This document shows positions 1 to 64,000 of a stretch of 64,000 bases of DNA, piece by piece. Each line of letters starts with the position of its first letter. The stretch's first letter is position 1. The notes beneath the pieces are model-generated. The model was not told where the DNA came from and made no database searches. It was given only the letters and a program-made list of their open reading frames with translations. The DNA comes from an uncultured Fodinibius sp. (GTDB taxonomy: Bacteria > Bacteroidota > Rhodothermia > Balneolales > Balneolaceae), in assembly GCA_913057775.1 (NCBI GenBank), contig CAJXOG010000006.1, positions 62,001 to 126,000 on the forward strand, read 5' to 3'. A program made the translations under genes and the position numbers.

Positions 1-898
1 ATTCTTCAAACGAATATACAGCTGATCGCTCATTACGAGAAGCTGCTTCTTTAAGAAATTGAATGCCGAGATTGGTTTTCCCTACTCCGGTGGGACCAAC
101 TATCAGGCTGGTTGTCCCCTTTTCAATACCTCCGTTTAGCAGTTTATCAACTCCTTTGATGCCTGAGGACAATTGTCCATCCTCAAATTTTCGACTATAA
201 TTATTGGGTTCTAGTCGCGGAAATATTGTGAGCCCATCGCCTGTAATCCTAAACGCGTGTTTGCCTCCCGAAAAATTAGATCCTCGAAATTTAGTTACAC
301 TAACATTTCTCCACTCCGAACTATTATCCAGCTTGATAATTCCATCAACCCAGAAGGCTGCATCATCATCGGAGTTTTGACTCAGTGATTCGGATGTCAT
401 CATGAGCGTGGCTCCGCGTTTGGTGATATATCGTACCAACGAGAGAGTCAGCTTTCGCATCTGGTAGGGATCCTGATTAAGCAATCGTAGCATGGTAAAT
501 GAGTCAAGCAAAACGCGGCTGGGCGAATGCTCGTCAATAGCCTCAGTTACTGCCTCCATAATGGGCCCCTGCTCTACCTCGGAAGAGGAAAAAACATTAT
601 ACTGTCCCGCATTTTCAGAAACATCATCACTGGGACTCAGATCCAATGTAACAACTTCTGAAAGATCAATATCGAAATTAGCAGCATTTTGGCGAAGACT
701 TTCCTGAGATTCTACCATCGTTACACACAAGGCGTTTTCATCGTTATCAATGGCTTGCCTCAAAAAATGAAATCCCAGCGTTGATTTACCCGAACCGGGG
801 CCCCCTTGAACTAAATACGCCTTTCGGGGTATTAATCCACCCTCTAAGATTTCATCCAACCCTTCTAAGCCCGTTGAAATTTTATCAATATCACTCAT
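1..898 (-). CDS. KaiC-like RecA-fold ATPase (partial, runs off window start)
   Basis: The gene starts at an ATG read from 898 and stays open to base 1, so about 299 residues are present and the C-terminus is outside the window. Two KaiC/RadA-type domains are visible. The first begins with a 'STGLEGLDEIL' motif followed by a Walker A loop GGPGSGKST near residues 32-40. The second begins 'SSGIKGVDKLLNGG' with Walker A GPTGVGKTN near residues 266-274. This tandem layout is that of the KaiC-like ATPase family. Members outside cyanobacteria usually lack a proven clock role and are often linked to signal transduction. Two receiver-type genes lie upstream on the same strand, which fits a signalling role. 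No KaiA or KaiB is visible. Family assignment is strong; function is inferred. Confidence 0.85.
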   Translation of the reverse strand, partial: MSDIDKISTGLEGLDEILEGGLIPRKAYLVQGGPGSGKSTLGFHFLRQAIDNDENALCVTMVESQESLRQNAANFDIDLSEVVTLDLSPSDDVSENAGQYNVFSSSEVEQGPIMEAVTEAIDEHSPSRVLLDSFTMLRLLNQDPYQMRKLTLSLVRYITKRGATLMMTSESLSQNSDDDAAFWVDGIIKLDNSSEWRNVSVTKFRGSNFSGGKHAFRITGDGLTIFPRLEPNNYSRKFEDGQLSSGIKGVDKLLNGGIEKGTTSLIVGPTGVGKTNLGIQFLKEAASRNERSAVYSFEE

Positions 899-945
899 AT
901 AAAAATATTATTAGATATACTTTATGAAATACTTTCTTTGTAAAA

Positions 946-1060
946 GCCCGAGCCTCGTTCCGAGGTGGTTGTACCACCGGCTCTTTAGCCCTTTTAACGG
1001 GAGTAAAACTCCCTCGAAGCCCTTGTTTAGCAAGTTTTGCAAAAGCCTCTTATAAAGGGC
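946..1060. repeat. Cluster of short inverted repeats (structured intergenic element)
   Basis: The 327-base gap between the KaiC-like gene and the next gene holds a dense run of hairpins. GAGCC at 950-954 pairs with GGCTC at 979-983, enclosing alternatives CCTCG/CGAGG (953-957/961-965) and GGTGG/CCACC (964-968/974-978). GGGAGT/ACTCCC lies at 999-1004/1008-1013, and GCCCTT/AAGGGC at 1019-1024/1055-1060. It could be a REP/BIME-like repeat, a structured RNA or a decayed element. The minus strand is open for about 50 codons across it but has no start codon, so I do not call it coding. The rest of the gap (899-945, 1061-1225) is AT-rich with nothing recognisable. Confidence 0.5.
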
Positions 1061-1225
1061 ACTTAAAATATGTCAACCCAATCCTCATCTTATTTCATTT
1101 GCAAAGTAAGAGGTTGCAAACAGAATTTGTTGACGTAAAAGGCCTAATTTTAAAAATAGTCCTTTTCACCTACAGAATATTGAGGGGTGATAAAAGAGAT
1201 TAGACATTGAATGGTTGAAATATGG

Positions 1226-1585
1226 TTATTTGCCATCCAACTGGGATAAAACATCCAACAGGTCTTCGGGTTCGTCATCAAGAGAAAAGCAGTAATCAGC
1301 TCCCGCCTCAAGCAATGGTTCAGTTAATAAAGAAGTGAGATATGCGTGGAGAGCAATAAGATGATCGGAGAATTTCTTCTCACTTATAGCTTTTACATAC
1401 TCAGTAGGTTTAAACGGAGCTGAAGTCAGATCTATAAGTAAAAGACGAAACTGCTTATCTATAGATTTTTTCTCTTGCAGCTCCTGATGCGTTAATTGCC
1501 GGACCTGCCAGTCATCTTTAGAACTGATGATTGCCTTTAATGCATCATTTTGTATTGATTGATCACCTATTAATAATATCCGCAT
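1226..1585 (-). CDS. Stand-alone degenerate receiver-like protein
   Basis: This is a 119-residue protein if read from the ATG at 1585, where the sequence begins MRILLIGDQS like the first strand of a response-regulator receiver. An upstream ATG at 1663 would add 26 hydrophobic/basic residues that do not fit the fold. The predicted phosphoacceptor is Asp52 in the strand LLLIDLT, and the late segment LLEAGADYCF matches receiver helix 4/strand 5. The acidic pair after strand 1 is reduced to one Asp, and the conserved Lys after strand 5 is absent (SLDD follows instead). It has no output domain. I read it as a pseudo-receiver partnering the neighbouring KaiC-like ATPase or LuxR-type regulator. Fold moderately sure, role unknown. 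Confidence 0.6.
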   Translation of the reverse strand: MRILLIGDQSIQNDALKAIISSKDDWQVRQLTHQELQEKKSIDKQFRLLLIDLTSAPFKPTEYVKAISEKKFSDHLIALHAYLTSLLTEPLLEAGADYCFSLDDEPEDLLDVLSQLDGK

Positions 1586-1740
1586 ATGAAGGGAAATTAA
1601 AATTACCACCCAGTTCATATAGCGGTTACCATTAAAGAAAAGGGCTCTAAGCCAGCTAAACATTATATTAACAAAGGCAGGAGTCTATGTGTCATAGTAA
1701 AGCGTATAGAAACCAAAGTAAAACAACAATTTGCGTAACC

Positions 1741-2379
1741 TTATCTCAGGTTAAACAAATCATTTTTTATAGCAAATTTCACAAGTCCGGCCGTATTCTT
1801 AGCTCCTGTTTTTTGCAATACGTTACGGCGGTGAGCATCTACGGTACGTACACTAATACCGAGTTCTTCAGCAATTTCACGATTGATATATTCCCTGCAA
1901 ATTAGCTGAAGCACTTGTAGTTCTCGCTCGGTAAGGTCAGCAGCTCGCTTATTGGTAGAACGAAACTTCTTCCCTTCAACTAACAACTCTATAGTATCGT
2001 TGCAAAGATATTGATTACCGGAATTAACCTCTTTAACCGCTTTAATAAGCTCATCAGCACCGCGTTTTTTAAAGATATAACCAGAAGCACCGGCCTGCAT
2101 CACATTTTTTATCTGCAGCGGATCTTCATCATCGCTCATAGCCAGAATGTGAGTATCAGAATGGTCTTTAAGAATCTTTCTCATTGTATTCAACGAATCC
2201 AAATCCGGAATATCCAGATCCAGCACAACTACATCTATCTTGTCACCTTCAGAATCATAGGGACATAGTTCTTCCTCATTTTTAGCTGTGCCAATCACAT
2301 TAATATCGGAGTCATCGATCAGAATCTTCCTAATGCCATCTCTGACAATCTTGTAATGTACTGCAAGCAGGATATTCAC
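1741..2379 (-). CDS. NarL/FixJ-family response regulator with atypical receiver
   Basis: The 212-residue protein has a receiver domain (about 1-120) and a LuxR-type helix-turn-helix (about 145-205, with LTERELQVLQLI and the recognition segment GISVRTVDAH). Asp54 (VVLDLDIP), Ser82 and Lys104 (GYIFKK) match the phosphoacceptor, switch and lysine positions. The usual Asp-Asp/Glu-Asp pair after strand 1 is replaced: the protein reads LLAVHYKIVRDG where relatives read LLVDDHxLVRxG. Without that pair Mg2+ binding and phosphorylation may be impaired, so it may be controlled some other way. No histidine kinase is adjacent; the neighbours are the pseudo-receiver and the KaiC-like ATPase. It likely binds DNA as a dimer; targets are unknown. 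Confidence 0.88.
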   Translation of the reverse strand: MNILLAVHYKIVRDGIRKILIDDSDINVIGTAKNEEELCPYDSEGDKIDVVVLDLDIPDLDSLNTMRKILKDHSDTHILAMSDDEDPLQIKNVMQAGASGYIFKKRGADELIKAVKEVNSGNQYLCNDTIELLVEGKKFRSTNKRAADLTERELQVLQLICREYINREIAEELGISVRTVDAHRRNVLQKTGAKNTAGLVKFAIKNDLFNLR

Positions 2380-2790
2380 AAATACAGCAAAGTTGCTTTA
2401 GTAATATAATTTTAACGGGACAGCCATGCTTGTTTAGATTATAAAGCAGGCGTAATTGTTTCGTTCTCAATCCTTTTTTAACGAACTTCTATATCTAGCA
2501 TTCTACACAAATAATGCCCCAAAGGCTTTAAAATAGCTTTTAGTAAAGCCAGATATTATCAGAACAAGAATAACTTTTTAATAGCAATATGTATATAGGC
2601 CATTACACCTAATTTATAAATAGGTATAAACTATAAGTGCTTTTCTAATATTAACTTAGTTACTAACAAAATTTTCCAACAATACATTTATAATCCCTGA
2701 CTAAACCGGTTGTATAATCAGTTTTTAAATACTGGAATAAAATTTTTACTCTCTGTACTCGACTTCAATTTTTAGAATTATATTGCTGCT
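2380..2790. other. AT-rich divergent intergenic region, no gene seen
   Basis: The 411 bases lie between the divergently transcribed response regulator (minus) and the PLP enzyme (plus), so they should hold both promoters. They are strongly AT-rich with many A and T runs. A TATAAT hexamer at 2713-2718 is a possible -10 element for the plus-strand gene, but no convincing -35 partner is visible. I see no RNA gene, repeat or small coding sequence. Confidence 0.4.
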
Positions 2791-3756
2791 ATGTCAAAAA
2801 GTGAACTGGTATCTATCCCAACTTTTGAACAAGTACAAAAAGCATACCTCAAAATTCGAGATAAGGTTCATCGTACCCCGGTTATCAAAAGCCAAAAAGT
2901 AAATGAACGTGCCGGTGGAGAACTTTTTTTCAAGTGTGAAAACTTTCAAAAGGTTGGAGCCTTTAAATTCCGAGGCGCTACCCATACGGTGGGAGAACTA
3001 CCGGAAGAAAAAGCGCAAAACGGTGTTGCTACTCACTCATCCGGCAATCATGCCCAAGCCGTTGCCCTTGCCGCCAAACAGCGCGGCATCCCGGCCCATA
3101 TCGTAATGCCTGAAAACGCCCCAAAAGTAAAAGTAAATGCTGTTCGGGATTACGGAGCCAATATCACTTTTTGCAAATCAACACAACAGGCTCGGGAGAC
3201 AACATTAAAGAGCGTTGTAGAAGAAACAGGAGCTACTTTTATCCATCCTTATGATAATCCTGAGATTATTATGGGACAAGGGAGTGCCGCTATTGAGTTG
3301 CTGGAAGACAAACCAGAACTCGATATTATTTTGGCTCCCGTTGGAGGGGGCGGATTGATCAGCGGTACAGCTATTGCTGCTTCTGGATTTTCGCCCAAAA
3401 CCAAAGTGATTGGTACCGAGCCGGAAGTAGCCAATGATGCCTACCTCTCTTTTAAAACCGGAAAACTCCATCCTGTACAAAGTACCAATACCGTGGCTGA
3501 CGGCCTGCGTACCTCACTCAGCGAGTTAACCTTCAGCTGTATTCAAGAACACGTAGATGATATTGTGACCGTTACGGAGCAAGAGATTATTGATGCCATG
3601 CGGTTTATCTGGGAACGGATGAAAATTATTATCGAACCCTCGTGCGCTGTTCCGGTTGCTGCGGTTTTCAATGGAAAAGTTGATATCCAGAATAAAAGAG
3701 CCGGCATTATTATCAGCGGTGGGAATATGGATCTGGATTCATTGCCCTGGCAATAA
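2791..3756 (+). CDS. Serine racemase / threonine dehydratase-like PLP enzyme
   Basis: This 321-residue fold-type II PLP enzyme belongs to the serine racemase / biodegradative threonine ammonia-lyase group. Lys59 in AFKFRGA is the expected Schiff-base lysine. SSGNHAQ (83-89) is the substrate loop, and GGGGLISG (about 184-191) is the glycine loop that cradles the PLP phosphate. There is no C-terminal ACT domain, so it is not the allosteric biosynthetic IlvA. Possible reactions are racemisation of serine, dehydration of serine/threonine, or hydroxyaspartate elimination. The next gene, 33 bases downstream on the same strand, is a D-amino-acid-oxidase-like flavoprotein, which favours a D-amino-acid pathway; that pairing is inference. 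Confidence 0.88.
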   Translation: MSKSELVSIPTFEQVQKAYLKIRDKVHRTPVIKSQKVNERAGGELFFKCENFQKVGAFKFRGATHTVGELPEEKAQNGVATHSSGNHAQAVALAAKQRGIPAHIVMPENAPKVKVNAVRDYGANITFCKSTQQARETTLKSVVEETGATFIHPYDNPEIIMGQGSAAIELLEDKPELDIILAPVGGGGLISGTAIAASGFSPKTKVIGTEPEVANDAYLSFKTGKLHPVQSTNTVADGLRTSLSELTFSCIQEHVDDIVTVTEQEIIDAMRFIWERMKIIIEPSCAVPVAAVFNGKVDIQNKRAGIIISGGNMDLDSLPWQ

Positions 3757-3789
3757 AATTATGAATTTAAAATTAGGGATTAAGATTTA

Positions 3790-4968
3790 ATGTCGGATAA
3801 TATTATTGTTATCGGAGCCGGAGTTTCCGGAGTTACAACTGCACTAACATTACAACTTCTGGGATACGAGACAGAAATTATTGCCGATAAAACGGTTTCG
3901 GATGTAACTCAAAATAATAACCATCCCGAATTTGCCAGCCTATTCCCTTCTGCTTCAGTGATTCCCCATTCGGTCTATTCTCACCGGCTGGAAGAGCTGT
4001 TTAAGCAGTCGCAATCTTTTTTCTACGAGCTCCGCAAATACATATTTCCCGGTATAACAACCCACAAACATTTTGAGGTGTTCGAGTTTAAAGCTGATCA
4101 GCCGGAATACTGCAATTGGATGCTGAACTTCACTTCCATTGATGAACTTTCTGAAACAACCATCCCCCGCCGATACGACGATCAACCGCTATATGGCTGG
4201 CTTTTTGACTGTATCTTTGCAGACTGGTCGCTCTATTTTCCTGCGCTCATTACCCTTTATCGACAGATCGGGGGAACCATCACACAACAAAAATTAAATC
4301 CAGAAGACGTTTCCAACCTAAAATCAGAGGTTATCATCAACTGTAGCGGTACCGGTGGGCCTATATTATTTGATGATCCAAGTGAAAATCAGCTGATCAT
4401 GCGCGGTCACCTGCTTCATAAGGCTGATGCCCCATTGATTACAAATGATACAGATGAAGTTATATCCTACAATTATACGCCACAACCCGCTGTGTATTCC
4501 GACGCCGAAGGTAATGCCTGCGATGTGTATTGCTATCCCCGAAAAGATGGATGGATACTCGGCGGCAGTCGTCAGTTGGGAGAGCTAAACAAGGCAAATA
4601 ACTGGGATAGTTTAAGTGAATCATCCGCATACACTGTAAAGGAGATCCAATTTCCACGAGAAATTATTACCCTGAATAATGAGATTCTCAGCCATACGTA
4701 CGATCATTCATTTGAGGTATCAGACGATATTACTCCTTCGGTAGGCTATCGCTATATCCGCAACCGCGAGAATGGCTTGAGACTTGATAAAGAAAACGTA
4801 TCAGGGAAAACAGTATATCATAACTATGGTCACGGCGGAGCTGGTGTTACGCTTTCCTGGGGATGTGCTTTTGAGATTGCACGTCAAATTACAAGCCGGA
4901 ATACAAAAGAATTTCAAAACGAACTACTGGAAAAATTCAGTAATATTGAAATGGAAAAGCTATCCTGA
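3790..4968 (+). CDS. D-amino-acid oxidase-like FAD-dependent oxidoreductase
   Basis: The 392-residue protein starts with a dinucleotide-binding strand-loop-helix (IIVIGAGVSG, GxGxxG at 9-14). Its C-terminal block has GYRYIRNRENGLRLD and then YHNYGHGGAGVTLSWG, the arrangement of the D-amino-acid/D-aspartate oxidase family, where the Arg binds substrate carboxylate and the Gly-rich block contacts FAD. The expected reaction is FAD-dependent oxidative deamination of a D-amino acid to a keto acid, ammonia and H2O2, or transfer to another acceptor. No signal peptide is visible, so it is probably cytoplasmic. It appears co-transcribed with the serine-racemase-like gene. Substrate cannot be read from sequence; glycine oxidase or another DAO-fold enzyme remains possible. 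Confidence 0.82.
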   Translation: MSDNIIVIGAGVSGVTTALTLQLLGYETEIIADKTVSDVTQNNNHPEFASLFPSASVIPHSVYSHRLEELFKQSQSFFYELRKYIFPGITTHKHFEVFEFKADQPEYCNWMLNFTSIDELSETTIPRRYDDQPLYGWLFDCIFADWSLYFPALITLYRQIGGTITQQKLNPEDVSNLKSEVIINCSGTGGPILFDDPSENQLIMRGHLLHKADAPLITNDTDEVISYNYTPQPAVYSDAEGNACDVYCYPRKDGWILGGSRQLGELNKANNWDSLSESSAYTVKEIQFPREIITLNNEILSHTYDHSFEVSDDITPSVGYRYIRNRENGLRLDKENVSGKTVYHNYGHGGAGVTLSWGCAFEIARQITSRNTKEFQNELLEKFSNIEMEKLS

Positions 4969-4971
4969 CTG

Positions 4972-5310
4972 CTAGTTATAAATCTGCTTTTCGGCACAGT
5001 CAGGACAATCGAGCCAATTTTCTGACGGCATCTTCGGCAACGCCTTTGGACTGCTCCCCTTCTCAAAAACAGGCCGATAAAGCACATCACCTTTTTCGTG
5101 AGACTCTCCGCAGCTGTGGCAACTTTCCTCCCCATCGAGCTCTTTAGGCGTATATCCTGCAATAATCCAACCTTCGTGACCGGCATGTACGGCAAGACTT
5201 TCCAGAGCGGCACGAACCGTTTGAGATTTATTGCCTCCGTAATATTTGCCGGAAAGTTCCTCTAACAATTTTACCGTATCGTCATCGAGCGTAAAGTTTA
5301 ATCGTTTCAT
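4972..5310 (-). CDS. Ribbon-helix-helix protein with C-terminal zinc-ribbon-like cysteines
   Basis: The first ~45 of 112 residues look like a CopG/NikR-type ribbon-helix-helix DNA-binding domain (MKRLNFTLDDDTVKLLEEL, then NKSQTVRAALESL). The C-terminal half carries two CxxC pairs, CHSC near residues 65-68 and CPDC near 103-106, typical of a zinc-binding ribbon. The start codon overlaps the last 4 bases of the upstream MerC-domain gene, so the two are translationally coupled. A regulator with metal ligands joined to a MerC gene suggests metal-responsive control, possibly autoregulation through the dyad at 5722-5739. The family is clear at fold level; ligand and targets are inferred. Confidence 0.75.
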   Translation of the reverse strand: MKRLNFTLDDDTVKLLEELSGKYYGGNKSQTVRAALESLAVHAGHEGWIIAGYTPKELDGEESCHSCGESHEKGDVLYRPVFEKGSSPKALPKMPSENWLDCPDCAEKQIYN

Positions 5311-5747
5311 ACTTCACAACCTGCTTTATGTGTCATTTGATGAAATTTGTAGTTGAACCAATGTCCCGTAACCAGCAGTGCACTCCCTGCCATTGTTACC
5401 AGAGACTCTCCCCACAATCCCAGCCATTCATGGAAAATCCACGCCAGTGCAACAACTACTAATCCTGAATACAACAAAACGGGTATTCGCTGTGGAAGAT
5501 TGCTGTGGCGCAGTGCAAAAATTACAGTGGGAACAATTAGCAAAAATAGAAGCGGATGGGTCCAGAAGTGAACCGATTCAGCCACCGGCCAAAGAGGTAA
5601 CAAAGCTATGGCTACCGGAAAAAATAAACAGTGTATGGCACATAACCCTGACAGGCTAATACCTAGCTGGTCCCAAAAAGATTTCGAAAACAAAAGACGT
5701 TCAAATTTATTACATTTTAAATGTGTATTAAGATACACACTTTCCAC
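5307..5747 (-). CDS. MerC-domain membrane protein
   Basis: The hydrophobic protein of up to 146 residues has about four membrane helices and the MerC signature GISLSGLCAIHCLFFP with a Cys-His-Cys cluster in the first helix. MerC proteins are inner-membrane carriers first known for Hg(II) uptake; many chromosomal homologues occur in zinc/metal contexts without mer genes. No merA, merT or merP is present here. Starting at the ATG at 5747 puts an 18-bp perfect-arm dyad inside the coding region; a TTG at 5693 (before FSKSFWDQLG) would leave the dyad in the promoter and still keep the whole MerC domain. It overlaps the downstream RHH/zinc-ribbon gene by 4 bases. Transported metal unknown. Confidence 0.78.
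   Translation of the reverse strand: MESVYLNTHLKCNKFERLLFSKSFWDQLGISLSGLCAIHCLFFPVAIALLPLWPVAESVHFWTHPLLFLLIVPTVIFALRHSNLPQRIPVLLYSGLVVVALAWIFHEWLGLWGESLVTMAGSALLVTGHWFNYKFHQMTHKAGCEV
5722..5739. promoter_or_regulatory. 18-bp inverted repeat, candidate operator of the MerC/RHH operon
   Basis: TGTGTAT at 5722-5728 and ATACACA at 5733-5739 are perfect 7-base arms separated by 4 bases. The dyad sits at the 5' end of the MerC gene and about 135 bases before the start of the divergent S15/CocE hydrolase gene. A short palindrome next to a DNA-binding-protein operon is typical of an operator. Its binding protein is unknown; the RHH protein two genes down is the first candidate. Confidence 0.5.
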
Positions 5748-5873
5748 CTTTCATACAAGACGTTGACTAAACCATCTGACAAAAATTATTTACAACAAAT
5801 TTCAAAAATTGGTTTCATAATTACTGGAAGCTCCTATTTTAAAACAAATAAATCTTTAATAAACGGTATCATA

Positions 5874-7751
5874 ATGTCAAACAGTAAAAGAATTGTTAGG
5901 CTGTTGGGAGTTATCTTTTTAATGCTTTACCTAACGGTTCCAACTCTTGGTCAGCAGAATAATTTTTCCAGCAAGGATTACAAAAAATCACAGTACGATA
6001 TCGAGATGCGTGATGGTGTCAAATTACATACGGTCGTATATGCTCCCAAAGACACCACGCAGGAATACCCCATCCTGATGAAACGAACACCCTATAGTTG
6101 CCGACCGTATGAGGAAGGAAAAGTGCCGGAACGAATCATGCATAATCCACACTTGCAAAAGTCGGGATTTATCTTTGTCTGTCAAGATGTACGTGGTCGC
6201 TGGATGTCGGAAGGTGATTATACAACAATGACACCAAATCGCGAAGATCCCGATAAGGTAGATGAAAGTTCTGATACCTATAATACGATAGAATGGCTCA
6301 TCCATAATATACCCCATAATAATGGAAAAGTGGGTCAATGGGGTATCTCCTATCCCGGATTTTATACCACAGCCGGGCTACCTGATGCACATCCTGCTTT
6401 AGCTGCTTCTTCTCCCCAGGCTCCCATTTCGGATTTCTTTTTTGATGATTTCCACCACCATGGAGCTTACTTTTTAAGTTATTGGTATGTGACACCCCTA
6501 TTTGGAATACAGCAAGATGCTCCCACCGACACTTCATGGTATAATTTTGCAGATACCGGTACCAATGATGGCTACTTTTTTTATAAAAATATGACTCCTT
6601 TAACCAAAGCAGACCAATACTATGGAAAGGATAATTTCTTCTGGCAGGAGCTAAAGAATCATCCCAATTATGATGAGTTTTGGCAGAGCAGAAATATTCT
6701 CCCGCACTTAAATAATATTGATCACCCGGTAATGACAGTCGGCGGCTGGTTTGATGCCGAAGACCTCTATGGACCGCTTAATACGTATCGATCTATCGAG
6801 GAAAAAAATCCGGATACCGAAAACACCATTGTGATGGGTCCCTGGAGTCACGGTCAATGGGCAAGCAGTAATCCACATCAATCGGTGGGAGAAATCTATT
6901 TTGGTGAAGGAATATCTTCGTTCTATCAAAAGGAAATTGAATACCCATTCTTCATGAAACACTTGAAGGGTGTTGATATGAAAGATCTCCCTGAAGCCTA
7001 TATGTTTGATACCGGGAAAAAATCATGGGACAGATTTGATCACTGGCCCCCTAAAAATACTGAGCAGAAATCATGGTATCTCCACAGCGATGGTGGTTTA
7101 AATGATACCAAACCAAACAAAACCAAAAAGAAATATACCGAATATAAAAGCGACATCGATAACCCGGTACCCTATAAAGAAGAAAGCGAACTCGTTTTTA
7201 TTCCCCAGGATTACATGACCGACGATCAGCGTTTTGCAGCTCGGCGGCCGGACGTCATCACTTTTGAAACACCTGTACTAAAAGAAGATGTAACGCTGGC
7301 TGGAGACATGCTTGCGAATCTCTTTGTTTCAACATCCGGTACTGCATCGGATTGGGTGGTAAAATTGGTGGATGTATATCCTCCCAGTACCGAAGAAACC
7401 GAACATACCCCCGAGGATGTAGAGCTTGACAACTATCACCAAATGGTGCGTAGTGAAGTTATGCGCGGGCGTTTTCGGGACAGCTATGAGAATCCGAAAC
7501 CGTTTAAGCCCAATAAGGTTACCAATATCGAACTTCCACTGCAGGATGTATATCACACTTTTAAGAAGGGTCATAAAATACAGATCCAGATTCAGAGTAC
7601 CTGGTTTCCACTTGTAGATCTAAATCCCCAAAAGTATGTACCAAATATTTTTAAAGCGGATAAGGATGATTTCCAGAATGCTATCCAACGTATTTACCAC
7701 ACCTCCAAATATCCTACCTCTATCGAGGTAAAAGTGTTAAGAAGTAAGTAG
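5874..7751 (+). CDS. Exported CocE/NonD (peptidase S15) family hydrolase
   Basis: The 625-residue protein starts best at the ATG at 5874, which gives a signal peptide (MSNSKRIVRLLGVIFLMLY...TLG|QQ); the in-frame ATG at 5721 would prepend 51 unrelated residues and overlap the MerC gene. The N-terminal alpha/beta-hydrolase core has the nucleophile elbow GQWGISYPG (Ser near residue 158), followed by an ...HGQWASSNPHQS... block that probably holds the catalytic His. The C-terminal third is the jelly-roll domain typical of X-Pro dipeptidyl-peptidase S15, cocaine esterase and glutaryl-7-ACA acylase. It likely hydrolyses amide or ester bonds in the periplasm; substrate is not predictable. The nearest downstream gene is convergent. 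Confidence 0.88.
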   Translation: MSNSKRIVRLLGVIFLMLYLTVPTLGQQNNFSSKDYKKSQYDIEMRDGVKLHTVVYAPKDTTQEYPILMKRTPYSCRPYEEGKVPERIMHNPHLQKSGFIFVCQDVRGRWMSEGDYTTMTPNREDPDKVDESSDTYNTIEWLIHNIPHNNGKVGQWGISYPGFYTTAGLPDAHPALAASSPQAPISDFFFDDFHHHGAYFLSYWYVTPLFGIQQDAPTDTSWYNFADTGTNDGYFFYKNMTPLTKADQYYGKDNFFWQELKNHPNYDEFWQSRNILPHLNNIDHPVMTVGGWFDAEDLYGPLNTYRSIEEKNPDTENTIVMGPWSHGQWASSNPHQSVGEIYFGEGISSFYQKEIEYPFFMKHLKGVDMKDLPEAYMFDTGKKSWDRFDHWPPKNTEQKSWYLHSDGGLNDTKPNKTKKKYTEYKSDIDNPVPYKEESELVFIPQDYMTDDQRFAARRPDVITFETPVLKEDVTLAGDMLANLFVSTSGTASDWVVKLVDVYPPSTEETEHTPEDVELDNYHQMVRSEVMRGRFRDSYENPKPFKPNKVTNIELPLQDVYHTFKKGHKIQIQIQSTWFPLVDLNPQKYVPNIFKADKDDFQNAIQRIYHTSKYPTSIEVKVLRSK

Positions 7752-7800
7752 TAAGCAAGCTGATATTAAAGCTGAATTAGATCACTTACTCAAAATAAAA

Positions 7801-7822
7801 AGGGCCCCGAATCCGGGGCCTT
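7801..7822 (-). terminator. Intrinsic terminator between convergent genes
   Basis: GGCCCCG/CGGGGCC forms a strong stem at 7803-7820 with a short loop. Read on the minus strand the stem is followed by CTTTTTATTTT, so it terminates the lipoprotein gene at 7846-8328. It may also stop transcripts of the plus-strand hydrolase. Confidence 0.8.
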
Positions 7823-7845
7823 AATAAATTAATAAATGGTCAAAC

Positions 7846-8328
7846 CTAACTGGTTTCACGTGAATACCAAATTTTACCATTTGGATATTTGAGTGCAATG
7901 CCCATCATTACTTTCCAGGCTGGGTTATATGCACTACTTTTCTTTTTAATTCTATTTTTGACATCCGGCTTTGCACCACCGTATTCCTTGCGATGCTGAA
8001 ATTGAGGGACTTCAACCATACCCGATAGTTCCACAATAGAACTACTGTCGGTTTGTACAATATTTGAGCTTAACCATACTTTTTGCTGGTTATACTTTTT
8101 AAAATTAGTCTCGAGTACAAGCTCATTTTTATTATATGACTTAATACTAAAACCCTCCCCTTTTAGAATAACATCAAGTTTGTCAAATGATTTATCCACC
8201 GAATCTGAAGTTTCAATAAGTATAACATTAGCATCTTTCATTGGTTTAGAGTCTGGACCGGCAGGTCCAGAATTCAGAGTAGCGCAGCTGACAAATAGTA
8301 ATACAATAAGCAACGAGAGGTACTTCAT
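7846..8328 (-). CDS. Lipoprotein of unknown function
   Basis: This 160-residue protein has a clear type II signal (MKYLSLLIVLLFVSC, lipobox VSC with Cys15) and is probably an outer-membrane or periplasmic lipoprotein. After the lipid anchor comes a Pro/Gly-rich stretch and a domain of alternating strands and helices with no motif I recognise. A segment 'IVETSDSVDKSF..LKGEGF' style of helix then 'LVLETNF' strand resembles small lipoproteins that adopt ferredoxin-like folds, but this is only an impression. It stands alone, bounded by terminators on both sides. Function unknown. Confidence 0.7.
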   Translation of the reverse strand: MKYLSLLIVLLFVSCATLNSGPAGPDSKPMKDANVILIETSDSVDKSFDKLDVILKGEGFSIKSYNKNELVLETNFKKYNQQKVWLSSNIVQTDSSSIVELSGMVEVPQFQHRKEYGGAKPDVKNRIKKKSSAYNPAWKVMMGIALKYPNGKIWYSRETS

Positions 8329-8458
8329 TTTTTATTATTTGATATATAGTTCCAATTTCCTGAATTAAACAGAACCATCGAAAAAATTGCAAATTTTTTG
8401 TGATGAACCGTTTATAAATTTTATGAATACAAGTTCAAAGGGATTGATAATAAAAAAA

Positions 8459-8480
8459 GGGTTCCGAAAATTCGGAACCC
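8459..8480 (-). terminator. Intrinsic terminator of the aconitase gene
   Basis: GGGTTCCGAA/TTCGGAACCC forms a near-perfect hairpin. On the minus strand it is followed by a run of seven T residues, 27 bases after the aconitase stop codon. Confidence 0.85.
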
Positions 8481-8506
8481 TTAAACGTTTAGTTTAAACG
8501 AATTTA

Positions 8507-10471
8507 TTATCCGGCTTTCTTTTTCGCCTTAAAGCGATTAATAACACCACCGTGCAATACAGCTTCTTTTTGTCGCTCACTGAAGGTGTGTTTTACGGTA
8601 TATTTATTTCCTTTCGTCTTATTATGAATAACAACTTCATTGCCATTTTTTATAGCTTCTCGAATGTCATTCACTTCAAGAACATCTCCCTGATCAATAT
8701 CTTCGTAATCCGCATCATGCTCAAACTCTAACGGAGGAATGCCGAAGTTGATCAGGTTTTGCCAGCCAATACGAGCATAGCTTTTGGCTATTACAGCCCG
8801 CATGCCAAGGTATCGTGGTGCAATAGCTGCGTGCTCACGACTCGAACCCTGCGCATAGTTTTCACCTGCAATTACCACATGACCGTCATGTTCTTCTTTG
8901 GCTTCCATAGCACGATCGTGGAAATTTTTGTCCACAACATCCAGCGTAAATTTGCTAATTTCAGGGATGTTACTACGATATGGAAGCACTTCGGCTCCGG
9001 CACGAAGAATTTCATCGGTTGAAATATCATCACCCATCTTCAACAGAACAGGAACATCAAAGTCTTTCAACTCATCAAAGTCGGGCATAGTTGAAATATT
9101 CGGGCCCTTCTTAATTTCACCGCGTTCCTCCTGGGGTTTGGGTGGCGTCAGCATCTCAGTATTCACAACCAGCTTCTCTGGATGTTCGTACTTGGGATAT
9201 TTCATATTATAAAGATCTTCGAGATCACGAGGATCAGTTATCTTACCCGTCAGTGCAGAAGCTGCCGCTGTTTCAGGACTGACCAAGAACACTGAATCTT
9301 CAGGCGTTCCCGATCGATCAGGGAAGTTACGCGGAACAGTACGCAGGCTGTTCTGTCCTGATGCAGGCGCCTGTCCCATCCCGATACAACCGTTACAACC
9401 GGCTTGATGGATACGAGCACCGGATTGCACGAGATTATACATCACGTTGTTCTTGACCATATTTTCAATAATCTGCCGTGATGTAGGATTGATATCGTAC
9501 GAAACATTGTCATTAACCGTTTTATCCTTCACAATTTCAGAGGCCATCCAAAAATCCCGATAACCCGGATTTGCCGAAGAACCCACATAGGATTGATAGA
9601 TATCCTGACCTTCTACTTCGCGAACGGGAACAACATTACCCGGACTGCTGGGCAGAGCAACAAGCGGTTCTACATCATCCAGTACAAGTTCTTCGTATTT
9701 ATCATACTCAGCACCCTCATCCGCTTTCAGCTCAACAAATTCGTGACCGCGCTCTTGTGATTCCATAAAGCGACGCACTTCACCGTCAGCAGGAAATACC
9801 GTACTGGTTGCACCCATCTCAGTACCCATGTTCGCAATCACGTGACGGTCCATTGTGGAGAGGTTTTTCAAACCTTCTCCAAAGTATTCAATCACATATC
9901 CGGTTGCACCGTCAACATCATAACGACGCAGCATTTCGAGCACTACATCTTTAGCACTTACCCAGTCGGGTAACTCACCTTTTATCTCGACACCTAATAC
10001 TTTAGGCATTTTGATATAAAGCGGTTCACCGGCGATGGCAAAAGCAACATCCAAACCGCCTGAACCGATTGCGAGCATTCCCATACATCCTGATGCAGGA
10101 GTATGACTGTCGGAACCTGCTAATGTTTTTCCGGGAATGGCAAAACGTTCTGTTTCAATTGGATGGCTTACCCCATTACCCGGACGACTATACCACATAC
10201 CAAATCGTTCAGCAGCAGATTTAAGAAATACGTGGTCATCCGGATTTTTAAAGTCCGTTTGAATCAAATTGTGATCGACATATTGACACGACATTTCGGT
10301 TTGTGCCTCATCCAGTTCCATAGCCTCAAGTTCAAGCATCACCATAGTACCGGTGGCATCTTGCGTGAGGGTTTGATCAATTTTAAGACCAATTTCCTGG
10401 CCGGGAACCATTTCACCATCAACGAGATGGCTTTTGATTAGCTTCTCAGTAACATTAAGTGGTTTACTCAT
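8507..10471 (-). CDS. Aconitate hydratase (compact LeuC/LeuD-type)
   Basis: The 654-residue protein is an aconitase: it isomerises citrate to isocitrate through a [4Fe-4S] cluster. Cluster cysteines are in SGCMGMLAIG near residue 128 and in QAGCNGCIGMGQAP near residues 355-358. The C-terminal swivel domain has the QGSSREHAAIAPRYLG block. At 654 residues it is shorter than bacterial AcnA (about 890) or AcnB (about 850), matching the compact aconitase group close to isopropylmalate isomerase. The TPASG and cluster motifs and absence of leu genes nearby favour aconitase. It is monocistronic, ends at a strong terminator, and supplies isocitrate to the glyoxylate shunt genes found elsewhere in this window. 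Confidence 0.9.
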   Translation of the reverse strand: MSKPLNVTEKLIKSHLVDGEMVPGQEIGLKIDQTLTQDATGTMVMLELEAMELDEAQTEMSCQYVDHNLIQTDFKNPDDHVFLKSAAERFGMWYSRPGNGVSHPIETERFAIPGKTLAGSDSHTPASGCMGMLAIGSGGLDVAFAIAGEPLYIKMPKVLGVEIKGELPDWVSAKDVVLEMLRRYDVDGATGYVIEYFGEGLKNLSTMDRHVIANMGTEMGATSTVFPADGEVRRFMESQERGHEFVELKADEGAEYDKYEELVLDDVEPLVALPSSPGNVVPVREVEGQDIYQSYVGSSANPGYRDFWMASEIVKDKTVNDNVSYDINPTSRQIIENMVKNNVMYNLVQSGARIHQAGCNGCIGMGQAPASGQNSLRTVPRNFPDRSGTPEDSVFLVSPETAAASALTGKITDPRDLEDLYNMKYPKYEHPEKLVVNTEMLTPPKPQEERGEIKKGPNISTMPDFDELKDFDVPVLLKMGDDISTDEILRAGAEVLPYRSNIPEISKFTLDVVDKNFHDRAMEAKEEHDGHVVIAGENYAQGSSREHAAIAPRYLGMRAVIAKSYARIGWQNLINFGIPPLEFEHDADYEDIDQGDVLEVNDIREAIKNGNEVVIHNKTKGNKYTVKHTFSERQKEAVLHGGVINRFKAKKKAG

Positions 10472-10711
10472 AAATATTTTTGGATTTATTTCCGCTATAC
10501 AGTTGATTACACTAAAGTAAAATGCTTCAAAAATCGTTTCTTAAAATACCGGTTGACGCCCCTATTCTTCAAGTAAATGCACAAGAAATAATAATTTATA
10601 CATATTCTAAGCTATAGGTAGAAATATATACTTAGTTTTTAAAGTTTTTTTTCTTAATTAACGGTATCTCTATTGACAAAGTTATAAAGATAATCTGAGT
10701 TTAATATTCGT

Positions 10712-11005
10712 ATGAATACGAGCGATGTAGTAGCGATGCTTGCCAAAAATTGGGATATGACGCAAGTCGAAGCACGTGAATTATTAGATGTTATTACTCA
10801 GACATTAAGCGAAAATATTGCTACTGGTAATTCTTTCACGATACCAGAGCTGGGGACGTTTAGTGCTACTACTCGAAAAAAACGAAGATCTTATAATCCC
10901 CACTATGAGCAATATATGGAGTTACCTCCAAAACGGGTTGTTGATTTTAATCCCAGCAAGGGACTAAAAGAAGACTTCAAACAAGCGGATACAGACGATG
11001 AGTGA
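10712..11005 (+). CDS. HU/IHF-family DNA-binding protein
   Basis: The 97-residue protein has the HU/IHF fold: two N-terminal helices (TSDVVAMLAKN..., VEARELLDVITQTL), strands around GNSFTIPELGTFSATTRKKRRSYNPH, a beta-arm with the NP motif, and a C-terminal helix with a short acidic tail. It should bind and bend DNA as a dimer and contribute to nucleoid structure. The last 8 bases overlap the next gene, which itself begins with an HU domain, so the two are co-translated and may heterodimerise. The arm lacks the usual RNPxTG spelling (YNPHYEQYMELP), a modest divergence from housekeeping HU. Confidence 0.9.
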   Translation: MNTSDVVAMLAKNWDMTQVEARELLDVITQTLSENIATGNSFTIPELGTFSATTRKKRRSYNPHYEQYMELPPKRVVDFNPSKGLKEDFKQADTDDE

Positions 11006-12701
11006 AAAAGTTACATTTGGAGAACTTGTTGAGTCAATTGCTGAGGAAACGGAACACTCCAAGCAATTTACTCATGATTTTTTCAAGGATTTTGTAAACG
11101 TCATCAATGGCGGACTCGAAGAAGATGGCAAGGTAAATATTGCCGGCTTTGGAAAGTTTGAACTTCAACGCGTGGACGAACGCGAAGGATACAATCCGCA
11201 AACCGAGCAGAAGATAACCATTCCGGCCCACAATAAAGTAGTCTTCAAGCCCTACAAAGATCTCAGAGAGCTTGTAAATGCTCCCTATGCACATATGGAG
11301 CCGCAACTCATAGAAGAAGAGGATACTGAAACTTCTGATACTTCTCCTGATCATCAAACAATAGATTCCCAAACAGAAAAGTCTCGTATTGAGAGCGAAA
11401 GGAGCTCAGACGAAGAAACCGAACAATTAGAACAGGAAGAGAAGTCAGAACCTGATATTACAGAAACTTCAGAAGAGCAGGAACCCAATGAGGACGATTT
11501 CATTCCCACTGCTCCCCCCACTTCGCACAAACAAGATAACGAAGAAAACGAAGGCAATGGTAAGGATCAAGCAGAGGCAGACCAAGAATCTCCTTTTAAT
11601 TTTGGAGAACCGCAAGATTCGGATGAGAATACAGCAAAGTCCTCAACTTCTGAAAGTTCAGATGATGATGACAATGGTGATATTGTAGAATTCAATGCTA
11701 CACAGTTTGATGCTGAAGATGATCTCCTTGAAGAGTTCATCGGTTCAGAAGAATCAGAAGAAAAAGAACAGCAAGATGAGCACTCTGAAGATTTATCAGC
11801 AGAAGAAGAGCTTGAGTCAGAAAAAAATGAACCACACGAAAGTGAAGACGAACCGACCGAAACAGTATCAAGCGACGAAGATGACAAAGAGGACGAAACA
11901 ACAAAGTCTGAAGAAGAAGTTCTGGCAGAAGAAGTTGAAAAGCTTGAAGAAGCTGCTGAAAATTTAAAGCAGGATCAACCAGATCAGTCGGATCAAGAAG
12001 ATGAGGTGGCCCCCCTCCCCACTGCTGCAACAAGTCGTTCGTCCGACCGAAGTTCTTCATTTTCATACGTAGCAGCAGCTACAATTATTTTACTGCTCAT
12101 TGCCGGAGGAGCTTGGTATTACAGCACATTACCTGCAAATGATACTACCCTGATTTCTGAATCGGAAGAACCTACAGCCTCAGCTGATGCTACTAACCAA
12201 CAGAATAATAACAATCAACAACAGTCAGCAGAGCAAGGAGAGGCTGAAGACACTCAACAAGCAACACAAAATCAGTCGCAATCGGCAGCACAGTCTTCAG
12301 CAACCACGCAATCGACTAATAATACTACGCCCAAGAGTCAAGCTGTTGAAATTGAAAAAGGACAAACTTTATGGAGCCTGGCAGAGGAACGCTATGGAAA
12401 TCCTCGTTTGTGGCCCTGGATTTACGGCAACAATGGTTCTCTTAACGATCCCGATCTGATTTACGCCGGCAGTTCACTTGCAGTTCCGCTGCCTTCGGGC
12501 CCGCAAAACACCCTTACCGACACTGATTCGGTAGGTGTTGCAAAAGGATATATCGCCACTTACAAATGGTATAAAAGCAATGAGGAATCCAAAGCTAAAA
12601 ATCACCTTTGGGCTGCCAAGTTATATCACGATGATTTACAACAGCTAGCTGATGTACCCATAGATAAAACAGATCTTTCTTATGCCAACAAAGCCCGCTA
12701 A
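10998..12701 (+). CDS. HU-domain / acidic linker / transmembrane / LysM fusion protein
   Basis: This 567-residue protein has four parts. Residues 1-90 are an HU-type DNA-binding domain with the arm motif YNPQTEQKITIP and VVFKPYKDLREL. Residues about 95-345 are a long Glu/Asp/Ser-rich, low-complexity and strongly negative segment. Residues about 356-374 (YVAAATIILLLIAGGAWYY) are a single membrane helix. After a Gln/Asn/Ser/Thr-rich spacer, residues about 450-500 form a LysM-like domain (EIEKGQTLWSLAEERYGNPRLWPWIYGNN...LIYAGSSLAVP). The predicted topology is N-in/C-out, putting the HU domain on the chromosome side and LysM on the peptidoglycan side. It overlaps the HU gene by 8 bases. A DNA-to-cell-wall tether is inference; the domains are visible. 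Confidence 0.85.
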   Translation: MSEKVTFGELVESIAEETEHSKQFTHDFFKDFVNVINGGLEEDGKVNIAGFGKFELQRVDEREGYNPQTEQKITIPAHNKVVFKPYKDLRELVNAPYAHMEPQLIEEEDTETSDTSPDHQTIDSQTEKSRIESERSSDEETEQLEQEEKSEPDITETSEEQEPNEDDFIPTAPPTSHKQDNEENEGNGKDQAEADQESPFNFGEPQDSDENTAKSSTSESSDDDDNGDIVEFNATQFDAEDDLLEEFIGSEESEEKEQQDEHSEDLSAEEELESEKNEPHESEDEPTETVSSDEDDKEDETTKSEEEVLAEEVEKLEEAAENLKQDQPDQSDQEDEVAPLPTAATSRSSDRSSSFSYVAAATIILLLIAGGAWYYSTLPANDTTLISESEEPTASADATNQQNNNNQQQSAEQGEAEDTQQATQNQSQSAAQSSATTQSTNNTTPKSQAVEIEKGQTLWSLAEERYGNPRLWPWIYGNNGSLNDPDLIYAGSSLAVPLPSGPQNTLTDTDSVGVAKGYIATYKWYKSNEESKAKNHLWAAKLYHDDLQQLADVPIDKTDLSYANKAR

Positions 12702-12770
12702 CGGTTAGTTTGGCAAACCTTAGACCTTTAAATAAAATTTATAATAAAAGCACACCATAGGAGTAAACAT

Positions 12771-13091
12771 ATGATTCGTCACGTAGTAATGTGGAAATTG
12801 AAAGAGGAAGCGGAAGGTGCCACCAAGGAAAAGAATGCCGAAAAAATGAAACTTATCTTGGAGGGGCTAAAAGTAAATATTGATGAAATTAAAAATGTGG
12901 AAGTTGGAATCAATATTTCTGATGATGATGACGAAGCGGGTTCACCGTTTGATGTAGTGCTGATCTCGGATTTTGAAACCGAACTGGACTACACCATGTA
13001 TACAAGGGATGAAAATCACAAAAAGGCCGTTAAGTTTATTAACTCGGTTATCGAAAAACGCCACTTTGTCGATTACAAAGTAGATACCTAA
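12771..13091 (+). CDS. Dabb (stress-response alpha/beta-barrel) domain protein
   Basis: The 106-residue protein matches the Dabb family: it opens with IRHVVMWKLKEEAEG, has a central helix, the strand NVEVGINIS, and ends with a His-rich helix/strand block (YTRDENHKKAVKFIN...RHFVDYKV). These small proteins form dimeric ferredoxin-like barrels; some are stress-induced, some act as cyclases, and most have no known reaction. An AGGAG Shine-Dalgarno sequence lies at 12759-12763, 7 bases before the ATG, unusually clear for this window and supporting the start. It is monocistronic and ends at a strong terminator. Confidence 0.85.
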   Translation: MIRHVVMWKLKEEAEGATKEKNAEKMKLILEGLKVNIDEIKNVEVGINISDDDDEAGSPFDVVLISDFETELDYTMYTRDENHKKAVKFINSVIEKRHFVDYKVDT

Positions 13092-13118
13092 CAGTTGATA
13101 AATACAATATTATTCAGA

Positions 13119-13150
13119 GCAGGGGTTTCTACCATAAGCCCCTGCTTTTT
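13119..13150 (+). terminator. Intrinsic terminator after the Dabb gene
   Basis: GCAGGGG (13119-13125) and CCCCTGC (13139-13145) form a hairpin followed by TTTTTTATTTT. It separates the Dabb gene from the convergent amidotransferase-like gene; the last T residues overlap that gene's stop codon. Confidence 0.85.
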
Positions 13151-13947
13151 TATTTTCTCATCCTTACTCTGGCTTCTGTTACCAACTGTTTAAAAATACG
13201 TCGCTGTGCAGGTATCTGCGGCATATATTCAGGATGCCACTGTACACCCAATATAAAATTCCGTTCTGTATGCTCAACTGCTTGTACAATTCCATTTTCT
13301 TCGCACGCAACAATAGATAGCTGCTTTCCAAGCTTATCCACCGCCTGATGATGCAGTGCATTCACCCAAACCTTGGGAAAACCCAGAAGATCATACAGCC
13401 TACTCTGCTCGTCCACCTTCACCCTCTTTTTGGGCCATACACTATGTACCCTGGGCACTTCGGTATAGTAGTTCGCAATATCCTGATGAAGAGTACCCCC
13501 GAAATAAATATTTAACAATTGAGCTCCTCTGCATATACCCAAGATGGGGATATTTTTATCTACTGCTTGTTTAATCAGATCAAACTCGAGTTCGTCACGA
13601 TTGTTATCTATATCCTCTGATGATGCTGAAAAAATCTTCCGCACTAAGTATATGATTGGAAAAAATAAAACGGTCAACAAGTAGGTAAAAAATTTGTGCA
13701 GACTGGATACTTTTTCATCCTTCAAAAAAAGGTCACGAATATCTTCCGCCCCGTATCGTTTCGGATTAATATCGGCGCCCCCTCCAATGATAAGTCCGTG
13801 AATATCTGCATCAGGCAGTCCTTTTTGTGGATGGATACGAATAGCCCGCCCCCCATGCAAAAACACGGCAAACCAGGTAAACCACCAGGCTGCACGGCCT
13901 CCTTTATCGGGTCCCGTCACCCCAATATTTGGTCTATGCTTGGTCAT
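13150..13947 (-). CDS. Peptidase C26 / class I glutamine amidotransferase-like protein with hydrophobic insertion
   Basis: The 265-residue protein has the gamma-glutamyl hydrolase-type class I amidotransferase core: the GLIIGGGADINP strand, the nucleophile elbow ILGICRGAQLLN (Cys139) and the His-Glu block QWHPEYMP near the C-terminus. Relatives hydrolyse gamma-glutamyl bonds (PuuD, folate hydrolases) or supply ammonia. It is unusual in having a strongly hydrophobic segment, about residues 87-105, where homologues have a short charged loop. This could be a membrane-dipping element. Its start overlaps the end of the amidoligase gene by 14 bases, so the two form an operon. A joint role in making and cleaving amide-linked compounds is inference. 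Confidence 0.85.
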   Translation of the reverse strand: MTKHRPNIGVTGPDKGGRAAWWFTWFAVFLHGGRAIRIHPQKGLPDADIHGLIIGGGADINPKRYGAEDIRDLFLKDEKVSSLHKFFTYLLTVLFFPIIYLVRKIFSASSEDIDNNRDELEFDLIKQAVDKNIPILGICRGAQLLNIYFGGTLHQDIANYYTEVPRVHSVWPKKRVKVDEQSRLYDLLGFPKVWVNALHHQAVDKLGKQLSIVACEENGIVQAVEHTERNFILGVQWHPEYMPQIPAQRRIFKQLVTEARVRMRK

Positions 13948-14938
13948 CCAAATCCAGTAAAATTTCCAGGGTTTTTGCCCATTCTTTACGAAAAGATATT
14001 ACCGTCTCATCTCGTCGCAGAAGATATAACCGACTCAACTTCTCAAACATTTCATTATTACTAACAAGTTTTTCAACCGCCAGCCAGTGATTCCATTCAT
14101 CTGCAAAACGCCATTCGGGGTCATCAATCCTGCTGTTGGGTAAACGATAATGAAAAGTGGGACGCGGATCGTTCTTTTCTCCTTCCATAACAGGGGTTAT
14201 AAGCTCATTATTCAACATTCCAAAAATTGGCATCATATCAACCGGACGATTTCGAGTAGGATTAAATTCGACATAATCCTCAATAAATTGATCGGCATCG
14301 GGTTCATAAGCAGGATTCAAAATCTTTTTCACATATTTATCGGGAAACGGATCCACAAATGGAGAAATTCGACGTGTCATGTCAATACTAAGTGCCTTAA
14401 GCAACCATGGATAAACAATTACAAAAGCACGCAGGTAATTGAGTAACGTAGCTATCTTCAAATCTGGAGATTCAATATTCAAGTGCATCCCAAAAGCATG
14501 CACCATAGAAGCATGAGTGCCCTTTGCCTTGTTTTGCTGAAGGGCTTCGCGCAATTGTTCCAGTTGCTCAAGCTCCTGAATTGTAACCGGCGGCATAACA
14601 ATTTCCAGTGGTACTACAGAACGTGCCATTTTATCTACCACATCTTCTATCGATTTGCGGATAGAATCTTCCTTAAGGTTAATCCCCAGCTTATCAAAAA
14701 TATTTTCTTCGGCCATTCTCCGAAGGATACGCGCATCCAGCTCCACTCTAAAATCACCTAAATCAGTATCGGTAATATTTATATGATACCTGTGCTCTTC
14801 CGAAATTTTCCCGCCAAAGACGGAGGTAATTATTTTAGCTGCCTGCATAGGTTCTATACCGGCGAACTCGAGCTCAAGGCCAACCTTTCTGAGATTACCG
14901 TCTTTATTTTTTGTAATCGGGGGCAATAAAAAGGACAT
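13934..14938 (-). CDS. Amidoligase-family enzyme (COOH-NH2 ligase superfamily)
   Basis: The 334-residue protein starts best at the ATG at 14938 (MSFLLPPITKN); 30 further in-frame upstream residues lack family character. It opens with the amidoligase signature VGLELEFAGI, continues with a conserved strand ending FRVELDARIL, and has an HASMVHAFGMHLNIE block with the His/Asn of the putative active site. The family (Pfam Amidoligase_2) was defined computationally as ATP-dependent ligases joining carboxyl and amino groups, related to glutamine synthetase-like and gamma-glutamylcysteine-ligase folds. It overlaps a C26/glutamine-amidotransferase gene, a pairing reported for this family. Substrates are unknown. 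Confidence 0.8.
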   Translation of the reverse strand: MSFLLPPITKNKDGNLRKVGLELEFAGIEPMQAAKIITSVFGGKISEEHRYHINITDTDLGDFRVELDARILRRMAEENIFDKLGINLKEDSIRKSIEDVVDKMARSVVPLEIVMPPVTIQELEQLEQLREALQQNKAKGTHASMVHAFGMHLNIESPDLKIATLLNYLRAFVIVYPWLLKALSIDMTRRISPFVDPFPDKYVKKILNPAYEPDADQFIEDYVEFNPTRNRPVDMMPIFGMLNNELITPVMEGEKNDPRPTFHYRLPNSRIDDPEWRFADEWNHWLAVEKLVSNNEMFEKLSRLYLLRRDETVISFRKEWAKTLEILLDLDDQA

Positions 14939-15050
14939 TTGTAAAAGCTTGAAAAGGAGCGTATTGATAATTTGCCAACAAATCAGCTTCTTAGCATAAT
15001 CAAGTTTTAAACGACTGCAAAATATCATTAATAAAATTCAGGGAAAACTT

Positions 15051-16346
15051 ATGAAACGACTCATCCGGCTAAGTCTACTGCTGATCTTCCTCTTACCCAT
15101 CATGTCGGTAGCCCAGCCAACCAAAGTTTTTAAAGGAGCCAAAATCATCCCTATAAGTAGCGAACCTATTGCCAATGGTGTACTTGTAACCAAAGGGGAT
15201 AAAATTGTTGCTGTGGGATCGGAGGGCGAAGTTGAGATTCCATCCAATGCAAAAGAATTCGATGTGTCCGGCAAGGTTATTATGCCGGGTCTTGTGGACT
15301 CTCATTCCCATATTGGAGATGGCGATGGCGGCGATCGCTCTGCAGCACTTCACCCCGATGCGCGTATTATCGACAGCATTGATCCGCATAGCGAAACATT
15401 CAAAAAAGCACTGGCCGGAGGAGTTACAACGGTAAATGTAATGCCCGGCTCGGGACACTTAATGAGTGGACAAACAGCCTATCTAAAACTTCGCAATGCG
15501 GATAAAATTGAGGAAATGCTTTTTGTAGATGATCCGCAAAACAAGATAGCCGGAGGACTCAAAATGGCAAACGGTACCAACTCCATAGGGGATCCTCCTT
15601 TCCCGGGCACACGTGCAAAATCAGCATCAATGGTTCGGGAGCTATTTATAAAAGCGCAAGCCTACAAAGAAAAAGTCGAACAGGCTAACGGAGATCCCGA
15701 AAAAATGCCCAAGCGCGATGTAGGTATGGATGCGCTAGTTGAGGTACTAGACGGTGAGCGTATCGTCCACTATCATACGCACCGACATTACGATATACTC
15801 ACTGCTATTCGACTGGCCGAAGAGTTTGGATTTCGTATGGTGTTACATCATGTAAGCGAAGCATGGAAAATTGCCGATGAAATTGCGGAAGCTGATTTTC
15901 CTGCATCCATCATTGTACTCGATGCTCCCGGTGGAAAACCTGAAGCTACTGACATAAGATACGAAAACGGGGCTGTACTTGAGGAAGCAGGAGTAACAGT
16001 CGGCTATCATACAGACGCTTCTATTACCGATACAAGGCTGTTTTTGCGATCCGGAGCATTTGGTGTTCGTGCAGGGATGAGTCGCGATGCAGCACTCAAG
16101 GCACTGACTATCCAAAATGCCAAGATGATGGATCTGCAAGATCGGGTGGGAACGCTAGAAGCCGGTAAAGATGCCGACTTTATAGTTTTATCCGGCGATC
16201 CGCTGAGCGTCTATACAAAAGTTGAACAAACATGGGTTGAAGGTATTAAGCGATTCGATTATTCAAACCCTAAAGATCGCAAGTATTCCACCGGCGGCTA
16301 TGATGTATTTAGAGGTTCGGCTCACAATCATCACGGTGATAAATAA
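15051..16346 (+). CDS. Exported metal-dependent amidohydrolase
   Basis: The 431-residue protein has a signal peptide (MKRLIRLSLLLIFLLPIMSVAQ) and the composite amidohydrolase fold: an N-terminal beta-sandwich, GLVDSHSHIG metal motif (HxH), further histidines in VHYHTHRHYD and LHHVSE, the catalytic Asp in GYHTDASI, and the C-terminal GTLEAGKDADFIVLSGDP strand pair. This is the imidazolonepropionase/dipeptidase-like branch common in Bacteroidota, usually annotated only as amidohydrolase. It should be periplasmic and act on a cyclic amide or dipeptide. The tail ends in a His-rich sequence (HNHHGDK). The next gene is a paralogue that has lost the metal ligands; the two likely work together. Confidence 0.88.
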   Translation: MKRLIRLSLLLIFLLPIMSVAQPTKVFKGAKIIPISSEPIANGVLVTKGDKIVAVGSEGEVEIPSNAKEFDVSGKVIMPGLVDSHSHIGDGDGGDRSAALHPDARIIDSIDPHSETFKKALAGGVTTVNVMPGSGHLMSGQTAYLKLRNADKIEEMLFVDDPQNKIAGGLKMANGTNSIGDPPFPGTRAKSASMVRELFIKAQAYKEKVEQANGDPEKMPKRDVGMDALVEVLDGERIVHYHTHRHYDILTAIRLAEEFGFRMVLHHVSEAWKIADEIAEADFPASIIVLDAPGGKPEATDIRYENGAVLEEAGVTVGYHTDASITDTRLFLRSGAFGVRAGMSRDAALKALTIQNAKMMDLQDRVGTLEAGKDADFIVLSGDPLSVYTKVEQTWVEGIKRFDYSNPKDRKYSTGGYDVFRGSAHNHHGDK

Positions 16347-16426
16347 TGCACTGCTATTAAAACCCAAATGCAATGTTGCGTTTGATCCAACATCTTCAAG
16401 AATTTAAGCTTCAAAAAATTAGGACT

Positions 16427-17638
16427 ATGAAAAAACGAATTACACTTTTTGTATTTGCACTACTACTTGGATTAAGTACCGTTGCACAAGCCCAAGTGGC
16501 TGTGCAGGCTGATACGCTTTACACCATGGAAGGCGACAAGATTGTAAATGGTATTGTCCTTATCACTAACGACAAGATTGAAGCAGTGGGCTCAGCCTCA
16601 CAAATTGAAATCCCATCTGATTATGAAACCCATCAGGCTTCGGTTGTTACGCCGGGTTTAGTGGATGCGCACAGCGTGGTAGGACTGGCGGGAATATACA
16701 ATCGGGATGATGATCAGGATCAATTGGAGACTTCAGATCCTATCCAACCCGAACTGCGAGCCATTGATGCCTACAACGCCCGTGAGCAACTGGTGAAATT
16801 TGTCCTCGATAAAGGAGTAACGACGACCCATACAGGTCACGGTCCCGGAGCCTTAGCCAGCGGACAAACGATGATTGCCAAAACGCCTTATAACACGGTT
16901 GAAGATGCACTCGTAGATTCCGCAACCACCGTCGCCTTTACACTTGGCTCTACCGTTGGACGTTATTTTGACAGCCCCGGCACAAGTGCCAAAGGGATTG
17001 CGATGCTCCGGCAAAAGTTTATTGATGCGCAGGAATACCTCGAAAAACGTCAGGCTGACGACCCCGATAAGCGTCCCGCAAAAGATTTAAAAATGGAAGC
17101 CATGGCTGATGTACTCAATGGCGAACTTACGGCCTTGATAACCGCTCAGCGTTCTAACGATATTATGTCGGCCCTGCGACTGCAGGAAGAATTCGGCTTT
17201 GATATGATTCTGGACGGAGCGGCCGAAGCATATTTATTATTAGATGAAATCAAGAAAGCCGGAGTACCGGTTATTATTCATCCCACCATGGTACGCACCT
17301 ATGGTGCTACCCAGAACGCCAGCTTTACTACAGCCAGTAAATTAGCGGAAGCAGGTATTCCCTTTGCTTTTCAAAGCGGATTTGAAAGTTATGTACCTAA
17401 AACCCGAATTATTCTCTACGAAGCGGCCATCGCCACCAGTTATGGACTTGAGCGAGAAAAAGCTTTGTATGCGCTGACCAAAGCTCCCGCAGAAATTCTG
17501 GGAATATCTAACCGTGTTGGATCGCTGGCGGAAGGTAAAGACGCTGATCTCGTACTATTTGACGGGGACCCACTTGAATATACGACCCATATTAGTTCTG
17601 TAATCGTAGACGGAAAAGTCGTAAAGGAAAAAGAGTAG
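16427..17638 (+). CDS. Exported amidohydrolase-like pseudoenzyme
   Basis: From the ATG at 16427 the protein has 403 residues and a clear signal peptide (MKKRITLFVFALLLGLSTVAQAQ); an in-frame ATG at 16373 adds 18 residues and hides that signal. It aligns throughout with the upstream amidohydrolase, including the C-terminal GSLAEGKDADLVLFDGDP block. The metal sites are gone: GLVDSHSHIG becomes GLVDAHSVVG, VHYHTHRHYD becomes LITAQRSND, LHHVSEAW becomes LDGAAEAY, and GYHTDA becomes FAFQSGF. I therefore predict no metal-dependent hydrolysis. It may bind substrate or stabilise the active paralogue 80 bases upstream. A terminator follows. Confidence 0.85.
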   Translation: MKKRITLFVFALLLGLSTVAQAQVAVQADTLYTMEGDKIVNGIVLITNDKIEAVGSASQIEIPSDYETHQASVVTPGLVDAHSVVGLAGIYNRDDDQDQLETSDPIQPELRAIDAYNAREQLVKFVLDKGVTTTHTGHGPGALASGQTMIAKTPYNTVEDALVDSATTVAFTLGSTVGRYFDSPGTSAKGIAMLRQKFIDAQEYLEKRQADDPDKRPAKDLKMEAMADVLNGELTALITAQRSNDIMSALRLQEEFGFDMILDGAAEAYLLLDEIKKAGVPVIIHPTMVRTYGATQNASFTTASKLAEAGIPFAFQSGFESYVPKTRIILYEAAIATSYGLEREKALYALTKAPAEILGISNRVGSLAEGKDADLVLFDGDPLEYTTHISSVIVDGKVVKEKE

Positions 17639-17650
17639 AAAACCCTAGAC

Positions 17651-17719
17651 CCTCAGGATTTAAAACTTTTGAATCTCCTATTTAATCTTCAGATCTTAGT
17701 ACAATCCTGAGGTTTTTTT
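17651..17719 (+). terminator. Terminator-like hairpin after the amidohydrolase pair
   Basis: CCTCAGGATT (17651-17660) pairs with AATCCTGAGG (17703-17712), followed by seven T residues. The loop is long (42 bases), so efficiency is uncertain. Confidence 0.6.
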
Positions 17720-17732
17720 CCAAAAATTTAAG

Positions 17733-18719
17733 TCAATTATAAGCTTTGCGAATTGTTCTGCGGAGCTTTTCTTTGGTATTTTCCTCCGTAAAAGCGTGAT
17801 CAATAGCCTCAAGATTACAGCGTAAAAACTGATCAGTATCCCAGTCAAAAAGATCAGAGAGCGTTTGGTATTCCTCATCTAAGGTTACATTAGAAATAGT
17901 TCGTGTATCTGTATTTACACTCAGCGAAATTCCTTTTTTGTAAAGAGAATTAATGGAATGATCAAAAATAGTATCAAAAACATTGGTTTGGACATTGCTT
18001 GTAGGGCAAACCTCCAAATGGATGTCGTGCTCTTTTAAATAATCAAGCAACTCATCATCTTCTGCACTTCGAACGCCATGACCAATCCGAGAAGGCTTAA
18101 AATGCTCAAGCGTTTCCCAAACGCTTTCTGCTCCACAGGCTTCTCCCGCGTGAGCCGTACAGCTTAATCCTTTTTCATTCGCATATTCAAAAGCAGAAAT
18201 ATGATTATCGATGGGGAAACCCGCTTCGTCGGCAGCAATATCAAAACCCACCACCCTACTGCCGGAAAACTGTTCCACAAGCTTAACCGTTTCCATACTC
18301 TGCTCCTCAGAATAATTGCGCAACGTACATAATATAATACCGGCCTCAATTCCCGTTTCTTTTACTTGCTCCTCCATCGCTTTATTTACGGTGTCTACGA
18401 CTTCTTCAGCCGACAGATCTTGACGTGTATGCAGCAGCGGAGCAAAACGAACTTCCGCGTAGATTACATTATCAGACTGTAATTGTTTAAATAAATCTTT
18501 CGTCACCAATTGCAGTGCTTCCCGATCTTGCATCAAGGCTACAGCGCTTTCGGATCGACTTATATAATCTGCCAAATTCTGGCATTTATCCGGGGCAATA
18601 AACTGATCACGATACTTCTTTTCGCTTATTTGAGGATCTAATTGCTGTACCACATCAAAACTTAGCGAACAGTCCAAATGCAGGTGTAGCTCAACTTTGG
18701 GAAGAGCAGAAAATGCCAT
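17733..18719 (-). CDS. Adenosine deaminase family protein
   Basis: The 328-residue protein has the adenosine deaminase TIM-barrel motifs in order: ELHLHLDCSL (metal His pair), the HAGE motif with catalytic Glu, RIGHGVR, HLEVCPTSN and SVNTDTR. It should hydrolyse adenosine to inosine and ammonia using one zinc ion. The usual HLHLDG reads HLHLDC here, and the NTDD pair reads NTDT; the TDxR spelling is also found in other bacterial members, so activity is likely kept, but a different purine substrate (aminodeoxyfutalosine, N6-modified adenine nucleosides) is possible. It is monocistronic on the minus strand with no signal peptide. Confidence 0.85.
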   Translation of the reverse strand: MAFSALPKVELHLHLDCSLSFDVVQQLDPQISEKKYRDQFIAPDKCQNLADYISRSESAVALMQDREALQLVTKDLFKQLQSDNVIYAEVRFAPLLHTRQDLSAEEVVDTVNKAMEEQVKETGIEAGIILCTLRNYSEEQSMETVKLVEQFSGSRVVGFDIAADEAGFPIDNHISAFEYANEKGLSCTAHAGEACGAESVWETLEHFKPSRIGHGVRSAEDDELLDYLKEHDIHLEVCPTSNVQTNVFDTIFDHSINSLYKKGISLSVNTDTRTISNVTLDEEYQTLSDLFDWDTDQFLRCNLEAIDHAFTEENTKEKLRRTIRKAYN

Positions 18720-18937
18720 ATCAGTATTTAATTAACAGTTTAAAATAAAGCTCTGGAAAATCGTAAAATTATCAGAAAGCACAAACAGGATTTGCCATGG
18801 ATCAGCAAGATATTCCTGTTTTTTTGCTTGCGCTGATTTGATATCATCAACGTTTCTAAGTGGTGCTCGGGTTCCTTATTTTGCATGGCAATATAAATCA
18901 GCTATTAAATCATCCGTTTTAGCATTATCGATCATTC

Positions 18938-20830
18938 ATGACGTATCTTTCCACTGAAAACCTGTCAAAGAATTACGGACACAAGATATTATTTGAAGGA
19001 CTTACTTTTGGGATTTCCGAAGGTGAAAAAACAGCACTCATTGCCGAAAATGGCACGGGTAAATCTACGCTTCTTCATATTTTAGCCGGCAAGGAAACGC
19101 CGGACGAAGGCAAGGTGATGATTCAAAATGACGTCAGCATCGGATTTTTGGAACAGGATCCTCAACTCGACGAGAGCCTCACCATCCGCGATTATATAGC
19201 GCAGAGCAACAATGAAATGGTGCGTCTGATTCAGGAATATGAACGTGCCGCCGAAGCTCAGGCCCAGAATTACAACCAAGAAACACAAGAAGCTTTTCAA
19301 AAAGTAGCCTCTAAAATGGATGCCGCTAATGCCTGGGACTACGAACAACGTATGGAGCAGATACTTGGAAAGCTTAATATTCACGATCTTGATCAGTCCA
19401 TTGCTACCCTTTCGGGCGGACAGCGAAAGCGCGTGGCCTTGGCTTTTGTCTTGCTGGATAACCCCGACATGCTTATTCTTGATGAGCCGACCAACCATCT
19501 TGATGTGGAGATGATCGAATGGCTGGAAGACTACCTAAAATCAACGAATAAAACCCTGCTGATGGTAACGCACGATCGGTATTTCCTGGACAGGGTGTGT
19601 GATCACATTATCGAGCTGGAAAACGGGAAACTCTATCATCACCAAGGAAATTATCAGTACTTTTTGCAGAAACGCGCCGAACGGCGTGAAATAGAACGCA
19701 AGCGTGCCCACAAAGCAAATCAATTGTATAAGCAAGAGCTGGAATGGATGCGCCGATCACCCAAAGCACGGACCAGCAAATCAAAATCGCGGATCGATGA
19801 TTTCAAAGAGCTGGAAGATGAACTCGATACCGGGCCCGATGGACCCAAACTACGCCTACAGATGGATATGCAGCGCATGGGCGGTAAAATTTTGGAACTG
19901 CTCAATGTATCCAAAAGTTACGGTGAGGAGGAAATTCTAGACAGTTTTTATTACGACTTTGAGAAGGGAGAACGCATCGGTATCATCGGTGAAAACGGCG
20001 TTGGTAAAAGCACCTTTCTAAAAATCCTCACCGGCGAAGAACCGTTTGATTCCGGCAAACGGCGCGCAGGCGAAACGATCGTCTTTGCTCATTATCGTCA
20101 GGAAGGTCTCGATTTCGATGAAGATCAGCGTGTGATTGATGTCATCGAAGAGGTGCGAAAAGTGGTGGAACTCGCGGATGGATCAAAGATATCAGCATCA
20201 CAGTTCCTCAAGCACTTCATGTTTACTTCTGATATGCAATATACGCCGGTTAAAAATCTAAGCGGTGGAGAAAAACGTCGACTAAGCCTGATGATGGTGT
20301 TATTGGAAAACCCAAATTTTCTGGTCCTTGATGAACCTACCAACGATTTGGATCTTCTTACACTCAATAAGCTCGAAGAGTTTTTAATGGGATTTGAAGG
20401 CTGTCTGATTATCGCATCACACGACCGCTTTTTTATGGACAAGCTGGTTGACCACTACCTCATTTTTGAGGGTCAAGGAAAAGTTCATGATCATCACGGT
20501 TCCTACGAAGAATACCGTCAGCTGAAGAAAGAACGTGAAGCCGAAGAGCGCGCTAAAAAGAAGGCGGATTCTTCCACATCCCAGAATGGTAAGAAAAAAA
20601 TATCCGGCAATTATGATGAACGCCTAAGCTATAACGAACGCCGAGAGTATAATAAGCTGGAAGACAAAATTGCAGAGCTGGAAGAAAAGAAAAAAAAGCT
20701 CGAAGCCGAAATTAGCAGTGGCAATTTAGATCACGAGGAGCTTCGAGAAAAGTCGGATGAATACTCAGCTTTGAAAGCTGAAATTGAGGAATATACTGAG
20801 CGCTGGTTTGAATTGGCAGAGCGAGCTTAA
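18938..20830 (+). CDS. uup: ABC-F family ATPase, Uup type
   Basis: The 630-residue protein has two ABC ATPase domains and no membrane segments. The first has Walker A ENGTGKST (37-44) and LSGGQ; the second has ENGVGKST and LSGGE. A charged interdomain linker (KRAHKANQLYKQELEWMRRSP) follows the first domain. The C-terminus, after about residue 540, is a Lys-rich linker and a coiled coil of two long helices (NKLEDKIAELEEKKKK..., ALKAEIEEYTERW), the feature that marks Uup among ABC-F proteins. ABC-F proteins act on the ribosome; Uup is also linked to transposon-excision frequency and DNA or ribosome quality control in E. coli. It is a single gene with no obvious operon partners. Confidence 0.85.
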   Translation: MTYLSTENLSKNYGHKILFEGLTFGISEGEKTALIAENGTGKSTLLHILAGKETPDEGKVMIQNDVSIGFLEQDPQLDESLTIRDYIAQSNNEMVRLIQEYERAAEAQAQNYNQETQEAFQKVASKMDAANAWDYEQRMEQILGKLNIHDLDQSIATLSGGQRKRVALAFVLLDNPDMLILDEPTNHLDVEMIEWLEDYLKSTNKTLLMVTHDRYFLDRVCDHIIELENGKLYHHQGNYQYFLQKRAERREIERKRAHKANQLYKQELEWMRRSPKARTSKSKSRIDDFKELEDELDTGPDGPKLRLQMDMQRMGGKILELLNVSKSYGEEEILDSFYYDFEKGERIGIIGENGVGKSTFLKILTGEEPFDSGKRRAGETIVFAHYRQEGLDFDEDQRVIDVIEEVRKVVELADGSKISASQFLKHFMFTSDMQYTPVKNLSGGEKRRLSLMMVLLENPNFLVLDEPTNDLDLLTLNKLEEFLMGFEGCLIIASHDRFFMDKLVDHYLIFEGQGKVHDHHGSYEEYRQLKKEREAEERAKKKADSSTSQNGKKKISGNYDERLSYNERREYNKLEDKIAELEEKKKKLEAEISSGNLDHEELREKSDEYSALKAEIEEYTERWFELAERA

Positions 20831-20855
20831 AAGATACAATCTACAATCTTTGTCC

Positions 20856-21635
20856 CTAAAAAGATAAATTAACACTTAACGCCACGCTGTTTCGACTGGC
20901 AACCGGCATTATTTCCACTCGATCAGACTGTATCTTCAGATGTTTTTTTGATAGATGATAGGCCATCGTGAATCCGATGGCTGCACCTGCTGTAACATCA
21001 CTTAACCAATGACGTCCCTTGGCAACACGAGCAATAGCCGTCCCCACTGGAATTGCCATCAGAGAATATGTTATCGGTCCGGGATAATAGATGACCCACG
21101 GCGTTACTAATGCAAATGCAGTAGCTGTATGCCCTGACGGAAATGATGTATAACCAAGCTCTGCTATCTGAATATTGTATGGACCACCTTGGTGATAAGG
21201 ACGTTTACGTGCTAACAAGAACTTACCTGCCCCTACCACAGCCTTGCTCATAAATAACGATTGCAAAGAAGTAAAAGCAGCATCCTGAAATTTAGTATTA
21301 TTGGTAAGCAGTGAAGTACCAAAAATACCCGCCGAAACCGGTAATACAGTTTCCCAAGCTCCCCATCGATTGGTGAAATCAAGTATCGGGGATTGAGAAT
21401 AATGCCGCCGCATACTGTTGCTTATATTAGCATCAGTAACCGACATTGCAGCTATCCCCATCCCAAATGAAGCCATTGTTAAAAGTTGGTCGGACTGAAC
21501 ATTCGAAACCATGTTCACAGGATCACCTTTAAGCCACCGCAAAAAACGACTGTTATCTTGCTGACAGTAGGCGCACTTTATACCGACCAACAAAACAAGC
21601 AGTGCTATAAATGATATGACTATTTCCTTCTTCAC
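20856..21635 (-). CDS. PAP2-superfamily membrane phosphatase
   Basis: The protein carries the three PAP2 motifs: ARKRPYHQG (motif 1), TSFPSGHTATAF (motif 2, PSGH) and AKGRHWLSDVTAG (motif 3, RHxxxD). It should remove a phosphate from a lipid such as phosphatidic acid or undecaprenyl pyrophosphate on the outer side of a membrane. I prefer the GTG at 21635, which gives a signal peptide (VKKEIVISFIALLVLLVG...YCQQ); the ATG at 21689 would add 18 hydrophobic residues in front. The stop lies 26 bases from the convergent uup stop with no clear terminator between. Cannot tell lipid phosphatase from acid phosphatase activity. Confidence 0.82.
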   Translation of the reverse strand: MKKEIVISFIALLVLLVGIKCAYCQQDNSRFLRWLKGDPVNMVSNVQSDQLLTMASFGMGIAAMSVTDANISNSMRRHYSQSPILDFTNRWGAWETVLPVSAGIFGTSLLTNNTKFQDAAFTSLQSLFMSKAVVGAGKFLLARKRPYHQGGPYNIQIAELGYTSFPSGHTATAFALVTPWVIYYPGPITYSLMAIPVGTAIARVAKGRHWLSDVTAGAAIGFTMAYHLSKKHLKIQSDRVEIMPVASRNSVALSVNLSF

Positions 21636-21765
21636 TTTTCGATATATAACAATAACCAAATTAAAAACAAACACTTGCCGGCAAAACACTGATTATTGAC
21701 TTTTTAATCTTACTGATCTCCTTGCTATAATAATATTACTATGAAAAATATCTAATTTTAAAACT

Positions 21766-22035
21766 ATGGAACCTAAGGAAATTCCTATTGACGGAACGCT
21801 TGACCTGCATACTTTTAAACCCGAAGAACTGGGCTCACTCATTCCCGATTATATAAATGAATGCCTGCAAGAAGACATCTACGAGATTCGCATTATCTAC
21901 GGTAAAGGAACAGGTAACCTTCGGCGTTCGGTGCATGCTCTTCTTGATAGAAATGACAAGGTACAATCGTACTCCCTGGCTAACGATCGCAGCGGATGGG
22001 GAGCCACTATTGCCTCGCTTAAAAAAGACTCATAA
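21766..22035 (+). CDS. Small Smr-domain protein
   Basis: The 89-residue protein is a single Smr domain: it has the DLH motif (GTLDLHTFKPEEL, usually DLHG), the long helix PDYINECLQE, then strand/loop IRIIYGKGTGNLRRSVHALL with the GKGTG signature, and the C-terminal strand. Smr domains, named for MutS2, nick or bind DNA or RNA, and stand-alone ones have been linked to ribosome-collision rescue as endonucleases. The full DLHG/GKGxG pair is nearly intact, so nuclease activity is possible. It is followed 66 bases later by a small membrane protein gene on the same strand. Confidence 0.85.
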   Translation: MEPKEIPIDGTLDLHTFKPEELGSLIPDYINECLQEDIYEIRIIYGKGTGNLRRSVHALLDRNDKVQSYSLANDRSGWGATIASLKKDS

Positions 22036-22101
22036 CTTCTTGTCCGTTGTTATACAGATAATCAGTTTAATACTAAGCTGGCGCAATCCAAAACCAAAAA
22101 T

Positions 22102-22383
22102 ATGGTAGTTGTTGTCATTGTAACAGCCATAATCCTATTTCTCCTGATTCTCTTAGGGTACAATGCTTTTGTAAGCTACAAGTGGCATAAAAATAACTTA
22201 GGAGAGCAATACAAATCTGAAGCCGAACATTTCTACTGGTGCTTTATTTATTATAATCCCAACGATCCTCGACTCTTTAAACCTCGCGGTGGAGAATACA
22301 CCCTCAATTTTACCAGACCCACAGCAATTATAGCTACAACACTATTAGTCGGTGGTTATATTCTTGCCGTGATTTATTTGTAG
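22102..22383 (+). CDS. Small membrane protein, DUF5808-like
   Basis: The 93-residue protein has an N-terminal membrane helix (VVVIVTAIILFLLILLGYN) and a C-terminal one (PTAIIATTLLVGGYILAVIYL). Between them lies a conserved-looking motif, YYNPNDPRLFKPRGGEYTLNF, which resembles the DUF5808 signature (NPDDPRxFVPxR...WTLNF). That family has no known biochemical function. The central loop probably faces one side of the membrane as a hairpin. It may be co-transcribed with the Smr gene. I am sure it is a real gene, less sure of the family. Confidence 0.72.
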   Translation: MVVVVIVTAIILFLLILLGYNAFVSYKWHKNNLGEQYKSEAEHFYWCFIYYNPNDPRLFKPRGGEYTLNFTRPTAIIATTLLVGGYILAVIYL

Positions 22384-22399
22384 GCAGAAATTCCATAGA

Positions 22400-23065
22400 T
22401 CATTTACGAAGCATAAACATAATCGGGAGTGTGAATTGAACACGAACCGGGACTCCCCGCTGCTCACCGGGTTCAAACTTCGCTAATTTTGCAACACGAA
22501 CTGCTTCCTCGTCACATCCTCCTCCGATACCACGAATAACTCTCGGATCTTCTACTTCTCCTTTTTCATTGACGACAAACTGTACTATCACACGCCCCTC
22601 TATACCAGCTTTTTGGGCCCTGTCAGGATATATAATTTTCTTCTGAAGTTCTGCCAAACTGGATTTCATTTTGGGCATTTTTTCTACCGAAACGAAGAAA
22701 TCCTCTTCCTCTTCTTCAACAGCTTCTTCCTCCTGAGGTGGCGGTGGCATTTCCAGGGACTCCTCCAGATCAATTTCCGCATCAATATTAATTTCTACAT
22801 CCTCAATAATCTCATCGTTGGGAACACCCACGGGAACCTGTGGCCGTGGCGGTGGAGGTGGACGATTTTGCTGCTCGGTTTGTACTACCTCTTCCATCTC
22901 AACAACCTCCTGCTCACCCTTAAACGTCACTTCAGATTTCTTTATATCAAAGTCTATTTTTGTAAGCCCTATAAATATCAGAAGCGATATAACAAGACCT
23001 AATTCCCAGAAAATTCTGTAATATGTTCTGAGATCATATTTGGGGTTTTTCATATCTGAATACAT
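22400..23065 (-). CDS. tonB: TonB-family energy transducer
   Basis: The 221-residue protein starts at the ATG at 23065, chosen because an AAGGAGG ribosome-binding site lies 5 bases upstream; an in-frame ATG at 23137 has none. It has a short cytoplasmic N-terminus, one membrane helix (WELGLVISLLIFIGL), a Pro-rich segment (PPPPPRPQVPVG and PPPPQEEE), a Glu-rich stretch, and a C-terminal TonB domain with the YPDRAQKAGIEGRVIVQF block. It should transmit proton-motive force to outer-membrane TonB-dependent receptors. No exbB, exbD or receptor gene is adjacent, so it probably works with a complex encoded elsewhere. Confidence 0.9.
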   Translation of the reverse strand: MYSDMKNPKYDLRTYYRIFWELGLVISLLIFIGLTKIDFDIKKSEVTFKGEQEVVEMEEVVQTEQQNRPPPPPRPQVPVGVPNDEIIEDVEINIDAEIDLEESLEMPPPPQEEEAVEEEEEDFFVSVEKMPKMKSSLAELQKKIIYPDRAQKAGIEGRVIVQFVVNEKGEVEDPRVIRGIGGGCDEEAVRVAKLAKFEPGEQRGVPVRVQFTLPIMFMLRK

Positions 23066-23070
23066 AACAA

Positions 23071-23077
23071 CCTCCTT
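23071..23077 (-). promoter_or_regulatory. Strong Shine-Dalgarno site fixing the TonB start
   Basis: On the minus strand AAGGAGG precedes ATG with a 5-base gap. Most genes here have weak or no Shine-Dalgarno sequence, so this one decides between alternative starts. Confidence 0.75.
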
Positions 23078-23137
23078 TTTAATTGGAGAGCCGAAAACAG
23101 ATAGCTTATCAAACATTAAAATGTAATTCGATATCAA

Positions 23138-23506
23138 TCCTATGTTTTCAAGCCTCTTCTAATAGTAGTATTACAAGAATCAGACCATTCTTTAATACTT
23201 ATCAGGGGTGCGCTCAATCCTCCAGACAAGGCATTTTTAGGTACCCCAAATGTTACTATTGCAATAGTGCAAGAGTTGCTTCAACCAGACTTGTAGTTAT
23301 GCATGACTAAAGAAGACAGCTCTTGTCCTATCTTCTTTGAATAATGTGAAAAAGATCTGATGAAAATTGATTAACTCTTGAATACTATTGTATGATGTAT
23401 TACAGTTTTAAACCCAACTTATACCCAATATTTATTGTTTCGGGTCATCCAAATTTCTTTATATTCAACTGATCGAGACCAAATCATTTAATTAACTTCT
23501 TGTACG
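23138..23506. other. Intergenic region with a start-less open frame
   Basis: The gap before the M3 peptidase gene holds a plus-strand frame open from 23120 to a TAG near 23308, with no ATG/GTG/TTG start near its beginning. Its protein-like tail (GALNPPDKAFLGTPN, then VTIAIVQELLQPDL) looks more like coding DNA than random AT-rich spacer, but the opposite strand is also largely open. It could be a decayed gene. I do not recognise it. The remaining ~200 bases are AT-rich and should contain the peptidase promoter. Confidence 0.3.
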
Positions 23507-25645
23507 ATGAAAATTACTCAACTTTTAATTTTATCGCTGGCGTTTAGCCTATTGCTATCCTCCTGCGATCAATCCAACAGTGAAACAGATTCGATGAATA
23601 ATAATCCCCTTTTTTCTGCAAGTTCCCTTCCCTTTGAAGCTCCTGATTTTGATGCCATAAAAGTTGAGCATTATCGCCCTGCTTTTGAAAAAGGAATGAA
23701 ACAGGAACTGGAAGAAATGGAAACTATCGCTACCAATCCCGAGCCACCGACTTTTGAAAATACCATTGTAGCAATGGAAAAAAGCGGGGAACTACTTCGA
23801 CGAACAAGCTCTGTCTTTTATAATCTCACCTCTGCTCATACCAATGATCAAATTCAGGAAATACAGTCAGAAATGGCCCCTAAGCTGGCCGCCCATTCTG
23901 ATGATATCCTGCTTAATGCTAATCTTTTTGAGCGCGTAAAAACCCTTTACCAAAAACGAGACGAACTTGAGCTGGATGAAGCCTCACTGAAACTTCTTGA
24001 GGACACCCATCGCGAATTCGTCCGCGCTGGAGCCGAGCTTTCGGAAGAAGAAAAAGAACGTATGCGTGAAATCAATGAACGTGTTTCTACGCTTACGACT
24101 CAATTCCAGGATAATCTACTTGAGATAACAAAAGAACGGGCTGTTTTGGTTGATGATGTTGATAAACTGGACGGACTCAGCGAAGATCGTATTTCAGCAG
24201 CAAAAGAAGCCGCTGAAGAACGCGATGAAGAAGGTAAGTATCTGCTAACTATCACCAACACCACGCGCGTGCCCATTTTAAAGAGTCTGAATAATCGTGA
24301 TTTGCGCGAGCGTGTATGGAAAGCCTCTGCCTATCGCGGTATTGGACAAGATGGCGGGATCGACAATCGTCCCATTATTCTGGAATTGGCCAAACTGCGT
24401 GCCGAAAAAGCAAACTTACTGGGATACGAGAACTTTGCCGCTTATAAACTCGATCCCCAAACGGCTAAAACACCGGATGCCGCACTGGATATGCTTACGG
24501 ATCTTATTCCGCCGGTAATCCAAAACTCACAAAATGAAGCTGATGCCATTACAGAAATGATGCGAAAAGATGGGATCGATGAAGAGGTCCAACCGTGGGA
24601 CTGGAATTACTATGCTGAAAAAGTTCGCAAGGCAGAATACAATATCGATGAGTCGGAAGTACGTCCCTATTTTGAGCTAGACCGTGTGCTAAAAGACGGC
24701 GTATTCCATACCATGGAAAAACTATTTGGTATCACTTTTGAAGAACGAAATGATCTTCCGGTATATCATCCCGACGTGCGAACATTTAATGTATATGACG
24801 AAAACGGCGAACAAATCGGGCTGTTTTACGCTGATTATTTTGAGCGCGACTCCAAGCGTGGTGGAGCCTGGATGAACTCATTTGTTTCGCAATCACATCT
24901 TCTGGGCAAAAAGCCGGTGATTGTAAACGTCATGAATATCCCACCACCCGCCAAAGGAGAACCTGCCCTCGTCAGCTTTGACAATGTGACAACTATGTTC
25001 CACGAAATGGGGCACGCCGTGCACGGACTTTTCTCCGATGTAAAGTATCCATCACAATCAGGAACCTCCGTACCCCGCGACTTTGTAGAATTTCCATCCA
25101 CCTTTGAAGAAGACTGGGCTATACAGCCAAAAGTACTCGAGAATTATGCCATCCACTACGAAACCGGGGAGCAAATTCCACAAGGCTTGCTCGACAAAGT
25201 CATAGAAGCCAGTAACTTTAACCAAGGCTTTGATACCCAGGAATACCTGGCGGCCACTATGCTCGATATGGAATGGCACCTGCTGGGTCAAGATGATATC
25301 CCGCAAGATGTACAGACATTTGAAAACAATGCCCTTGCAAAATACGATCTGGACATGCAGGCCATACCGCCAAGATATAAATCGCCCTATTTTGCTCATA
25401 TTTTTTCCGGGGGATACGCTGCCAATTACTACGCCTACATCTGGAGCGAAGTACTTGCCGCTGATGCCTTTGCCTATATGATGGAGCAAGGCGGTTTGGA
25501 AAGAGAAAACGGCAATCGATTCCGTGAGTATATTCTTTCTCAGGGTGGCAGTGATGAAGCCATGGAACTCTATAAAGAGTATCGTGGCCAAGAACCGGAT
25601 GTCAAACATCTGTTGAAACGCAGAGGACTCGAGGTGGATAATTAA
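23507..25645 (+). CDS. dcp: Exported M3 family peptidyl-dipeptidase (Dcp-like)
   Basis: The 712-residue protein has a lipoprotein signal (LLILSLAFSLLLSSC, Cys20), so it is anchored on the periplasmic side. It shows the M3 zinc-peptidase core: HEMGHAVHG near residue 498 (HExxH) and the downstream glutamate in VEFPSTFEEDW. The GGYAANYYAYIWSEVLAADAF block near the C-terminus is typical of Dcp/oligopeptidase A. Dcp removes C-terminal dipeptides from short peptides; E. coli Dcp is about 680 residues. A lipid-anchored form fits extracytoplasmic peptide use. It is monocistronic and followed by a hairpin. PepF, another M3 enzyme, lies at 58-59.8 kb. Confidence 0.9.
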   Translation: MKITQLLILSLAFSLLLSSCDQSNSETDSMNNNPLFSASSLPFEAPDFDAIKVEHYRPAFEKGMKQELEEMETIATNPEPPTFENTIVAMEKSGELLRRTSSVFYNLTSAHTNDQIQEIQSEMAPKLAAHSDDILLNANLFERVKTLYQKRDELELDEASLKLLEDTHREFVRAGAELSEEEKERMREINERVSTLTTQFQDNLLEITKERAVLVDDVDKLDGLSEDRISAAKEAAEERDEEGKYLLTITNTTRVPILKSLNNRDLRERVWKASAYRGIGQDGGIDNRPIILELAKLRAEKANLLGYENFAAYKLDPQTAKTPDAALDMLTDLIPPVIQNSQNEADAITEMMRKDGIDEEVQPWDWNYYAEKVRKAEYNIDESEVRPYFELDRVLKDGVFHTMEKLFGITFEERNDLPVYHPDVRTFNVYDENGEQIGLFYADYFERDSKRGGAWMNSFVSQSHLLGKKPVIVNVMNIPPPAKGEPALVSFDNVTTMFHEMGHAVHGLFSDVKYPSQSGTSVPRDFVEFPSTFEEDWAIQPKVLENYAIHYETGEQIPQGLLDKVIEASNFNQGFDTQEYLAATMLDMEWHLLGQDDIPQDVQTFENNALAKYDLDMQAIPPRYKSPYFAHIFSGGYAANYYAYIWSEVLAADAFAYMMEQGGLERENGNRFREYILSQGGSDEAMELYKEYRGQEPDVKHLLKRRGLEVDN

Positions 25646-25676
25646 TATTTAGTCCAACACTCCCTATTATTTACTA

Positions 25677-25707
25677 TAGGCCGGGATTTGAATAAAATTC
25701 CGGCCTA
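25677..25707 (+). terminator. Hairpin after the M3 peptidase gene
   Basis: TAGGCCGG (25677-25684) pairs with CCGGCCTA (25700-25707), about 32 bases after the stop. The T-run after it is weak, so it may be a factor-assisted terminator or an RNA-stabilising hairpin. Confidence 0.55.
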
Positions 25708-25815
25708 ACTTATTTATATGCATCTTATACCATATACCATCAGGTAGTCACACGAAGTTTGATAAAAGGACCAGACTTTTTTAGCCTTTAACAAAGGTAA
25801 AAAAACAAATTATTT

Positions 25816-26121
25816 ATGATGCAACAGATAAAACAGCTACTGTTCATTTTATTAATTGCACTTACCATAACCCACTGCAATGATCTGAAATCTTCAGAGG
25901 ATGCCGAGCTCTATTTCGAGGGAGAAGTAACCTATATGGAAATTGAAGGCGGCTTTTGGGCGATAGAAACGGATCAAGAAACTTACGAACCCACCAACCT
26001 GCCCTCTGAATTTCAAAAAGATGGACTTGAAGTTACAGTCTCGGCCAATGTGGAAGAAAACATAGACAGTTATAGAATGGTAGGACCTATCATCCGTATC
26101 GTTGATATTACAAAAAGGTAA
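25816..26121 (+). CDS. Small lipoprotein with a single beta-rich domain
   Basis: The 101-residue protein has a lipoprotein-like signal ending at Cys21 (LLIALTITHC; His before Cys is unusual). The mature part reads as alternating strands: YFEGEVTYMEIEGGFWAIET, then YEPTNLPSEFQKDGLEVTVSANV, and GPIIRIVDI at the end. This resembles small extracytoplasmic beta-barrel proteins in many bacteria annotated only as hypothetical. A second ATG directly follows the first and could be the start. It is monocistronic; role unknown. Confidence 0.65.
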   Translation: MMQQIKQLLFILLIALTITHCNDLKSSEDAELYFEGEVTYMEIEGGFWAIETDQETYEPTNLPSEFQKDGLEVTVSANVEENIDSYRMVGPIIRIVDITKR

Positions 26122-26489
26122 GTTTTTTCTAAAAACTTATATCTGGATAAACCCTGCTGTTCTATAATGACGAATCCAACTTGAGGTCTTTTGGCTCCGT
26201 CGGTTCCAGATTTTTCTCATTTTCTGTTTTTGATCAAGACTAATTTTTTCCATCTCTTCTGAAACTTAAGTGGAGGTTTTACGTCTGGTATTTTGATAGA
26301 AATTCTATCCCAACAAACAGTTAATTAATCACTATGATGAAGTAAATCAGGATGTATTAATTTTCATTTTTTAAAATAATCGCATTAGTATTTTTGTGAA
26401 TTTGCAATTATTATGTTCATCGTCATTCACTATTTGTGCTATAAAGGAATTAGGACATTCTCTTCATTAAATTTAAAAGACTCAATAGT
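26122..26489. other. Intergenic region, mostly AT-rich
   Basis: This gap separates the small lipoprotein from the DUF305 gene. A short palindrome AAGTTTTT/AAAAACTT at 26120-26138 overlaps the lipoprotein's stop region and may help end transcription. A possible 38-codon minus-strand gene at 26137-26253 is listed separately. The 3' part (26260-26489) is AT-rich with no motif I recognise. Confidence 0.4.
26137..26253 (-). CDS. Possible 38-residue basic small protein
   Basis: An ATG at 26253 opens a 38-codon frame ending in TAA at 26137. The predicted peptide is strongly basic and tryptophan-containing (MEKISLDQKQKMRKIWNRRS then QKTSSWIRHYRTAGF). A purine-rich GAAGAG directly precedes the ATG and may serve as a weak ribosome-binding site. 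Composition is protein-like for so AT-rich a spacer, but with no known family and such short length it may be chance. Confidence 0.3.
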   Translation of the reverse strand: MEKISLDQKQKMRKIWNRRSQKTSSWIRHYRTAGFIQI

Positions 26490-27167
26490 TTGAAAGTTTT
26501 AAAAATATTCCTGGCCTTTCTTGTTTTAACAGGAACAACGGCTTGTCAACACAGCGAAAAAACAGCAACAAAATCTTCGGACACTTCAACGGATAAATCA
26601 GAACTTGAAGAGCTTTACTGGGATCGTATTGAAAGTTCCCGAACCTCATTCACTGAGGCCGATGTAAAATTTATGACAGGAATGATTGCCCATCATGCAC
26701 AGGCACTTGTTATGTCTCGCTTAGCCCCTGAGAATGGAGCCAGTCCAGAAATACAGCGACTGGCAGCACGCATCATCAATGCTCAGAAAGATGAAATAAA
26801 ATCCATGCAACAGTGGCTGGATGACCGAGACCAGCCCGTGCCAGACATTGAAATTGAAGGACTGAATTTAATGATAGAGCTCAATGGTAAACCCTATACC
26901 ATGTACAAAAAAATGCGGGGTGTCTTGTCGCAGCAACAGATTGAGAATTTAGCTGCTGCAAAAGGATCAGATTTCGACAGACTTTTTCTTAAATACATGA
27001 TTGAACACCACTCGGGCGCAGTATATATGGTCGAAAACCTGTTTAATACCGATGGTGCCGCACAGGATGATCAGGCATTCCGGTTGGCATCCGATATACA
27101 GGTAGATCAACGCACCGAGATTGACCGCATGCAACAAATGCTCGATCAGCTTACCGAATCAGGATAA
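26490..27167 (+). CDS. DUF305-family lipoprotein
   Basis: The protein of 225 residues starts at a TTG; the first residues form a lipoprotein signal (LKIFLAFLVLTGTTAC, Cys19). The mature part shows the DUF305 duplicated four-helix pattern: FMTGMIAHHAQALVMSRLA with the HH pair, EIQRLAARIINAQKDEIKSMQQWL, and a second YMIEHHSGAVYM with HH. Some members (CopM, PcoE-like) bind copper or silver via His/Met; both HH pairs and several methionines are present, so metal binding is plausible. It lies 40 bases before the LVIVD-repeat gene on the same strand, and the two are probably an operon. Confidence 0.85.
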   Translation: MKVLKIFLAFLVLTGTTACQHSEKTATKSSDTSTDKSELEELYWDRIESSRTSFTEADVKFMTGMIAHHAQALVMSRLAPENGASPEIQRLAARIINAQKDEIKSMQQWLDDRDQPVPDIEIEGLNLMIELNGKPYTMYKKMRGVLSQQQIENLAAAKGSDFDRLFLKYMIEHHSGAVYMVENLFNTDGAAQDDQAFRLASDIQVDQRTEIDRMQQMLDQLTESG

Positions 27168-27207
27168 CATATTATTAATGCCTTACCTTTAACTTAAAAC
27201 CAACTTT

Positions 27208-29262
27208 ATGAACTCACTTTACAACCGCATCACTTCTGCTGCCGGGTTAGACGGAGCAAATAAGCGCTGGCTGGGACTATTACTCGTAGTGGCTCTATTC
27301 GGCACTTACGCCTGTTCCTCTTCATCATCGGTGACAGATAATCAGCAAGAACAATCCATCGAAACATCCAATATACAATCACTGGATGAAGTAAACCCTC
27401 CCACTCCGGATCCTCGCGTTGGTCTTAAAGCGGGACTATTTGATGCCGAAGATGCGATCTGGAATCTCGAGATGCTTTCGACGACTCCACCGCCTGAAGA
27501 CTTTATTGGCTCAACAAACTCTGACTTGGCATTTAAAGGAAATTATGCCATCCAGGGAAATTATAACGGTTTTATGGTTTGGGATATATCCAATCCTTCA
27601 AATCCAAGTCTCGTAGTTGATTTTCTTTGTCCGGCTTCTCAAAGTGACGTATCCGTTTATGGTGATCTGCTCTTTGTATCCGGCGAAGGACTCGGCGGAC
27701 GCCTCGATTGCGGTACTGAAGGCGTTAATGAGAGAGCAAGTGACGAACGACTGCGCGGAATACGAATTTTTGATATCAGCGACATCGAAAACCCAGAATA
27801 CGTTTCCAATGTACAGACCTGCCGGGGTTCGCACACACATTCCGTGTTAGACGATCCGCAGGATGATGAAAACGTTTATGTTTATGTTTCCGGATCAGCT
27901 CCGGTACGGCCCGATGAAGAATTACCGGGTTGTTCTTCGGCTCCTCCCTCTGAAGATCCAAACTCTGCTCTTTTCCGAATCGAAGTAATTCAGGTTCCTT
28001 TGGATAATCCCGAGAATGCCAAAATTGTTAACTCCCCGCGCATTTTTGAAAATCTCACCGAAGCACCCACGCACGGCATGTCTCCCGCTGACAAAGAACA
28101 GATTGAAAAAGCGAAAGCAGAAGGAGCTTTCGTAGCTGAAATTTTTGGCCAACCCCGTATCATTCCTGACCGCTATGTTCAACAGATGCTTGCACAGGTC
28201 GTAAAGCAACGCGGCGGCGCTGGGGAACCCACAGCACAAGACAGTGCTATGCTGCGCGAAAACATTGGTAAGATGATTGAAGAACGCTTTGGCGGTAATG
28301 ATGACGAGGAAGAAGATCTTATGGCCAATCGGGGTCCAAATCAGTGTCATGATATTACCTTATATCCCGAAATTGGATTGGCCGGTGGAGCTTGCGAAGG
28401 ATATGGCCTTCTTTTAGATATAGAAGATCCCGCTAATCCCAAGCGCGTTGATGCTGTTGCGGACTCGAATTTTGCCTACTGGCACTCTGCTACCTTCAAT
28501 AATGAAGGCGACAAAGTTCTTTTTACGGATGAATGGGGCGGCGGTGGTCAACCCAAGTGCCGCGAGAAAGACCCAATGGAATGGGGTGCAAACGCCATCT
28601 TTACCATAGATGAAACCAATAAGATGGATTTCCAAAGCTACTATAAGATGCCCGCGCCACAGACACCACAAGAAAACTGTGTAGCGCACAACGGTTCGCT
28701 GATACCGGTACCTGATCGTGATATTATGGTACAATCCTGGTATCAGGGTGGTATCTCCATTTTCGACTGGACCGATCCCAATAATCCCGTCGAAATTGCT
28801 TACCACGATCGTGGACCCATTGACTCTACCCGTTTTCAAATGGGTGGAAGCTGGTCGGTATATTGGTACAACGGCGTTATAGTGAATTCCGAAATTGCCC
28901 GCGGACTTGATATCTTTGAACTGGAACCCAGTCCGTATCTTACCGAAAATGAGATTGCAGCTGCCAATACCGTTACGTTCGAGCAACTCAATCCGCAGGG
29001 ACAACCGAAATACGACTGGCCTGCCACTTTCGCTCTTGCAAAAGCGTATGTAGACCAACTTGAACGAAATAAAGGACTTTCGATAAATCAGATAACGAAT
29101 GCCAGAAAGCAACTTGCTGCAGCGGAAAATGCATCAGGAACAGAAAAACAAAAGCTTCTTAATGGGTTAGCTAATGATATGGATAGTAAGGCCTCACAAT
29201 CCAGTCAAACTGCGAAGGTAAACAAATTGGTTAATACCCTTCAGAAACTAGCTGACAAATAA
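27208..29262 (+). CDS. Exported LVIVD-repeat beta-propeller protein
   Basis: The 684-residue protein has an N-terminal export signal (WLGLLLVVALFGTYAC; lipobox imperfect). Its body contains LVIVD-type blades such as NYNGFMVWDISNPSNPSLVVDF, IRIFDISDIENPEYVSNVQT and GGISIFDWTDPNNPVEIAYH. A large helical, charged insertion (about residues 285-390) separates the first blades from the rest, and a helical tail ends the protein. Conserved cysteines and histidines (TCRGSHTH, CHDITLYPE, CVAHNGSL) could bind metal or form disulfides. LVIVD propellers are extracellular with unproven function. It follows the DUF305 gene by 40 bases and ends at a strong terminator. Confidence 0.85.
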   Translation: MNSLYNRITSAAGLDGANKRWLGLLLVVALFGTYACSSSSSVTDNQQEQSIETSNIQSLDEVNPPTPDPRVGLKAGLFDAEDAIWNLEMLSTTPPPEDFIGSTNSDLAFKGNYAIQGNYNGFMVWDISNPSNPSLVVDFLCPASQSDVSVYGDLLFVSGEGLGGRLDCGTEGVNERASDERLRGIRIFDISDIENPEYVSNVQTCRGSHTHSVLDDPQDDENVYVYVSGSAPVRPDEELPGCSSAPPSEDPNSALFRIEVIQVPLDNPENAKIVNSPRIFENLTEAPTHGMSPADKEQIEKAKAEGAFVAEIFGQPRIIPDRYVQQMLAQVVKQRGGAGEPTAQDSAMLRENIGKMIEERFGGNDDEEEDLMANRGPNQCHDITLYPEIGLAGGACEGYGLLLDIEDPANPKRVDAVADSNFAYWHSATFNNEGDKVLFTDEWGGGGQPKCREKDPMEWGANAIFTIDETNKMDFQSYYKMPAPQTPQENCVAHNGSLIPVPDRDIMVQSWYQGGISIFDWTDPNNPVEIAYHDRGPIDSTRFQMGGSWSVYWYNGVIVNSEIARGLDIFELEPSPYLTENEIAAANTVTFEQLNPQGQPKYDWPATFALAKAYVDQLERNKGLSINQITNARKQLAAAENASGTEKQKLLNGLANDMDSKASQSSQTAKVNKLVNTLQKLADK

Positions 29263-29306
29263 ATCACTGTTCCCCTAACGGAACATTTTATTTGTGATAA
29301 ATATTG

Positions 29307-29351
29307 GCTCTTATTGGAATTGCTTAGTGCATTCCAATAAGAGCTTTTTTT
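29307..29351 (+). terminator. Strong intrinsic terminator after the LVIVD gene
   Basis: GCTCTTATTGGAAT (29307-29320) and ATTCCAATAAGAGC (29331-29344) form a perfect 14-bp stem with a 10-base loop, followed by seven T residues. Confidence 0.92.
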
Positions 29352-29449
29352 ATTTAAGGATTTCTTTAAACCAGAAATTGATACAAAAAGTAAAGACCGG
29401 CAACTTAAAAAGCTACCGAACTTTACCACTCATCTTACAACAGGCTTCC

Positions 29450-30022
29450 TCAGTTTGCTACCAGAAATACCTTGTCAACAACATGGACATAGCCATTTGA
29501 TGCATCAACAGAACCTAAAATCTTGGCGCCATTGACATACACAGTATCATCCTTCTCTTCCGACTGTACATACTGCCCAGTAGCCAGATACACATTCATA
29601 CCGCTTGCCAATTGATCTTGATCCAACGAAGCAGGAGATGCATGAGAGGTTAAAATTTTGGCTAACTTTGATTTGTTCTCGGGCTTCATCAAATTATCGA
29701 GTGTGCCTTCAGGCAATGCCTTAAACGCTTCATCAGTTGGAGCAAAAACTGTTAACGGTCCCGGATTTACCAATACATTTTGGATACCAGCTGCTTCTAT
29801 CGCTTTCGCCAGTATGGTATGATCAGGAGATTCTTTAGCAATTCGCAAGATGTGAGCTTTAGACTCATCATCCACAACTCCAGCCTGCCCTGTTGTGGAT
29901 GCAGATGCTGTCCGATTCTGAGAAGTGTTATTGGATTTTTCTTCTGCATTTCCACACGAAATTAATGTCATTGAAATGGCCGTCACCAACACTATTGTGC
30001 CTACTTTTTGTATAATACTCAT
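29450..30022 (-). CDS. Fasciclin-domain lipoprotein
   Basis: The 190-residue protein has a type II signal (VLVTAISMTLISC, Cys23), a Ser/Thr/Asn-rich spacer and one fasciclin (FAS1) domain. The H1 motif is GPLTVFAPTDEAFKALP and the later block NGYVHVVDKVFLV is the H2-type segment. FAS1 domains mediate adhesion or protein binding at cell surfaces. It is probably anchored in the outer membrane or on the periplasmic face. It is a single gene convergent with the LVIVD gene. FAS1 assignment is strong; partner unknown. Confidence 0.9.
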   Translation of the reverse strand: MSIIQKVGTIVLVTAISMTLISCGNAEEKSNNTSQNRTASASTTGQAGVVDDESKAHILRIAKESPDHTILAKAIEAAGIQNVLVNPGPLTVFAPTDEAFKALPEGTLDNLMKPENKSKLAKILTSHASPASLDQDQLASGMNVYLATGQYVQSEEKDDTVYVNGAKILGSVDASNGYVHVVDKVFLVAN

Positions 30023-30209
30023 AACTATTATGGATTTGTTATTTTAATATATCACCTAACTAGAATAAAAGATCTTTTTATCCTTTATTTGAATCTATAA
30101 AAAATTTATTACTTGGCCAATAATAAATTATAACTCTATTTTCTATCTGCATCTTTTCGCTGCTTTCTCTATCCTTCGACATAATATTTTTATTCCACCA
30201 AAATCTCAT

Positions 30210-32042
30210 ATGCAGAACTATTCCCGACAGTCATTAGCAAACGCACTCAAGAATCAAGTCCGCCGACTATCTGTTAACATTGAATCCCTTAACAAGCTGA
30301 GCAGTCGCCTTTCAATGGGTCGGCTTTTCGGTTTTGTGGGGGGACTCACACTGGTTTATGTCGCAGGTAATTGGGGACCAGAATGGCTTTTTTGGACTAC
30401 TTTGGCAGGCTTTCTATTTGGATTTAGCCGATTAATAAAAATCCACGATAAGGTAGAACAATCAAAGGAAGAATTTGAAATTTGGAAGTCTATTCGGGAA
30501 ACACACCTTGCACGCCAGCAGTTAAGTTGGCAAGACATTCCAAAACGGGCAACTACCCCAAATTACGAAGACCATCACTTTGCCAACGACATTGACATTA
30601 TCGGCAACCATTCCCTGCTCCAACTTATTGATACGTCGACGTATCAAGGAAGTACTGATAAGCTGGCAAACTATCTGTTAACACAGGAACACACAATTGA
30701 TGATATACAAGAACGCCAGGAAATTGTTAAAGAACTTACAGGGAAACCACAATTTCGAGACAAATTACATCTTCTGGCAGAGCTCAACAGTAAGCAGGAG
30801 CTCGAAACAGACTGGAACCTCGATGAACTTCTCGACTATCTACGGAATTCTAAAGTAGTAAACTATACGCTTCCTCTGTCTATACTGGGAGGGCTTTCAG
30901 CTCTCAATATCGTGCTGCTGGTGCTCTATCTAATGGGAATCATAGCTCCCTATGTTATAATCAGCTTTGTAGCGTATTTGGTGATCTACAACTTCAACAG
31001 TGAAAAGATATCCGGATTATATAACGAGGCGCACCAAATTGAAAAACAACTCAGTCGCTTTAATCCCGTTTTACACTTCTTAGAAAATTACGATTACCAA
31101 TCAAATAAACAGCTAAAAGCATTCTGCAAACCCTACTGGAGCAGTGATTATTCCCCATCCAAATATGTAAATGGCATTATTCGCATTGCCGGTGCCGCCT
31201 CTTCTCAACAGAGTGAGGTTGTCTGGGTACTACTCAATTTTTTGGTCCCATGGGACCTCTACTTTTCACAAAAACTGAGCACCTATAAAAAAGAGCTGGC
31301 TCCAAAACTGGATGAGTGGCTCACACACTTTTATCAGCTCGAGGCTTATTGCTCGATGGCCAATTTTGCTTGGTTAAACCCAGAGTATCAGTTTTCCTTA
31401 CCGGATGATCAATCCTCAACCCCATTTTCTGCTACTGAGTTAGGACATCCGCTCATCCCTCATGAAGAAAAAGTAACCAATGATGTTACTATTCATTCAA
31501 AAGGTGATATCCTGCTAATTACCGGCTCCAACATGGCTGGAAAAAGCACTTTCCTGCGAACAATGGGCATCAATCTGTCCATGTGCTTTGCAGGAGCACC
31601 CGTTAATGCTTCGGATTTCTCTACGATTCCTTTTCGAATTTTCAGCAGTATCAACGTAACCGACTCGCTCGACAATGGACTGTCACACTTTTATGCAGAA
31701 GTAAAACGCCTTCGAGAATTACTCAATATGCTCAATGACGATCATGATACTCCGGTATTTTTTATGGTGGATGAGATCTACCGGGGGACCAACAATCGGG
31801 AACGCCTGCAGGGAAGTGAAGCATTCCTAAAAAATGTAGCTGGTAAAAACGGTGTCGGACTTATTTCCACTCACGATCTGGAGCTTGCACAGTTGGAAGA
31901 ATCCATCCCAGAGCTCAGCAACTGGCACTTTGCTGAAACCATTGAGGGCAACAAGATGAGTTTTGAATATAAGCTGAAACCCGGCCCTTGCCCTTCTACC
32001 AATGCCCTCAAAATTATGGATATGGAAGGCTTACCTACCTAA
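30210..32042 (+). CDS. Membrane-associated MutS-like ATPase
   Basis: The 610-residue protein ends with a MutS domain V ATPase: Walker A GSNMAGKST near residue 440, the Walker B FFMVDEIYRGTN and the STHDLELA block. It lacks MutS mismatch-recognition and connector domains. Two hydrophobic regions, about residues 38-70 and 218-260, look like paired membrane helices. This fits the MutS-related group of Bacteroidota and relatives that lacks mismatch repair function and remains uncharacterised. The ATPase is followed by an SGNH hydrolase starting 23 bases later, a probable operon partner. Biological role unknown. Confidence 0.85.
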   Translation: MQNYSRQSLANALKNQVRRLSVNIESLNKLSSRLSMGRLFGFVGGLTLVYVAGNWGPEWLFWTTLAGFLFGFSRLIKIHDKVEQSKEEFEIWKSIRETHLARQQLSWQDIPKRATTPNYEDHHFANDIDIIGNHSLLQLIDTSTYQGSTDKLANYLLTQEHTIDDIQERQEIVKELTGKPQFRDKLHLLAELNSKQELETDWNLDELLDYLRNSKVVNYTLPLSILGGLSALNIVLLVLYLMGIIAPYVIISFVAYLVIYNFNSEKISGLYNEAHQIEKQLSRFNPVLHFLENYDYQSNKQLKAFCKPYWSSDYSPSKYVNGIIRIAGAASSQQSEVVWVLLNFLVPWDLYFSQKLSTYKKELAPKLDEWLTHFYQLEAYCSMANFAWLNPEYQFSLPDDQSSTPFSATELGHPLIPHEEKVTNDVTIHSKGDILLITGSNMAGKSTFLRTMGINLSMCFAGAPVNASDFSTIPFRIFSSINVTDSLDNGLSHFYAEVKRLRELLNMLNDDHDTPVFFMVDEIYRGTNNRERLQGSEAFLKNVAGKNGVGLISTHDLELAQLEESIPELSNWHFAETIEGNKMSFEYKLKPGPCPSTNALKIMDMEGLPT

Positions 32043-32064
32043 GTCTCAAATAAAAAACTGCAAT

Positions 32065-32784
32065 ATGATTATTAAACATCTGCGACTATTTGGCTGTTTT
32101 ATTGTACTACTGACCATACTATTTTTTAGTGGATGTCAGCAGGAATCAAAATCTACCGTTTCCGACCAAGAAATCAGCTTCCAAGAAATCACCTTTCTGG
32201 CTCTGGGTGATTCATATACAATTGGCGAAAGCGTCGATAAAGAGGAGCGCTGGCCAGTTCAGCTTGCTGACTCTCTTCGCCAGCGCGGCTATTCTGTTTC
32301 GCCTCCTGATATTATTGCCGAAACCGGCTGGACTACCGCTGACTTACAAGAAGCAATCAAAGAAAAAAATCCCCAAAAATCGTATGATTTAGTTTCGCTA
32401 CTTATAGGCGTTAATAACCAGTATCAAAACTTAAATTTTGAACAGTTTGAGCAGGAGTTTGAGCAACTGCTTTCCCAAGCTATTACTTTTGCAAAAGATG
32501 GGAAGGAAGATGTGTTTGTGGTTTCTATCCCCAATTATGGGGCCACTCCATTTGGACAAATTCGTAATCCTGAACAAATACGGAAAGAACTGAAGCAATA
32601 TAACGAAACCGCCCAATCCATTGCAGAAGAGTACGAGATAACATTTATCAATATAACCCCTATTTCTGAGAAAGCACTGGATAACCCCGAACTAACGGCC
32701 AGTGACGACTTACACCCTTCTGGAAAGATGTACCAGCAGTGGGTTTCAAAAATGCTTCCTTCAATATTGCCTAAAATAGAGTAA
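32065..32784 (+). CDS. SGNH/GDSL hydrolase lipoprotein
   Basis: From the ATG at 32065 the protein has 239 residues with a lipoprotein signal (FIVLLTILFFSGC, Cys24); an ATG at 32002 would overlap the MutS-like gene and disrupt the signal. The catalytic blocks are FLALGDSYTIG (block I, Ser nucleophile), LLIGVNNQYQ (block III Asn) and DDLHPSGKMY (block V Asp-His). It should hydrolyse an ester or acetyl group in the periplasm. It sits between the MutS-like ATPase and a threonine/serine dehydratase, 5 bases before the latter. Substrate unknown. Confidence 0.87.
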   Translation: MIIKHLRLFGCFIVLLTILFFSGCQQESKSTVSDQEISFQEITFLALGDSYTIGESVDKEERWPVQLADSLRQRGYSVSPPDIIAETGWTTADLQEAIKEKNPQKSYDLVSLLIGVNNQYQNLNFEQFEQEFEQLLSQAITFAKDGKEDVFVVSIPNYGATPFGQIRNPEQIRKELKQYNETAQSIAEEYEITFINITPISEKALDNPELTASDDLHPSGKMYQQWVSKMLPSILPKIE

Positions 32785-32789
32785 TTGGT

Positions 32790-33755
32790 ATGGAGCTACT
32801 TAAAGAAATTGAACAAGCTCACAATCGTATCCAAGATGATGTTTTTCATACGCCGTTGATCAATTCACATTGGCTGAGTAACCAATGCAATGGCGATGTC
32901 TATCTGAAACTTGAAAGCGAACAGATAACCGGATCCTTCAAAGCACGCGGAAGTTTAAACAAGCTCAAGTGGATACAAGAACAAAATATCACAAGCTTGC
33001 CCGTTACTGCCTCAACGGGAAATCACGGACTCGGGTTTGCCCGTGCTTGTGATCTACTGGGCATTAAAGGGAAGGTTTTTCTGCCACATAATGCGGTCTC
33101 ATCCAAGGTAGAATCCATCAGGGCTTTTGATGTGGAAATCGAATTCCACGGGGATAATCCCTATACAACCGAAACCTATGCTCGCAAATGCGCCGAGAAA
33201 AACGGATGGATCTATATATCACCATACAACGATACGCAGATTGTAGCGGGACAGGGAACCATCGGAATGGAAATATTAAACACCATTCCCAAACCTGATA
33301 ATATTTTAGTTACGGTGGGCGGTGGCGGACTCATTTCAGGGATCGGTACTTATGTAAAAGATCAATCATTCAATACAAACATAATTGGCTGTCAGCCAGA
33401 AAACTCACCGGAGATGAGCGTTAGCGTACGTGCCGGGGAATACCGCGAAGTGGAATCCAAGCCGACCCTTTCAGATGGTTCAGCCGGTGGATTTGAGCGC
33501 GATTCCATCACTTTTGAACTGTGCAAAAAGCTGGTTGATGATTTTATTTTGATTTCAGAAGACGAAATCGCCGATGCCATTCGTTCTATGATCAAACAGC
33601 ACAGTAAGTTAGTAGAAGGATCAGCGGGTGTGGCCATTGCCAGTTTACTTAAGCATTCCGACCGGTTTACTGATCAAACCACTGTTATTGTTGTTTGCGG
33701 TGCCAATATTTCCCAAGCTAAACTACAATCTGTATTGTGTGATCAACCTACTTAA
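32790..33755 (+). CDS. Threonine/serine dehydratase-like PLP enzyme
   Basis: The 321-residue fold-type II PLP enzyme has Lys51 in SFKARGS (Schiff base), the STGNHG loop (75-80) and the GGGGLISG phosphate loop near residues 175-182. No ACT domain is present. It is a distant paralogue of the enzyme at 2791-3756; motifs differ (SFKARG versus AFKFRG; STGNHG versus SSGNHA), so substrates may differ. Likely reaction is dehydration of L-threonine or L-serine to a keto acid. It starts 5 bases after the SGNH gene and is followed by a SIMPL-domain gene 22 bases on. Exact substrate uncertain. Confidence 0.85.
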   Translation: MELLKEIEQAHNRIQDDVFHTPLINSHWLSNQCNGDVYLKLESEQITGSFKARGSLNKLKWIQEQNITSLPVTASTGNHGLGFARACDLLGIKGKVFLPHNAVSSKVESIRAFDVEIEFHGDNPYTTETYARKCAEKNGWIYISPYNDTQIVAGQGTIGMEILNTIPKPDNILVTVGGGGLISGIGTYVKDQSFNTNIIGCQPENSPEMSVSVRAGEYREVESKPTLSDGSAGGFERDSITFELCKKLVDDFILISEDEIADAIRSMIKQHSKLVEGSAGVAIASLLKHSDRFTDQTTVIVVCGANISQAKLQSVLCDQPT

Positions 33756-33777
33756 TTCCAAACAAAACATTTATTCT

Positions 33778-34452
33778 ATGAGAGCTTTAAGCCTTTTTCT
33801 TGCACTTTTTATTTTAACAACAGCCGGACAAGCCCAGAACGAAATATCGATAAATGCCGCTGCCCAAGTACTGGTTCCGGCTGATAAAATTGCCTTCCAA
33901 ATCAACCTGAATGCTGAAGGAGATACCCCACAGGAAACGTATAATCTTCACAAGGAACGAGAGAAAGTTTTGGTTTCGCAGCTAAAAAAGCATGACATAA
34001 AAGATGAAGATCTCAATTTTGAACCTATTTCCATCAATAAAAGCTATAACGGTTCGTACAGAAATAAGGAAGAGAAACATATTCAAACACGTCAAAACGT
34101 TACTTTAACGCTGGATGATTTCGATATCTACGAGCAAATTCAGATTACGCTTATTGAAAATGGTTTTGATGAATTTAGCGGTAATTTTATATCCAGTGAA
34201 TCCAAAAAAGGCGAAAATGAAGCCCTTAAAGAAGCATTAAAAATTGCACGTGAGAAAGCTGGAATTATTGCTGAAGAAACTGGATTAACAATCTCTGGTA
34301 TAAAAAATATAAGCCACTCATACAGTAGTCGTCCGCCCCGGCCAATGATGGAGATGACCGCAAGCAAAGCTTCTGACAGCAGCCTGTTGGAATTTGATCA
34401 GACTGTTAGTGTCTCAGCCAATGTTTCAGTCACTTATGAATTTCAGCAATAA
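33778..34452 (+). CDS. Exported SIMPL-domain (DUF541) protein
   Basis: From the ATG at 33778 the protein is 224 residues with a cleavable signal (MRALSLFLALFILTTAGQAQ). An upstream in-frame ATG at 33628 would run inside the dehydratase gene. The mature part matches the SIMPL/DUF541 fold: EISINAAAQVLVPADKIAFQINL, a helical TYNLHKEREKVLVSQLK, strands with the VTLTLDDFDIYEQI block, and a C-terminal ALKIAREKAGIIAEETGL helix. Family members are periplasmic, form ring oligomers in some cases (BP26) and have been linked to oxidative stress. It probably ends the operon begun by the MutS-like gene. Confidence 0.85.
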   Translation: MRALSLFLALFILTTAGQAQNEISINAAAQVLVPADKIAFQINLNAEGDTPQETYNLHKEREKVLVSQLKKHDIKDEDLNFEPISINKSYNGSYRNKEEKHIQTRQNVTLTLDDFDIYEQIQITLIENGFDEFSGNFISSESKKGENEALKEALKIAREKAGIIAEETGLTISGIKNISHSYSSRPPRPMMEMTASKASDSSLLEFDQTVSVSANVSVTYEFQQ

Positions 34453-34454
34453 AT

Positions 34455-34484
34455 CCCTGCCCAAGGCTTTGTACCCCGGCAGGG
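34455..34484. terminator. Hairpin between convergent SIMPL and isocitrate lyase genes
   Basis: CCCTGCC (34455-34461) pairs with GGCAGGG (34478-34484) across a 16-base loop between two stop codons. There is no T-run on either side, so only a weak terminator or none. Confidence 0.4.
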
Positions 34485-34506
34485 TTATCATCCGCAGTTA
34501 AAAATA

Positions 34507-35772
34507 TTAAGCAAACTGTGCCTCTTCTGTAGATCCGGTAAGTGCCAGGGTCGAGCTCTTTCCGCCGTCAATGGATTTTTTGACCGCGTCGAAATACCCT
34601 GTTCCCACCTCCCGTTGATGCTTGGTTGCCGTATATCCGATTTCCTCATCAGCAAATTCTGCCTCCTGAAGAACCGAATAAGCAACCATCCCTTTATCAC
34701 GATAGTGGTTAGCCAGTTTAAACATGCTGTGATTAAGAGAGTGGAATCCCGCCAAGGTTACAAACTGGAATTTATATCCCATAGCGCCTAACTCTTGCTG
34801 AAAAATAGCGATCTCCGTATCCGAAAGATTCTTTTTCCAGTTAAACGATGGCGAACAGTTGTAGGCCAGTAACTTATCGGGATACTTTTCGTGAATAGCT
34901 TCGGCAAAAATGCGAGCTTCTTCCAAATCAGGCTTCGATGTTTCGCACCAAATCATATCGGCATAGGGAGCATACGCCAGTCCCCGGCTAATCGCCTGAT
35001 CCAATCCGTTCTTTACATAATAAAAACCCTCGTCCGACCTTTGTCCGGTCATAAACTTATGATCATAAGGATCAATATCGCTCGTAAGCAGCTGAGCAGC
35101 ATTAGCATCAGTCCGCGCAATGACCATTGTGGGCACATCCATCACATCGGCGGCCAAGCGAGCCGCAGTCAACGTTTTAATAAACTGTGAAGTTGGAACC
35201 AGCACTTTTCCGCCGAGGTGCCCGCATTTCTTCTCAGAAGCAAGCTGATCTTCGAAATGCACCCCTGCCGCTCCAGCCTCAATCATCGATTTCATCAATT
35301 CAAAGGCATTAAGCGCGCCGCCAAAACCTGCTTCTGCATCAGCCACAATGGGTGCCAGCCAATGTGTTGACTTATCTTTTTCTAAATGATGAATTTGGTC
35401 AGCCCGCAGCAAAGTTTGATTGATCTTCCGCACAATCTCCGGCACACTATTGGCAGGGTACAGACTTTGATCAGGATACATACTTCCGGCCAAGTTAGCA
35501 TCTGCAGCCACCTGCCATCCGCTTAAGTAGATCGCTTTGAGGCCCGCTTTGATCTGCTGCATAGCCTGATTGCCCGTCAACGCCCCTAACGTCCGCACGA
35601 AATCATCTTCATGCAGCAATTTCCACAGCCGTTTTGCCCCCAACTCCGCCAACGTATATCGTATTCTCACCGAACCGCGCAGACTTAACACCTCTTCAGC
35701 GTTATAATTTCGTGCTATCCCTTTCCATCTGGGATTCTCATTCCAGTCGTTCTGTAATTTTTGAGTATTCAT
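34507..35772 (-). CDS. aceA: Isocitrate lyase
   Basis: The 421-residue enzyme cleaves isocitrate to glyoxylate and succinate. It has the signature KKCGHLGGK (catalytic Cys), the Mg2+-binding [13 protein letters not shown] block, and TMVIARTDA. Length matches bacterial AceA (about 430). It lies 12 bases after malate synthase, with GGAGAG just before its ATG, so it is the second gene of a glyoxylate-shunt operon. With the aconitase at 8.5-10.5 kb the path from citrate to glyoxylate and malate is present in this window. Expression probably depends on the operator region at 37532-37652. Confidence 0.95.
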
Positions 35773-35784
35773 ATGCTCTCTCCG

Positions 35785-37470
35785 TTAATGATTAATATTG
35801 GCCTCATTGAGGGCCTCGTTAAAAAAGTTTGGCAGATTTTCTAATAGAAAAACAGCTCCTACATCTTTACGCGCCTGAGAAAACTGTTCTTTCACTTTTT
35901 GGATTGTTGACAATGGTAGTCCTTTCATGGTCTCTTCAACTTCATCCAAAATTTTATTGAGCTCTTCATCGAAAAAGCTATCAACGAGTTCCCGAGAAAT
36001 TATACGTCCATCTTTCATCTTTACTTTATGATGAATCCACTGCCAAATTTGTGCTCTTGATATTTCCAGTGTCGCCAGATCTTCCATCAGATTATCCCAA
36101 GCTACACAACCGATATCCTGATTCCAGCCCTGCATATACGCAATGCCCACGCGAATGTTTGTCCGTAATCCGGCTTCCGTCACATCACCTCCACCCTGTG
36201 GTAATAAGTCAGGATACTTATCTTGTTTAGGCAACGTTCTGTCTAACTGATTTTCTTCCGGAAAACACTGCAGTGCCGAGGTGATGAAATAGGGATGCGA
36301 CACCCAGCAGCCATCGTGGCCGATATCGTGCTCATTCTTTTTATCAGCGAGTACTTTGGCCGTTTGCTCTTTTCGCAGTTCGGGGTTTTTACCTGGCGTA
36401 AAGGCCGACATGCCACCAATAGCCATTGCCCCACGGCTATGACAAATCTTGATCAACCGTTTCGCATATTGATCCATCCAGGGTTTAGTCATATCAATAG
36501 TACCACGATCCGGCATTACCCGATCATTGTGATATCTCAGTACTTTAATATCACTGAAAATCTTATCCCAGCGTCCCACATTTAATCCAGCAGCATGATT
36601 TCGAATTTCATACAGTATTTCTTCAATCTGAAATGCGGCAGTAAGCGTTTCAATAAGAAACGTGGCTCGCAATGTTCCGGTTTCAAATCCCAGCTTGTCC
36701 TCTAATATGCCAAACAATCCATTCCACCAACGCGCCTCTTGATAGGACTCGCATTTGGGCACGTAGTATTTTGGTGTTCGTCCTCGATCCACCAACACCT
36801 GCGCCGTGTGGTAAAAGTTCACAGCCAAATCAAACAACCCTGCCGAAATGGGCTCCCCATCTACCGTGACATTTTCTTCATTTAAATGCAGCCCTCTACA
36901 GCGTACCATCACGCCAGACATATCATCGGCATCAAGCTGGTAAACTTTGGATGGTTTTCCTTTTTTGCCCGCTTGTTCAAAACGCAGATCTCCCCTTGCC
37001 GCACCTATTACATTGTGAAATCCATCTACAATATTTTGCCAGCTTGGCTTCATCGAATCCTCAAAATCGAGCATCGCCATATCTGCTAGAACACCATCGT
37101 CATTTCTGCTGAGCATATTAATAACCATCTTAGTTGAATTAACCGGACCGGTAATTTCAACTCTCCTCTTTTTTAAGTCTGCTGGCAATGATGCAACCTT
37201 CCAATCACTAACTACCGCCTCATTATTTTTATTTAGATAGTCAGGTACTTTTCCCTCATCAAAATTAAGCTGACGTTTTTTTCGGTCCCTTAATAATGCA
37301 ATTCTTTCGGGCTGCAGCTGATGATGCAAATCAACTAACAAATGGACCAACTCATCTGTAAGAATAGTCCTACTTTTATCATTTAGTGCTTGGGAATTAA
37401 TCTTAAGCCCCTGTCCTAACTTTGTAAACTCTTTTGGCCCCGTTGCCTTCTTCTCTTTCGTTACCTGCAT
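35785..37470 (-). CDS. aceB: Malate synthase A
   Basis: The 561-residue enzyme condenses glyoxylate with acetyl-CoA to malate. It has the malate synthase A blocks ADMAMLDFEDSMKPSW, VRCRGLHLNE, FLIETLTAAFQIEEILYE and CHSRGAMAIGGMSAFTPG; length fits MSA (about 530). GGAGAG precedes the ATG. It is the first gene of the operon with isocitrate lyase and lies 270 bases from the divergent RamB/ScfR-type regulator. Allows growth on acetate or fatty acids. N-terminal extension of about 20 residues is the only minor difference. Confidence 0.95.
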   Translation of the reverse strand: MQVTKEKKATGPKEFTKLGQGLKINSQALNDKSRTILTDELVHLLVDLHHQLQPERIALLRDRKKRQLNFDEGKVPDYLNKNNEAVVSDWKVASLPADLKKRRVEITGPVNSTKMVINMLSRNDDGVLADMAMLDFEDSMKPSWQNIVDGFHNVIGAARGDLRFEQAGKKGKPSKVYQLDADDMSGVMVRCRGLHLNEENVTVDGEPISAGLFDLAVNFYHTAQVLVDRGRTPKYYVPKCESYQEARWWNGLFGILEDKLGFETGTLRATFLIETLTAAFQIEEILYEIRNHAAGLNVGRWDKIFSDIKVLRYHNDRVMPDRGTIDMTKPWMDQYAKRLIKICHSRGAMAIGGMSAFTPGKNPELRKEQTAKVLADKKNEHDIGHDGCWVSHPYFITSALQCFPEENQLDRTLPKQDKYPDLLPQGGGDVTEAGLRTNIRVGIAYMQGWNQDIGCVAWDNLMEDLATLEISRAQIWQWIHHKVKMKDGRIISRELVDSFFDEELNKILDEVEETMKGLPLSTIQKVKEQFSQARKDVGAVFLLENLPNFFNEALNEANINH

Positions 37471-37531
37471 AAATCTCTCCGTTTAGTTTTTGTTGATTTG
37501 ATATCTCTAGGTCTGAGATCAATTTGGTAAA

Positions 37532-37652
37532 AACGAATATAATTTACAAGCGAATATTCGCTAATTAATATTATTCGCTTAATTTTATTTAAAAAATGGT
37601 GTCTAGTAGCTTTAAAGCAGTACTTATGCTCCGAGAAATAAGCGAATATTCA
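37532..37652. promoter_or_regulatory. Repeated CGAATA operator motifs between aceBA and the regulator
   Basis: The spacer holds ACGAATAT at 37533-37540, a perfect palindrome GCGAATATTCGC at 37550-37561, an inverted copy TATTCGCTT at 37572-37580, and AAGCGAATATTC at 37640-37651. The four lie between the malate synthase ATG and the divergent regulator gene. Clustered copies of one core with a perfect dyad fit binding sites for the adjacent regulator. RamB in Corynebacterium binds a different motif, so the link is by position only. Confidence 0.65.
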
Positions 37653-37740
37653 CCATTAGAGATTAAATTTCATATAGCGAGCTTTTTATTTGTACATTAT
37701 TTACGTGTTCAAATGAAAGCATCAACAGACAAAACAATTT

Positions 37741-39249
37741 ATGATGCAGCGTGTTCAAGAAGAAAATTTACGAGCGATTTTTGGTTTAAAACTTCGGCAA
37801 TATCGAGAGCAACACGGGCTTTCTACCCAAGATTTAGCTAAAAAATCGGGATTATCGGCTTCGTATATCAATGAGATTGAAAAAGGGAAAAAATATCCCA
37901 AAGCTGATAAAATTATGTCGCTGGCCAATGCGCTGGAGGTAGATTACGACGAACTGGTTTCCCTAAAGCTGGGCAAGCAGTTAGATCAACTATCTGATCT
38001 CTTAAAAAGCAATGCGCTGCACGAAATGCCCTTGGAACTTTTTGGAATCAAAACCAGTGATCTTGTCGGCCTGATGGGAAATGATCCCGCCAAGTTTAGT
38101 GCTCTCCTTCAAACATTATTAGAAGTGGCACGGAATTATGATGTCCAAGTCGAGCAATTTTTACTTGCCGCCCTTCGATCATATCAAGAGCTCAACAGTA
38201 ATTACTTTGACGCGTTGGAAAAAGAGGCACAAATCTTTCTTGAAAAACACGAGTGGACAACCTTGCCCACCATTCCCTATGAGAAATTGAAGAAGTTATT
38301 AGCAGACAAGCACAATTATGAAATAATAGAAACTAATTTTGAAGATCAGCCTGAACTTCAAGCTTTCCGCTCCGTATTTGTGCCAGGTGATACCCCAAAA
38401 CTTTTTATTAATAATGAGCTGCTTCCGAGTCAAAAAGCGTTTGTTCTGGGTCGTGAGCTGGGCTATTCTATCCTTGATTTAGAAGAACGAGCCCTCACCT
38501 CCTCATGGATTAAGGTGGAATCTTTCGATCAGGTGCTCAATAACTTCAAGGCCTCTTATTTTTCCGGTGCTATCCTCATGAATCGCTTTACGCTGGTACG
38601 GAAGTTACAGGATTTTTTTAATCAGGAGCACTGGAATCCTGATGCACTGCTGGATATGATCAACTATTTTGATACTACTCCGGAAACCTTTACGCATCGG
38701 CTTACCCAGATTTTACCTCACTACTTTGGTATCGATCAACTGTTCTTTTTGCGATTTCACAACCAGCCGGGAACAGAACAATTCAAATTATCAAAGGAGC
38801 TACATTTGTCGCAGTTACACAACCCACATAGAGTCAATCCCAGCGAGCACTATTGCCGACGGTGGGTTACCATCACTCAGCTACAAAAACTCGCAGATAT
38901 GAATATCCATGAAGCTGAAGAAAAGCCGCTGGTCGACATTCAGCGCTCAAAATTTTATGGGACCGATAATGAATATCTTTGCATTTCATTCGCACGTCCT
39001 CTGGCGCTAAATAGCGATACGAACTCATGCATCACCCTCGGACTTTTATACAACGACACTCTAAAAAACAATATAAACTTTGCTAATAATGCTGATATTA
39101 AAACCCGGGTGGTAAACGAATCATGCGAACGCTGTCCCCTTTCAGATTGCGAAGAACGTGTCGCTGAGCCCATCATCAGTCGAGAGGAACAGAAGCAAAA
39201 TAAACGAGAAGAGAGCTTACAGCAATTTGTAGAAAAGCATGAAAAATAA
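37741..39249 (+). CDS. RamB/ScfR-family transcription regulator (HTH + ImmA/IrrE-type)
   Basis: The 502-residue protein has a Cro/C1-type helix-turn-helix at about 10-65 (YREQHGLSTQDLAKKSGLSAS, split motif YINEIEKGKKYPK), a middle region like the short-chain fatty acyl regulator family (YEIIETNFEDQPELQAFRS, then FVLGRELGYSILDLEERAL, the ImmA/IrrE-like segment without a clear HExxH), and a C-terminal domain with a CERCPLSDC cysteine cluster. Family members (RamB, PrpC2-type, ScfR) control acetate, propionate and glyoxylate-shunt genes. It is divergent from aceB-aceA. Acting on this operon, with an acyl-CoA effector, is inference. The start may be the first or second of tandem ATGs. Confidence 0.85.
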   Translation: MMQRVQEENLRAIFGLKLRQYREQHGLSTQDLAKKSGLSASYINEIEKGKKYPKADKIMSLANALEVDYDELVSLKLGKQLDQLSDLLKSNALHEMPLELFGIKTSDLVGLMGNDPAKFSALLQTLLEVARNYDVQVEQFLLAALRSYQELNSNYFDALEKEAQIFLEKHEWTTLPTIPYEKLKKLLADKHNYEIIETNFEDQPELQAFRSVFVPGDTPKLFINNELLPSQKAFVLGRELGYSILDLEERALTSSWIKVESFDQVLNNFKASYFSGAILMNRFTLVRKLQDFFNQEHWNPDALLDMINYFDTTPETFTHRLTQILPHYFGIDQLFFLRFHNQPGTEQFKLSKELHLSQLHNPHRVNPSEHYCRRWVTITQLQKLADMNIHEAEEKPLVDIQRSKFYGTDNEYLCISFARPLALNSDTNSCITLGLLYNDTLKNNINFANNADIKTRVVNESCERCPLSDCEERVAEPIISREEQKQNKREESLQQFVEKHEK

Positions 39250-39301
39250 TTTCATCGCGAGTTAGAGTTAGTGCCACTACAATATATATTTCCAATTACT
39301 T

Positions 39302-40231
39302 TCATTTCCGAAAATCTACATTAGGGTTTCGGTAAATTGGAACTTTATTAACGGCCTCAAAGAATTCCTTCGCTTTTATCAGATCTTCTTTGTCGTTAAT
39401 AGCATATGGCCAATATTGCTCTACATTGCCGCGTCCCATTAGCAGCTGCATAGTGCCCTGCGATTTGTGCTCTGCAATCACCCAATTAGCAATAATCTTG
39501 TAATCCAACCGATTATCAAACCCAAACTTTTTTGTACGATCAAACTCCATCGGCTGCTGTCCTTTCATCAGTTTAGAAACCGGATAACCTTCCAACTGGG
39601 AATAAGCAATTTGATCTCCCAGTGAATCAGTAATAGTCGTAGCAAATACAAAGGGACGTTCGTCTTTGGGAAGCTCTTGTATTGCCTGCAGGGCCAAAAT
39701 TGCTGAGGCTTTATGGTGCCCGTGCGTCGTTTTGGATGGCGTCATGGTAAATACAAAATCGTACTGCTCCTCTTTCAAAACTTTCTGAAGTCGCTGTTTA
39801 ATCCAGTCGGTATCCCACTTTTGCATCGCCGGTGAAATATCTTTTGAATATTCATCATCCACCTGATCAAAAAAGAAGTAGTTGCGCATACCTACAATTT
39901 TACCACCGGCCATTAATTCCCTTTTGCGAATGCCCGGCAGATATTCACGACCCACTTCTTCCCTGTCGAGCTCGCGATTGTAAATATAATTCCCCAATGT
40001 TGAATATTTATATCCGCCTTCGCCGTTCGTCATAATTGCCAGATCTACAACACCATCCAACAGATGCGTGGTTTTAAAAACGGTGGCCGCAAAGAGAGCA
40101 TCATCATCAGGATGGGCGGTCACCAGCAGCACTTTCGGTTCATAATCGAGCTGCTGAGCTTGGGCCTGCTCCGTACATCCGAATAAAAAAAGTATGCTAA
40201 CAACTATTAAAATCCCTTTAATCCTGCGCAT
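39302..40231 (-). CDS. PIG-L/LmbE family deacetylase lipoprotein
   Basis: The 309-residue protein has a lipoprotein-like signal (ILIVVSILFLFGC, Cys19). The PIG-L metal motif is LLVTAHPDDDALFAA (near residues 34-48), completed by THGHHKAS. Family members use zinc to remove an N-acetyl group from sugars such as GlcNAc-inositol or bacillithiol precursors, but exported ones often have unknown targets. It follows the TesA-like gene on the minus strand by 19 bases, so the two probably form an operon. Its first residues and both metal blocks are intact. Confidence 0.85.
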   Translation of the reverse strand: MRRIKGILIVVSILFLFGCTEQAQAQQLDYEPKVLLVTAHPDDDALFAATVFKTTHLLDGVVDLAIMTNGEGGYKYSTLGNYIYNRELDREEVGREYLPGIRKRELMAGGKIVGMRNYFFFDQVDDEYSKDISPAMQKWDTDWIKQRLQKVLKEEQYDFVFTMTPSKTTHGHHKASAILALQAIQELPKDERPFVFATTITDSLGDQIAYSQLEGYPVSKLMKGQQPMEFDRTKKFGFDNRLDYKIIANWVIAEHKSQGTMQLLMGRGNVEQYWPYAINDKEDLIKAKEFFEAVNKVPIYRNPNVDFRK

Positions 40232-40250
40232 AATAATAGTGAATCCTTTT

Positions 40251-40898
40251 TTAATTAGTATGATTATCTGCTCTTTTAGATTGTAAAATCGGCTTTAGTA
40301 CTTTCCAGCTTTTCTCTGCCAATAATCTATGGCCGGCTTCTGTGGGGTGGATTCCATCAGACTGCATTAATTCTGAATCACCTCCCAAATCATCTAAAAA
40401 ATAAGGAATTAGTTCGGCATTATTTTCTTCGGCCAATTCGGGATATATCTCCTTAAATTTTCCGGTGTATTCGGGGCCTAAATTAGGCGGTACCTGCATA
40501 CCGGTAATAACAATCGACGCTTCCGGATACTTGACTTCAACCTTATCAATAATCTTCTGTAAATTCTTCTTCGTTGCATCTAAATCAATACCCCGAAGTC
40601 CGTCATTGCCGCCCAGCTCAAGCACAAAAACAGATACTGGCTGGCGTAACATCCAGTCGATGCGGGACAAACCACCTGCTGATGTTTCACCGCTCGATCC
40701 CCCATTTATTGCTTTGAAATTCCAATCGAGCGAGTCAATTTTCTGCTGTACAAATGCCGGAAAAGCATTTTCTTCTCCTACTCCATATCCTGCAGTAATA
40801 CTATCTCCAAAGAAAAGTATGCGTTTGGATGACTCCTGTCCGAAGAGCAACATCGGAAGTAAAAAAATCAAAACAATAGCAGTCAAAATCCGTTTCAT
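40251..40898 (-). CDS. tesA: TesA-like arylesterase/lysophospholipase
   Basis: The 215-residue SGNH hydrolase has a signal peptide (RILTAIVLIFLLPMLLFG) and the four blocks FFGDSITAGYG (Ser), GGSSGETSAGG (Gly), ELGGNDGLRG (Asn) and SDGIHPTEAGH (Asp-His). It fits multifunctional thioesterase I/protease I/lysophospholipase L1 of E. coli (208 residues). It is divergent from the YbbA ABC ATPase gene, matching the tesA-ybbA-ybbP arrangement known in Proteobacteria. Located in the periplasm. Role likely in acyl-chain hydrolysis; the exporter's cargo might be its product. Confidence 0.88.
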   Translation of the reverse strand: MKRILTAIVLIFLLPMLLFGQESSKRILFFGDSITAGYGVGEENAFPAFVQQKIDSLDWNFKAINGGSSGETSAGGLSRIDWMLRQPVSVFVLELGGNDGLRGIDLDATKKNLQKIIDKVEVKYPEASIVITGMQVPPNLGPEYTGKFKEIYPELAEENNAELIPYFLDDLGGDSELMQSDGIHPTEAGHRLLAEKSWKVLKPILQSKRADNHTN

Positions 40899-41021
40899 AA
40901 ATCAGTTAGCGTAAATTATTGTTATCGCATTTTCATTTAGGTTAGGAAACGCTTTCCTTTACGGAATGATTCACCCGTTGGTAGATGTTACTACCCATAA
41001 TTCAATTACGATATTATTTTT

Positions 41022-41741
41022 ATGGCTTTAAATCCAATTTTGGAAGTTACAAATCTCACGCAACAATTTAGAAGTGGGGATAAAAAATTAACGGTCCTCG
41101 ATCACGTCGATTTTTCGGTAGAGGAAGGTACCACATGTTCTATCGTGGGGCCATCGGGCAGCGGCAAAACGACCTTACTGGGACTATGTGCCGGACTCGA
41201 TCGTCCTACAACCGGCGAAGTTACACTCAATAATGTAAAATTAGGACCGCTGAGTGAAGATCAGCGTGCGGCAGTACGCAATAAACACGTGGGCTTCGTT
41301 TTTCAGACCTTTCAGCTGGTACCCACCCTTACCGCTTTAGAAAATGTAATGGTACCGCTTGAACTCCGTGGAGTAAAAACTTCCGAGGTACAGCGCGATG
41401 CCGAAGAGTTACTTACACAAGTTGGGCTTGCTGATCGGATGAGTCACTATCCTGCTCAACTTTCGGGCGGCGAACAGCAGCGCGTTGCGATTGCACGAGC
41501 ATTCATCAACAAACCAAAGATTCTTTTTGCAGATGAACCCACCGGAAATCTGGACTCCGAAACTGGAGGCACTATCGAAGAATTGCTTTTCGATCTCAAT
41601 AAAGCTCGCGGCACCACACTCGTTTTGGTAACGCATGATTTATCACTGGCAGAGCAGTGTCAGCGCATCATCCGACTTAAAAACGGGCAGATCCACAAAG
41701 ACGAATGGATTGATAATCCCACTGCAGAACAGGTTCAATAA
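41022..41741 (+). CDS. ybbA: ABC transporter ATPase, YbbA type
   Basis: The 239-residue ATPase has Walker A GPSGSGKTT (43-51), signature LSGGEQQR, Walker B ILFADEP and the switch His in LVTHD. It belongs to the LolD/MacB-like group that works with FtsX-type permeases. It is followed 21 bases later by a large FtsX-family permease, and divergent from tesA. It powers extraction or export of a lipophilic molecule or a mechanotransmission step; the cargo is unknown. Confidence 0.9.
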   Translation: MALNPILEVTNLTQQFRSGDKKLTVLDHVDFSVEEGTTCSIVGPSGSGKTTLLGLCAGLDRPTTGEVTLNNVKLGPLSEDQRAAVRNKHVGFVFQTFQLVPTLTALENVMVPLELRGVKTSEVQRDAEELLTQVGLADRMSHYPAQLSGGEQQRVAIARAFINKPKILFADEPTGNLDSETGGTIEELLFDLNKARGTTLVLVTHDLSLAEQCQRIIRLKNGQIHKDEWIDNPTAEQVQ

Positions 41742-41762
41742 GAGTTTTTAGATATTAGATTT

Positions 41763-44309
41763 ATGTCATCATTCTTTTCTAAATGGTCATGGAAGATGGC
41801 CTGGCGCGATGCCCGATCCAACAAAAAACGATTATTCGTTTATATATCTGCCATTATTATCGGCGTGGCGGCACAGGTAGCTATTACTTCATTTCGCGAC
41901 AGCCTCAATAATACCATTGATAATCAGTCGAAAGAACTGCTGGGCGCTGACCTCGAAATTGAAACCGAGCAACCTCCACCCGATACGCTTACCGCCTATT
42001 TTGACACCTTGGGTGGCGAACAATCCACCATAACGGAATTTCCATCAATGGTGCTGTTTCCTAAAAATGGAAATACCCGGTTGGCTAATGTCCGTGCGCT
42101 GAAAGGAAACTTCCCCTTTTACGGGGCACTCGAAACCATCCCAAAAGAAGCTGCCCAAACATTCAAAACGGATACCACTGCCCTGGTCGATCAGGCGCTT
42201 ATGACCCAATTCGATATTGAGGTCGGAGATTCCATCAAGGTAGGCGAAGTTACATTTGCGATCGGAGGGGGAATAACCAAAGTCCCGGGAGAAGCTGCAG
42301 CCGCTGCAATGGTTGGACCTCGCATATTTATTCCCGCTTCGATGCTGGAAGCCACTAACCTTATTCAGCGCGGTAGCCGCGTAGAGTACAAGCAATATTT
42401 TGGCTTTACTGATGAGCGGGACATGAACGCCATTGAAGCCCGTGTCGACTCGCTGCAAGATGCCCTCGGCATTGATATTGACACGGAAACGGTAGAAGAA
42501 CGCCGCGAAGAAATCGGTGAGGCGGTCGGTAACCTCGGCAAATTCCTGAATCTTGTAGGCTTTATCGCTCTGCTGCTGGGTGGCATAGGTGTGGCAAGTT
42601 CCATCCACGTGTATATTAACCAAAAGATCAGTACTGCATCCGTTCTTCGGTGTTTTGGGGCTTCCTCCGATCAGACGATGAGTATTTTTCTTATACAAGC
42701 TATTATTTTGGGATTCCTGGGAGCCCTTGCAGGCACGGTGATTGGAGTAGGTGTTCAATACTTATTACCCGGTCTGGTCAGTGATTTTCTGCCCGTTAAT
42801 GTTGAGCTCACAACCTCTTGGTTGGCCATTGGGCTTGGTCTTTTTACCGGCACGGGTGTTGCCCTTGCCTTCGCCCTGCTACCGCTCCTTGCGCTTCGCA
42901 AGGCCTCACCGCTGTATGCCCTGCGTACTATGGAGGGATCAATTACGGCGCTGCTATCAAACAAGACAAAAGCTATTATCTACGTAGCCGTAGCGCTGGT
43001 TGTTATGGGATATGCCACCCTTTTAACTTCCGACTGGATTGTAGGCGGATTATTTACGGCCGGAATGATCATTGCCTTTGGCTTACTATGGTTGGTTGCA
43101 AAATTGCTGATTAAGCTTATCCGCCGGTTTTTCCCTTCCCACTGGTCATACGTGTGGCGACAGGGTTTGGCAAATTTATATCGCCCGCACAACCAAACGA
43201 CCACGCTTATGCTTTCTTTGGGATTGGGGATGCTGCTGGTCAGCACGCTCTACTTTAGTCAGGATATGTTAATGGAGGAACTCGATTTTGCCACGCGCGA
43301 TGACGCTCCCAACCTTATCTTCTTTGATATACAACCTGATCAAAATGAGGGGCTCAATCAGCTTTTAGAAGCAAATGATGTACCGATTCTCCAAAATGTG
43401 CCGATGGTAACCATGCGTCTGGATTCGCTTCGCGGACGCAGTACTCAAGAAATTGATGATGACAGCACTAATAACGTACACGATTGGGCGCTGCGAAGAG
43501 AATATCGATCCACCTATCGTGACAGCCTGATTGATTCCGAGACGCTGCTCAAAGGGGAATGGATTGGACAAGCCCCCGATACCGGGCGCGTTCCCGTATC
43601 AGCGGCCAAAGAGATTTCCGAGGATCTCAACTTGGAAATTGGGGATTCGCTTACCTTTGATGTACAGGGCGTACCGGTTGAAGCAATTGTGGGCAGCATT
43701 CGTGAGGTGGATTTCCAACGCGTGCAGCCTAACTTTTTCATGCTTTTTCCGACCGGTGTGTTAGAACCTGCCCCGCAAATCTATGTCACAGTATCGCGGG
43801 CACCCAACCAAGAGGTTTCGGCCTCCATTCAACAAGCAGTAGTTCAGAAATATCCCAATGTTTCCGCTATTGATGTGAGTCGTATCTTAGAGACCATCAA
43901 CCAGTTTATCGATAAAATTTCGTTTGCTGTACAGTTTATGGCACTGTTTAGCATTATTACTGGACTTATCGTCCTTGCCAGTTCTGTAGCTACCAGCCGA
44001 TTCCAACGCATCAAAGAAAGCGTATTGCTGCGGACCATCGGAGCCAGCAAAAAACAGATCATCCAAATACTATCGGTAGAATATCTGTTCCTGGGAATTC
44101 TATCTGCACTTACGGGACTTATTCTTTCGGTAGGTGCTACCTGGCTGTTAGGCTATTTCTATTTTGATATCACCTTTACACCCAACCTCTGGGTTATAGT
44201 TCTGGGCACCTTAATCGTTACCGGACTTACCATTTTAATTGGTATGTTTAACAGCCGAAGCGTCTATAAAAAGACCCCACTCGAAGTCTTGCGCATAGAA
44301 GCTACGTAA
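41763..44309 (+). CDS. ybbP: FtsX-family ABC permease, YbbP type
   Basis: The 848-residue protein has a short N-terminal WSWKMAWRDARSNKKR segment, an early membrane helix, a periplasmic MacB-PCD domain, then a core of three helices (LVGFIALLLGGIGVASSIH..., AIILGFLGALAGTVIGVG..., ), a second set of helices, a second periplasmic domain and a C-terminal FtsX block (ASSVATSRFQRIKESVLLRTIGAS). This duplicated FtsX layout of about 800 residues is that of YbbP. It pairs with the YbbA ATPase. The complex may move a hydrophobic compound through the inner membrane. Substrate unknown. Confidence 0.88.
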   Translation: MSSFFSKWSWKMAWRDARSNKKRLFVYISAIIIGVAAQVAITSFRDSLNNTIDNQSKELLGADLEIETEQPPPDTLTAYFDTLGGEQSTITEFPSMVLFPKNGNTRLANVRALKGNFPFYGALETIPKEAAQTFKTDTTALVDQALMTQFDIEVGDSIKVGEVTFAIGGGITKVPGEAAAAAMVGPRIFIPASMLEATNLIQRGSRVEYKQYFGFTDERDMNAIEARVDSLQDALGIDIDTETVEERREEIGEAVGNLGKFLNLVGFIALLLGGIGVASSIHVYINQKISTASVLRCFGASSDQTMSIFLIQAIILGFLGALAGTVIGVGVQYLLPGLVSDFLPVNVELTTSWLAIGLGLFTGTGVALAFALLPLLALRKASPLYALRTMEGSITALLSNKTKAIIYVAVALVVMGYATLLTSDWIVGGLFTAGMIIAFGLLWLVAKLLIKLIRRFFPSHWSYVWRQGLANLYRPHNQTTTLMLSLGLGMLLVSTLYFSQDMLMEELDFATRDDAPNLIFFDIQPDQNEGLNQLLEANDVPILQNVPMVTMRLDSLRGRSTQEIDDDSTNNVHDWALRREYRSTYRDSLIDSETLLKGEWIGQAPDTGRVPVSAAKEISEDLNLEIGDSLTFDVQGVPVEAIVGSIREVDFQRVQPNFFMLFPTGVLEPAPQIYVTVSRAPNQEVSASIQQAVVQKYPNVSAIDVSRILETINQFIDKISFAVQFMALFSIITGLIVLASSVATSRFQRIKESVLLRTIGASKKQIIQILSVEYLFLGILSALTGLILSVGATWLLGYFYFDITFTPNLWVIVLGTLIVTGLTILIGMFNSRSVYKKTPLEVLRIEAT

Positions 44310-44312
44310 ACG

Positions 44313-44483
44313 ATGGATATCAAACAGAAAACAAATTTGATCTCCCTGATCATACTGTTGGTATGTATTTTAGCGGCTGTTTTAATCTATCAATACACAG
44401 GAAATATTGTTGTAGCCCTCTTTATAGCACCTCCTATCATACATTGGATCCTAAGAAAAAGAAACAGTTCGGAGCATTTATAA
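44313..44483 (+). CDS. Small 56-residue membrane protein downstream of ybbP
   Basis: The ATG at 44313 lies 3 bases after the ybbP stop and opens a 56-codon frame. The peptide has two hydrophobic stretches (LISLIILLVCILAAVLIYQY and IVVALFIAPPIIHWIL) followed by a basic tail (RKRNSSEHL), giving a hairpin membrane protein. Its tight spacing suggests translational coupling with the permease. I do not recognise a family. It may be an accessory subunit of the YbbAP exporter. Confidence 0.6.
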   Translation: MDIKQKTNLISLIILLVCILAAVLIYQYTGNIVVALFIAPPIIHWILRKRNSSEHL

Positions 44484-44566
44484 ATTAGGAGCATATTCTT
44501 TTATAGCTTGTTTTAGGATTTTAGCTTAACCATATTATTGCCACTATCTAAAAAATATCTATTTAT

Positions 44567-45688
44567 ATGACTACTTCAGGGAAGGTAAAAGAGATGTTGC
44601 CCAGCATTCGTTTTCGCAAAGCAGGGCACCGTAAAAAACCGGGTACTGCACCCGGTACCATTGAGCATATCGGTGAACGGCATATGGATGAGATCAAAAT
44701 TACCGTTCATGATTATGATGAAGAACACATTGATGATATTCCAATTAATAAAATCCAAAAGGTCCAGCCTTATTTGGATGCTCCTTCAAAAACCTGGGTG
44801 CAGGTACGGGGTCTGCATGACACCGAGAAACTGAAATCGATCTGGAATTTCTTTGAACTGCATCCGCTCATCCAAGAAGATATTGTTCACACAGCTCAGC
44901 GCCCCAAGGTAGAAGTCTATGACAACTGTATCTTTTTTGTACTTCGCCTGCTTTCCTATTCCCAAGAAGAACAAAAAATTAAAGCCGAACAGATTAGCAT
45001 TGTCCTTGGAAAAAATTATGTTCTTTCGTTTCAGGAAACTGATGTTGATCATTTTAAGCCAATCATCGATCGCCTGGCTATCAAAGGATCACGCATCCGA
45101 AAGCACAGTACCGACTATCTGACTTATGCTTTGGTTGACGCCGTTGTGGACTACTACTTCAATATCATTGAACACATAGCTGATGATATTGAACGGCTTG
45201 AAGATGAACTGCTGAAAGATCCCGAGGATCACCTACTCGAGCAGATTCATAAAATCAGGCGTGAAATTATCTTCTTCCGAAAGTCGGTTTGGCCGTTGCG
45301 TGACGCTATCAACACAGCTATCAGAGATGAATCGGAATTTATAGATGATAGCACAAAAATATATCTCCGTGATGTGTACGATCACATGATTCAGGTAATT
45401 GATAACATCGAGAATTACCGTGATATGATTCTTGGTCTTCATGATATGTATATGTCGCACGTGAGCAATAAAATGAACGAAGTAATGAAAGTGCTCACCA
45501 TTATTGCCACCATTTTCATTCCGTTAACATTTGTTGCGGGAATTTATGGGATGAATTTTGATCCCGGGGTAAGCCCCTACAACATGCCGGAACTCAGCTG
45601 GTATTGGGGATATCCTGCATCGCTCGGCATAATGGGAATTCTTGCAATAATCATGATTTTCTTCTTTAAACGTAAAGGCTGGTTCTGA
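44567..45688 (+). CDS. corA: CorA-type divalent cation channel
   Basis: The 373-residue protein has the CorA structure: an alpha/beta cytoplasmic N-terminal domain, a long stalk helix (DYYFNIIEHIADDIERLEDEL... to MYMSHVSNKMNEVMKVLT), and two membrane helices with the GMN motif (AGIYGMNF) at the end of the first, then a basic C-terminus (FFFKRKGWF). It should form a pentameric Mg2+/Co2+ channel. Length is slightly above E. coli CorA (316), due to an N-terminal extension rich in Lys/Arg and Gly/Pro. The next gene, a Usp protein 54 bases later, may be co-transcribed. Confidence 0.92.
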   Translation: MTTSGKVKEMLPSIRFRKAGHRKKPGTAPGTIEHIGERHMDEIKITVHDYDEEHIDDIPINKIQKVQPYLDAPSKTWVQVRGLHDTEKLKSIWNFFELHPLIQEDIVHTAQRPKVEVYDNCIFFVLRLLSYSQEEQKIKAEQISIVLGKNYVLSFQETDVDHFKPIIDRLAIKGSRIRKHSTDYLTYALVDAVVDYYFNIIEHIADDIERLEDELLKDPEDHLLEQIHKIRREIIFFRKSVWPLRDAINTAIRDESEFIDDSTKIYLRDVYDHMIQVIDNIENYRDMILGLHDMYMSHVSNKMNEVMKVLTIIATIFIPLTFVAGIYGMNFDPGVSPYNMPELSWYWGYPASLGIMGILAIIMIFFFKRKGWF

Positions 45689-45742
45689 GATAAAAAGATA
45701 TTTTTGTATTTTAAATAAAGCTACTAATTAAATACTACCATC

Positions 45743-46624
45743 ATGGAAAATATAAAAATACTCGTCCCACTCGACTTTTCTGACCTCGGATCAAAAGCGC
45801 TTCATTCTGCTGAGAAACTGGCTAAAATATTTAACGGAAGCATTACTCCATTTCACTCCTACTTACCGCTTAATGAGGTCGATGGTGGTCCTTACATGTT
45901 TGGAATGGGAACGTCTACGATGGAAGATTTTGATGAAATTGAGAAAGCTCTTCACGAACGGCTATCAGAACTGGCCAACGATGAAATTGATTCCTCACTG
46001 GTTACCGAACCATTAATTTCTATCGGCAATCCGGCCCAGTCTATTGTAGAAGAATCCGAAGATTTTGATATGATTGTGATGACTACACATGGACGTACGG
46101 GCTTTTCCCGGTTTTTCCTGGGATCCGTTTCCGAAAAGGTGCTTCGAATGGCCCACGTGCCGGTTTTGATTGTTAATGAAGAACGGGAGCTTGCGAATTT
46201 AGAACGCATAATGGTGACTACGGATTTCTCTGATCACTCTAAAGAGGCATTTTCTGTAGCTATGGAAATTGCCAAAAAAGCTAATGCTAAACTCGAGCTA
46301 GTCAACGTGATGCCGTATGATCCTCAGCATGAAGATGAGCCCGATGAATCCAAAAAGCAGCTTCGCCAACAGCGGCTCAAAGTTTTAGCCAAAGAAGAGA
46401 TGCACAAAATGGGCGACCTTCTGGAGACAAAAGTAATTATATCTGAAGATACCCCTCACGAGGCCATACTCAATTACAACATCAATAATCCGCACGATCT
46501 TATAGTTATGTCTACAGTGGGACGCACCGGCATCGATTACTTAATGATGGGTAGTACCACGGCAAATGTTGCCCGACATGTAAAAAGTCCCGTGCTAAGC
46601 GTTAACCCAAAAACCAACAAGTAA
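45743..46624 (+). CDS. Tandem universal stress protein
   Basis: The 293-residue protein contains two UspA domains, about 1-145 and 150-293. Each ends with the ATP-binding pattern: TTHGRTGFSRFFLGSVSEKVL in the first and STVGRTGIDYLMMGSTTANVA in the second, both with the G-x2-G-x9-GS spacing. Both domains should bind ATP. Usp proteins help survival under stress. It follows corA and overlaps none; the next gene starts 6 bases later. Confidence 0.9.
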   Translation: MENIKILVPLDFSDLGSKALHSAEKLAKIFNGSITPFHSYLPLNEVDGGPYMFGMGTSTMEDFDEIEKALHERLSELANDEIDSSLVTEPLISIGNPAQSIVEESEDFDMIVMTTHGRTGFSRFFLGSVSEKVLRMAHVPVLIVNEERELANLERIMVTTDFSDHSKEAFSVAMEIAKKANAKLELVNVMPYDPQHEDEPDESKKQLRQQRLKVLAKEEMHKMGDLLETKVIISEDTPHEAILNYNINNPHDLIVMSTVGRTGIDYLMMGSTTANVARHVKSPVLSVNPKTNK

Positions 46625-46630
46625 CTGTTA

Positions 46631-47680
46631 ATGAATTTATCGTTTCAAAAGCTCTCCTATTTTCTTACTGCATTACTGTTCGTTTTAGCATCGTGTGGCA
46701 CCCCCTATCAAGCCGAAGAAGACCCCGATGAAGAGCAGGAAGAGGAACAGGAAGAACAAATTGAGCAAAATGACCCGGTATCGCCTGATGGAGTATTGGA
46801 AACAGTAACATGGAATCTACTTGGATTTGGCACAGGGTTTACCGGGCCTTCTGACTGGGATCTGCAAACCAAAAATATTGTTGAAGTCGTAGACTCTTTG
46901 GATGCGGATCTCTACGCTTTTCAAGAAGTTGCAGATCAAGAAGCTCTCAACAATATCGTCCAATACATGGATGGATACAGCGGTTTTACGGCAAGCCATG
47001 TTCCCAGAAGTCAGAAAATGGCCTTTGTTTATAACACCAATACGATTGATTCCCTGGAGGCGGGATCAATTGAAGATGTGAGAGAAGAATATCAAAACGA
47101 CTGGTCATTCTACTGGGCCAGTGGCCGAACGCCCCTCTTCTTTCGCTTTAACTACACCTATGAAAATACGACCCAAGAATTCTATGCTGTTGTTATTCAT
47201 GGCAAAGCTAATACTGGAAGCAGTGCAGAAGAATATACTGAAGCGTATGAGCGTCGTAAAAAAGCCGCTGAGGGTTTATATTATTACTTGTTGGATAATA
47301 AACCGGAGGCCAATGTTATTTTGCTAGGGGATTACAACGACGATGTGGATGAATCAATCTATTACGAGGAAAGTCCCGACAATTATGCCCAAACACCCTA
47401 TTATCAATTTGTTAATGATACAGATGACTTTGATGTGATTACGAAAGAATTATCGGATGCAGGCGAAACAGCCTCAGTACCAGAAGAGTATACAGATTTA
47501 ATCGATCATATTACCATCAGCGATGAACTGTTTGATGAACACATTCAAAACAGTACTGAAGTTTATTATAATCCACAATCTTATATAGAAAACTACGGCA
47601 ATACCACTTCAGATCACCTGCCCGTCTGGGCCAAGTTTGATATTACTACTACTTCAAAGTCGCAGGTCAATAACCAATAA
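46631..47680 (+). CDS. Exported endonuclease/exonuclease/phosphatase-fold lipoprotein
   Basis: The 349-residue protein has a lipoprotein signal (YFLTALLFVLASC, Cys22), an acidic Glu-rich spacer, and an EEP fold. Motifs in order are TWNLLGFG, LYAFQEVADQ, VVIHGKANTG, ILLGDYNDD and TSDHLPVWAKF, matching the catalytic Asn, Glu, Asp/Asn and Asp-His of the superfamily. Members include nucleases, sphingomyelinases and inositol phosphatases; as an exported form it may digest extracellular DNA or phosphoesters. It starts 6 bases after the Usp gene. The stop lies only 4 bases from the stop of the convergent barrel gene, leaving no room for a terminator. Confidence 0.85.
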   Translation: MNLSFQKLSYFLTALLFVLASCGTPYQAEEDPDEEQEEEQEEQIEQNDPVSPDGVLETVTWNLLGFGTGFTGPSDWDLQTKNIVEVVDSLDADLYAFQEVADQEALNNIVQYMDGYSGFTASHVPRSQKMAFVYNTNTIDSLEAGSIEDVREEYQNDWSFYWASGRTPLFFRFNYTYENTTQEFYAVVIHGKANTGSSAEEYTEAYERRKKAAEGLYYYLLDNKPEANVILLGDYNDDVDESIYYEESPDNYAQTPYYQFVNDTDDFDVITKELSDAGETASVPEEYTDLIDHITISDELFDEHIQNSTEVYYNPQSYIENYGNTTSDHLPVWAKFDITTTSKSQVNNQ

Positions 47681-47684
47681 ATCC

Positions 47685-49175
47685 TTACAAAGTCATTTTA
47701 AGGCCGGCCATCACATTAAGACGATTAACCTCCTCTTGAACAACTTCTGTGACTTCTGGTGTAGAATAGAGCGCATTTTGATCATCCCAGAAACTGTATT
47801 GGATGCCAAAATCGAACGTAAGACCTTTGGTTAAAACGGCACTGAATCCACCGCTAATAAACTGGCGATCACTATTGATACCATCCTGCGGACTGGGGAA
47901 GTATGCATATCCAAATCGGGTGGTAAATGTGTCATTGGTCTTGTATTCCAAGCCGCCTCTCAGGTTTACGACATCATTGAATGCAGATTGGACTTCATTA
48001 TTGATATCATTTTCTAGGGGATTAAGATCGAGCTCATCAAAATTGATTTCTGCATCGGAATAGGCTATAGCCTCAGCTGATCCTGACAGCGTAAGCTTTG
48101 GAACCCCCTTAAATGTCACGCCAGCTTTTATTCGCTGAGGACGTGTTATTGTGTATGAAAACGCGCCCGGGGCCTCATCAGAAAACTGAATAGTATTATC
48201 GAAAGTGGTTGTAATTATGGTGTTGAACTCTTCATCAATAAAGAGCTTGGAGGGAAACTCATAACTGGCGGCCAGTCTAAATTCAGGTATTGGCTCATAA
48301 ATAATTCCCAGTCGAGCGCTAAACGCCTGAATTTCGGCGTCTATTCGATCTTCACTTAAAATATTATCGATATCCGTATCGGGGTTACCGTCACCGTCTG
48401 AATCGATAAATGTGGCATCGTAATCATTCTGCCGATCTGATTCCAAGAACTCTCTTCGATAGGTATAGGTCCCGCTGTAATAACCTATAGAACCACCGAC
48501 ATAGAAATTCTCCAAAAATTCAGTTGCTAAAAAAAGCGAATATTCCCCTGTTTTACCACGCTCGGTCAGTTCCATATCCTGATTGATGCCGGGATACTGC
48601 GGAAAACCGATTCGAAAAATGGAGGAAGTCTCGGCGAAAGAACTATCCGTAGTAGCAAAATCGACAGCATAAGCATCAAAAGCTGCAAAAAAGAGGCTGT
48701 CATCAGCAGTCGTATTATAAAAATCAGTGATGGTAGAGCGTTCATTTCTACCCGAAGCAGATAGGGCACGATTAAAATCCGTTGTTTGACTGTATCCGCC
48801 TCCTACAACCAAACTGCCCCGCGTAGTAGGAACTTTATAAACCAATCCCAAGTCACCAATACCTGTCTGATTATCGGAGTTGTTGGACGTATTGCTCAAA
48901 TAGGTACCTGTTTCATCGATAAAACGGCTGCTAAGCCCCATCGAGAGAAAGCTCTCATCAAACAGCGCCATCGATGCCGGATTTTCCTGATAAGCTCCGA
49001 ATCCGGTGGCATTGCTAACCCCCGGTATCACTAAACTTACGGGATCATATGAGGGATATTCCAGACTGTATCGCAGCACGTCATCCGCACTCTGTGCTTT
49101 TACTTGAGTAGCAGAAATAATGAACACACCAATGAGTAGCAAAATACTTTTTTTAGACATACTTCTATCATTCAT
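47685..49175 (-). CDS. FadL/OmpP1-family outer-membrane barrel
   Basis: The 496-residue protein has a signal peptide (KKSILLLIGVFIISATQVKAQ; the start may be the inner ATG at 49160). The N-terminal VIPGVSNATGFGAYQENPAS motif resembles the FadL/TodX family's substrate-access hatch region with the NPA motif. The rest has many alternating aromatic beta strands and ends in an aromatic/hydrophobic strand (AGLKMTL). It should transport hydrophobic compounds such as fatty acids over the outer membrane, in keeping with the glyoxylate shunt. Family assignment is by pattern; specificity unknown. Confidence 0.85.
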   Translation of the reverse strand: MNDRSMSKKSILLLIGVFIISATQVKAQSADDVLRYSLEYPSYDPVSLVIPGVSNATGFGAYQENPASMALFDESFLSMGLSSRFIDETGTYLSNTSNNSDNQTGIGDLGLVYKVPTTRGSLVVGGGYSQTTDFNRALSASGRNERSTITDFYNTTADDSLFFAAFDAYAVDFATTDSSFAETSSIFRIGFPQYPGINQDMELTERGKTGEYSLFLATEFLENFYVGGSIGYYSGTYTYRREFLESDRQNDYDATFIDSDGDGNPDTDIDNILSEDRIDAEIQAFSARLGIIYEPIPEFRLAASYEFPSKLFIDEEFNTIITTTFDNTIQFSDEAPGAFSYTITRPQRIKAGVTFKGVPKLTLSGSAEAIAYSDAEINFDELDLNPLENDINNEVQSAFNDVVNLRGGLEYKTNDTFTTRFGYAYFPSPQDGINSDRQFISGGFSAVLTKGLTFDFGIQYSFWDDQNALYSTPEVTEVVQEEVNRLNVMAGLKMTL

Positions 49176-49215
49176 GAATTGAAAATGATTGCGTTGGAAT
49201 ATGGTCGCTTAGCTA

Positions 49216-50520
49216 TCAGTTGCCACGACTTCTGTCAGAATCGGAAGACGAGCTGCTATTATCACTTCGACTTCTGGATGAAGAACTACTGCCCCGAGAA
49301 CGGGAATTGCTGGACGACGATTTACTTTTTGTTACCGAACTGCGATTACTACTAGAACTAGAGCTTCGATTTATCTTTGACCTTCTGGTAGAGGGAGTGC
49401 TGCTTCTGGTACGCAGAGTCCGTCCATTATTTCCATTCGTAAAGCGACTGCCGTTTTGTTCGAAGAAATTCTTCATCCTATTGAAAAATGTTGTTCTCTC
49501 CCTTTCATTATTTATGCGAGAGCGGTAAATAATATTATTTCTATTATTATCCCTGATTCGATCTCGAATCTGTTCCAGCTGTTTTTCATCAATTACAAGC
49601 GGTATCTCGTCACCTCTGTTCCGATAGTCATACCGACTCGTCTGCTGGCTATTATTATTGATTTGATCCTGCCCTCTTGATCGGCTCCGATTTGAGGAAC
49701 TATTATCCCGGCTCTTGTCACGATTAACAGATGAGCGACCGGAAGTACCTCGGGTGCGAGTTGTTCCTACCGATCGGGTGCGAACAGTTGATGATGTACG
49801 ATTGGTCACCGCAGCTGATCGATCGCTATTAACCGTTCTGGTTCTATTTCTATCTGTATCAACTCGGTTTGTGCCAATAGAACGCGGCCCATAACGAATA
49901 TTGCTATCTTCTCTTTGTTTATCATCGGGATAATAACCTTGGCCATACCCGGATTTTCCATAAAAATTCCAATATCCATAGGCATATCGACTGTAATATC
50001 GGTGCCAATAATTATTATAATGATAGGGATGATAGAATGGATCGGAATATCCGTAATGATAACTCGGCCATCCCCAACTTAGGCTAATCGAAAACCCATA
50101 ATGCGGGCGATCGTACCAGCGTCCATATAAGCTGTGATAAGCCCACCGATCGTAACTAAATGGATGCCATGAACCAAAAGAGCTATATCCCGAATATGGA
50201 TACGTATTATGTCCATACCAATCATTACCATAAAAGTTGAATACATCACCATATTTAGTGGCATACTCATAATCCTTATAATAGACGGGAATATACTCTT
50301 CAGTTTCCTCTTGTTGATGCTCTGCCTTAGCTACATTCTCATCATCCTTATCTTGAGAAGATTCAGCTTTCTCCTCACCACTCCAGGAATAGCCAGGAGT
50401 ATCGCTTGTTTCTTTCTTATCCGTAACCTTCTTCATGGTTTGGCTATACTGAAGCTGGGTATAGCAACCCGTTAGGAGGAGTGACATCAGCGTAATAATC
50501 AATGCTTTGAACAGTTTCAT
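49216..50520 (-). CDS. Aromatic/RS-rich lipoprotein of unknown function
   Basis: The 434-residue protein has a lipoprotein signal (ALIITLMSLLLTGC, Cys19). Three compositionally distinct zones follow: an acidic KE/DE-rich zone (about 30-75), a Tyr/Gly/Trp/His-rich zone (about 80-205, with repeats such as YYSRYAYGYWNFYGKSGYG), and a long Arg/Ser/Asn-rich basic zone (about 210-434) ending in serine-rich repeats (KSKSSSSNSRSRGSSSS). Such low complexity suggests surface adhesion, matrix binding or phase-separating behaviour. I know no family. It may be under the adjacent two-component system, whose regulator lies 114 bases upstream, or may be unrelated. Confidence 0.75.
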   Translation of the reverse strand: MKLFKALIITLMSLLLTGCYTQLQYSQTMKKVTDKKETSDTPGYSWSGEEKAESSQDKDDENVAKAEHQQEETEEYIPVYYKDYEYATKYGDVFNFYGNDWYGHNTYPYSGYSSFGSWHPFSYDRWAYHSLYGRWYDRPHYGFSISLSWGWPSYHYGYSDPFYHPYHYNNYWHRYYSRYAYGYWNFYGKSGYGQGYYPDDKQREDSNIRYGPRSIGTNRVDTDRNRTRTVNSDRSAAVTNRTSSTVRTRSVGTTRTRGTSGRSSVNRDKSRDNSSSNRSRSRGQDQINNNSQQTSRYDYRNRGDEIPLVIDEKQLEQIRDRIRDNNRNNIIYRSRINNERERTTFFNRMKNFFEQNGSRFTNGNNGRTLRTRSSTPSTRRSKINRSSSSSSNRSSVTKSKSSSSNSRSRGSSSSSRSRSDNSSSSSDSDRSRGN

Positions 50521-50634
50521 AACAATCTCCGTATTAAATTTCAGCAGAGTAATCTGACGTTCCAGTTATTTTCTATCACTATTTTATAAATCTATTACAC
50601 AGTGATCAATCACATATTCATGCGAAGGGAGTAA

Positions 50635-51270
50635 TTAAATTTCTCCCTTTAGTGACTTGGCAATGACTTCTGCTTTAGAATTAACGTGCAGCTTCTTGTA
50701 AATATTACGGATGTGTGCACGAACAGTATCAATAGAAATATCGTAGCGGTCAGCAATCATTTTGTAGCTTAATCCGTCTACAAGTCCATTCACGATATCA
50801 TGCTCGCGAGGCGTCAAATCTGAATCGGTATTCTTTTTCGGCGCATTTTCTTGGAAGTGGTTAATCACTTTCCGCGCAATCTGTGGAGACATGGGCGCGC
50901 CGCCATCAACCAGTTTAAGGATCGATTCTTTAATCTCAGGTAAAGAGGTATGTTTTAGCAGATATCCCGATGCACCCGCTCGCAAAGCATTAAATATTTT
51001 ATGAGAATCGTGATATACCGTAAGCATGATGATATCTACATCATTATACTTCTCTTTGATCAGCCCAATACCTTTTATTCCCGACATGCCCGGAAGCTGG
51101 ATATCCATCAAAATAACATCAGGCGCAGGATGCTCTTCCAGATATTCCTGCATCTCCTCTACCGAATCTACCGCAACCGGGCACGACAATTCATCCTGCA
51201 TATCCAGGTAGCGCTGTATTAGATCCCGTATTTTTTTGTTGTCCTCAACAATTCCGACTACTGATGCCAT
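50635..51270 (-). CDS. LuxR-family response regulator
   Basis: The 211-residue protein has a complete receiver domain: the acidic pair at VEDN (9-10), phosphoacceptor Asp56 (ILMDIQLPGM), Thr84 and Lys106 (GYLLKH). A LuxR helix-turn-helix (about 147-205, LTPREHDIVNGL..., DISIDTVRAHIRN) follows. It directly follows the propeller histidine kinase gene by 39 bases on the minus strand, so it is almost certainly the cognate regulator. Output genes unknown; the lipoprotein and barrel genes downstream are candidates. Confidence 0.93.
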   Translation of the reverse strand: MASVVGIVEDNKKIRDLIQRYLDMQDELSCPVAVDSVEEMQEYLEEHPAPDVILMDIQLPGMSGIKGIGLIKEKYNDVDIIMLTVYHDSHKIFNALRAGASGYLLKHTSLPEIKESILKLVDGGAPMSPQIARKVINHFQENAPKKNTDSDLTPREHDIVNGLVDGLSYKMIADRYDISIDTVRAHIRNIYKKLHVNSKAEVIAKSLKGEI

Positions 51271-51309
51271 AATACCAAGGTTTTACATTTTAAACTAAAT
51301 CCGTACTAA

Positions 51310-54171
51310 TTAATTACGATTCTCTACTATCACTTCAAAACCATTCTTATTATTAAATGTAATTTCTGCATCTATTCGTTTCGCTCGCATTTTCATGTTA
51401 CTCAATCCTTGTCCACTTTTTCGCGATCCCGTAACTTCAGTCCCATTATCTTTAATCCCCAATGTAAATCCACTTCCATCAGCACATAACTTTACATCCA
51501 CACGATCGGCATTAGAATGCTTAGCTATATTATTTACAGCCTCCTTATATATTAGATACAAATTTTCTTTTAATGATACATCCAACTGTTGCTGCATATC
51601 ACAATCAAAATCGTAATATACCTTCCGGTCCGGCAGTACATTATTCATGTGATCCTGCATGCGATCGGTCAGATCTCCTACGGTATCATTACGGGCATCA
51701 ATAGACCAAACGATGTCATCCAGGCTGGAGACGATCCTCCTGCTTTGCGCACCAATTTGTTTTAGGGATTCTTCAAGCTTATCCGGCACCTCCATTGTCT
51801 GCAGAAAATCAGATTGCAAAGCAATTTCTGTTAGAGCTGATCCTACATCATCATGAAGATCGCTGGCAATTCGTACGCGCATCCGCTCCATTTCTACCAT
51901 CTTTTTAACGCGATAGTAATTATAAATAAACAGGATTATTCCTGCCAAAGCGATAACAATCAGTGCAATGAACCACCACTGCAGCCAAAACGGAGCCTGC
52001 ACCGAAAAACTAATACTGGCAGCCTGGGGACTCCAATATCCATTAAAATTCCGTGCCTTTACCTCAAAGGTATAATCTCCGGGCATGAGCGCAGAATACC
52101 GAACCGAAGGCTGGGTGGTTTCTTGCCATCCTTCATTCGAATTTTTTAACCGGTAGCGGTATTCCATCTGATGAGGAGCCGTAAAGCTAATACCGATAAA
52201 ATCAAAGGTGATATTGTGGTTATCACTTCCAATATCCAGTGGCTCTTTCATTGAAATACGTTCACCGGAAACGCTAATATTTTCTATATGTACTTTGGGA
52301 GCGGCATTGCTAATCTTTTCTTTGGAGGGATCAAAAACAGATACTCCGCCTACTGAACCAAACCAAAGTCGCCCGCGGCTGTCTTTAAACGAGGCCCCGG
52401 CATTCATTTCGTTGGATGTAAGTCCCTGATCGGTGGTGAGCAATCGAAAAGTCTGCATATTTGTATTTTCAGCTCCTGATTGATAGACCTGATAATCAAA
52501 TCGAACAACACCCTTATTGGTTCCGATCCAAAAAATCCCGCGATCATCCTGCTCTATAAAGTAACATACCTCATCAGGAAGTCCATCTTCGGGCGTTATA
52601 GATTCAAAACCATCTTCGGTAAAGTGCGCAATACCCCCAAATGTAGCCACCCATAATCCTCCATTGTCATCAATTAATACATCCAGAATACCATTATTTG
52701 GCAGGCCATCCTCAATAGTATAATTTGTAAATGTGTTATCTTTGAATCGGCTTAATCCGCCATAAGTCGCAGCCCAAACAGAACCATCCGCTCCCCTTTC
52801 GAGTGCCATTACCACATTATTAGGCAACCCGTCTTCTTCGGTAAACTGATTAAATTCTTTATCTCGATATTGAATAATACCCTCGCCATATGTTCCCAAT
52901 AAGATATCCGAACTATTCTGGGAAGGTAAGATTGCACGAATTTTACGATGGGGAAGCTCATGCTCGTCAAAATTGTTAAATGTGTTATAATTATAGATAC
53001 TAAATCCCCAGCGCGTACCCACAAGTAACTGGTTCAGATCATCGGTACGCAAAGTATATACTTTATTATCTACCAACCCATCGCTGGTATTGATAGTTTC
53101 AAGTGATTGCCCGTCAATCTTGGTTATTCCCCCACCGTAGGTAGAAATCCAATAACGCCCATTGCGATCTTCTGCAATTGAGGTGACGACATTATTGGGC
53201 AAACCGTCCTCAATAGTATAGTTTTCAAATTGATCCCCTAAGAAAAGGCTGATACCCCCACCAAAAGTACCGAACCAAATATTACCTTCGGTATCATAAT
53301 AAGTTGAATGAATGATGTTATTAGATAATCCTTCATCTACTGAATAGTTTTCAAATTCCCCGGCAGCAAAGTAGCTCGCTCCTTCTTCCGTACCCAGCCA
53401 TAAATTATTATTACCGTCCGTTGATATGGATTGAATTCGATTATTGATTAATCCGTCTTGTTCGGTAAAACAACTGATTTCTTCATCTGATACAGTACAG
53501 AGACCGCCACGGCTTGCAACCCAAAGCTCTCCACTTTCAGTTAATACAAGATCCCTCAAACGATTGTCCGGCAATCCATGTCGAGTCGTGAATGTTCTAA
53601 AATTACCATTCTCCAGCTTCGTGAGACCATCACGAGTAGCAAACCAAATAACACCATTATTATCCTCCAGAACATCCCGCACTCGATTACTGCCCATCCC
53701 ATGCACTTCTCGATACTGGGTCAGCTGCTGGCTGGAATCCCAATGCCATACCCCTTCGCCATCCGTTGTAAACCAAAACTCATTCTGACTGTCTTGATAA
53801 ATCGATAAAATTGTACTCGAATTCAGTGGCTGCAACTCCGGTATGGTATGGATACTATCTTTTCTCATGACATTAACTCCACCCTCGGTTCCAATCCACA
53901 GCTGGTTTTTTTCATCGACATAAAGCGACTGTATCCCATTATTGAGTAAACCATCTTCAGCATAATAGTTCTTAAATCCAACGCCGTCAAAACGGTTCAA
54001 GCCATAACCCGTGCCAATCCACAGATAACCGTCTTCATCTTGGGTAATAGTATTAACGACTGCTTCGCTTAACCCGTTTTCAATAGAATAAGTACGAAAG
54101 GGATAGGTTTGTGCCTCCGCTACAGCGGCCGTAAAAAGAAGTAGTAAAAATACGCTTATTCCTTTTTTCAT
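51310..54171 (-). CDS. Two-component sensor with beta-propeller periplasmic domain
   Basis: The 953-residue protein has a signal/anchor at the N-terminus, a large periplasmic domain with about 14 Reg_prop repeats (pattern GLPNNxVxSxxEDxxGxxW), a Y_Y_Y domain (about 640-720), one membrane helix near residue 740 (WWFIALIVIALAGIILFIY), a HisKA_3 phosphoacceptor (ASDLHDDVGSALTEIAL) and a HATPase_c domain (NxAKHSNA, GIKDNGTEV). It is the HPK7/LytS-like type common in Bacteroidota for sensing polysaccharides or envelope cues. Pairs with the downstream response regulator. Ligand unknown. Confidence 0.93.
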   Translation of the reverse strand: MKKGISVFLLLLFTAAVAEAQTYPFRTYSIENGLSEAVVNTITQDEDGYLWIGTGYGLNRFDGVGFKNYYAEDGLLNNGIQSLYVDEKNQLWIGTEGGVNVMRKDSIHTIPELQPLNSSTILSIYQDSQNEFWFTTDGEGVWHWDSSQQLTQYREVHGMGSNRVRDVLEDNNGVIWFATRDGLTKLENGNFRTFTTRHGLPDNRLRDLVLTESGELWVASRGGLCTVSDEEISCFTEQDGLINNRIQSISTDGNNNLWLGTEEGASYFAAGEFENYSVDEGLSNNIIHSTYYDTEGNIWFGTFGGGISLFLGDQFENYTIEDGLPNNVVTSIAEDRNGRYWISTYGGGITKIDGQSLETINTSDGLVDNKVYTLRTDDLNQLLVGTRWGFSIYNYNTFNNFDEHELPHRKIRAILPSQNSSDILLGTYGEGIIQYRDKEFNQFTEEDGLPNNVVMALERGADGSVWAATYGGLSRFKDNTFTNYTIEDGLPNNGILDVLIDDNGGLWVATFGGIAHFTEDGFESITPEDGLPDEVCYFIEQDDRGIFWIGTNKGVVRFDYQVYQSGAENTNMQTFRLLTTDQGLTSNEMNAGASFKDSRGRLWFGSVGGVSVFDPSKEKISNAAPKVHIENISVSGERISMKEPLDIGSDNHNITFDFIGISFTAPHQMEYRYRLKNSNEGWQETTQPSVRYSALMPGDYTFEVKARNFNGYWSPQAASISFSVQAPFWLQWWFIALIVIALAGIILFIYNYYRVKKMVEMERMRVRIASDLHDDVGSALTEIALQSDFLQTMEVPDKLEESLKQIGAQSRRIVSSLDDIVWSIDARNDTVGDLTDRMQDHMNNVLPDRKVYYDFDCDMQQQLDVSLKENLYLIYKEAVNNIAKHSNADRVDVKLCADGSGFTLGIKDNGTEVTGSRKSGQGLSNMKMRAKRIDAEITFNNKNGFEVIVENRN

Positions 54172-54248
54172 AATTATAAAAACGAAGCGGCTGGAAAAAT
54201 ATTTAATGCCAATACCTTATTCTATCAAAAGTTTGGACAAATAAAAAA

Positions 54249-54267
54249 AGCCCCGAGATTCGGGGCT
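54249..54267 (-). terminator. Terminator of the sigma-factor gene
   Basis: AGCCCCGA/TCGGGGCT forms a stem at 54249-54267. Read on the minus strand it is followed by a run of seven T residues; the plus side also has four, so it could act in both directions. Confidence 0.85.
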
Positions 54268-54294
54268 TTTAATTATCAAACAAGTTTGCGGGTT

Positions 54295-55149
54295 TTATCC
54301 TAAGTAAGCACGCAGCGCAGCGCTTCTGTTATGGTGACGCAACTTACGGAGTGCTTTCTCTTTAATCTGACGAACACGTTCGCGTGTCAAATCAAAACGC
54401 TCACCAATTTCTTCGAGCGTTAACGAGTGCTCGCGGCCAATACCAAAATAGAGGCGTATAACCTCTGCCTCTCGATTTGTCAGCTTTGAAAGCGCACGCT
54501 CAATTTCAACCTTGAGCGATTCACCCATCAGATCCGTATCCGGATCGGGTGTTTCTTCATTTTCAAGCACATCGAGCAGACGGTTGTCTTCACCCTGTGC
54601 AAACGGCGCATCTACAGAAAGGTGGCGGCCGGAAATTTTGAGCGTATCAGCTACTTCCGAAACGGTCATATCCAAGCTTTCAGCAAGTTCAGCAGCAGAA
54701 GGTACACGTTCATACTCCTGCTCCAACTTGGAAAGCTCTTTACCAATCTTGTTAAGCGCACCCACTCGGTTTAGCGGCAAGCGAACAATTCGGCTTTGCT
54801 CAGCCAGTGCCTGCAAAATAGACTGACGAATCCACCAAACAGCATATGAAATAAATTTAAAACCACGCGTTTCATCAAAACGCTTGGCGGCTTTAATCAA
54901 GCCGAGATTCCCTTCATTGATAAGGTCGCCCAGTGAAAGCCCTTGGTTTTGATACTGCTTTGCAACAGAAACTACAAAACGAAGGTTTGCTTTGGTTAAA
55001 TCTTCAAGCGCTTTTTGACTGCCTTTTTGAATCTCTTTGGCAAGTCTAACCTCGTCTTCGGGAGTAATAAGTTTTTCTTTTCCAATCTCCTGTAAATAGC
55101 GGTCGAGAGATTCTGATTCTCGAGTAGAAATACCTGAACTTCTAGCCAC
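54295..55149 (-). CDS. rpoD: Primary-type RNA polymerase sigma factor (short RpoD)
   Basis: The 284-residue sigma-70 protein starts at a GTG (no in-frame ATG before it). It has region 1.2 ([22 protein letters not shown]), regions 2.1-2.4 ([37 protein letters not shown]), region 3 ([14 protein letters not shown]) and region 4 with [19 protein letters not shown]. It lacks region 1.1 and the large non-conserved region, the usual compact form of the Bacteroidota-type primary sigma factor. It should direct housekeeping transcription. It is monocistronic with its own terminator. Confidence 0.93.
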
Positions 55150-55330
55150 GGGATGTGATGGGTTAAATTAGGATTTATTTGCGTTGATTTGATCTGCTGC
55201 TAAAGATCACTTCGATAAGACAATCAAGTTAAATGGGATATATAACGACTAAATCGGATATATGTTGTCTATTCTAGATCTCTATAATATAGGACTTTTA
55301 TATGTCAATTTCGAACCAATTTTAACGGCT

Positions 55331-56503
55331 CTACTCAACCTCATTTAACATTGATGTGCCCGGAAATGATTCCGAAATCCCAAATAAATCAGCAGCGGTA
55401 CTTGCTATATCACTGAAAGTATCACGGGTTCCCAAATTAACGCGTTCAGCCTTGTCAGAAGGACATATTAATACGGGAACGAACTCTCGGCTGTGATCGG
55501 TGCTTTCGGATGTAGGATCGTTACCGTGATCACCGGTAATAATCAATATATCATCCTCATCTAATTTACTTACGATCGCGGGAATCGCCCGATCAAATTC
55601 CTGCAAACATTCTGCAAATCCCTGCGGATCAAGGCGGTGGCCATATTTTTGATCTGTGTCAATCAGGTTTACAAATACGAAACTATCTTCAGCAGCCGAC
55701 ATCAGGCTTAGCAGTTGAGAAATTCCTTCAGCATTGCTTTTGGTGCGCCGAAATTGGGTAAAATACTCTTCGGTAAAAAGATCAACGACCTTCCCAATAG
55801 AATAGGTCTTAATGCCCTGCTGCTGCAACCGATTGATGATATTATGTTCGGGCGGCTTCAGCGAAAAATCGTGACGCTTTTCCGAAATACGTTCAAAATT
55901 TCCAGACTCTCCTGTAAACGGACGTGCAATTACTCGTCCTACCCCGTGTTCGTCCTGCAGCACTTCTTTGCGCGCAAATTCACACCATTTGTAAAGCGTA
56001 TCTACAGAGATTACATCCACATGGGCAGCGACCTGAAACACACTGTCGGCCGATGTATACACGATAGGATATCCGGTTTCCATATGCTCCTCACCGTAAT
56101 CGGCAATAACTTCGGTACCCGAATACGGTTTATTAACCAACACCTTTTCAACGCCTATTCCCTCACAAAACTGATCAATAACCTCTTGGGGAAAACCATC
56201 AGGGTAGGTTGGAAAGGGCCGGTTTAGTTGTATACCGGCAATTTCCCAGTGGCCCGTTGTAGAATCCTTTCCGGCCGATAGTTCCCGCATTTTCCCATAA
56301 GCACAAATAGGTTCTGATTCTACAGCTACCGATGCCAGCGGAATGATGTTGCCAAGACCCATTCGCTGTAAATTGGGTAACTTGACTTCTGTTTCCTCAC
56401 ACACATGGCCCAGCGTATTTTCATCTTCATCTCCGTATTCAGAGGCATCCTCTTGTGCCCCAACGCCCAGACCATCGACAACAATTACATAACAATTTCC
56501 CAT
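55331..56503 (-). CDS. deoB: Phosphopentomutase
   Basis: The 390-residue enzyme interconverts (deoxy)ribose 1- and 5-phosphates using two Mn2+ ions. Motifs include VIVVDGLGVGAQEDA (metal Asp), the nucleophile block GKDSTTGHWEIAG (Thr), VSADVFQVAAH-type segment and the metal-binding ITGDHGNDPTSESTDHSREFVP. Length fits DeoB (about 390-407). It starts 5 bases after the GAF/GGDEF-like gene, within a minus-strand run that begins with PepF. Probable use in nucleoside salvage together with the adenosine deaminase. Confidence 0.93.
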   Translation of the reverse strand: MGNCYVIVVDGLGVGAQEDASEYGDEDENTLGHVCEETEVKLPNLQRMGLGNIIPLASVAVESEPICAYGKMRELSAGKDSTTGHWEIAGIQLNRPFPTYPDGFPQEVIDQFCEGIGVEKVLVNKPYSGTEVIADYGEEHMETGYPIVYTSADSVFQVAAHVDVISVDTLYKWCEFARKEVLQDEHGVGRVIARPFTGESGNFERISEKRHDFSLKPPEHNIINRLQQQGIKTYSIGKVVDLFTEEYFTQFRRTKSNAEGISQLLSLMSAAEDSFVFVNLIDTDQKYGHRLDPQGFAECLQEFDRAIPAIVSKLDEDDILIITGDHGNDPTSESTDHSREFVPVLICPSDKAERVNLGTRDTFSDIASTAADLFGISESFPGTSMLNEVE

Positions 56504-56508
56504 AAATG

Positions 56509-58020
56509 TTATACCGCTTCATTTTTATTGGATTTTAGTGCCTGTGATAAAGCTGATTTGGCATTTTTCAATACTTGATAGCTGTCACTATAGTCGCTGT
56601 CCAAACGCACAAATCCCACTTTTATACCCGTTTCAATATGGATACCGTTTGAAAGTTCAAACGAACTGTCAAATTTCTTTTTAATGGACTTACTCCAGTT
56701 TTTTACGGCATCCTCATCTTTACTCTGGATTAAAAAGGAATACACATAGTCAGAGTTATATCCCAAAATTCCGTTATAACCGAACTGACTCGGATTAAAT
56801 GATGCAATCAGATCTTTCTGCATCTGGTCCAACTGATCCATCCGCAACTTGGTTCGAATTTCAGGCAGATTCGAAAGGGTTACTAGTCCAAACCAAGTTT
56901 TCTGCATTCCTGAATCAGGATTGAGACGACGTAATTCTGAATTTATAGTCTGCTCCCAAAGCTCCGGCAAATAAGCCTCATACTGATTTGTAAAAACAGA
57001 GCTGTCAACATCCAGTTTGGGATTATTTGAGAGCATCTGCAAACCCGCAATACGCACCAGGTTAATTAACTTGTGTTTCGACGATTCCTTAAAAATAAGC
57101 GGATTTTTGTCATACACCAGCACCACCCCCTGTCGCCGTCCCTTCATCTTCAGCGGAATAGCAAGTGTAGCACCTTCAGAATTTAGTTCACGTGGCGAAA
57201 GTCGCTTGGGATTATTATTAAAATGGATAGCAAATTCAGCCTCACCTTGCTCAACAGCCTCATAAGCCAAAGAACGCTCTTCCATTTTCATCCCGATAGG
57301 TGGGGCATATTTGGCCTCATCAGCGTTTAGAACATTATACCAATTGTCGATTCCTCGTGTGATAAACGAAACACCGCCGTCGTATAAAAATGATTGAATA
57401 GTATTTAATAGTTTCTTCATCAATTCTGCACGGTGACAACGAACCTCCAACTCCGAAAGACAATCCTCGTAATCAATCCACTCATCCTGCTGCTCGTAAA
57501 GATCACTGATCTCCAAGTAGGTATTCAGCACATTACGCAAGGCATTGATGTACGAATAAATAACATCACTTTTATTCTCAGTAAAAATATGATCCTGGGA
57601 TTCCAACACCGTTATGGCTACCGTTTCTCCATTATTTACAAATGGAAGCAACGTAATATACTTAACCGGTACTTTGCTGTAGTAATGATTTAATGCAGAA
57701 GCCGGAATATCTTCACCCACTTCAATCGCCGTAGGTTCATCCAAATCCTTAAACTCATCGAGGAAGTGCTTGTCAAAACTGATCCGATCTTTGAACATCA
57801 CATTTTCGAACACCGTCGATTTTGTCTCCATCACAAACTGCTCCCGCGAACGGTTAACCCAGTACATATATACCGTTTCCATTTCGGAAGCACTCTGTAG
57901 CAGAAAAATCAGATCATTCAGCACCTGCTTGAATTCTCGAAGTGCTTTTTCCTGACGTTTCTGTCCCATTAATTCGGCATTCGATCGTTCCTTTTCCCGT
58001 GCCGTTGCGTAATTATCCAT
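56509..58020 (-). CDS. GAF-domain protein with degenerate GGDEF-like C-terminus
   Basis: The 503-residue protein is soluble. Two regions resemble GAF domains, about residues 30-165 and 200-330 (ATLAIPLKMKGRRQGVVLVYDKNPLIF, AGLQML). The C-terminal ~165 residues follow the pattern of a GGDEF domain: helix QLDQMQKDLIASF, then a hairpin GYNSDYVYSFLI where the GGDEF signature would be, and the final GIKVGFVRLDSDYSDSYQVLKNAKSALSQA matching the end of that fold. The catalytic GG(D/E)EF is absent, so no diguanylate cyclase activity is expected; it may bind a nucleotide or a partner. It lies between PepF (6 bases upstream) and DeoB. Assignment is by pattern only. Confidence 0.6.
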   Translation of the reverse strand: MDNYATAREKERSNAELMGQKRQEKALREFKQVLNDLIFLLQSASEMETVYMYWVNRSREQFVMETKSTVFENVMFKDRISFDKHFLDEFKDLDEPTAIEVGEDIPASALNHYYSKVPVKYITLLPFVNNGETVAITVLESQDHIFTENKSDVIYSYINALRNVLNTYLEISDLYEQQDEWIDYEDCLSELEVRCHRAELMKKLLNTIQSFLYDGGVSFITRGIDNWYNVLNADEAKYAPPIGMKMEERSLAYEAVEQGEAEFAIHFNNNPKRLSPRELNSEGATLAIPLKMKGRRQGVVLVYDKNPLIFKESSKHKLINLVRIAGLQMLSNNPKLDVDSSVFTNQYEAYLPELWEQTINSELRRLNPDSGMQKTWFGLVTLSNLPEIRTKLRMDQLDQMQKDLIASFNPSQFGYNGILGYNSDYVYSFLIQSKDEDAVKNWSKSIKKKFDSSFELSNGIHIETGIKVGFVRLDSDYSDSYQVLKNAKSALSQALKSNKNEAV

Positions 58021-58026
58021 CCCCTT

Positions 58027-59823
58027 TTAATTTATCTTTGTTGCAAGTTCTTCTGCCTGTTTAATCATTCCCTCAATAGCCGAAAGACCATTATCCCAAA
58101 AGTCCGGCTGCGTAATATCTAATCCCAGCTTGCCAACTATGTTTTCCGGCCAGTCAGATCCACCCGCGCGTAGCATCTCAATATATTTATCTGAGAACCC
58201 ATTTTCTGAACGCGTATATTCTTGATACAGCGCTAACACCAGCAACTCACCAAAGGCATAAGCATACACATAACCCGGCGTATGTAAAAAGTGCGGTATA
58301 TAACTCCACCAAAGATTGTATTCCTCTGTAAGTGTAACCGAATCGCCATAGACTGCTTCCTGTGTCTCACGCCATAATTTAGAAAAATCATCTGTGGTAA
58401 GCTCTCCTTTTTCACGCCTGTGGGTATGCATGGCATGCTCAAACCGGTTCATCGAAACCTGACGAAATACTGTTGCAATGGTATCATCGATTTTACCGAT
58501 CAGCAGCGCCAGCTTTTCCTTGGGATCGTCGAGCTTACGCATCAATTTCTGAAAAACCAGCATTTCGCCAAATACAGACGCTGTTTCGGCAGTCGTCAAA
58601 GGAGTATCAGCCTGCAGGGCTCCTTGCTCCCGAGATAAATACTGGTGAACACCATGACCCAATTCATGAGCCAGTGTTTGCACATCACGAATCTTTCCAT
58701 CAAAATTCATAAATACATACGGATGCACCGATGGTACGGTGCTAGCCGAATACGCTCCGCCCCGCTTGCCGGGCTTCATCGCAGCATCAATCCAGTTTTT
58801 GTCAAAAAATTTGCGGGTGACTGTACCCATCTCTGAATGAAAATCAGTGTAAGAATCCAGAACCATTTCCTGGGCTTCATCCCACTGAATTTTCTTTTTG
58901 CTTTCAAGAATGGGCGCATACCGATCGTAGTCATAGAGTTTATCATATCCCAAGAGGCTACGTTTCAGATCATAAAACCGGTGAACGAGATCATAATTAC
59001 TCGTAACCGAATCAATCAACACCTCGACTGTTTCGTCATTAATCTCATTAGCCAGATTTCGGGATGAGATCCAGCTATCATAGTCGCGCAACTTATCATC
59101 GGTATGCTTATCAGCCAGCAGCGTATTAAAGATGAACGTTAGCGTACGACTGTGATCTTCGAAGGTTTCCGTCAGCGATGCATGTGCTCGTTTTCGCAGA
59201 TCCCGATCAGGCTCGTGAAGCTTACTCAACACTTCCTGCTGCGTAAGTTCTTCTCCATCAAGATCAAAACGTGCCGCGCCCATGGTTTCATCAAAATAGC
59301 GATTCCACGCACTGCGACCGGTTACTTTCTTTGCGGATAATACCTGCTCTTCCTTCTCACTCAGCACATGATCCTTGTATCGACGGGAGGTCTCCAGGTA
59401 GTGCTTGTACTGTTCCAGCTCATCACTTTCAATCAGCTTCCGGGCTTTTTCATCATCTACAGCCAACCACTCCACATCAAAAAACACCAGCTTCTGATGA
59501 ATTTCAGAAGCAAGTTCACTTGCTTCCTGTTTCAGCTTCCCGTATTCGGGCTTATTAGTATTAGTCGACCAGATGAGATGTGCATACGAACCAATCTTTC
59601 CAACCATCTCAATAAGCTCTTCATAATCTTTAAGAGCCTGCTTCATACTTTCTTCATTAAGATCGGCTACGTTTCCTTTGTACGTTGATGCAAATTCTTC
59701 AGCCTTCTCAGCAACTTTTTGTTTGTCATTTTCAAGAGCTGGGTCATCAATAGAATTGTAGAGGTCAGAAAGATCCCATTGCACATTTTCTGCCCCAGTT
59801 TTTTCTTTTACTTTATCGCTCAT
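58027..59823 (-). CDS. pepF: Oligoendopeptidase F
   Basis: The 598-residue cytoplasmic zinc peptidase belongs to M3B. The active site is TLAHELGHGVHQYLS near residue 388 (HExxH), completed by ETASVFGEML (third ligand Glu). The C-terminal YNLWWSYIPHFLHTPGYVYAYAFGELL block is typical of PepF. It cleaves peptides of about 7-20 residues. Length matches known PepF (about 600). It begins a minus-strand run of three genes (pepF, GAF-like, deoB) with gaps of 5-6 bases, implying co-transcription. Confidence 0.94.
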   Translation of the reverse strand: MSDKVKEKTGAENVQWDLSDLYNSIDDPALENDKQKVAEKAEEFASTYKGNVADLNEESMKQALKDYEELIEMVGKIGSYAHLIWSTNTNKPEYGKLKQEASELASEIHQKLVFFDVEWLAVDDEKARKLIESDELEQYKHYLETSRRYKDHVLSEKEEQVLSAKKVTGRSAWNRYFDETMGAARFDLDGEELTQQEVLSKLHEPDRDLRKRAHASLTETFEDHSRTLTFIFNTLLADKHTDDKLRDYDSWISSRNLANEINDETVEVLIDSVTSNYDLVHRFYDLKRSLLGYDKLYDYDRYAPILESKKKIQWDEAQEMVLDSYTDFHSEMGTVTRKFFDKNWIDAAMKPGKRGGAYSASTVPSVHPYVFMNFDGKIRDVQTLAHELGHGVHQYLSREQGALQADTPLTTAETASVFGEMLVFQKLMRKLDDPKEKLALLIGKIDDTIATVFRQVSMNRFEHAMHTHRREKGELTTDDFSKLWRETQEAVYGDSVTLTEEYNLWWSYIPHFLHTPGYVYAYAFGELLVLALYQEYTRSENGFSDKYIEMLRAGGSDWPENIVGKLGLDITQPDFWDNGLSAIEGMIKQAEELATKIN

Positions 59824-60042
59824 AAATTTCCTGAAACCTACTTTATCTAATCATTGTTAGGGTATCAAAATTAGCAAACCCAAAGCAAAAATTATCTCTG
59901 CTCAAGAATCGTAATTTAATATCACAATGATTAACTTTACGCTTGATTGTTTATGGTTTAAAGAAACCAAAAATAACATTCAATATTAACTCTTGCAGAC
60001 GTTTATTTACTAATAATTTAAACCACTGAATAAGACCATATT

Positions 60043-63000
60043 TTGAAGTCGCTCGAAGCTGTTTTCGGACCTAATTCCGCACTTGTTGAAGAACTGTTTA
60101 ATCAATATAAAGAAGATCCCTCTTCTGTTCCCAATCATTGGCGCCAATATTTTGACGAGATTGAAGGCGTAGAACGACCAGAAGATCTGAAATCGGAGGC
60201 ACAAAAAGCTGGTAATGGTCCGGCGCCTGCCGAAACTACTCCATCAAAGCCAAAGGAACAGAAAAAAACCAAGAAAGCACCCCAGCCAAAAGACGATGCC
60301 GACGCTGACATCCCTTCCGGAGCTACCCTTGAAAAAATCAAAGGCGTATCCAGCAAGATTGTCGAAAATATGGATGAAAGTCTGGAAGTGCCCACTGCCA
60401 CTTCGGTTCGTTCACTGCCCATGAAAATGCTCATTGAGGATCGGGCTATCATCAACCGACATTTGAAGCAGCGCAATGAACCTAAGTCTTCATTCACGCA
60501 CTATATTGCTTGGGCGATTATCAAAGCGTTGGAAGAATATCCTAACATGAACAACTCGTTCATATACAAAGATGGCGAGCCCCACAAAGTTATTCCAGAC
60601 CAAGTTAATCTGGGTTTGGCCATTGACGTTCAAAATAAGGATGGCTCTCGCAATCTCCTCGTGCCCAATATCAAAGGTGTAGATAAGATGAACTTTAAGG
60701 AGTTTCTCTATGCCTATTCAGATCTTGTTGATAAAGCCCGAAACGGCAATCTCGAAATTTCTGACTTTCAGGGTACAACTCTTACGCTTACAAACCCGGG
60801 GATGATCGGAACCGTGCAATCTGTACCACGGCTGATGAAAACCCAGGGTGCTATTATCGCTACCGGGGCCATTGACTATCCGGCGGAATACCAATCAATG
60901 TCGCAGGAGGTGCTCAATAAGTTGGGCATCAGTAAAGTCATGAATGTGACCTCAACATACGATCACCGCGTGATACAAGGTGCTGAGTCGGGAGCATTTT
61001 TGAAGAAAATTCACAGCTTGCTGAACGGCGAAGAGAATTTTTATAACGAAATTTTTGAAGATCTTGAGATTCCCTATGATCCTCTGCCTTTTGGTTCCGA
61101 CACCTATGTAGGCCAGCTTGATGGCAGCGGCGCTACGCTTGAACAAAACAAGCGCGCCATTAATGTAATGCGGCTTATCAATATGTATCGCACGCGCGGT
61201 CATGTGCTCGCTGATGTTGATCCACTGAGTGACGAACCCGGGCAAAGCCCAGAGCTGGATCTTAGCTACTACGATCTTACACTTTGGGATCTGGATCGCG
61301 AATTCTATTGTGGCGGTCTTGGTGGTAATGAAAAGGCTACGCTTCGAGAAATCATTACCTTACTGCGTGAAACGTACTGCGGCAAGATGGGAGCCGAGTT
61401 CATGCACATTCTTGATCTCGAGGAACGCAAGTGGCTGCGCGAACGGATGGAGTCGACCACGAATACGCCTGAGTTGACCAAAGATCAGAAAGAGCAGATT
61501 CTTCACAAGTTGAACCAGGCGATGGCTTTTGAGCAGTTTTTGCATAAAAAGTACATTGGCCACAAGCGCTTCTCCCTCGAAGGTGAAGACACCCTTATTC
61601 CGATGATGGATCACATGCTTGAAAAAGCAGGACAAGACCAAGTAGAAAAAATATTTATGGGTATGGCTCACCGGGGACGGTTGAATATCCTTGTTAATAT
61701 TATGAACAAGCCGTACCGAAAAGTCTTTGCTGACTTTGAAGGAAATCTCGATCCCGATAGTATTCAGGGGTCCGGTGATGTTAAATACCACCTTGGTTCT
61801 AAAGGAATATATAAAACAACCTCTGGTGAGGAAGTTGAAATAGAATTAATGCCTAATCCAAGTCACCTCGAATCGGTGAATCCTGTAGTTGAAGGGGCAA
61901 CACGAGCTACTCAGGATCACGATGGGGATAATGCAGAAAAGAAGCACTTACCTCTACTCATCCATGGTGATGCGGCCTTTTCAGGACAGGGCGTGGTTGC
62001 AGAGACGTTAAACATGTCGCAGCTGGATGCCTATAAAACCGGGGGAACCATCCATATTATCTTAAACAACCAAATTGGATTTACGACCCTGCCCGAAGAC
62101 GGACGATCTACTGAATATGCTTCTGATCTTGCCAAGGCTATTCTTGCCCCGATCTTTCATGTAAATGGCGACAATCCCGAAGAGGCCGTCCACGCCATGC
62201 AGATGGCATTCGAATACCGACAGAAATTTGGCAAAGATGTGGTTATTGACTTAATAGGCTTCCGTAAGCACGGACATAATGAAGGCGACGAACCTGCATT
62301 CACACAGCCAGGTATGTATAAAGAAATCGAGAATCATCCGACTGTGCGCGACATTTATACAGATACACTCCTGGGCCGTGGTGAATTTACCGAGGAAGAG
62401 ATGCAGGAAATCTTTGATGAATTTGATGAACTTCTTCGTGAAGCTTTTGAGGATGCAAAAAATGCCTCTCCCCTCGAAGTTACCGAAGATATGATCAATC
62501 GTCATGAAATGACGCAAGAAGATTGGAACGAGTTCCCGGATACGACCTACCCAGAGGATGAGCTAAAAGATATTGCTGTCAAACTTAATACTGTTCCCAA
62601 GGATTTCGACGCCAATCCCAAGTTGTTACGACAGCTTGCCAAGCGCGCCGAAACAGTTGAAAAAAATGAGAAGAAAATCGACTGGGGCTTTGCAGAAGCA
62701 TTGGCATTCGGTTCTCTATTGAAGGATGGAACAACCGTACGGCTTACCGGTCAGGATGCAGAACGCGGAACCTTTTCGCACCGCCACGCAATCCTGCATG
62801 GTACAGAAACAGATCAGCAGTTTATTCCACTTAATAATCTTGAGGACGATCAAGCGCCCTTTTATCCCTATAACAGTCTGCTCAGCGAATTTGCCGCAGT
62901 AGGTTTTGAATTCGGATACAGTGCAGCCCAGCTCGATGCACTCGTTATTTGGGAAGCTCAGTTTGGTGATTTCGCCAATGGTGCCCAAGTGATGATGGAC

Positions 63001-63702
63001 CAATATATCTCAGCGAGTGAAGCGAAATGGGGCCAAAAATCATCCCTAGTCATGACTCTACCCCATGGGTACGAAGGTCAGGGACCTGAGCACTCATCAG
63101 CGCGACTGGAACGATATCTACAACTCTGTGCTGAAGATAACATGCAGGTTGTCAACCTTACGACTCCTGCTCAGTATTTTCACATCTTGCGCAAGCAAGC
63201 AAAACAGGATGATAAAAAACCGCTAATGATAATGTCTCCTAAGAGCTTACTGCGTCACCCGTTGGCAACATCCAAAACAGATGATTTAGCCGAGGGACAA
63301 TATCAGCCGTTTATTCCTGATCAGGAAGTAGAAGACAAGAGTAATATCGATCGATTGGTCATCTGTTCCGGAAAGGTCTACTATGATCTGTATAAGCAGC
63401 GTCAGGATGAGGAAATCCATAATGTGGCTATTGTCCGATTAGAGCAATTTTATCCCTTCCCGGACAAAGACGTTAGCGATATTTTGGATGAATACAGTCA
63501 TGTTGATGATATCGTTTGGTGCCAAGAAGAACCAAAAAATATGGGCGCATGGACATTCATCTCTACGCGTATTATGCAACAGCTCAAAGATGGACAAAAT
63601 CTGCGTTATGTAGGTCGACTGGCTTCTGCTTCACCGGCTGCCGGACAGAAGAAAGTCCACAAAGCCGAACAGGAAAAACTTGTCAATGAGGCTTTGAACT
63701 AA
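60043..63702 (+). CDS. kgd: Fused 2-oxoglutarate dehydrogenase E1 / succinyltransferase E2 (Kgd/OdhA type)
   Basis: The 1219-residue protein starts at TTG (KSLEAVFGPNSALVEELF), the normal E1o N-terminus (NHWRQYFDEIEG). After an Ala/Pro/Lys-rich linker, residues about 115-345 form an E2-type acyltransferase core with TYDHRVIQGAESG (catalytic His near 307). The E1 part follows: AHRGRLNI near 541, TPP/Mg2+ motif GDAAFSGQGVV near 642, NNQIGFTT, and the C-terminal transketolase-like domain. There is no lipoyl domain, as in mycobacterial Kgd and corynebacterial OdhA, so lipoyl groups must come from another protein. It converts 2-oxoglutarate in the TCA cycle. A terminator follows 27 bases downstream. 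Confidence 0.94.
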   Translation: MKSLEAVFGPNSALVEELFNQYKEDPSSVPNHWRQYFDEIEGVERPEDLKSEAQKAGNGPAPAETTPSKPKEQKKTKKAPQPKDDADADIPSGATLEKIKGVSSKIVENMDESLEVPTATSVRSLPMKMLIEDRAIINRHLKQRNEPKSSFTHYIAWAIIKALEEYPNMNNSFIYKDGEPHKVIPDQVNLGLAIDVQNKDGSRNLLVPNIKGVDKMNFKEFLYAYSDLVDKARNGNLEISDFQGTTLTLTNPGMIGTVQSVPRLMKTQGAIIATGAIDYPAEYQSMSQEVLNKLGISKVMNVTSTYDHRVIQGAESGAFLKKIHSLLNGEENFYNEIFEDLEIPYDPLPFGSDTYVGQLDGSGATLEQNKRAINVMRLINMYRTRGHVLADVDPLSDEPGQSPELDLSYYDLTLWDLDREFYCGGLGGNEKATLREIITLLRETYCGKMGAEFMHILDLEERKWLRERMESTTNTPELTKDQKEQILHKLNQAMAFEQFLHKKYIGHKRFSLEGEDTLIPMMDHMLEKAGQDQVEKIFMGMAHRGRLNILVNIMNKPYRKVFADFEGNLDPDSIQGSGDVKYHLGSKGIYKTTSGEEVEIELMPNPSHLESVNPVVEGATRATQDHDGDNAEKKHLPLLIHGDAAFSGQGVVAETLNMSQLDAYKTGGTIHIILNNQIGFTTLPEDGRSTEYASDLAKAILAPIFHVNGDNPEEAVHAMQMAFEYRQKFGKDVVIDLIGFRKHGHNEGDEPAFTQPGMYKEIENHPTVRDIYTDTLLGRGEFTEEEMQEIFDEFDELLREAFEDAKNASPLEVTEDMINRHEMTQEDWNEFPDTTYPEDELKDIAVKLNTVPKDFDANPKLLRQLAKRAETVEKNEKKIDWGFAEALAFGSLLKDGTTVRLTGQDAERGTFSHRHAILHGTETDQQFIPLNNLEDDQAPFYPYNSLLSEFAAVGFEFGYSAAQLDALVIWEAQFGDFANGAQVMMDQYISASEAKWGQKSSLVMTLPHGYEGQGPEHSSARLERYLQLCAEDNMQVVNLTTPAQYFHILRKQAKQDDKKPLMIMSPKSLLRHPLATSKTDDLAEGQYQPFIPDQEVEDKSNIDRLVICSGKVYYDLYKQRQDEEIHNVAIVRLEQFYPFPDKDVSDILDEYSHVDDIVWCQEEPKNMGAWTFISTRIMQQLKDGQNLRYVGRLASASPAAGQKKVHKAEQEKLVNEALN

Positions 63703-63728
63703 GCTTTTAAAACTGCTTCAAAAATTTT

Positions 63729-63762
63729 AGGCATCGTAGCTTATTAGCTGCGATGCCTTTTT
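63729..63762 (+). terminator. Intrinsic terminator after kgd
   Basis: AGGCATCGTAGC (63729-63740) pairs with GCTGCGATGCCT (63747-63758) with one mismatch, followed by TTTTTAATTTT. Confidence 0.9.
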
Positions 63763-63866
63763 AATTTTCCAGACCCTCATTGCAGAATCTATCTTGTACA
63801 AATTAGCTTTTATTGAAAGTTTCGGCGTAGGCATGCTTTGCTACAGGATAGGTTTTGGCAAGGCGT

Positions 63867-63894
63867 GCACCTTTTGGCTTGAACCAAAAGGTGC
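63867..63894. repeat. Perfect 11-bp inverted repeat (intergenic palindrome)
   Basis: GCACCTTTTGG (63867-63877) and CCAAAAGGTGC (63884-63894) flank a 6-base loop. The flanking sequence (63820-63910) resembles a palindromic intergenic element I recall as frequent in Bacteroidota-type genomes. An open plus-strand frame crosses it to the window end but I do not treat it as a gene. The remaining bases to 64000 hold nothing I recognise. Confidence 0.55.
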
Positions 63895-64000
63895 TAAAGG
63901 ATCAAGGCTATTTTACTCTGAATGCTGTCGTACTAAACTATGCTGGGTTAATAATAATCCCAAGTACTACTTAATCAGCGATATCTGCCTTAGCTGGTTG

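Follow-up and report, generated by a model that had tools for sequence, protein, structure and literature searches.

A conserved gene pair of Bacteroidota, an HU-family protein with an HU-LysM membrane fusion, as a probable link between chromosome and envelope

Two overlapping genes in the window (the whole 64,000-nucleotide stretch of DNA analysed here) encode a small HU-family protein and a larger protein in which a second HU domain is joined, through an acidic linker and a single membrane helix, to a LysM domain. The same pair recurs in the window's family and in many Bacteroidales, and its probable role is to link the chromosome with the envelope. Chromosome placement and segregation in the Bacteroidota are, to our knowledge, little described, and no description of the HU-LysM architecture was found in a search of open-access papers.

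Both genes lie on the forward strand. The upstream gene (10712..11005) encodes the partner HU of 97 residues (Pfam PF00216, E = 2.3e-19), and its open reading frame overlaps that of the fusion (10998..12701; 567 residues), a gene recognized from its reading frame, domain matches and predicted structure, by exactly 8 bases, as the earlier note had read it. The fused HU domain (residues 1–96; 10998..11285) matches PF00216 with an E-value of 2.3e-24. Both HU proteins far exceed the cut-off of that model, and HU/IHF structures are the matches of the fused domain by profile and by predicted fold, which bears out the assignment of an N-terminal HU. The fused HU has its DNA arm at residues 62–80 (11181..11237), as located in an alignment of relatives (A1), where the wedge proline, Pro67, is invariant in the 28 rows of the window's family. 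The partner arm is basic (RKKRRSYNPHY), with Pro63 as the wedge. Both proteins carry the β-arm of HU/IHF, with the wedge motif NPQT in the fused HU and NPHY in the partner.

The cytoplasmic linker that follows (residues 98–353; 11289..12056) is predicted to be disordered, and 96 of its 256 residues (38%) are Asp or Glu, giving a net charge of −81. The earlier description of an acidic linker of about 250 residues holds in the window but not generally, since linkers of homologues range from 52 to 371 residues and from 16 to 43% Asp plus Glu; the form with about 250 residues and 38% acidic content is typical of close relatives only. One unusually long fusion of 721 residues (L104:2842-5007, genome G601) has about 370 residues of cytosolic linker. 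The transmembrane helix (residues 354–377; 12057..12128), with its core at 354–372, was assigned from hydrophobicity and predicted structure. No second transmembrane segment was found in the fusion protein, in agreement with the one helix proposed before. Beyond the membrane lie a periplasmic linker rich in Gln, Asn and Ser, assigned from composition and predicted structure (residues 378–444; 12129..12329), the LysM domain (residues 445–497; 12330..12488) and a C-terminal helical extension defined by the alignment of relatives and the model (residues 498–567; 12489..12698). AlphaFold, given 28 aligned relatives, predicts the HU and C-terminal domains with confidence and the linker as disordered. 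The extension, on which the earlier note was silent, is conserved across the family, where it has a long or a short form; no known domain matched either form, the structure comparisons having addressed mainly the LysM part.

The charges flanking the membrane helix suggest how the protein is oriented. In the window, the helix has Arg on its N-terminal side and no Lys or Arg within 15 residues on its C-terminal side. Of 155 homologues, 134 have more Lys and Arg in the 15 residues that precede the helix than in those that follow it, 13 have equal numbers and 8 have fewer. This positive-inside bias would place HU inside and LysM outside, and thus supports the N-in/C-out topology that had been proposed. 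The periplasmic linker, which spans 21–149 residues across homologues (median about 70), should in general be long enough to reach the wall.

Recognition of the LysM domain depended on profiles and structure, as Pfam by itself gives no LysM: the fusion protein of the window is not listed at the cut-off of the Pfam LysM model, nor does it have a Pfam match to SPOR. LysM-type models of NCBIfam do match its C-terminus, the best being Kbp/PRK11198 (E = 6.4e-9), and the profile of the family retrieves LysM domains of the PDB (E = 2e-11), with Kbp again the best. Modelled alone, the C-terminal part has a pLDDT of 93 and the β-α-α-β order of the LysM fold. When the model was superposed on LysM structures (VIA), the top rows were LysM domains with Z-scores of 7.2 to 5.0, although a Z below 8 does not settle the matter by itself. 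The LysM-like domain of the earlier reading is therefore upheld by models, profiles and superposition. In relatives, the domain likewise falls mostly under the Pfam cut-off (that of locus L090, at 22.6 bits, is above it), so that domain surveys would miss it and display just an HU domain plus an unknown region.

The architecture is widespread. A search for it across the Balneolota, as advised earlier, succeeds in the window's family but is too narrow in scope. With a profile of the LysM end, 74 of 92 genomes of this family were matched at full strength, and the 37 genomes sampled from sister families within the order gave no such match; a search of the Bacteroidales found the HU-TM-LysM architecture in 32 of 247 genomes, distributed over 16 families. 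Strong matches of the LysM profile among 394 genomes of the phylum were confined to the window's family and families f48 and f55. In a phylum-wide HU search, in which ordinary HU dominates the matches listed, the listed long-frame matches outside the window's family have the same architecture and the same upstream HU. Scanning GTDB representatives with one Bacteroidales LysM motif, a query that undercounts other lineages, yielded 443 relatives confirmed by tblastn, and 80 were kept (Coprobacter, Barnesiella, Dysgonomonas, Muribaculaceae, Paludibacter, Prevotellaceae and other Bacteroidales). The fusion is intact in all 80, and the HU partner lies inside the first distance limit in 78; the remaining two have an HU reading frame slightly farther upstream.

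From the window's family and the Bacteroidales together, we extracted 155 pairs of HU and HU-TM-LysM genes. The partner lies directly upstream of the fusion in every one (155/155), with overlaps mostly of 4, 8 or 11 bases, and an identical layout in 155 loci is more than chance would give. Two broken fusion genes were seen, one with its LysM end in a different frame (L051:6709-7915, genome G024) and one with a reading frame that ends after 147 residues (L131:4277-4720, genome G700), through sequencing error or decay.

A tree of 69 rows unites the fused HU domains of the two lineages (support 99/98) and separately unites the partners (98/94), which lie apart from ordinary HU. Based on these two groupings, the pair most likely has a single origin. 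Its genomic sites vary: it is found with aconitase and Dabb genes, with hemW and a carbonic-anhydrase-like gene, or with ftsY-rimO upstream and moxR downstream. Judged by these gene orders, the two genes most likely stayed together through changing surroundings. In four Bacteroidales loci (L089-L092), the pair follows ftsY-rimO and precedes moxR and Bat-like (aerotolerance) cluster genes. No functional hint from neighbouring genes emerged across the contexts seen. In four congeners, the aconitase and Dabb genes are adjacent, and the roughly 390–430 bp that separate them contain neither HU gene, which indicates that the two HU genes are missing as a unit. The pair may have been present ancestrally and later lost in places, or it may have been transferred as a unit. 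The pair is dispensable, as it is missing from these four congeners and from all 37 sampled genomes of sister families. An Rfam search of positions 10200-13200 found nothing, and PADLOC gave no link of the HU pair to defence. Farther downstream, the window contains two tandem genes that by eye resemble secreted amidohydrolases (15051-16346 and 16373-17638).

HU acts as a dimer, and the pair shares its fold, arm motif and PF00216 membership with HU/IHF proteins (HupA/HupB and IHF α/β), including two unlike subunits as in IHF; here, however, one subunit adds a linker, a transmembrane helix and a LysM domain. The subunits differ further in the Bacteroidales. The fused HU has Val or Ile in place of the DNA-wedging proline in 105 of 112 cases, and there departs from the NP arm of HU/IHF, and the partner keeps the proline in 109 of 112; the net charge is about +6 for the partner and about 0 for the fused HU. 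Proline is present in both arms in 41 of 43 pairs of the window's family. The whole DNA arm is deleted in five fused HUs (L078, L178, L193, L204 and L205), whose partners have arm net charges of 0, 1, −2, 1 and 0, compared with a mean of 4.4, and the partner arms of other Bacteroidales all carry 3 or more; these counts ignore shared ancestry and perhaps represent two or three independent events. Such a division of labour, together with the joint decay of the arms, fits a heterodimer well, and we infer that the partner and the fused HU form one mixed dimer. The mixed dimer suggested by the earlier note has thus gained indirect support: the two genes are always linked, are inherited together and go missing together, and their arms have decayed jointly.

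The genome of the window also encodes a fusion of related design. HU-TM-SPOR and CCDC81-type HU fusions of Bacteroidota were reportedly described by Burroughs et al. in 2017, and the earlier statement that HU-SPOR fusions occur in related bacteria proved true of this very genome (L088:7220-8374, equivalent to C3:79219-80373). The protein has the same order of N-terminal HU, acidic linker, one transmembrane helix and C-terminal domain of a wall-binding type, but with SPOR instead of LysM, an armless HU and no adjoining HU partner seen. Its gene adjoins ExbB/ExbD/TonB-like genes. Open frames of HU-TM-SPOR homologues reach 760 residues, and several relatives have more than one match per genome. 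Unlike the HU-LysM pair, HU-TM-SPOR has matches almost throughout the order (119 of 127 genomes). We considered whether the two fusions are complementary, and rejected this, as almost every genome carries the SPOR fusion, with or without the LysM pair.

The nearest working analogue of the HU-LysM fusion is HubP of Vibrio, by analogy and not by homology. HubP has a periplasmic LysM, one transmembrane helix and an acidic cytosolic region, and controls the origin of chromosome 1 via ParA1; its LysM is both necessary and sufficient for polar targeting (PMC8789113). The LysM of FimV binds sacculi (PMC12918733). The periplasmic LysM, single helix and long, acidic and disordered cytosolic region are common to HubP/FimV and the fusion, whose topology is here assigned by the charge rule. 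The order is different: LysM is N-terminal and a TPR (FimV) domain forms the cytosolic C-terminus in HubP/FimV, whereas the fusion has LysM at its C-terminus and HU at its cytosolic end. HubP reaches DNA through ParA, whereas the fusion carries a DNA-binding fold of its own.

With modest confidence, we favour a model in which the products of the two genes act together as a single machine, an HU heterodimer that is fastened to peptidoglycan and serves as an anchor for the nucleoid. The fusion would be the half of the dimer fixed across the inner membrane to peptidoglycan, and the partner would be the other half, contributing at least its share of the grip on DNA. The HU pair is expected to bind DNA, and the mixed dimer would sit on the chromosome with no strong preference for particular sequences. 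The acidic disordered linker may provide reach for the dimer and repel it from the anionic membrane and from DNA. On the other side, the periplasmic linker would extend to the wall, where the LysM domain may bind the GlcNAc-containing glycan of peptidoglycan. The outcome would be many weak nucleoid-wall anchors with a part in chromosome positioning or segregation, perhaps gathered where the wall has sites for LysM, such as the septum or poles. The SPOR fusion in the same genome counts for the tether to the wall. The acidic fused HU (net −4 to −8) and about neutral partner in the window's genus count against the tether to DNA, and so do the five armless fused HUs, which imply that tight DNA binding is not required in every lineage. 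The likeness of the LysM to potassium-binding Kbp, the dispensability of the pair and its uninformative gene neighbours also weigh against the model.

It follows from the armless members that a DNA role should not be assumed for every protein of the family, and that HU may be a protein-protein module in some lineages. Extended to the family as a whole, the HU fold would be a membrane scaffold to which other proteins, or free HU, are drawn, instead of contacting DNA directly, and CCDC81-type HU domains are said to have been proposed for such a role. We regard this as unlikely. Arm loss in five fused HUs, accompanied by a decayed arm in the partner but by no other loss, replacement of the wedge proline in the Bacteroidales, and the armless HU of the SPOR fusion are all in its favour; against these, the arm is present in about 150 of 155 fused HUs, partners retain the proline and basic arms, and nearly all pairs of the window's family have the proline on both sides. 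The pair could also be dismissed as an accidental fusion or an annotation artefact devoid of function, given its absence from some congeners. That reading is scarcely credible, and is refuted by conservation of the architecture: the layout is the same in two distant lineages of low sequence identity, with a constant partner.

A DNA-binding fold inside, a domain of ligand-binding type outside and one helix between them are also what a membrane-bound regulator of the ToxR/CadC one-component type would have, with LysM sensing the state of the wall and HU altering local DNA bending or transcription. This is improbable, as HU is not very selective for sequence, the genomic contexts seen share no constant target or neighbouring gene, and a long disordered linker would poorly relay a conformational signal. 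Similarly, we give little weight to the idea that the LysM binds potassium or a protein partner in place of peptidoglycan, within an envelope sensor or some other complex. It derives from Kbp (YgaU), the best solved match by profile and fold and a potassium-binding BON+LysM protein, which unlike the fusion has neither HU nor a transmembrane helix. However, chitin- or GlcNAc-binding LysM structures superpose nearly as well as the best matches (Z of 5–6 compared with 6–7), LysM of the topologically similar HubP/FimV binds peptidoglycan, and SPOR occupies the equivalent place in the HU fusion of the same genome.

For the Bacteroidota, the anchoring model would give the pair a role in nucleoid positioning. 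We advance more tentatively the broader proposal that many of these bacteria have a dedicated heterodimeric HU, of which one subunit spans the membrane and is bound to peptidoglycan, so that a single chain would link nucleoid and wall without intermediaries of the ParA/ParB type. An HU pair in which one subunit lacks the DNA wedge is, in addition, a useful case for the origin of IHF-like asymmetry. As a conserved two-gene module that combines a DNA-packaging fold with a wall-binding fold, the pair makes a direct nucleoid-wall link testable, and the cultured carriers Coprobacter, Barnesiella and Dysgonomonas open that link to experiment.
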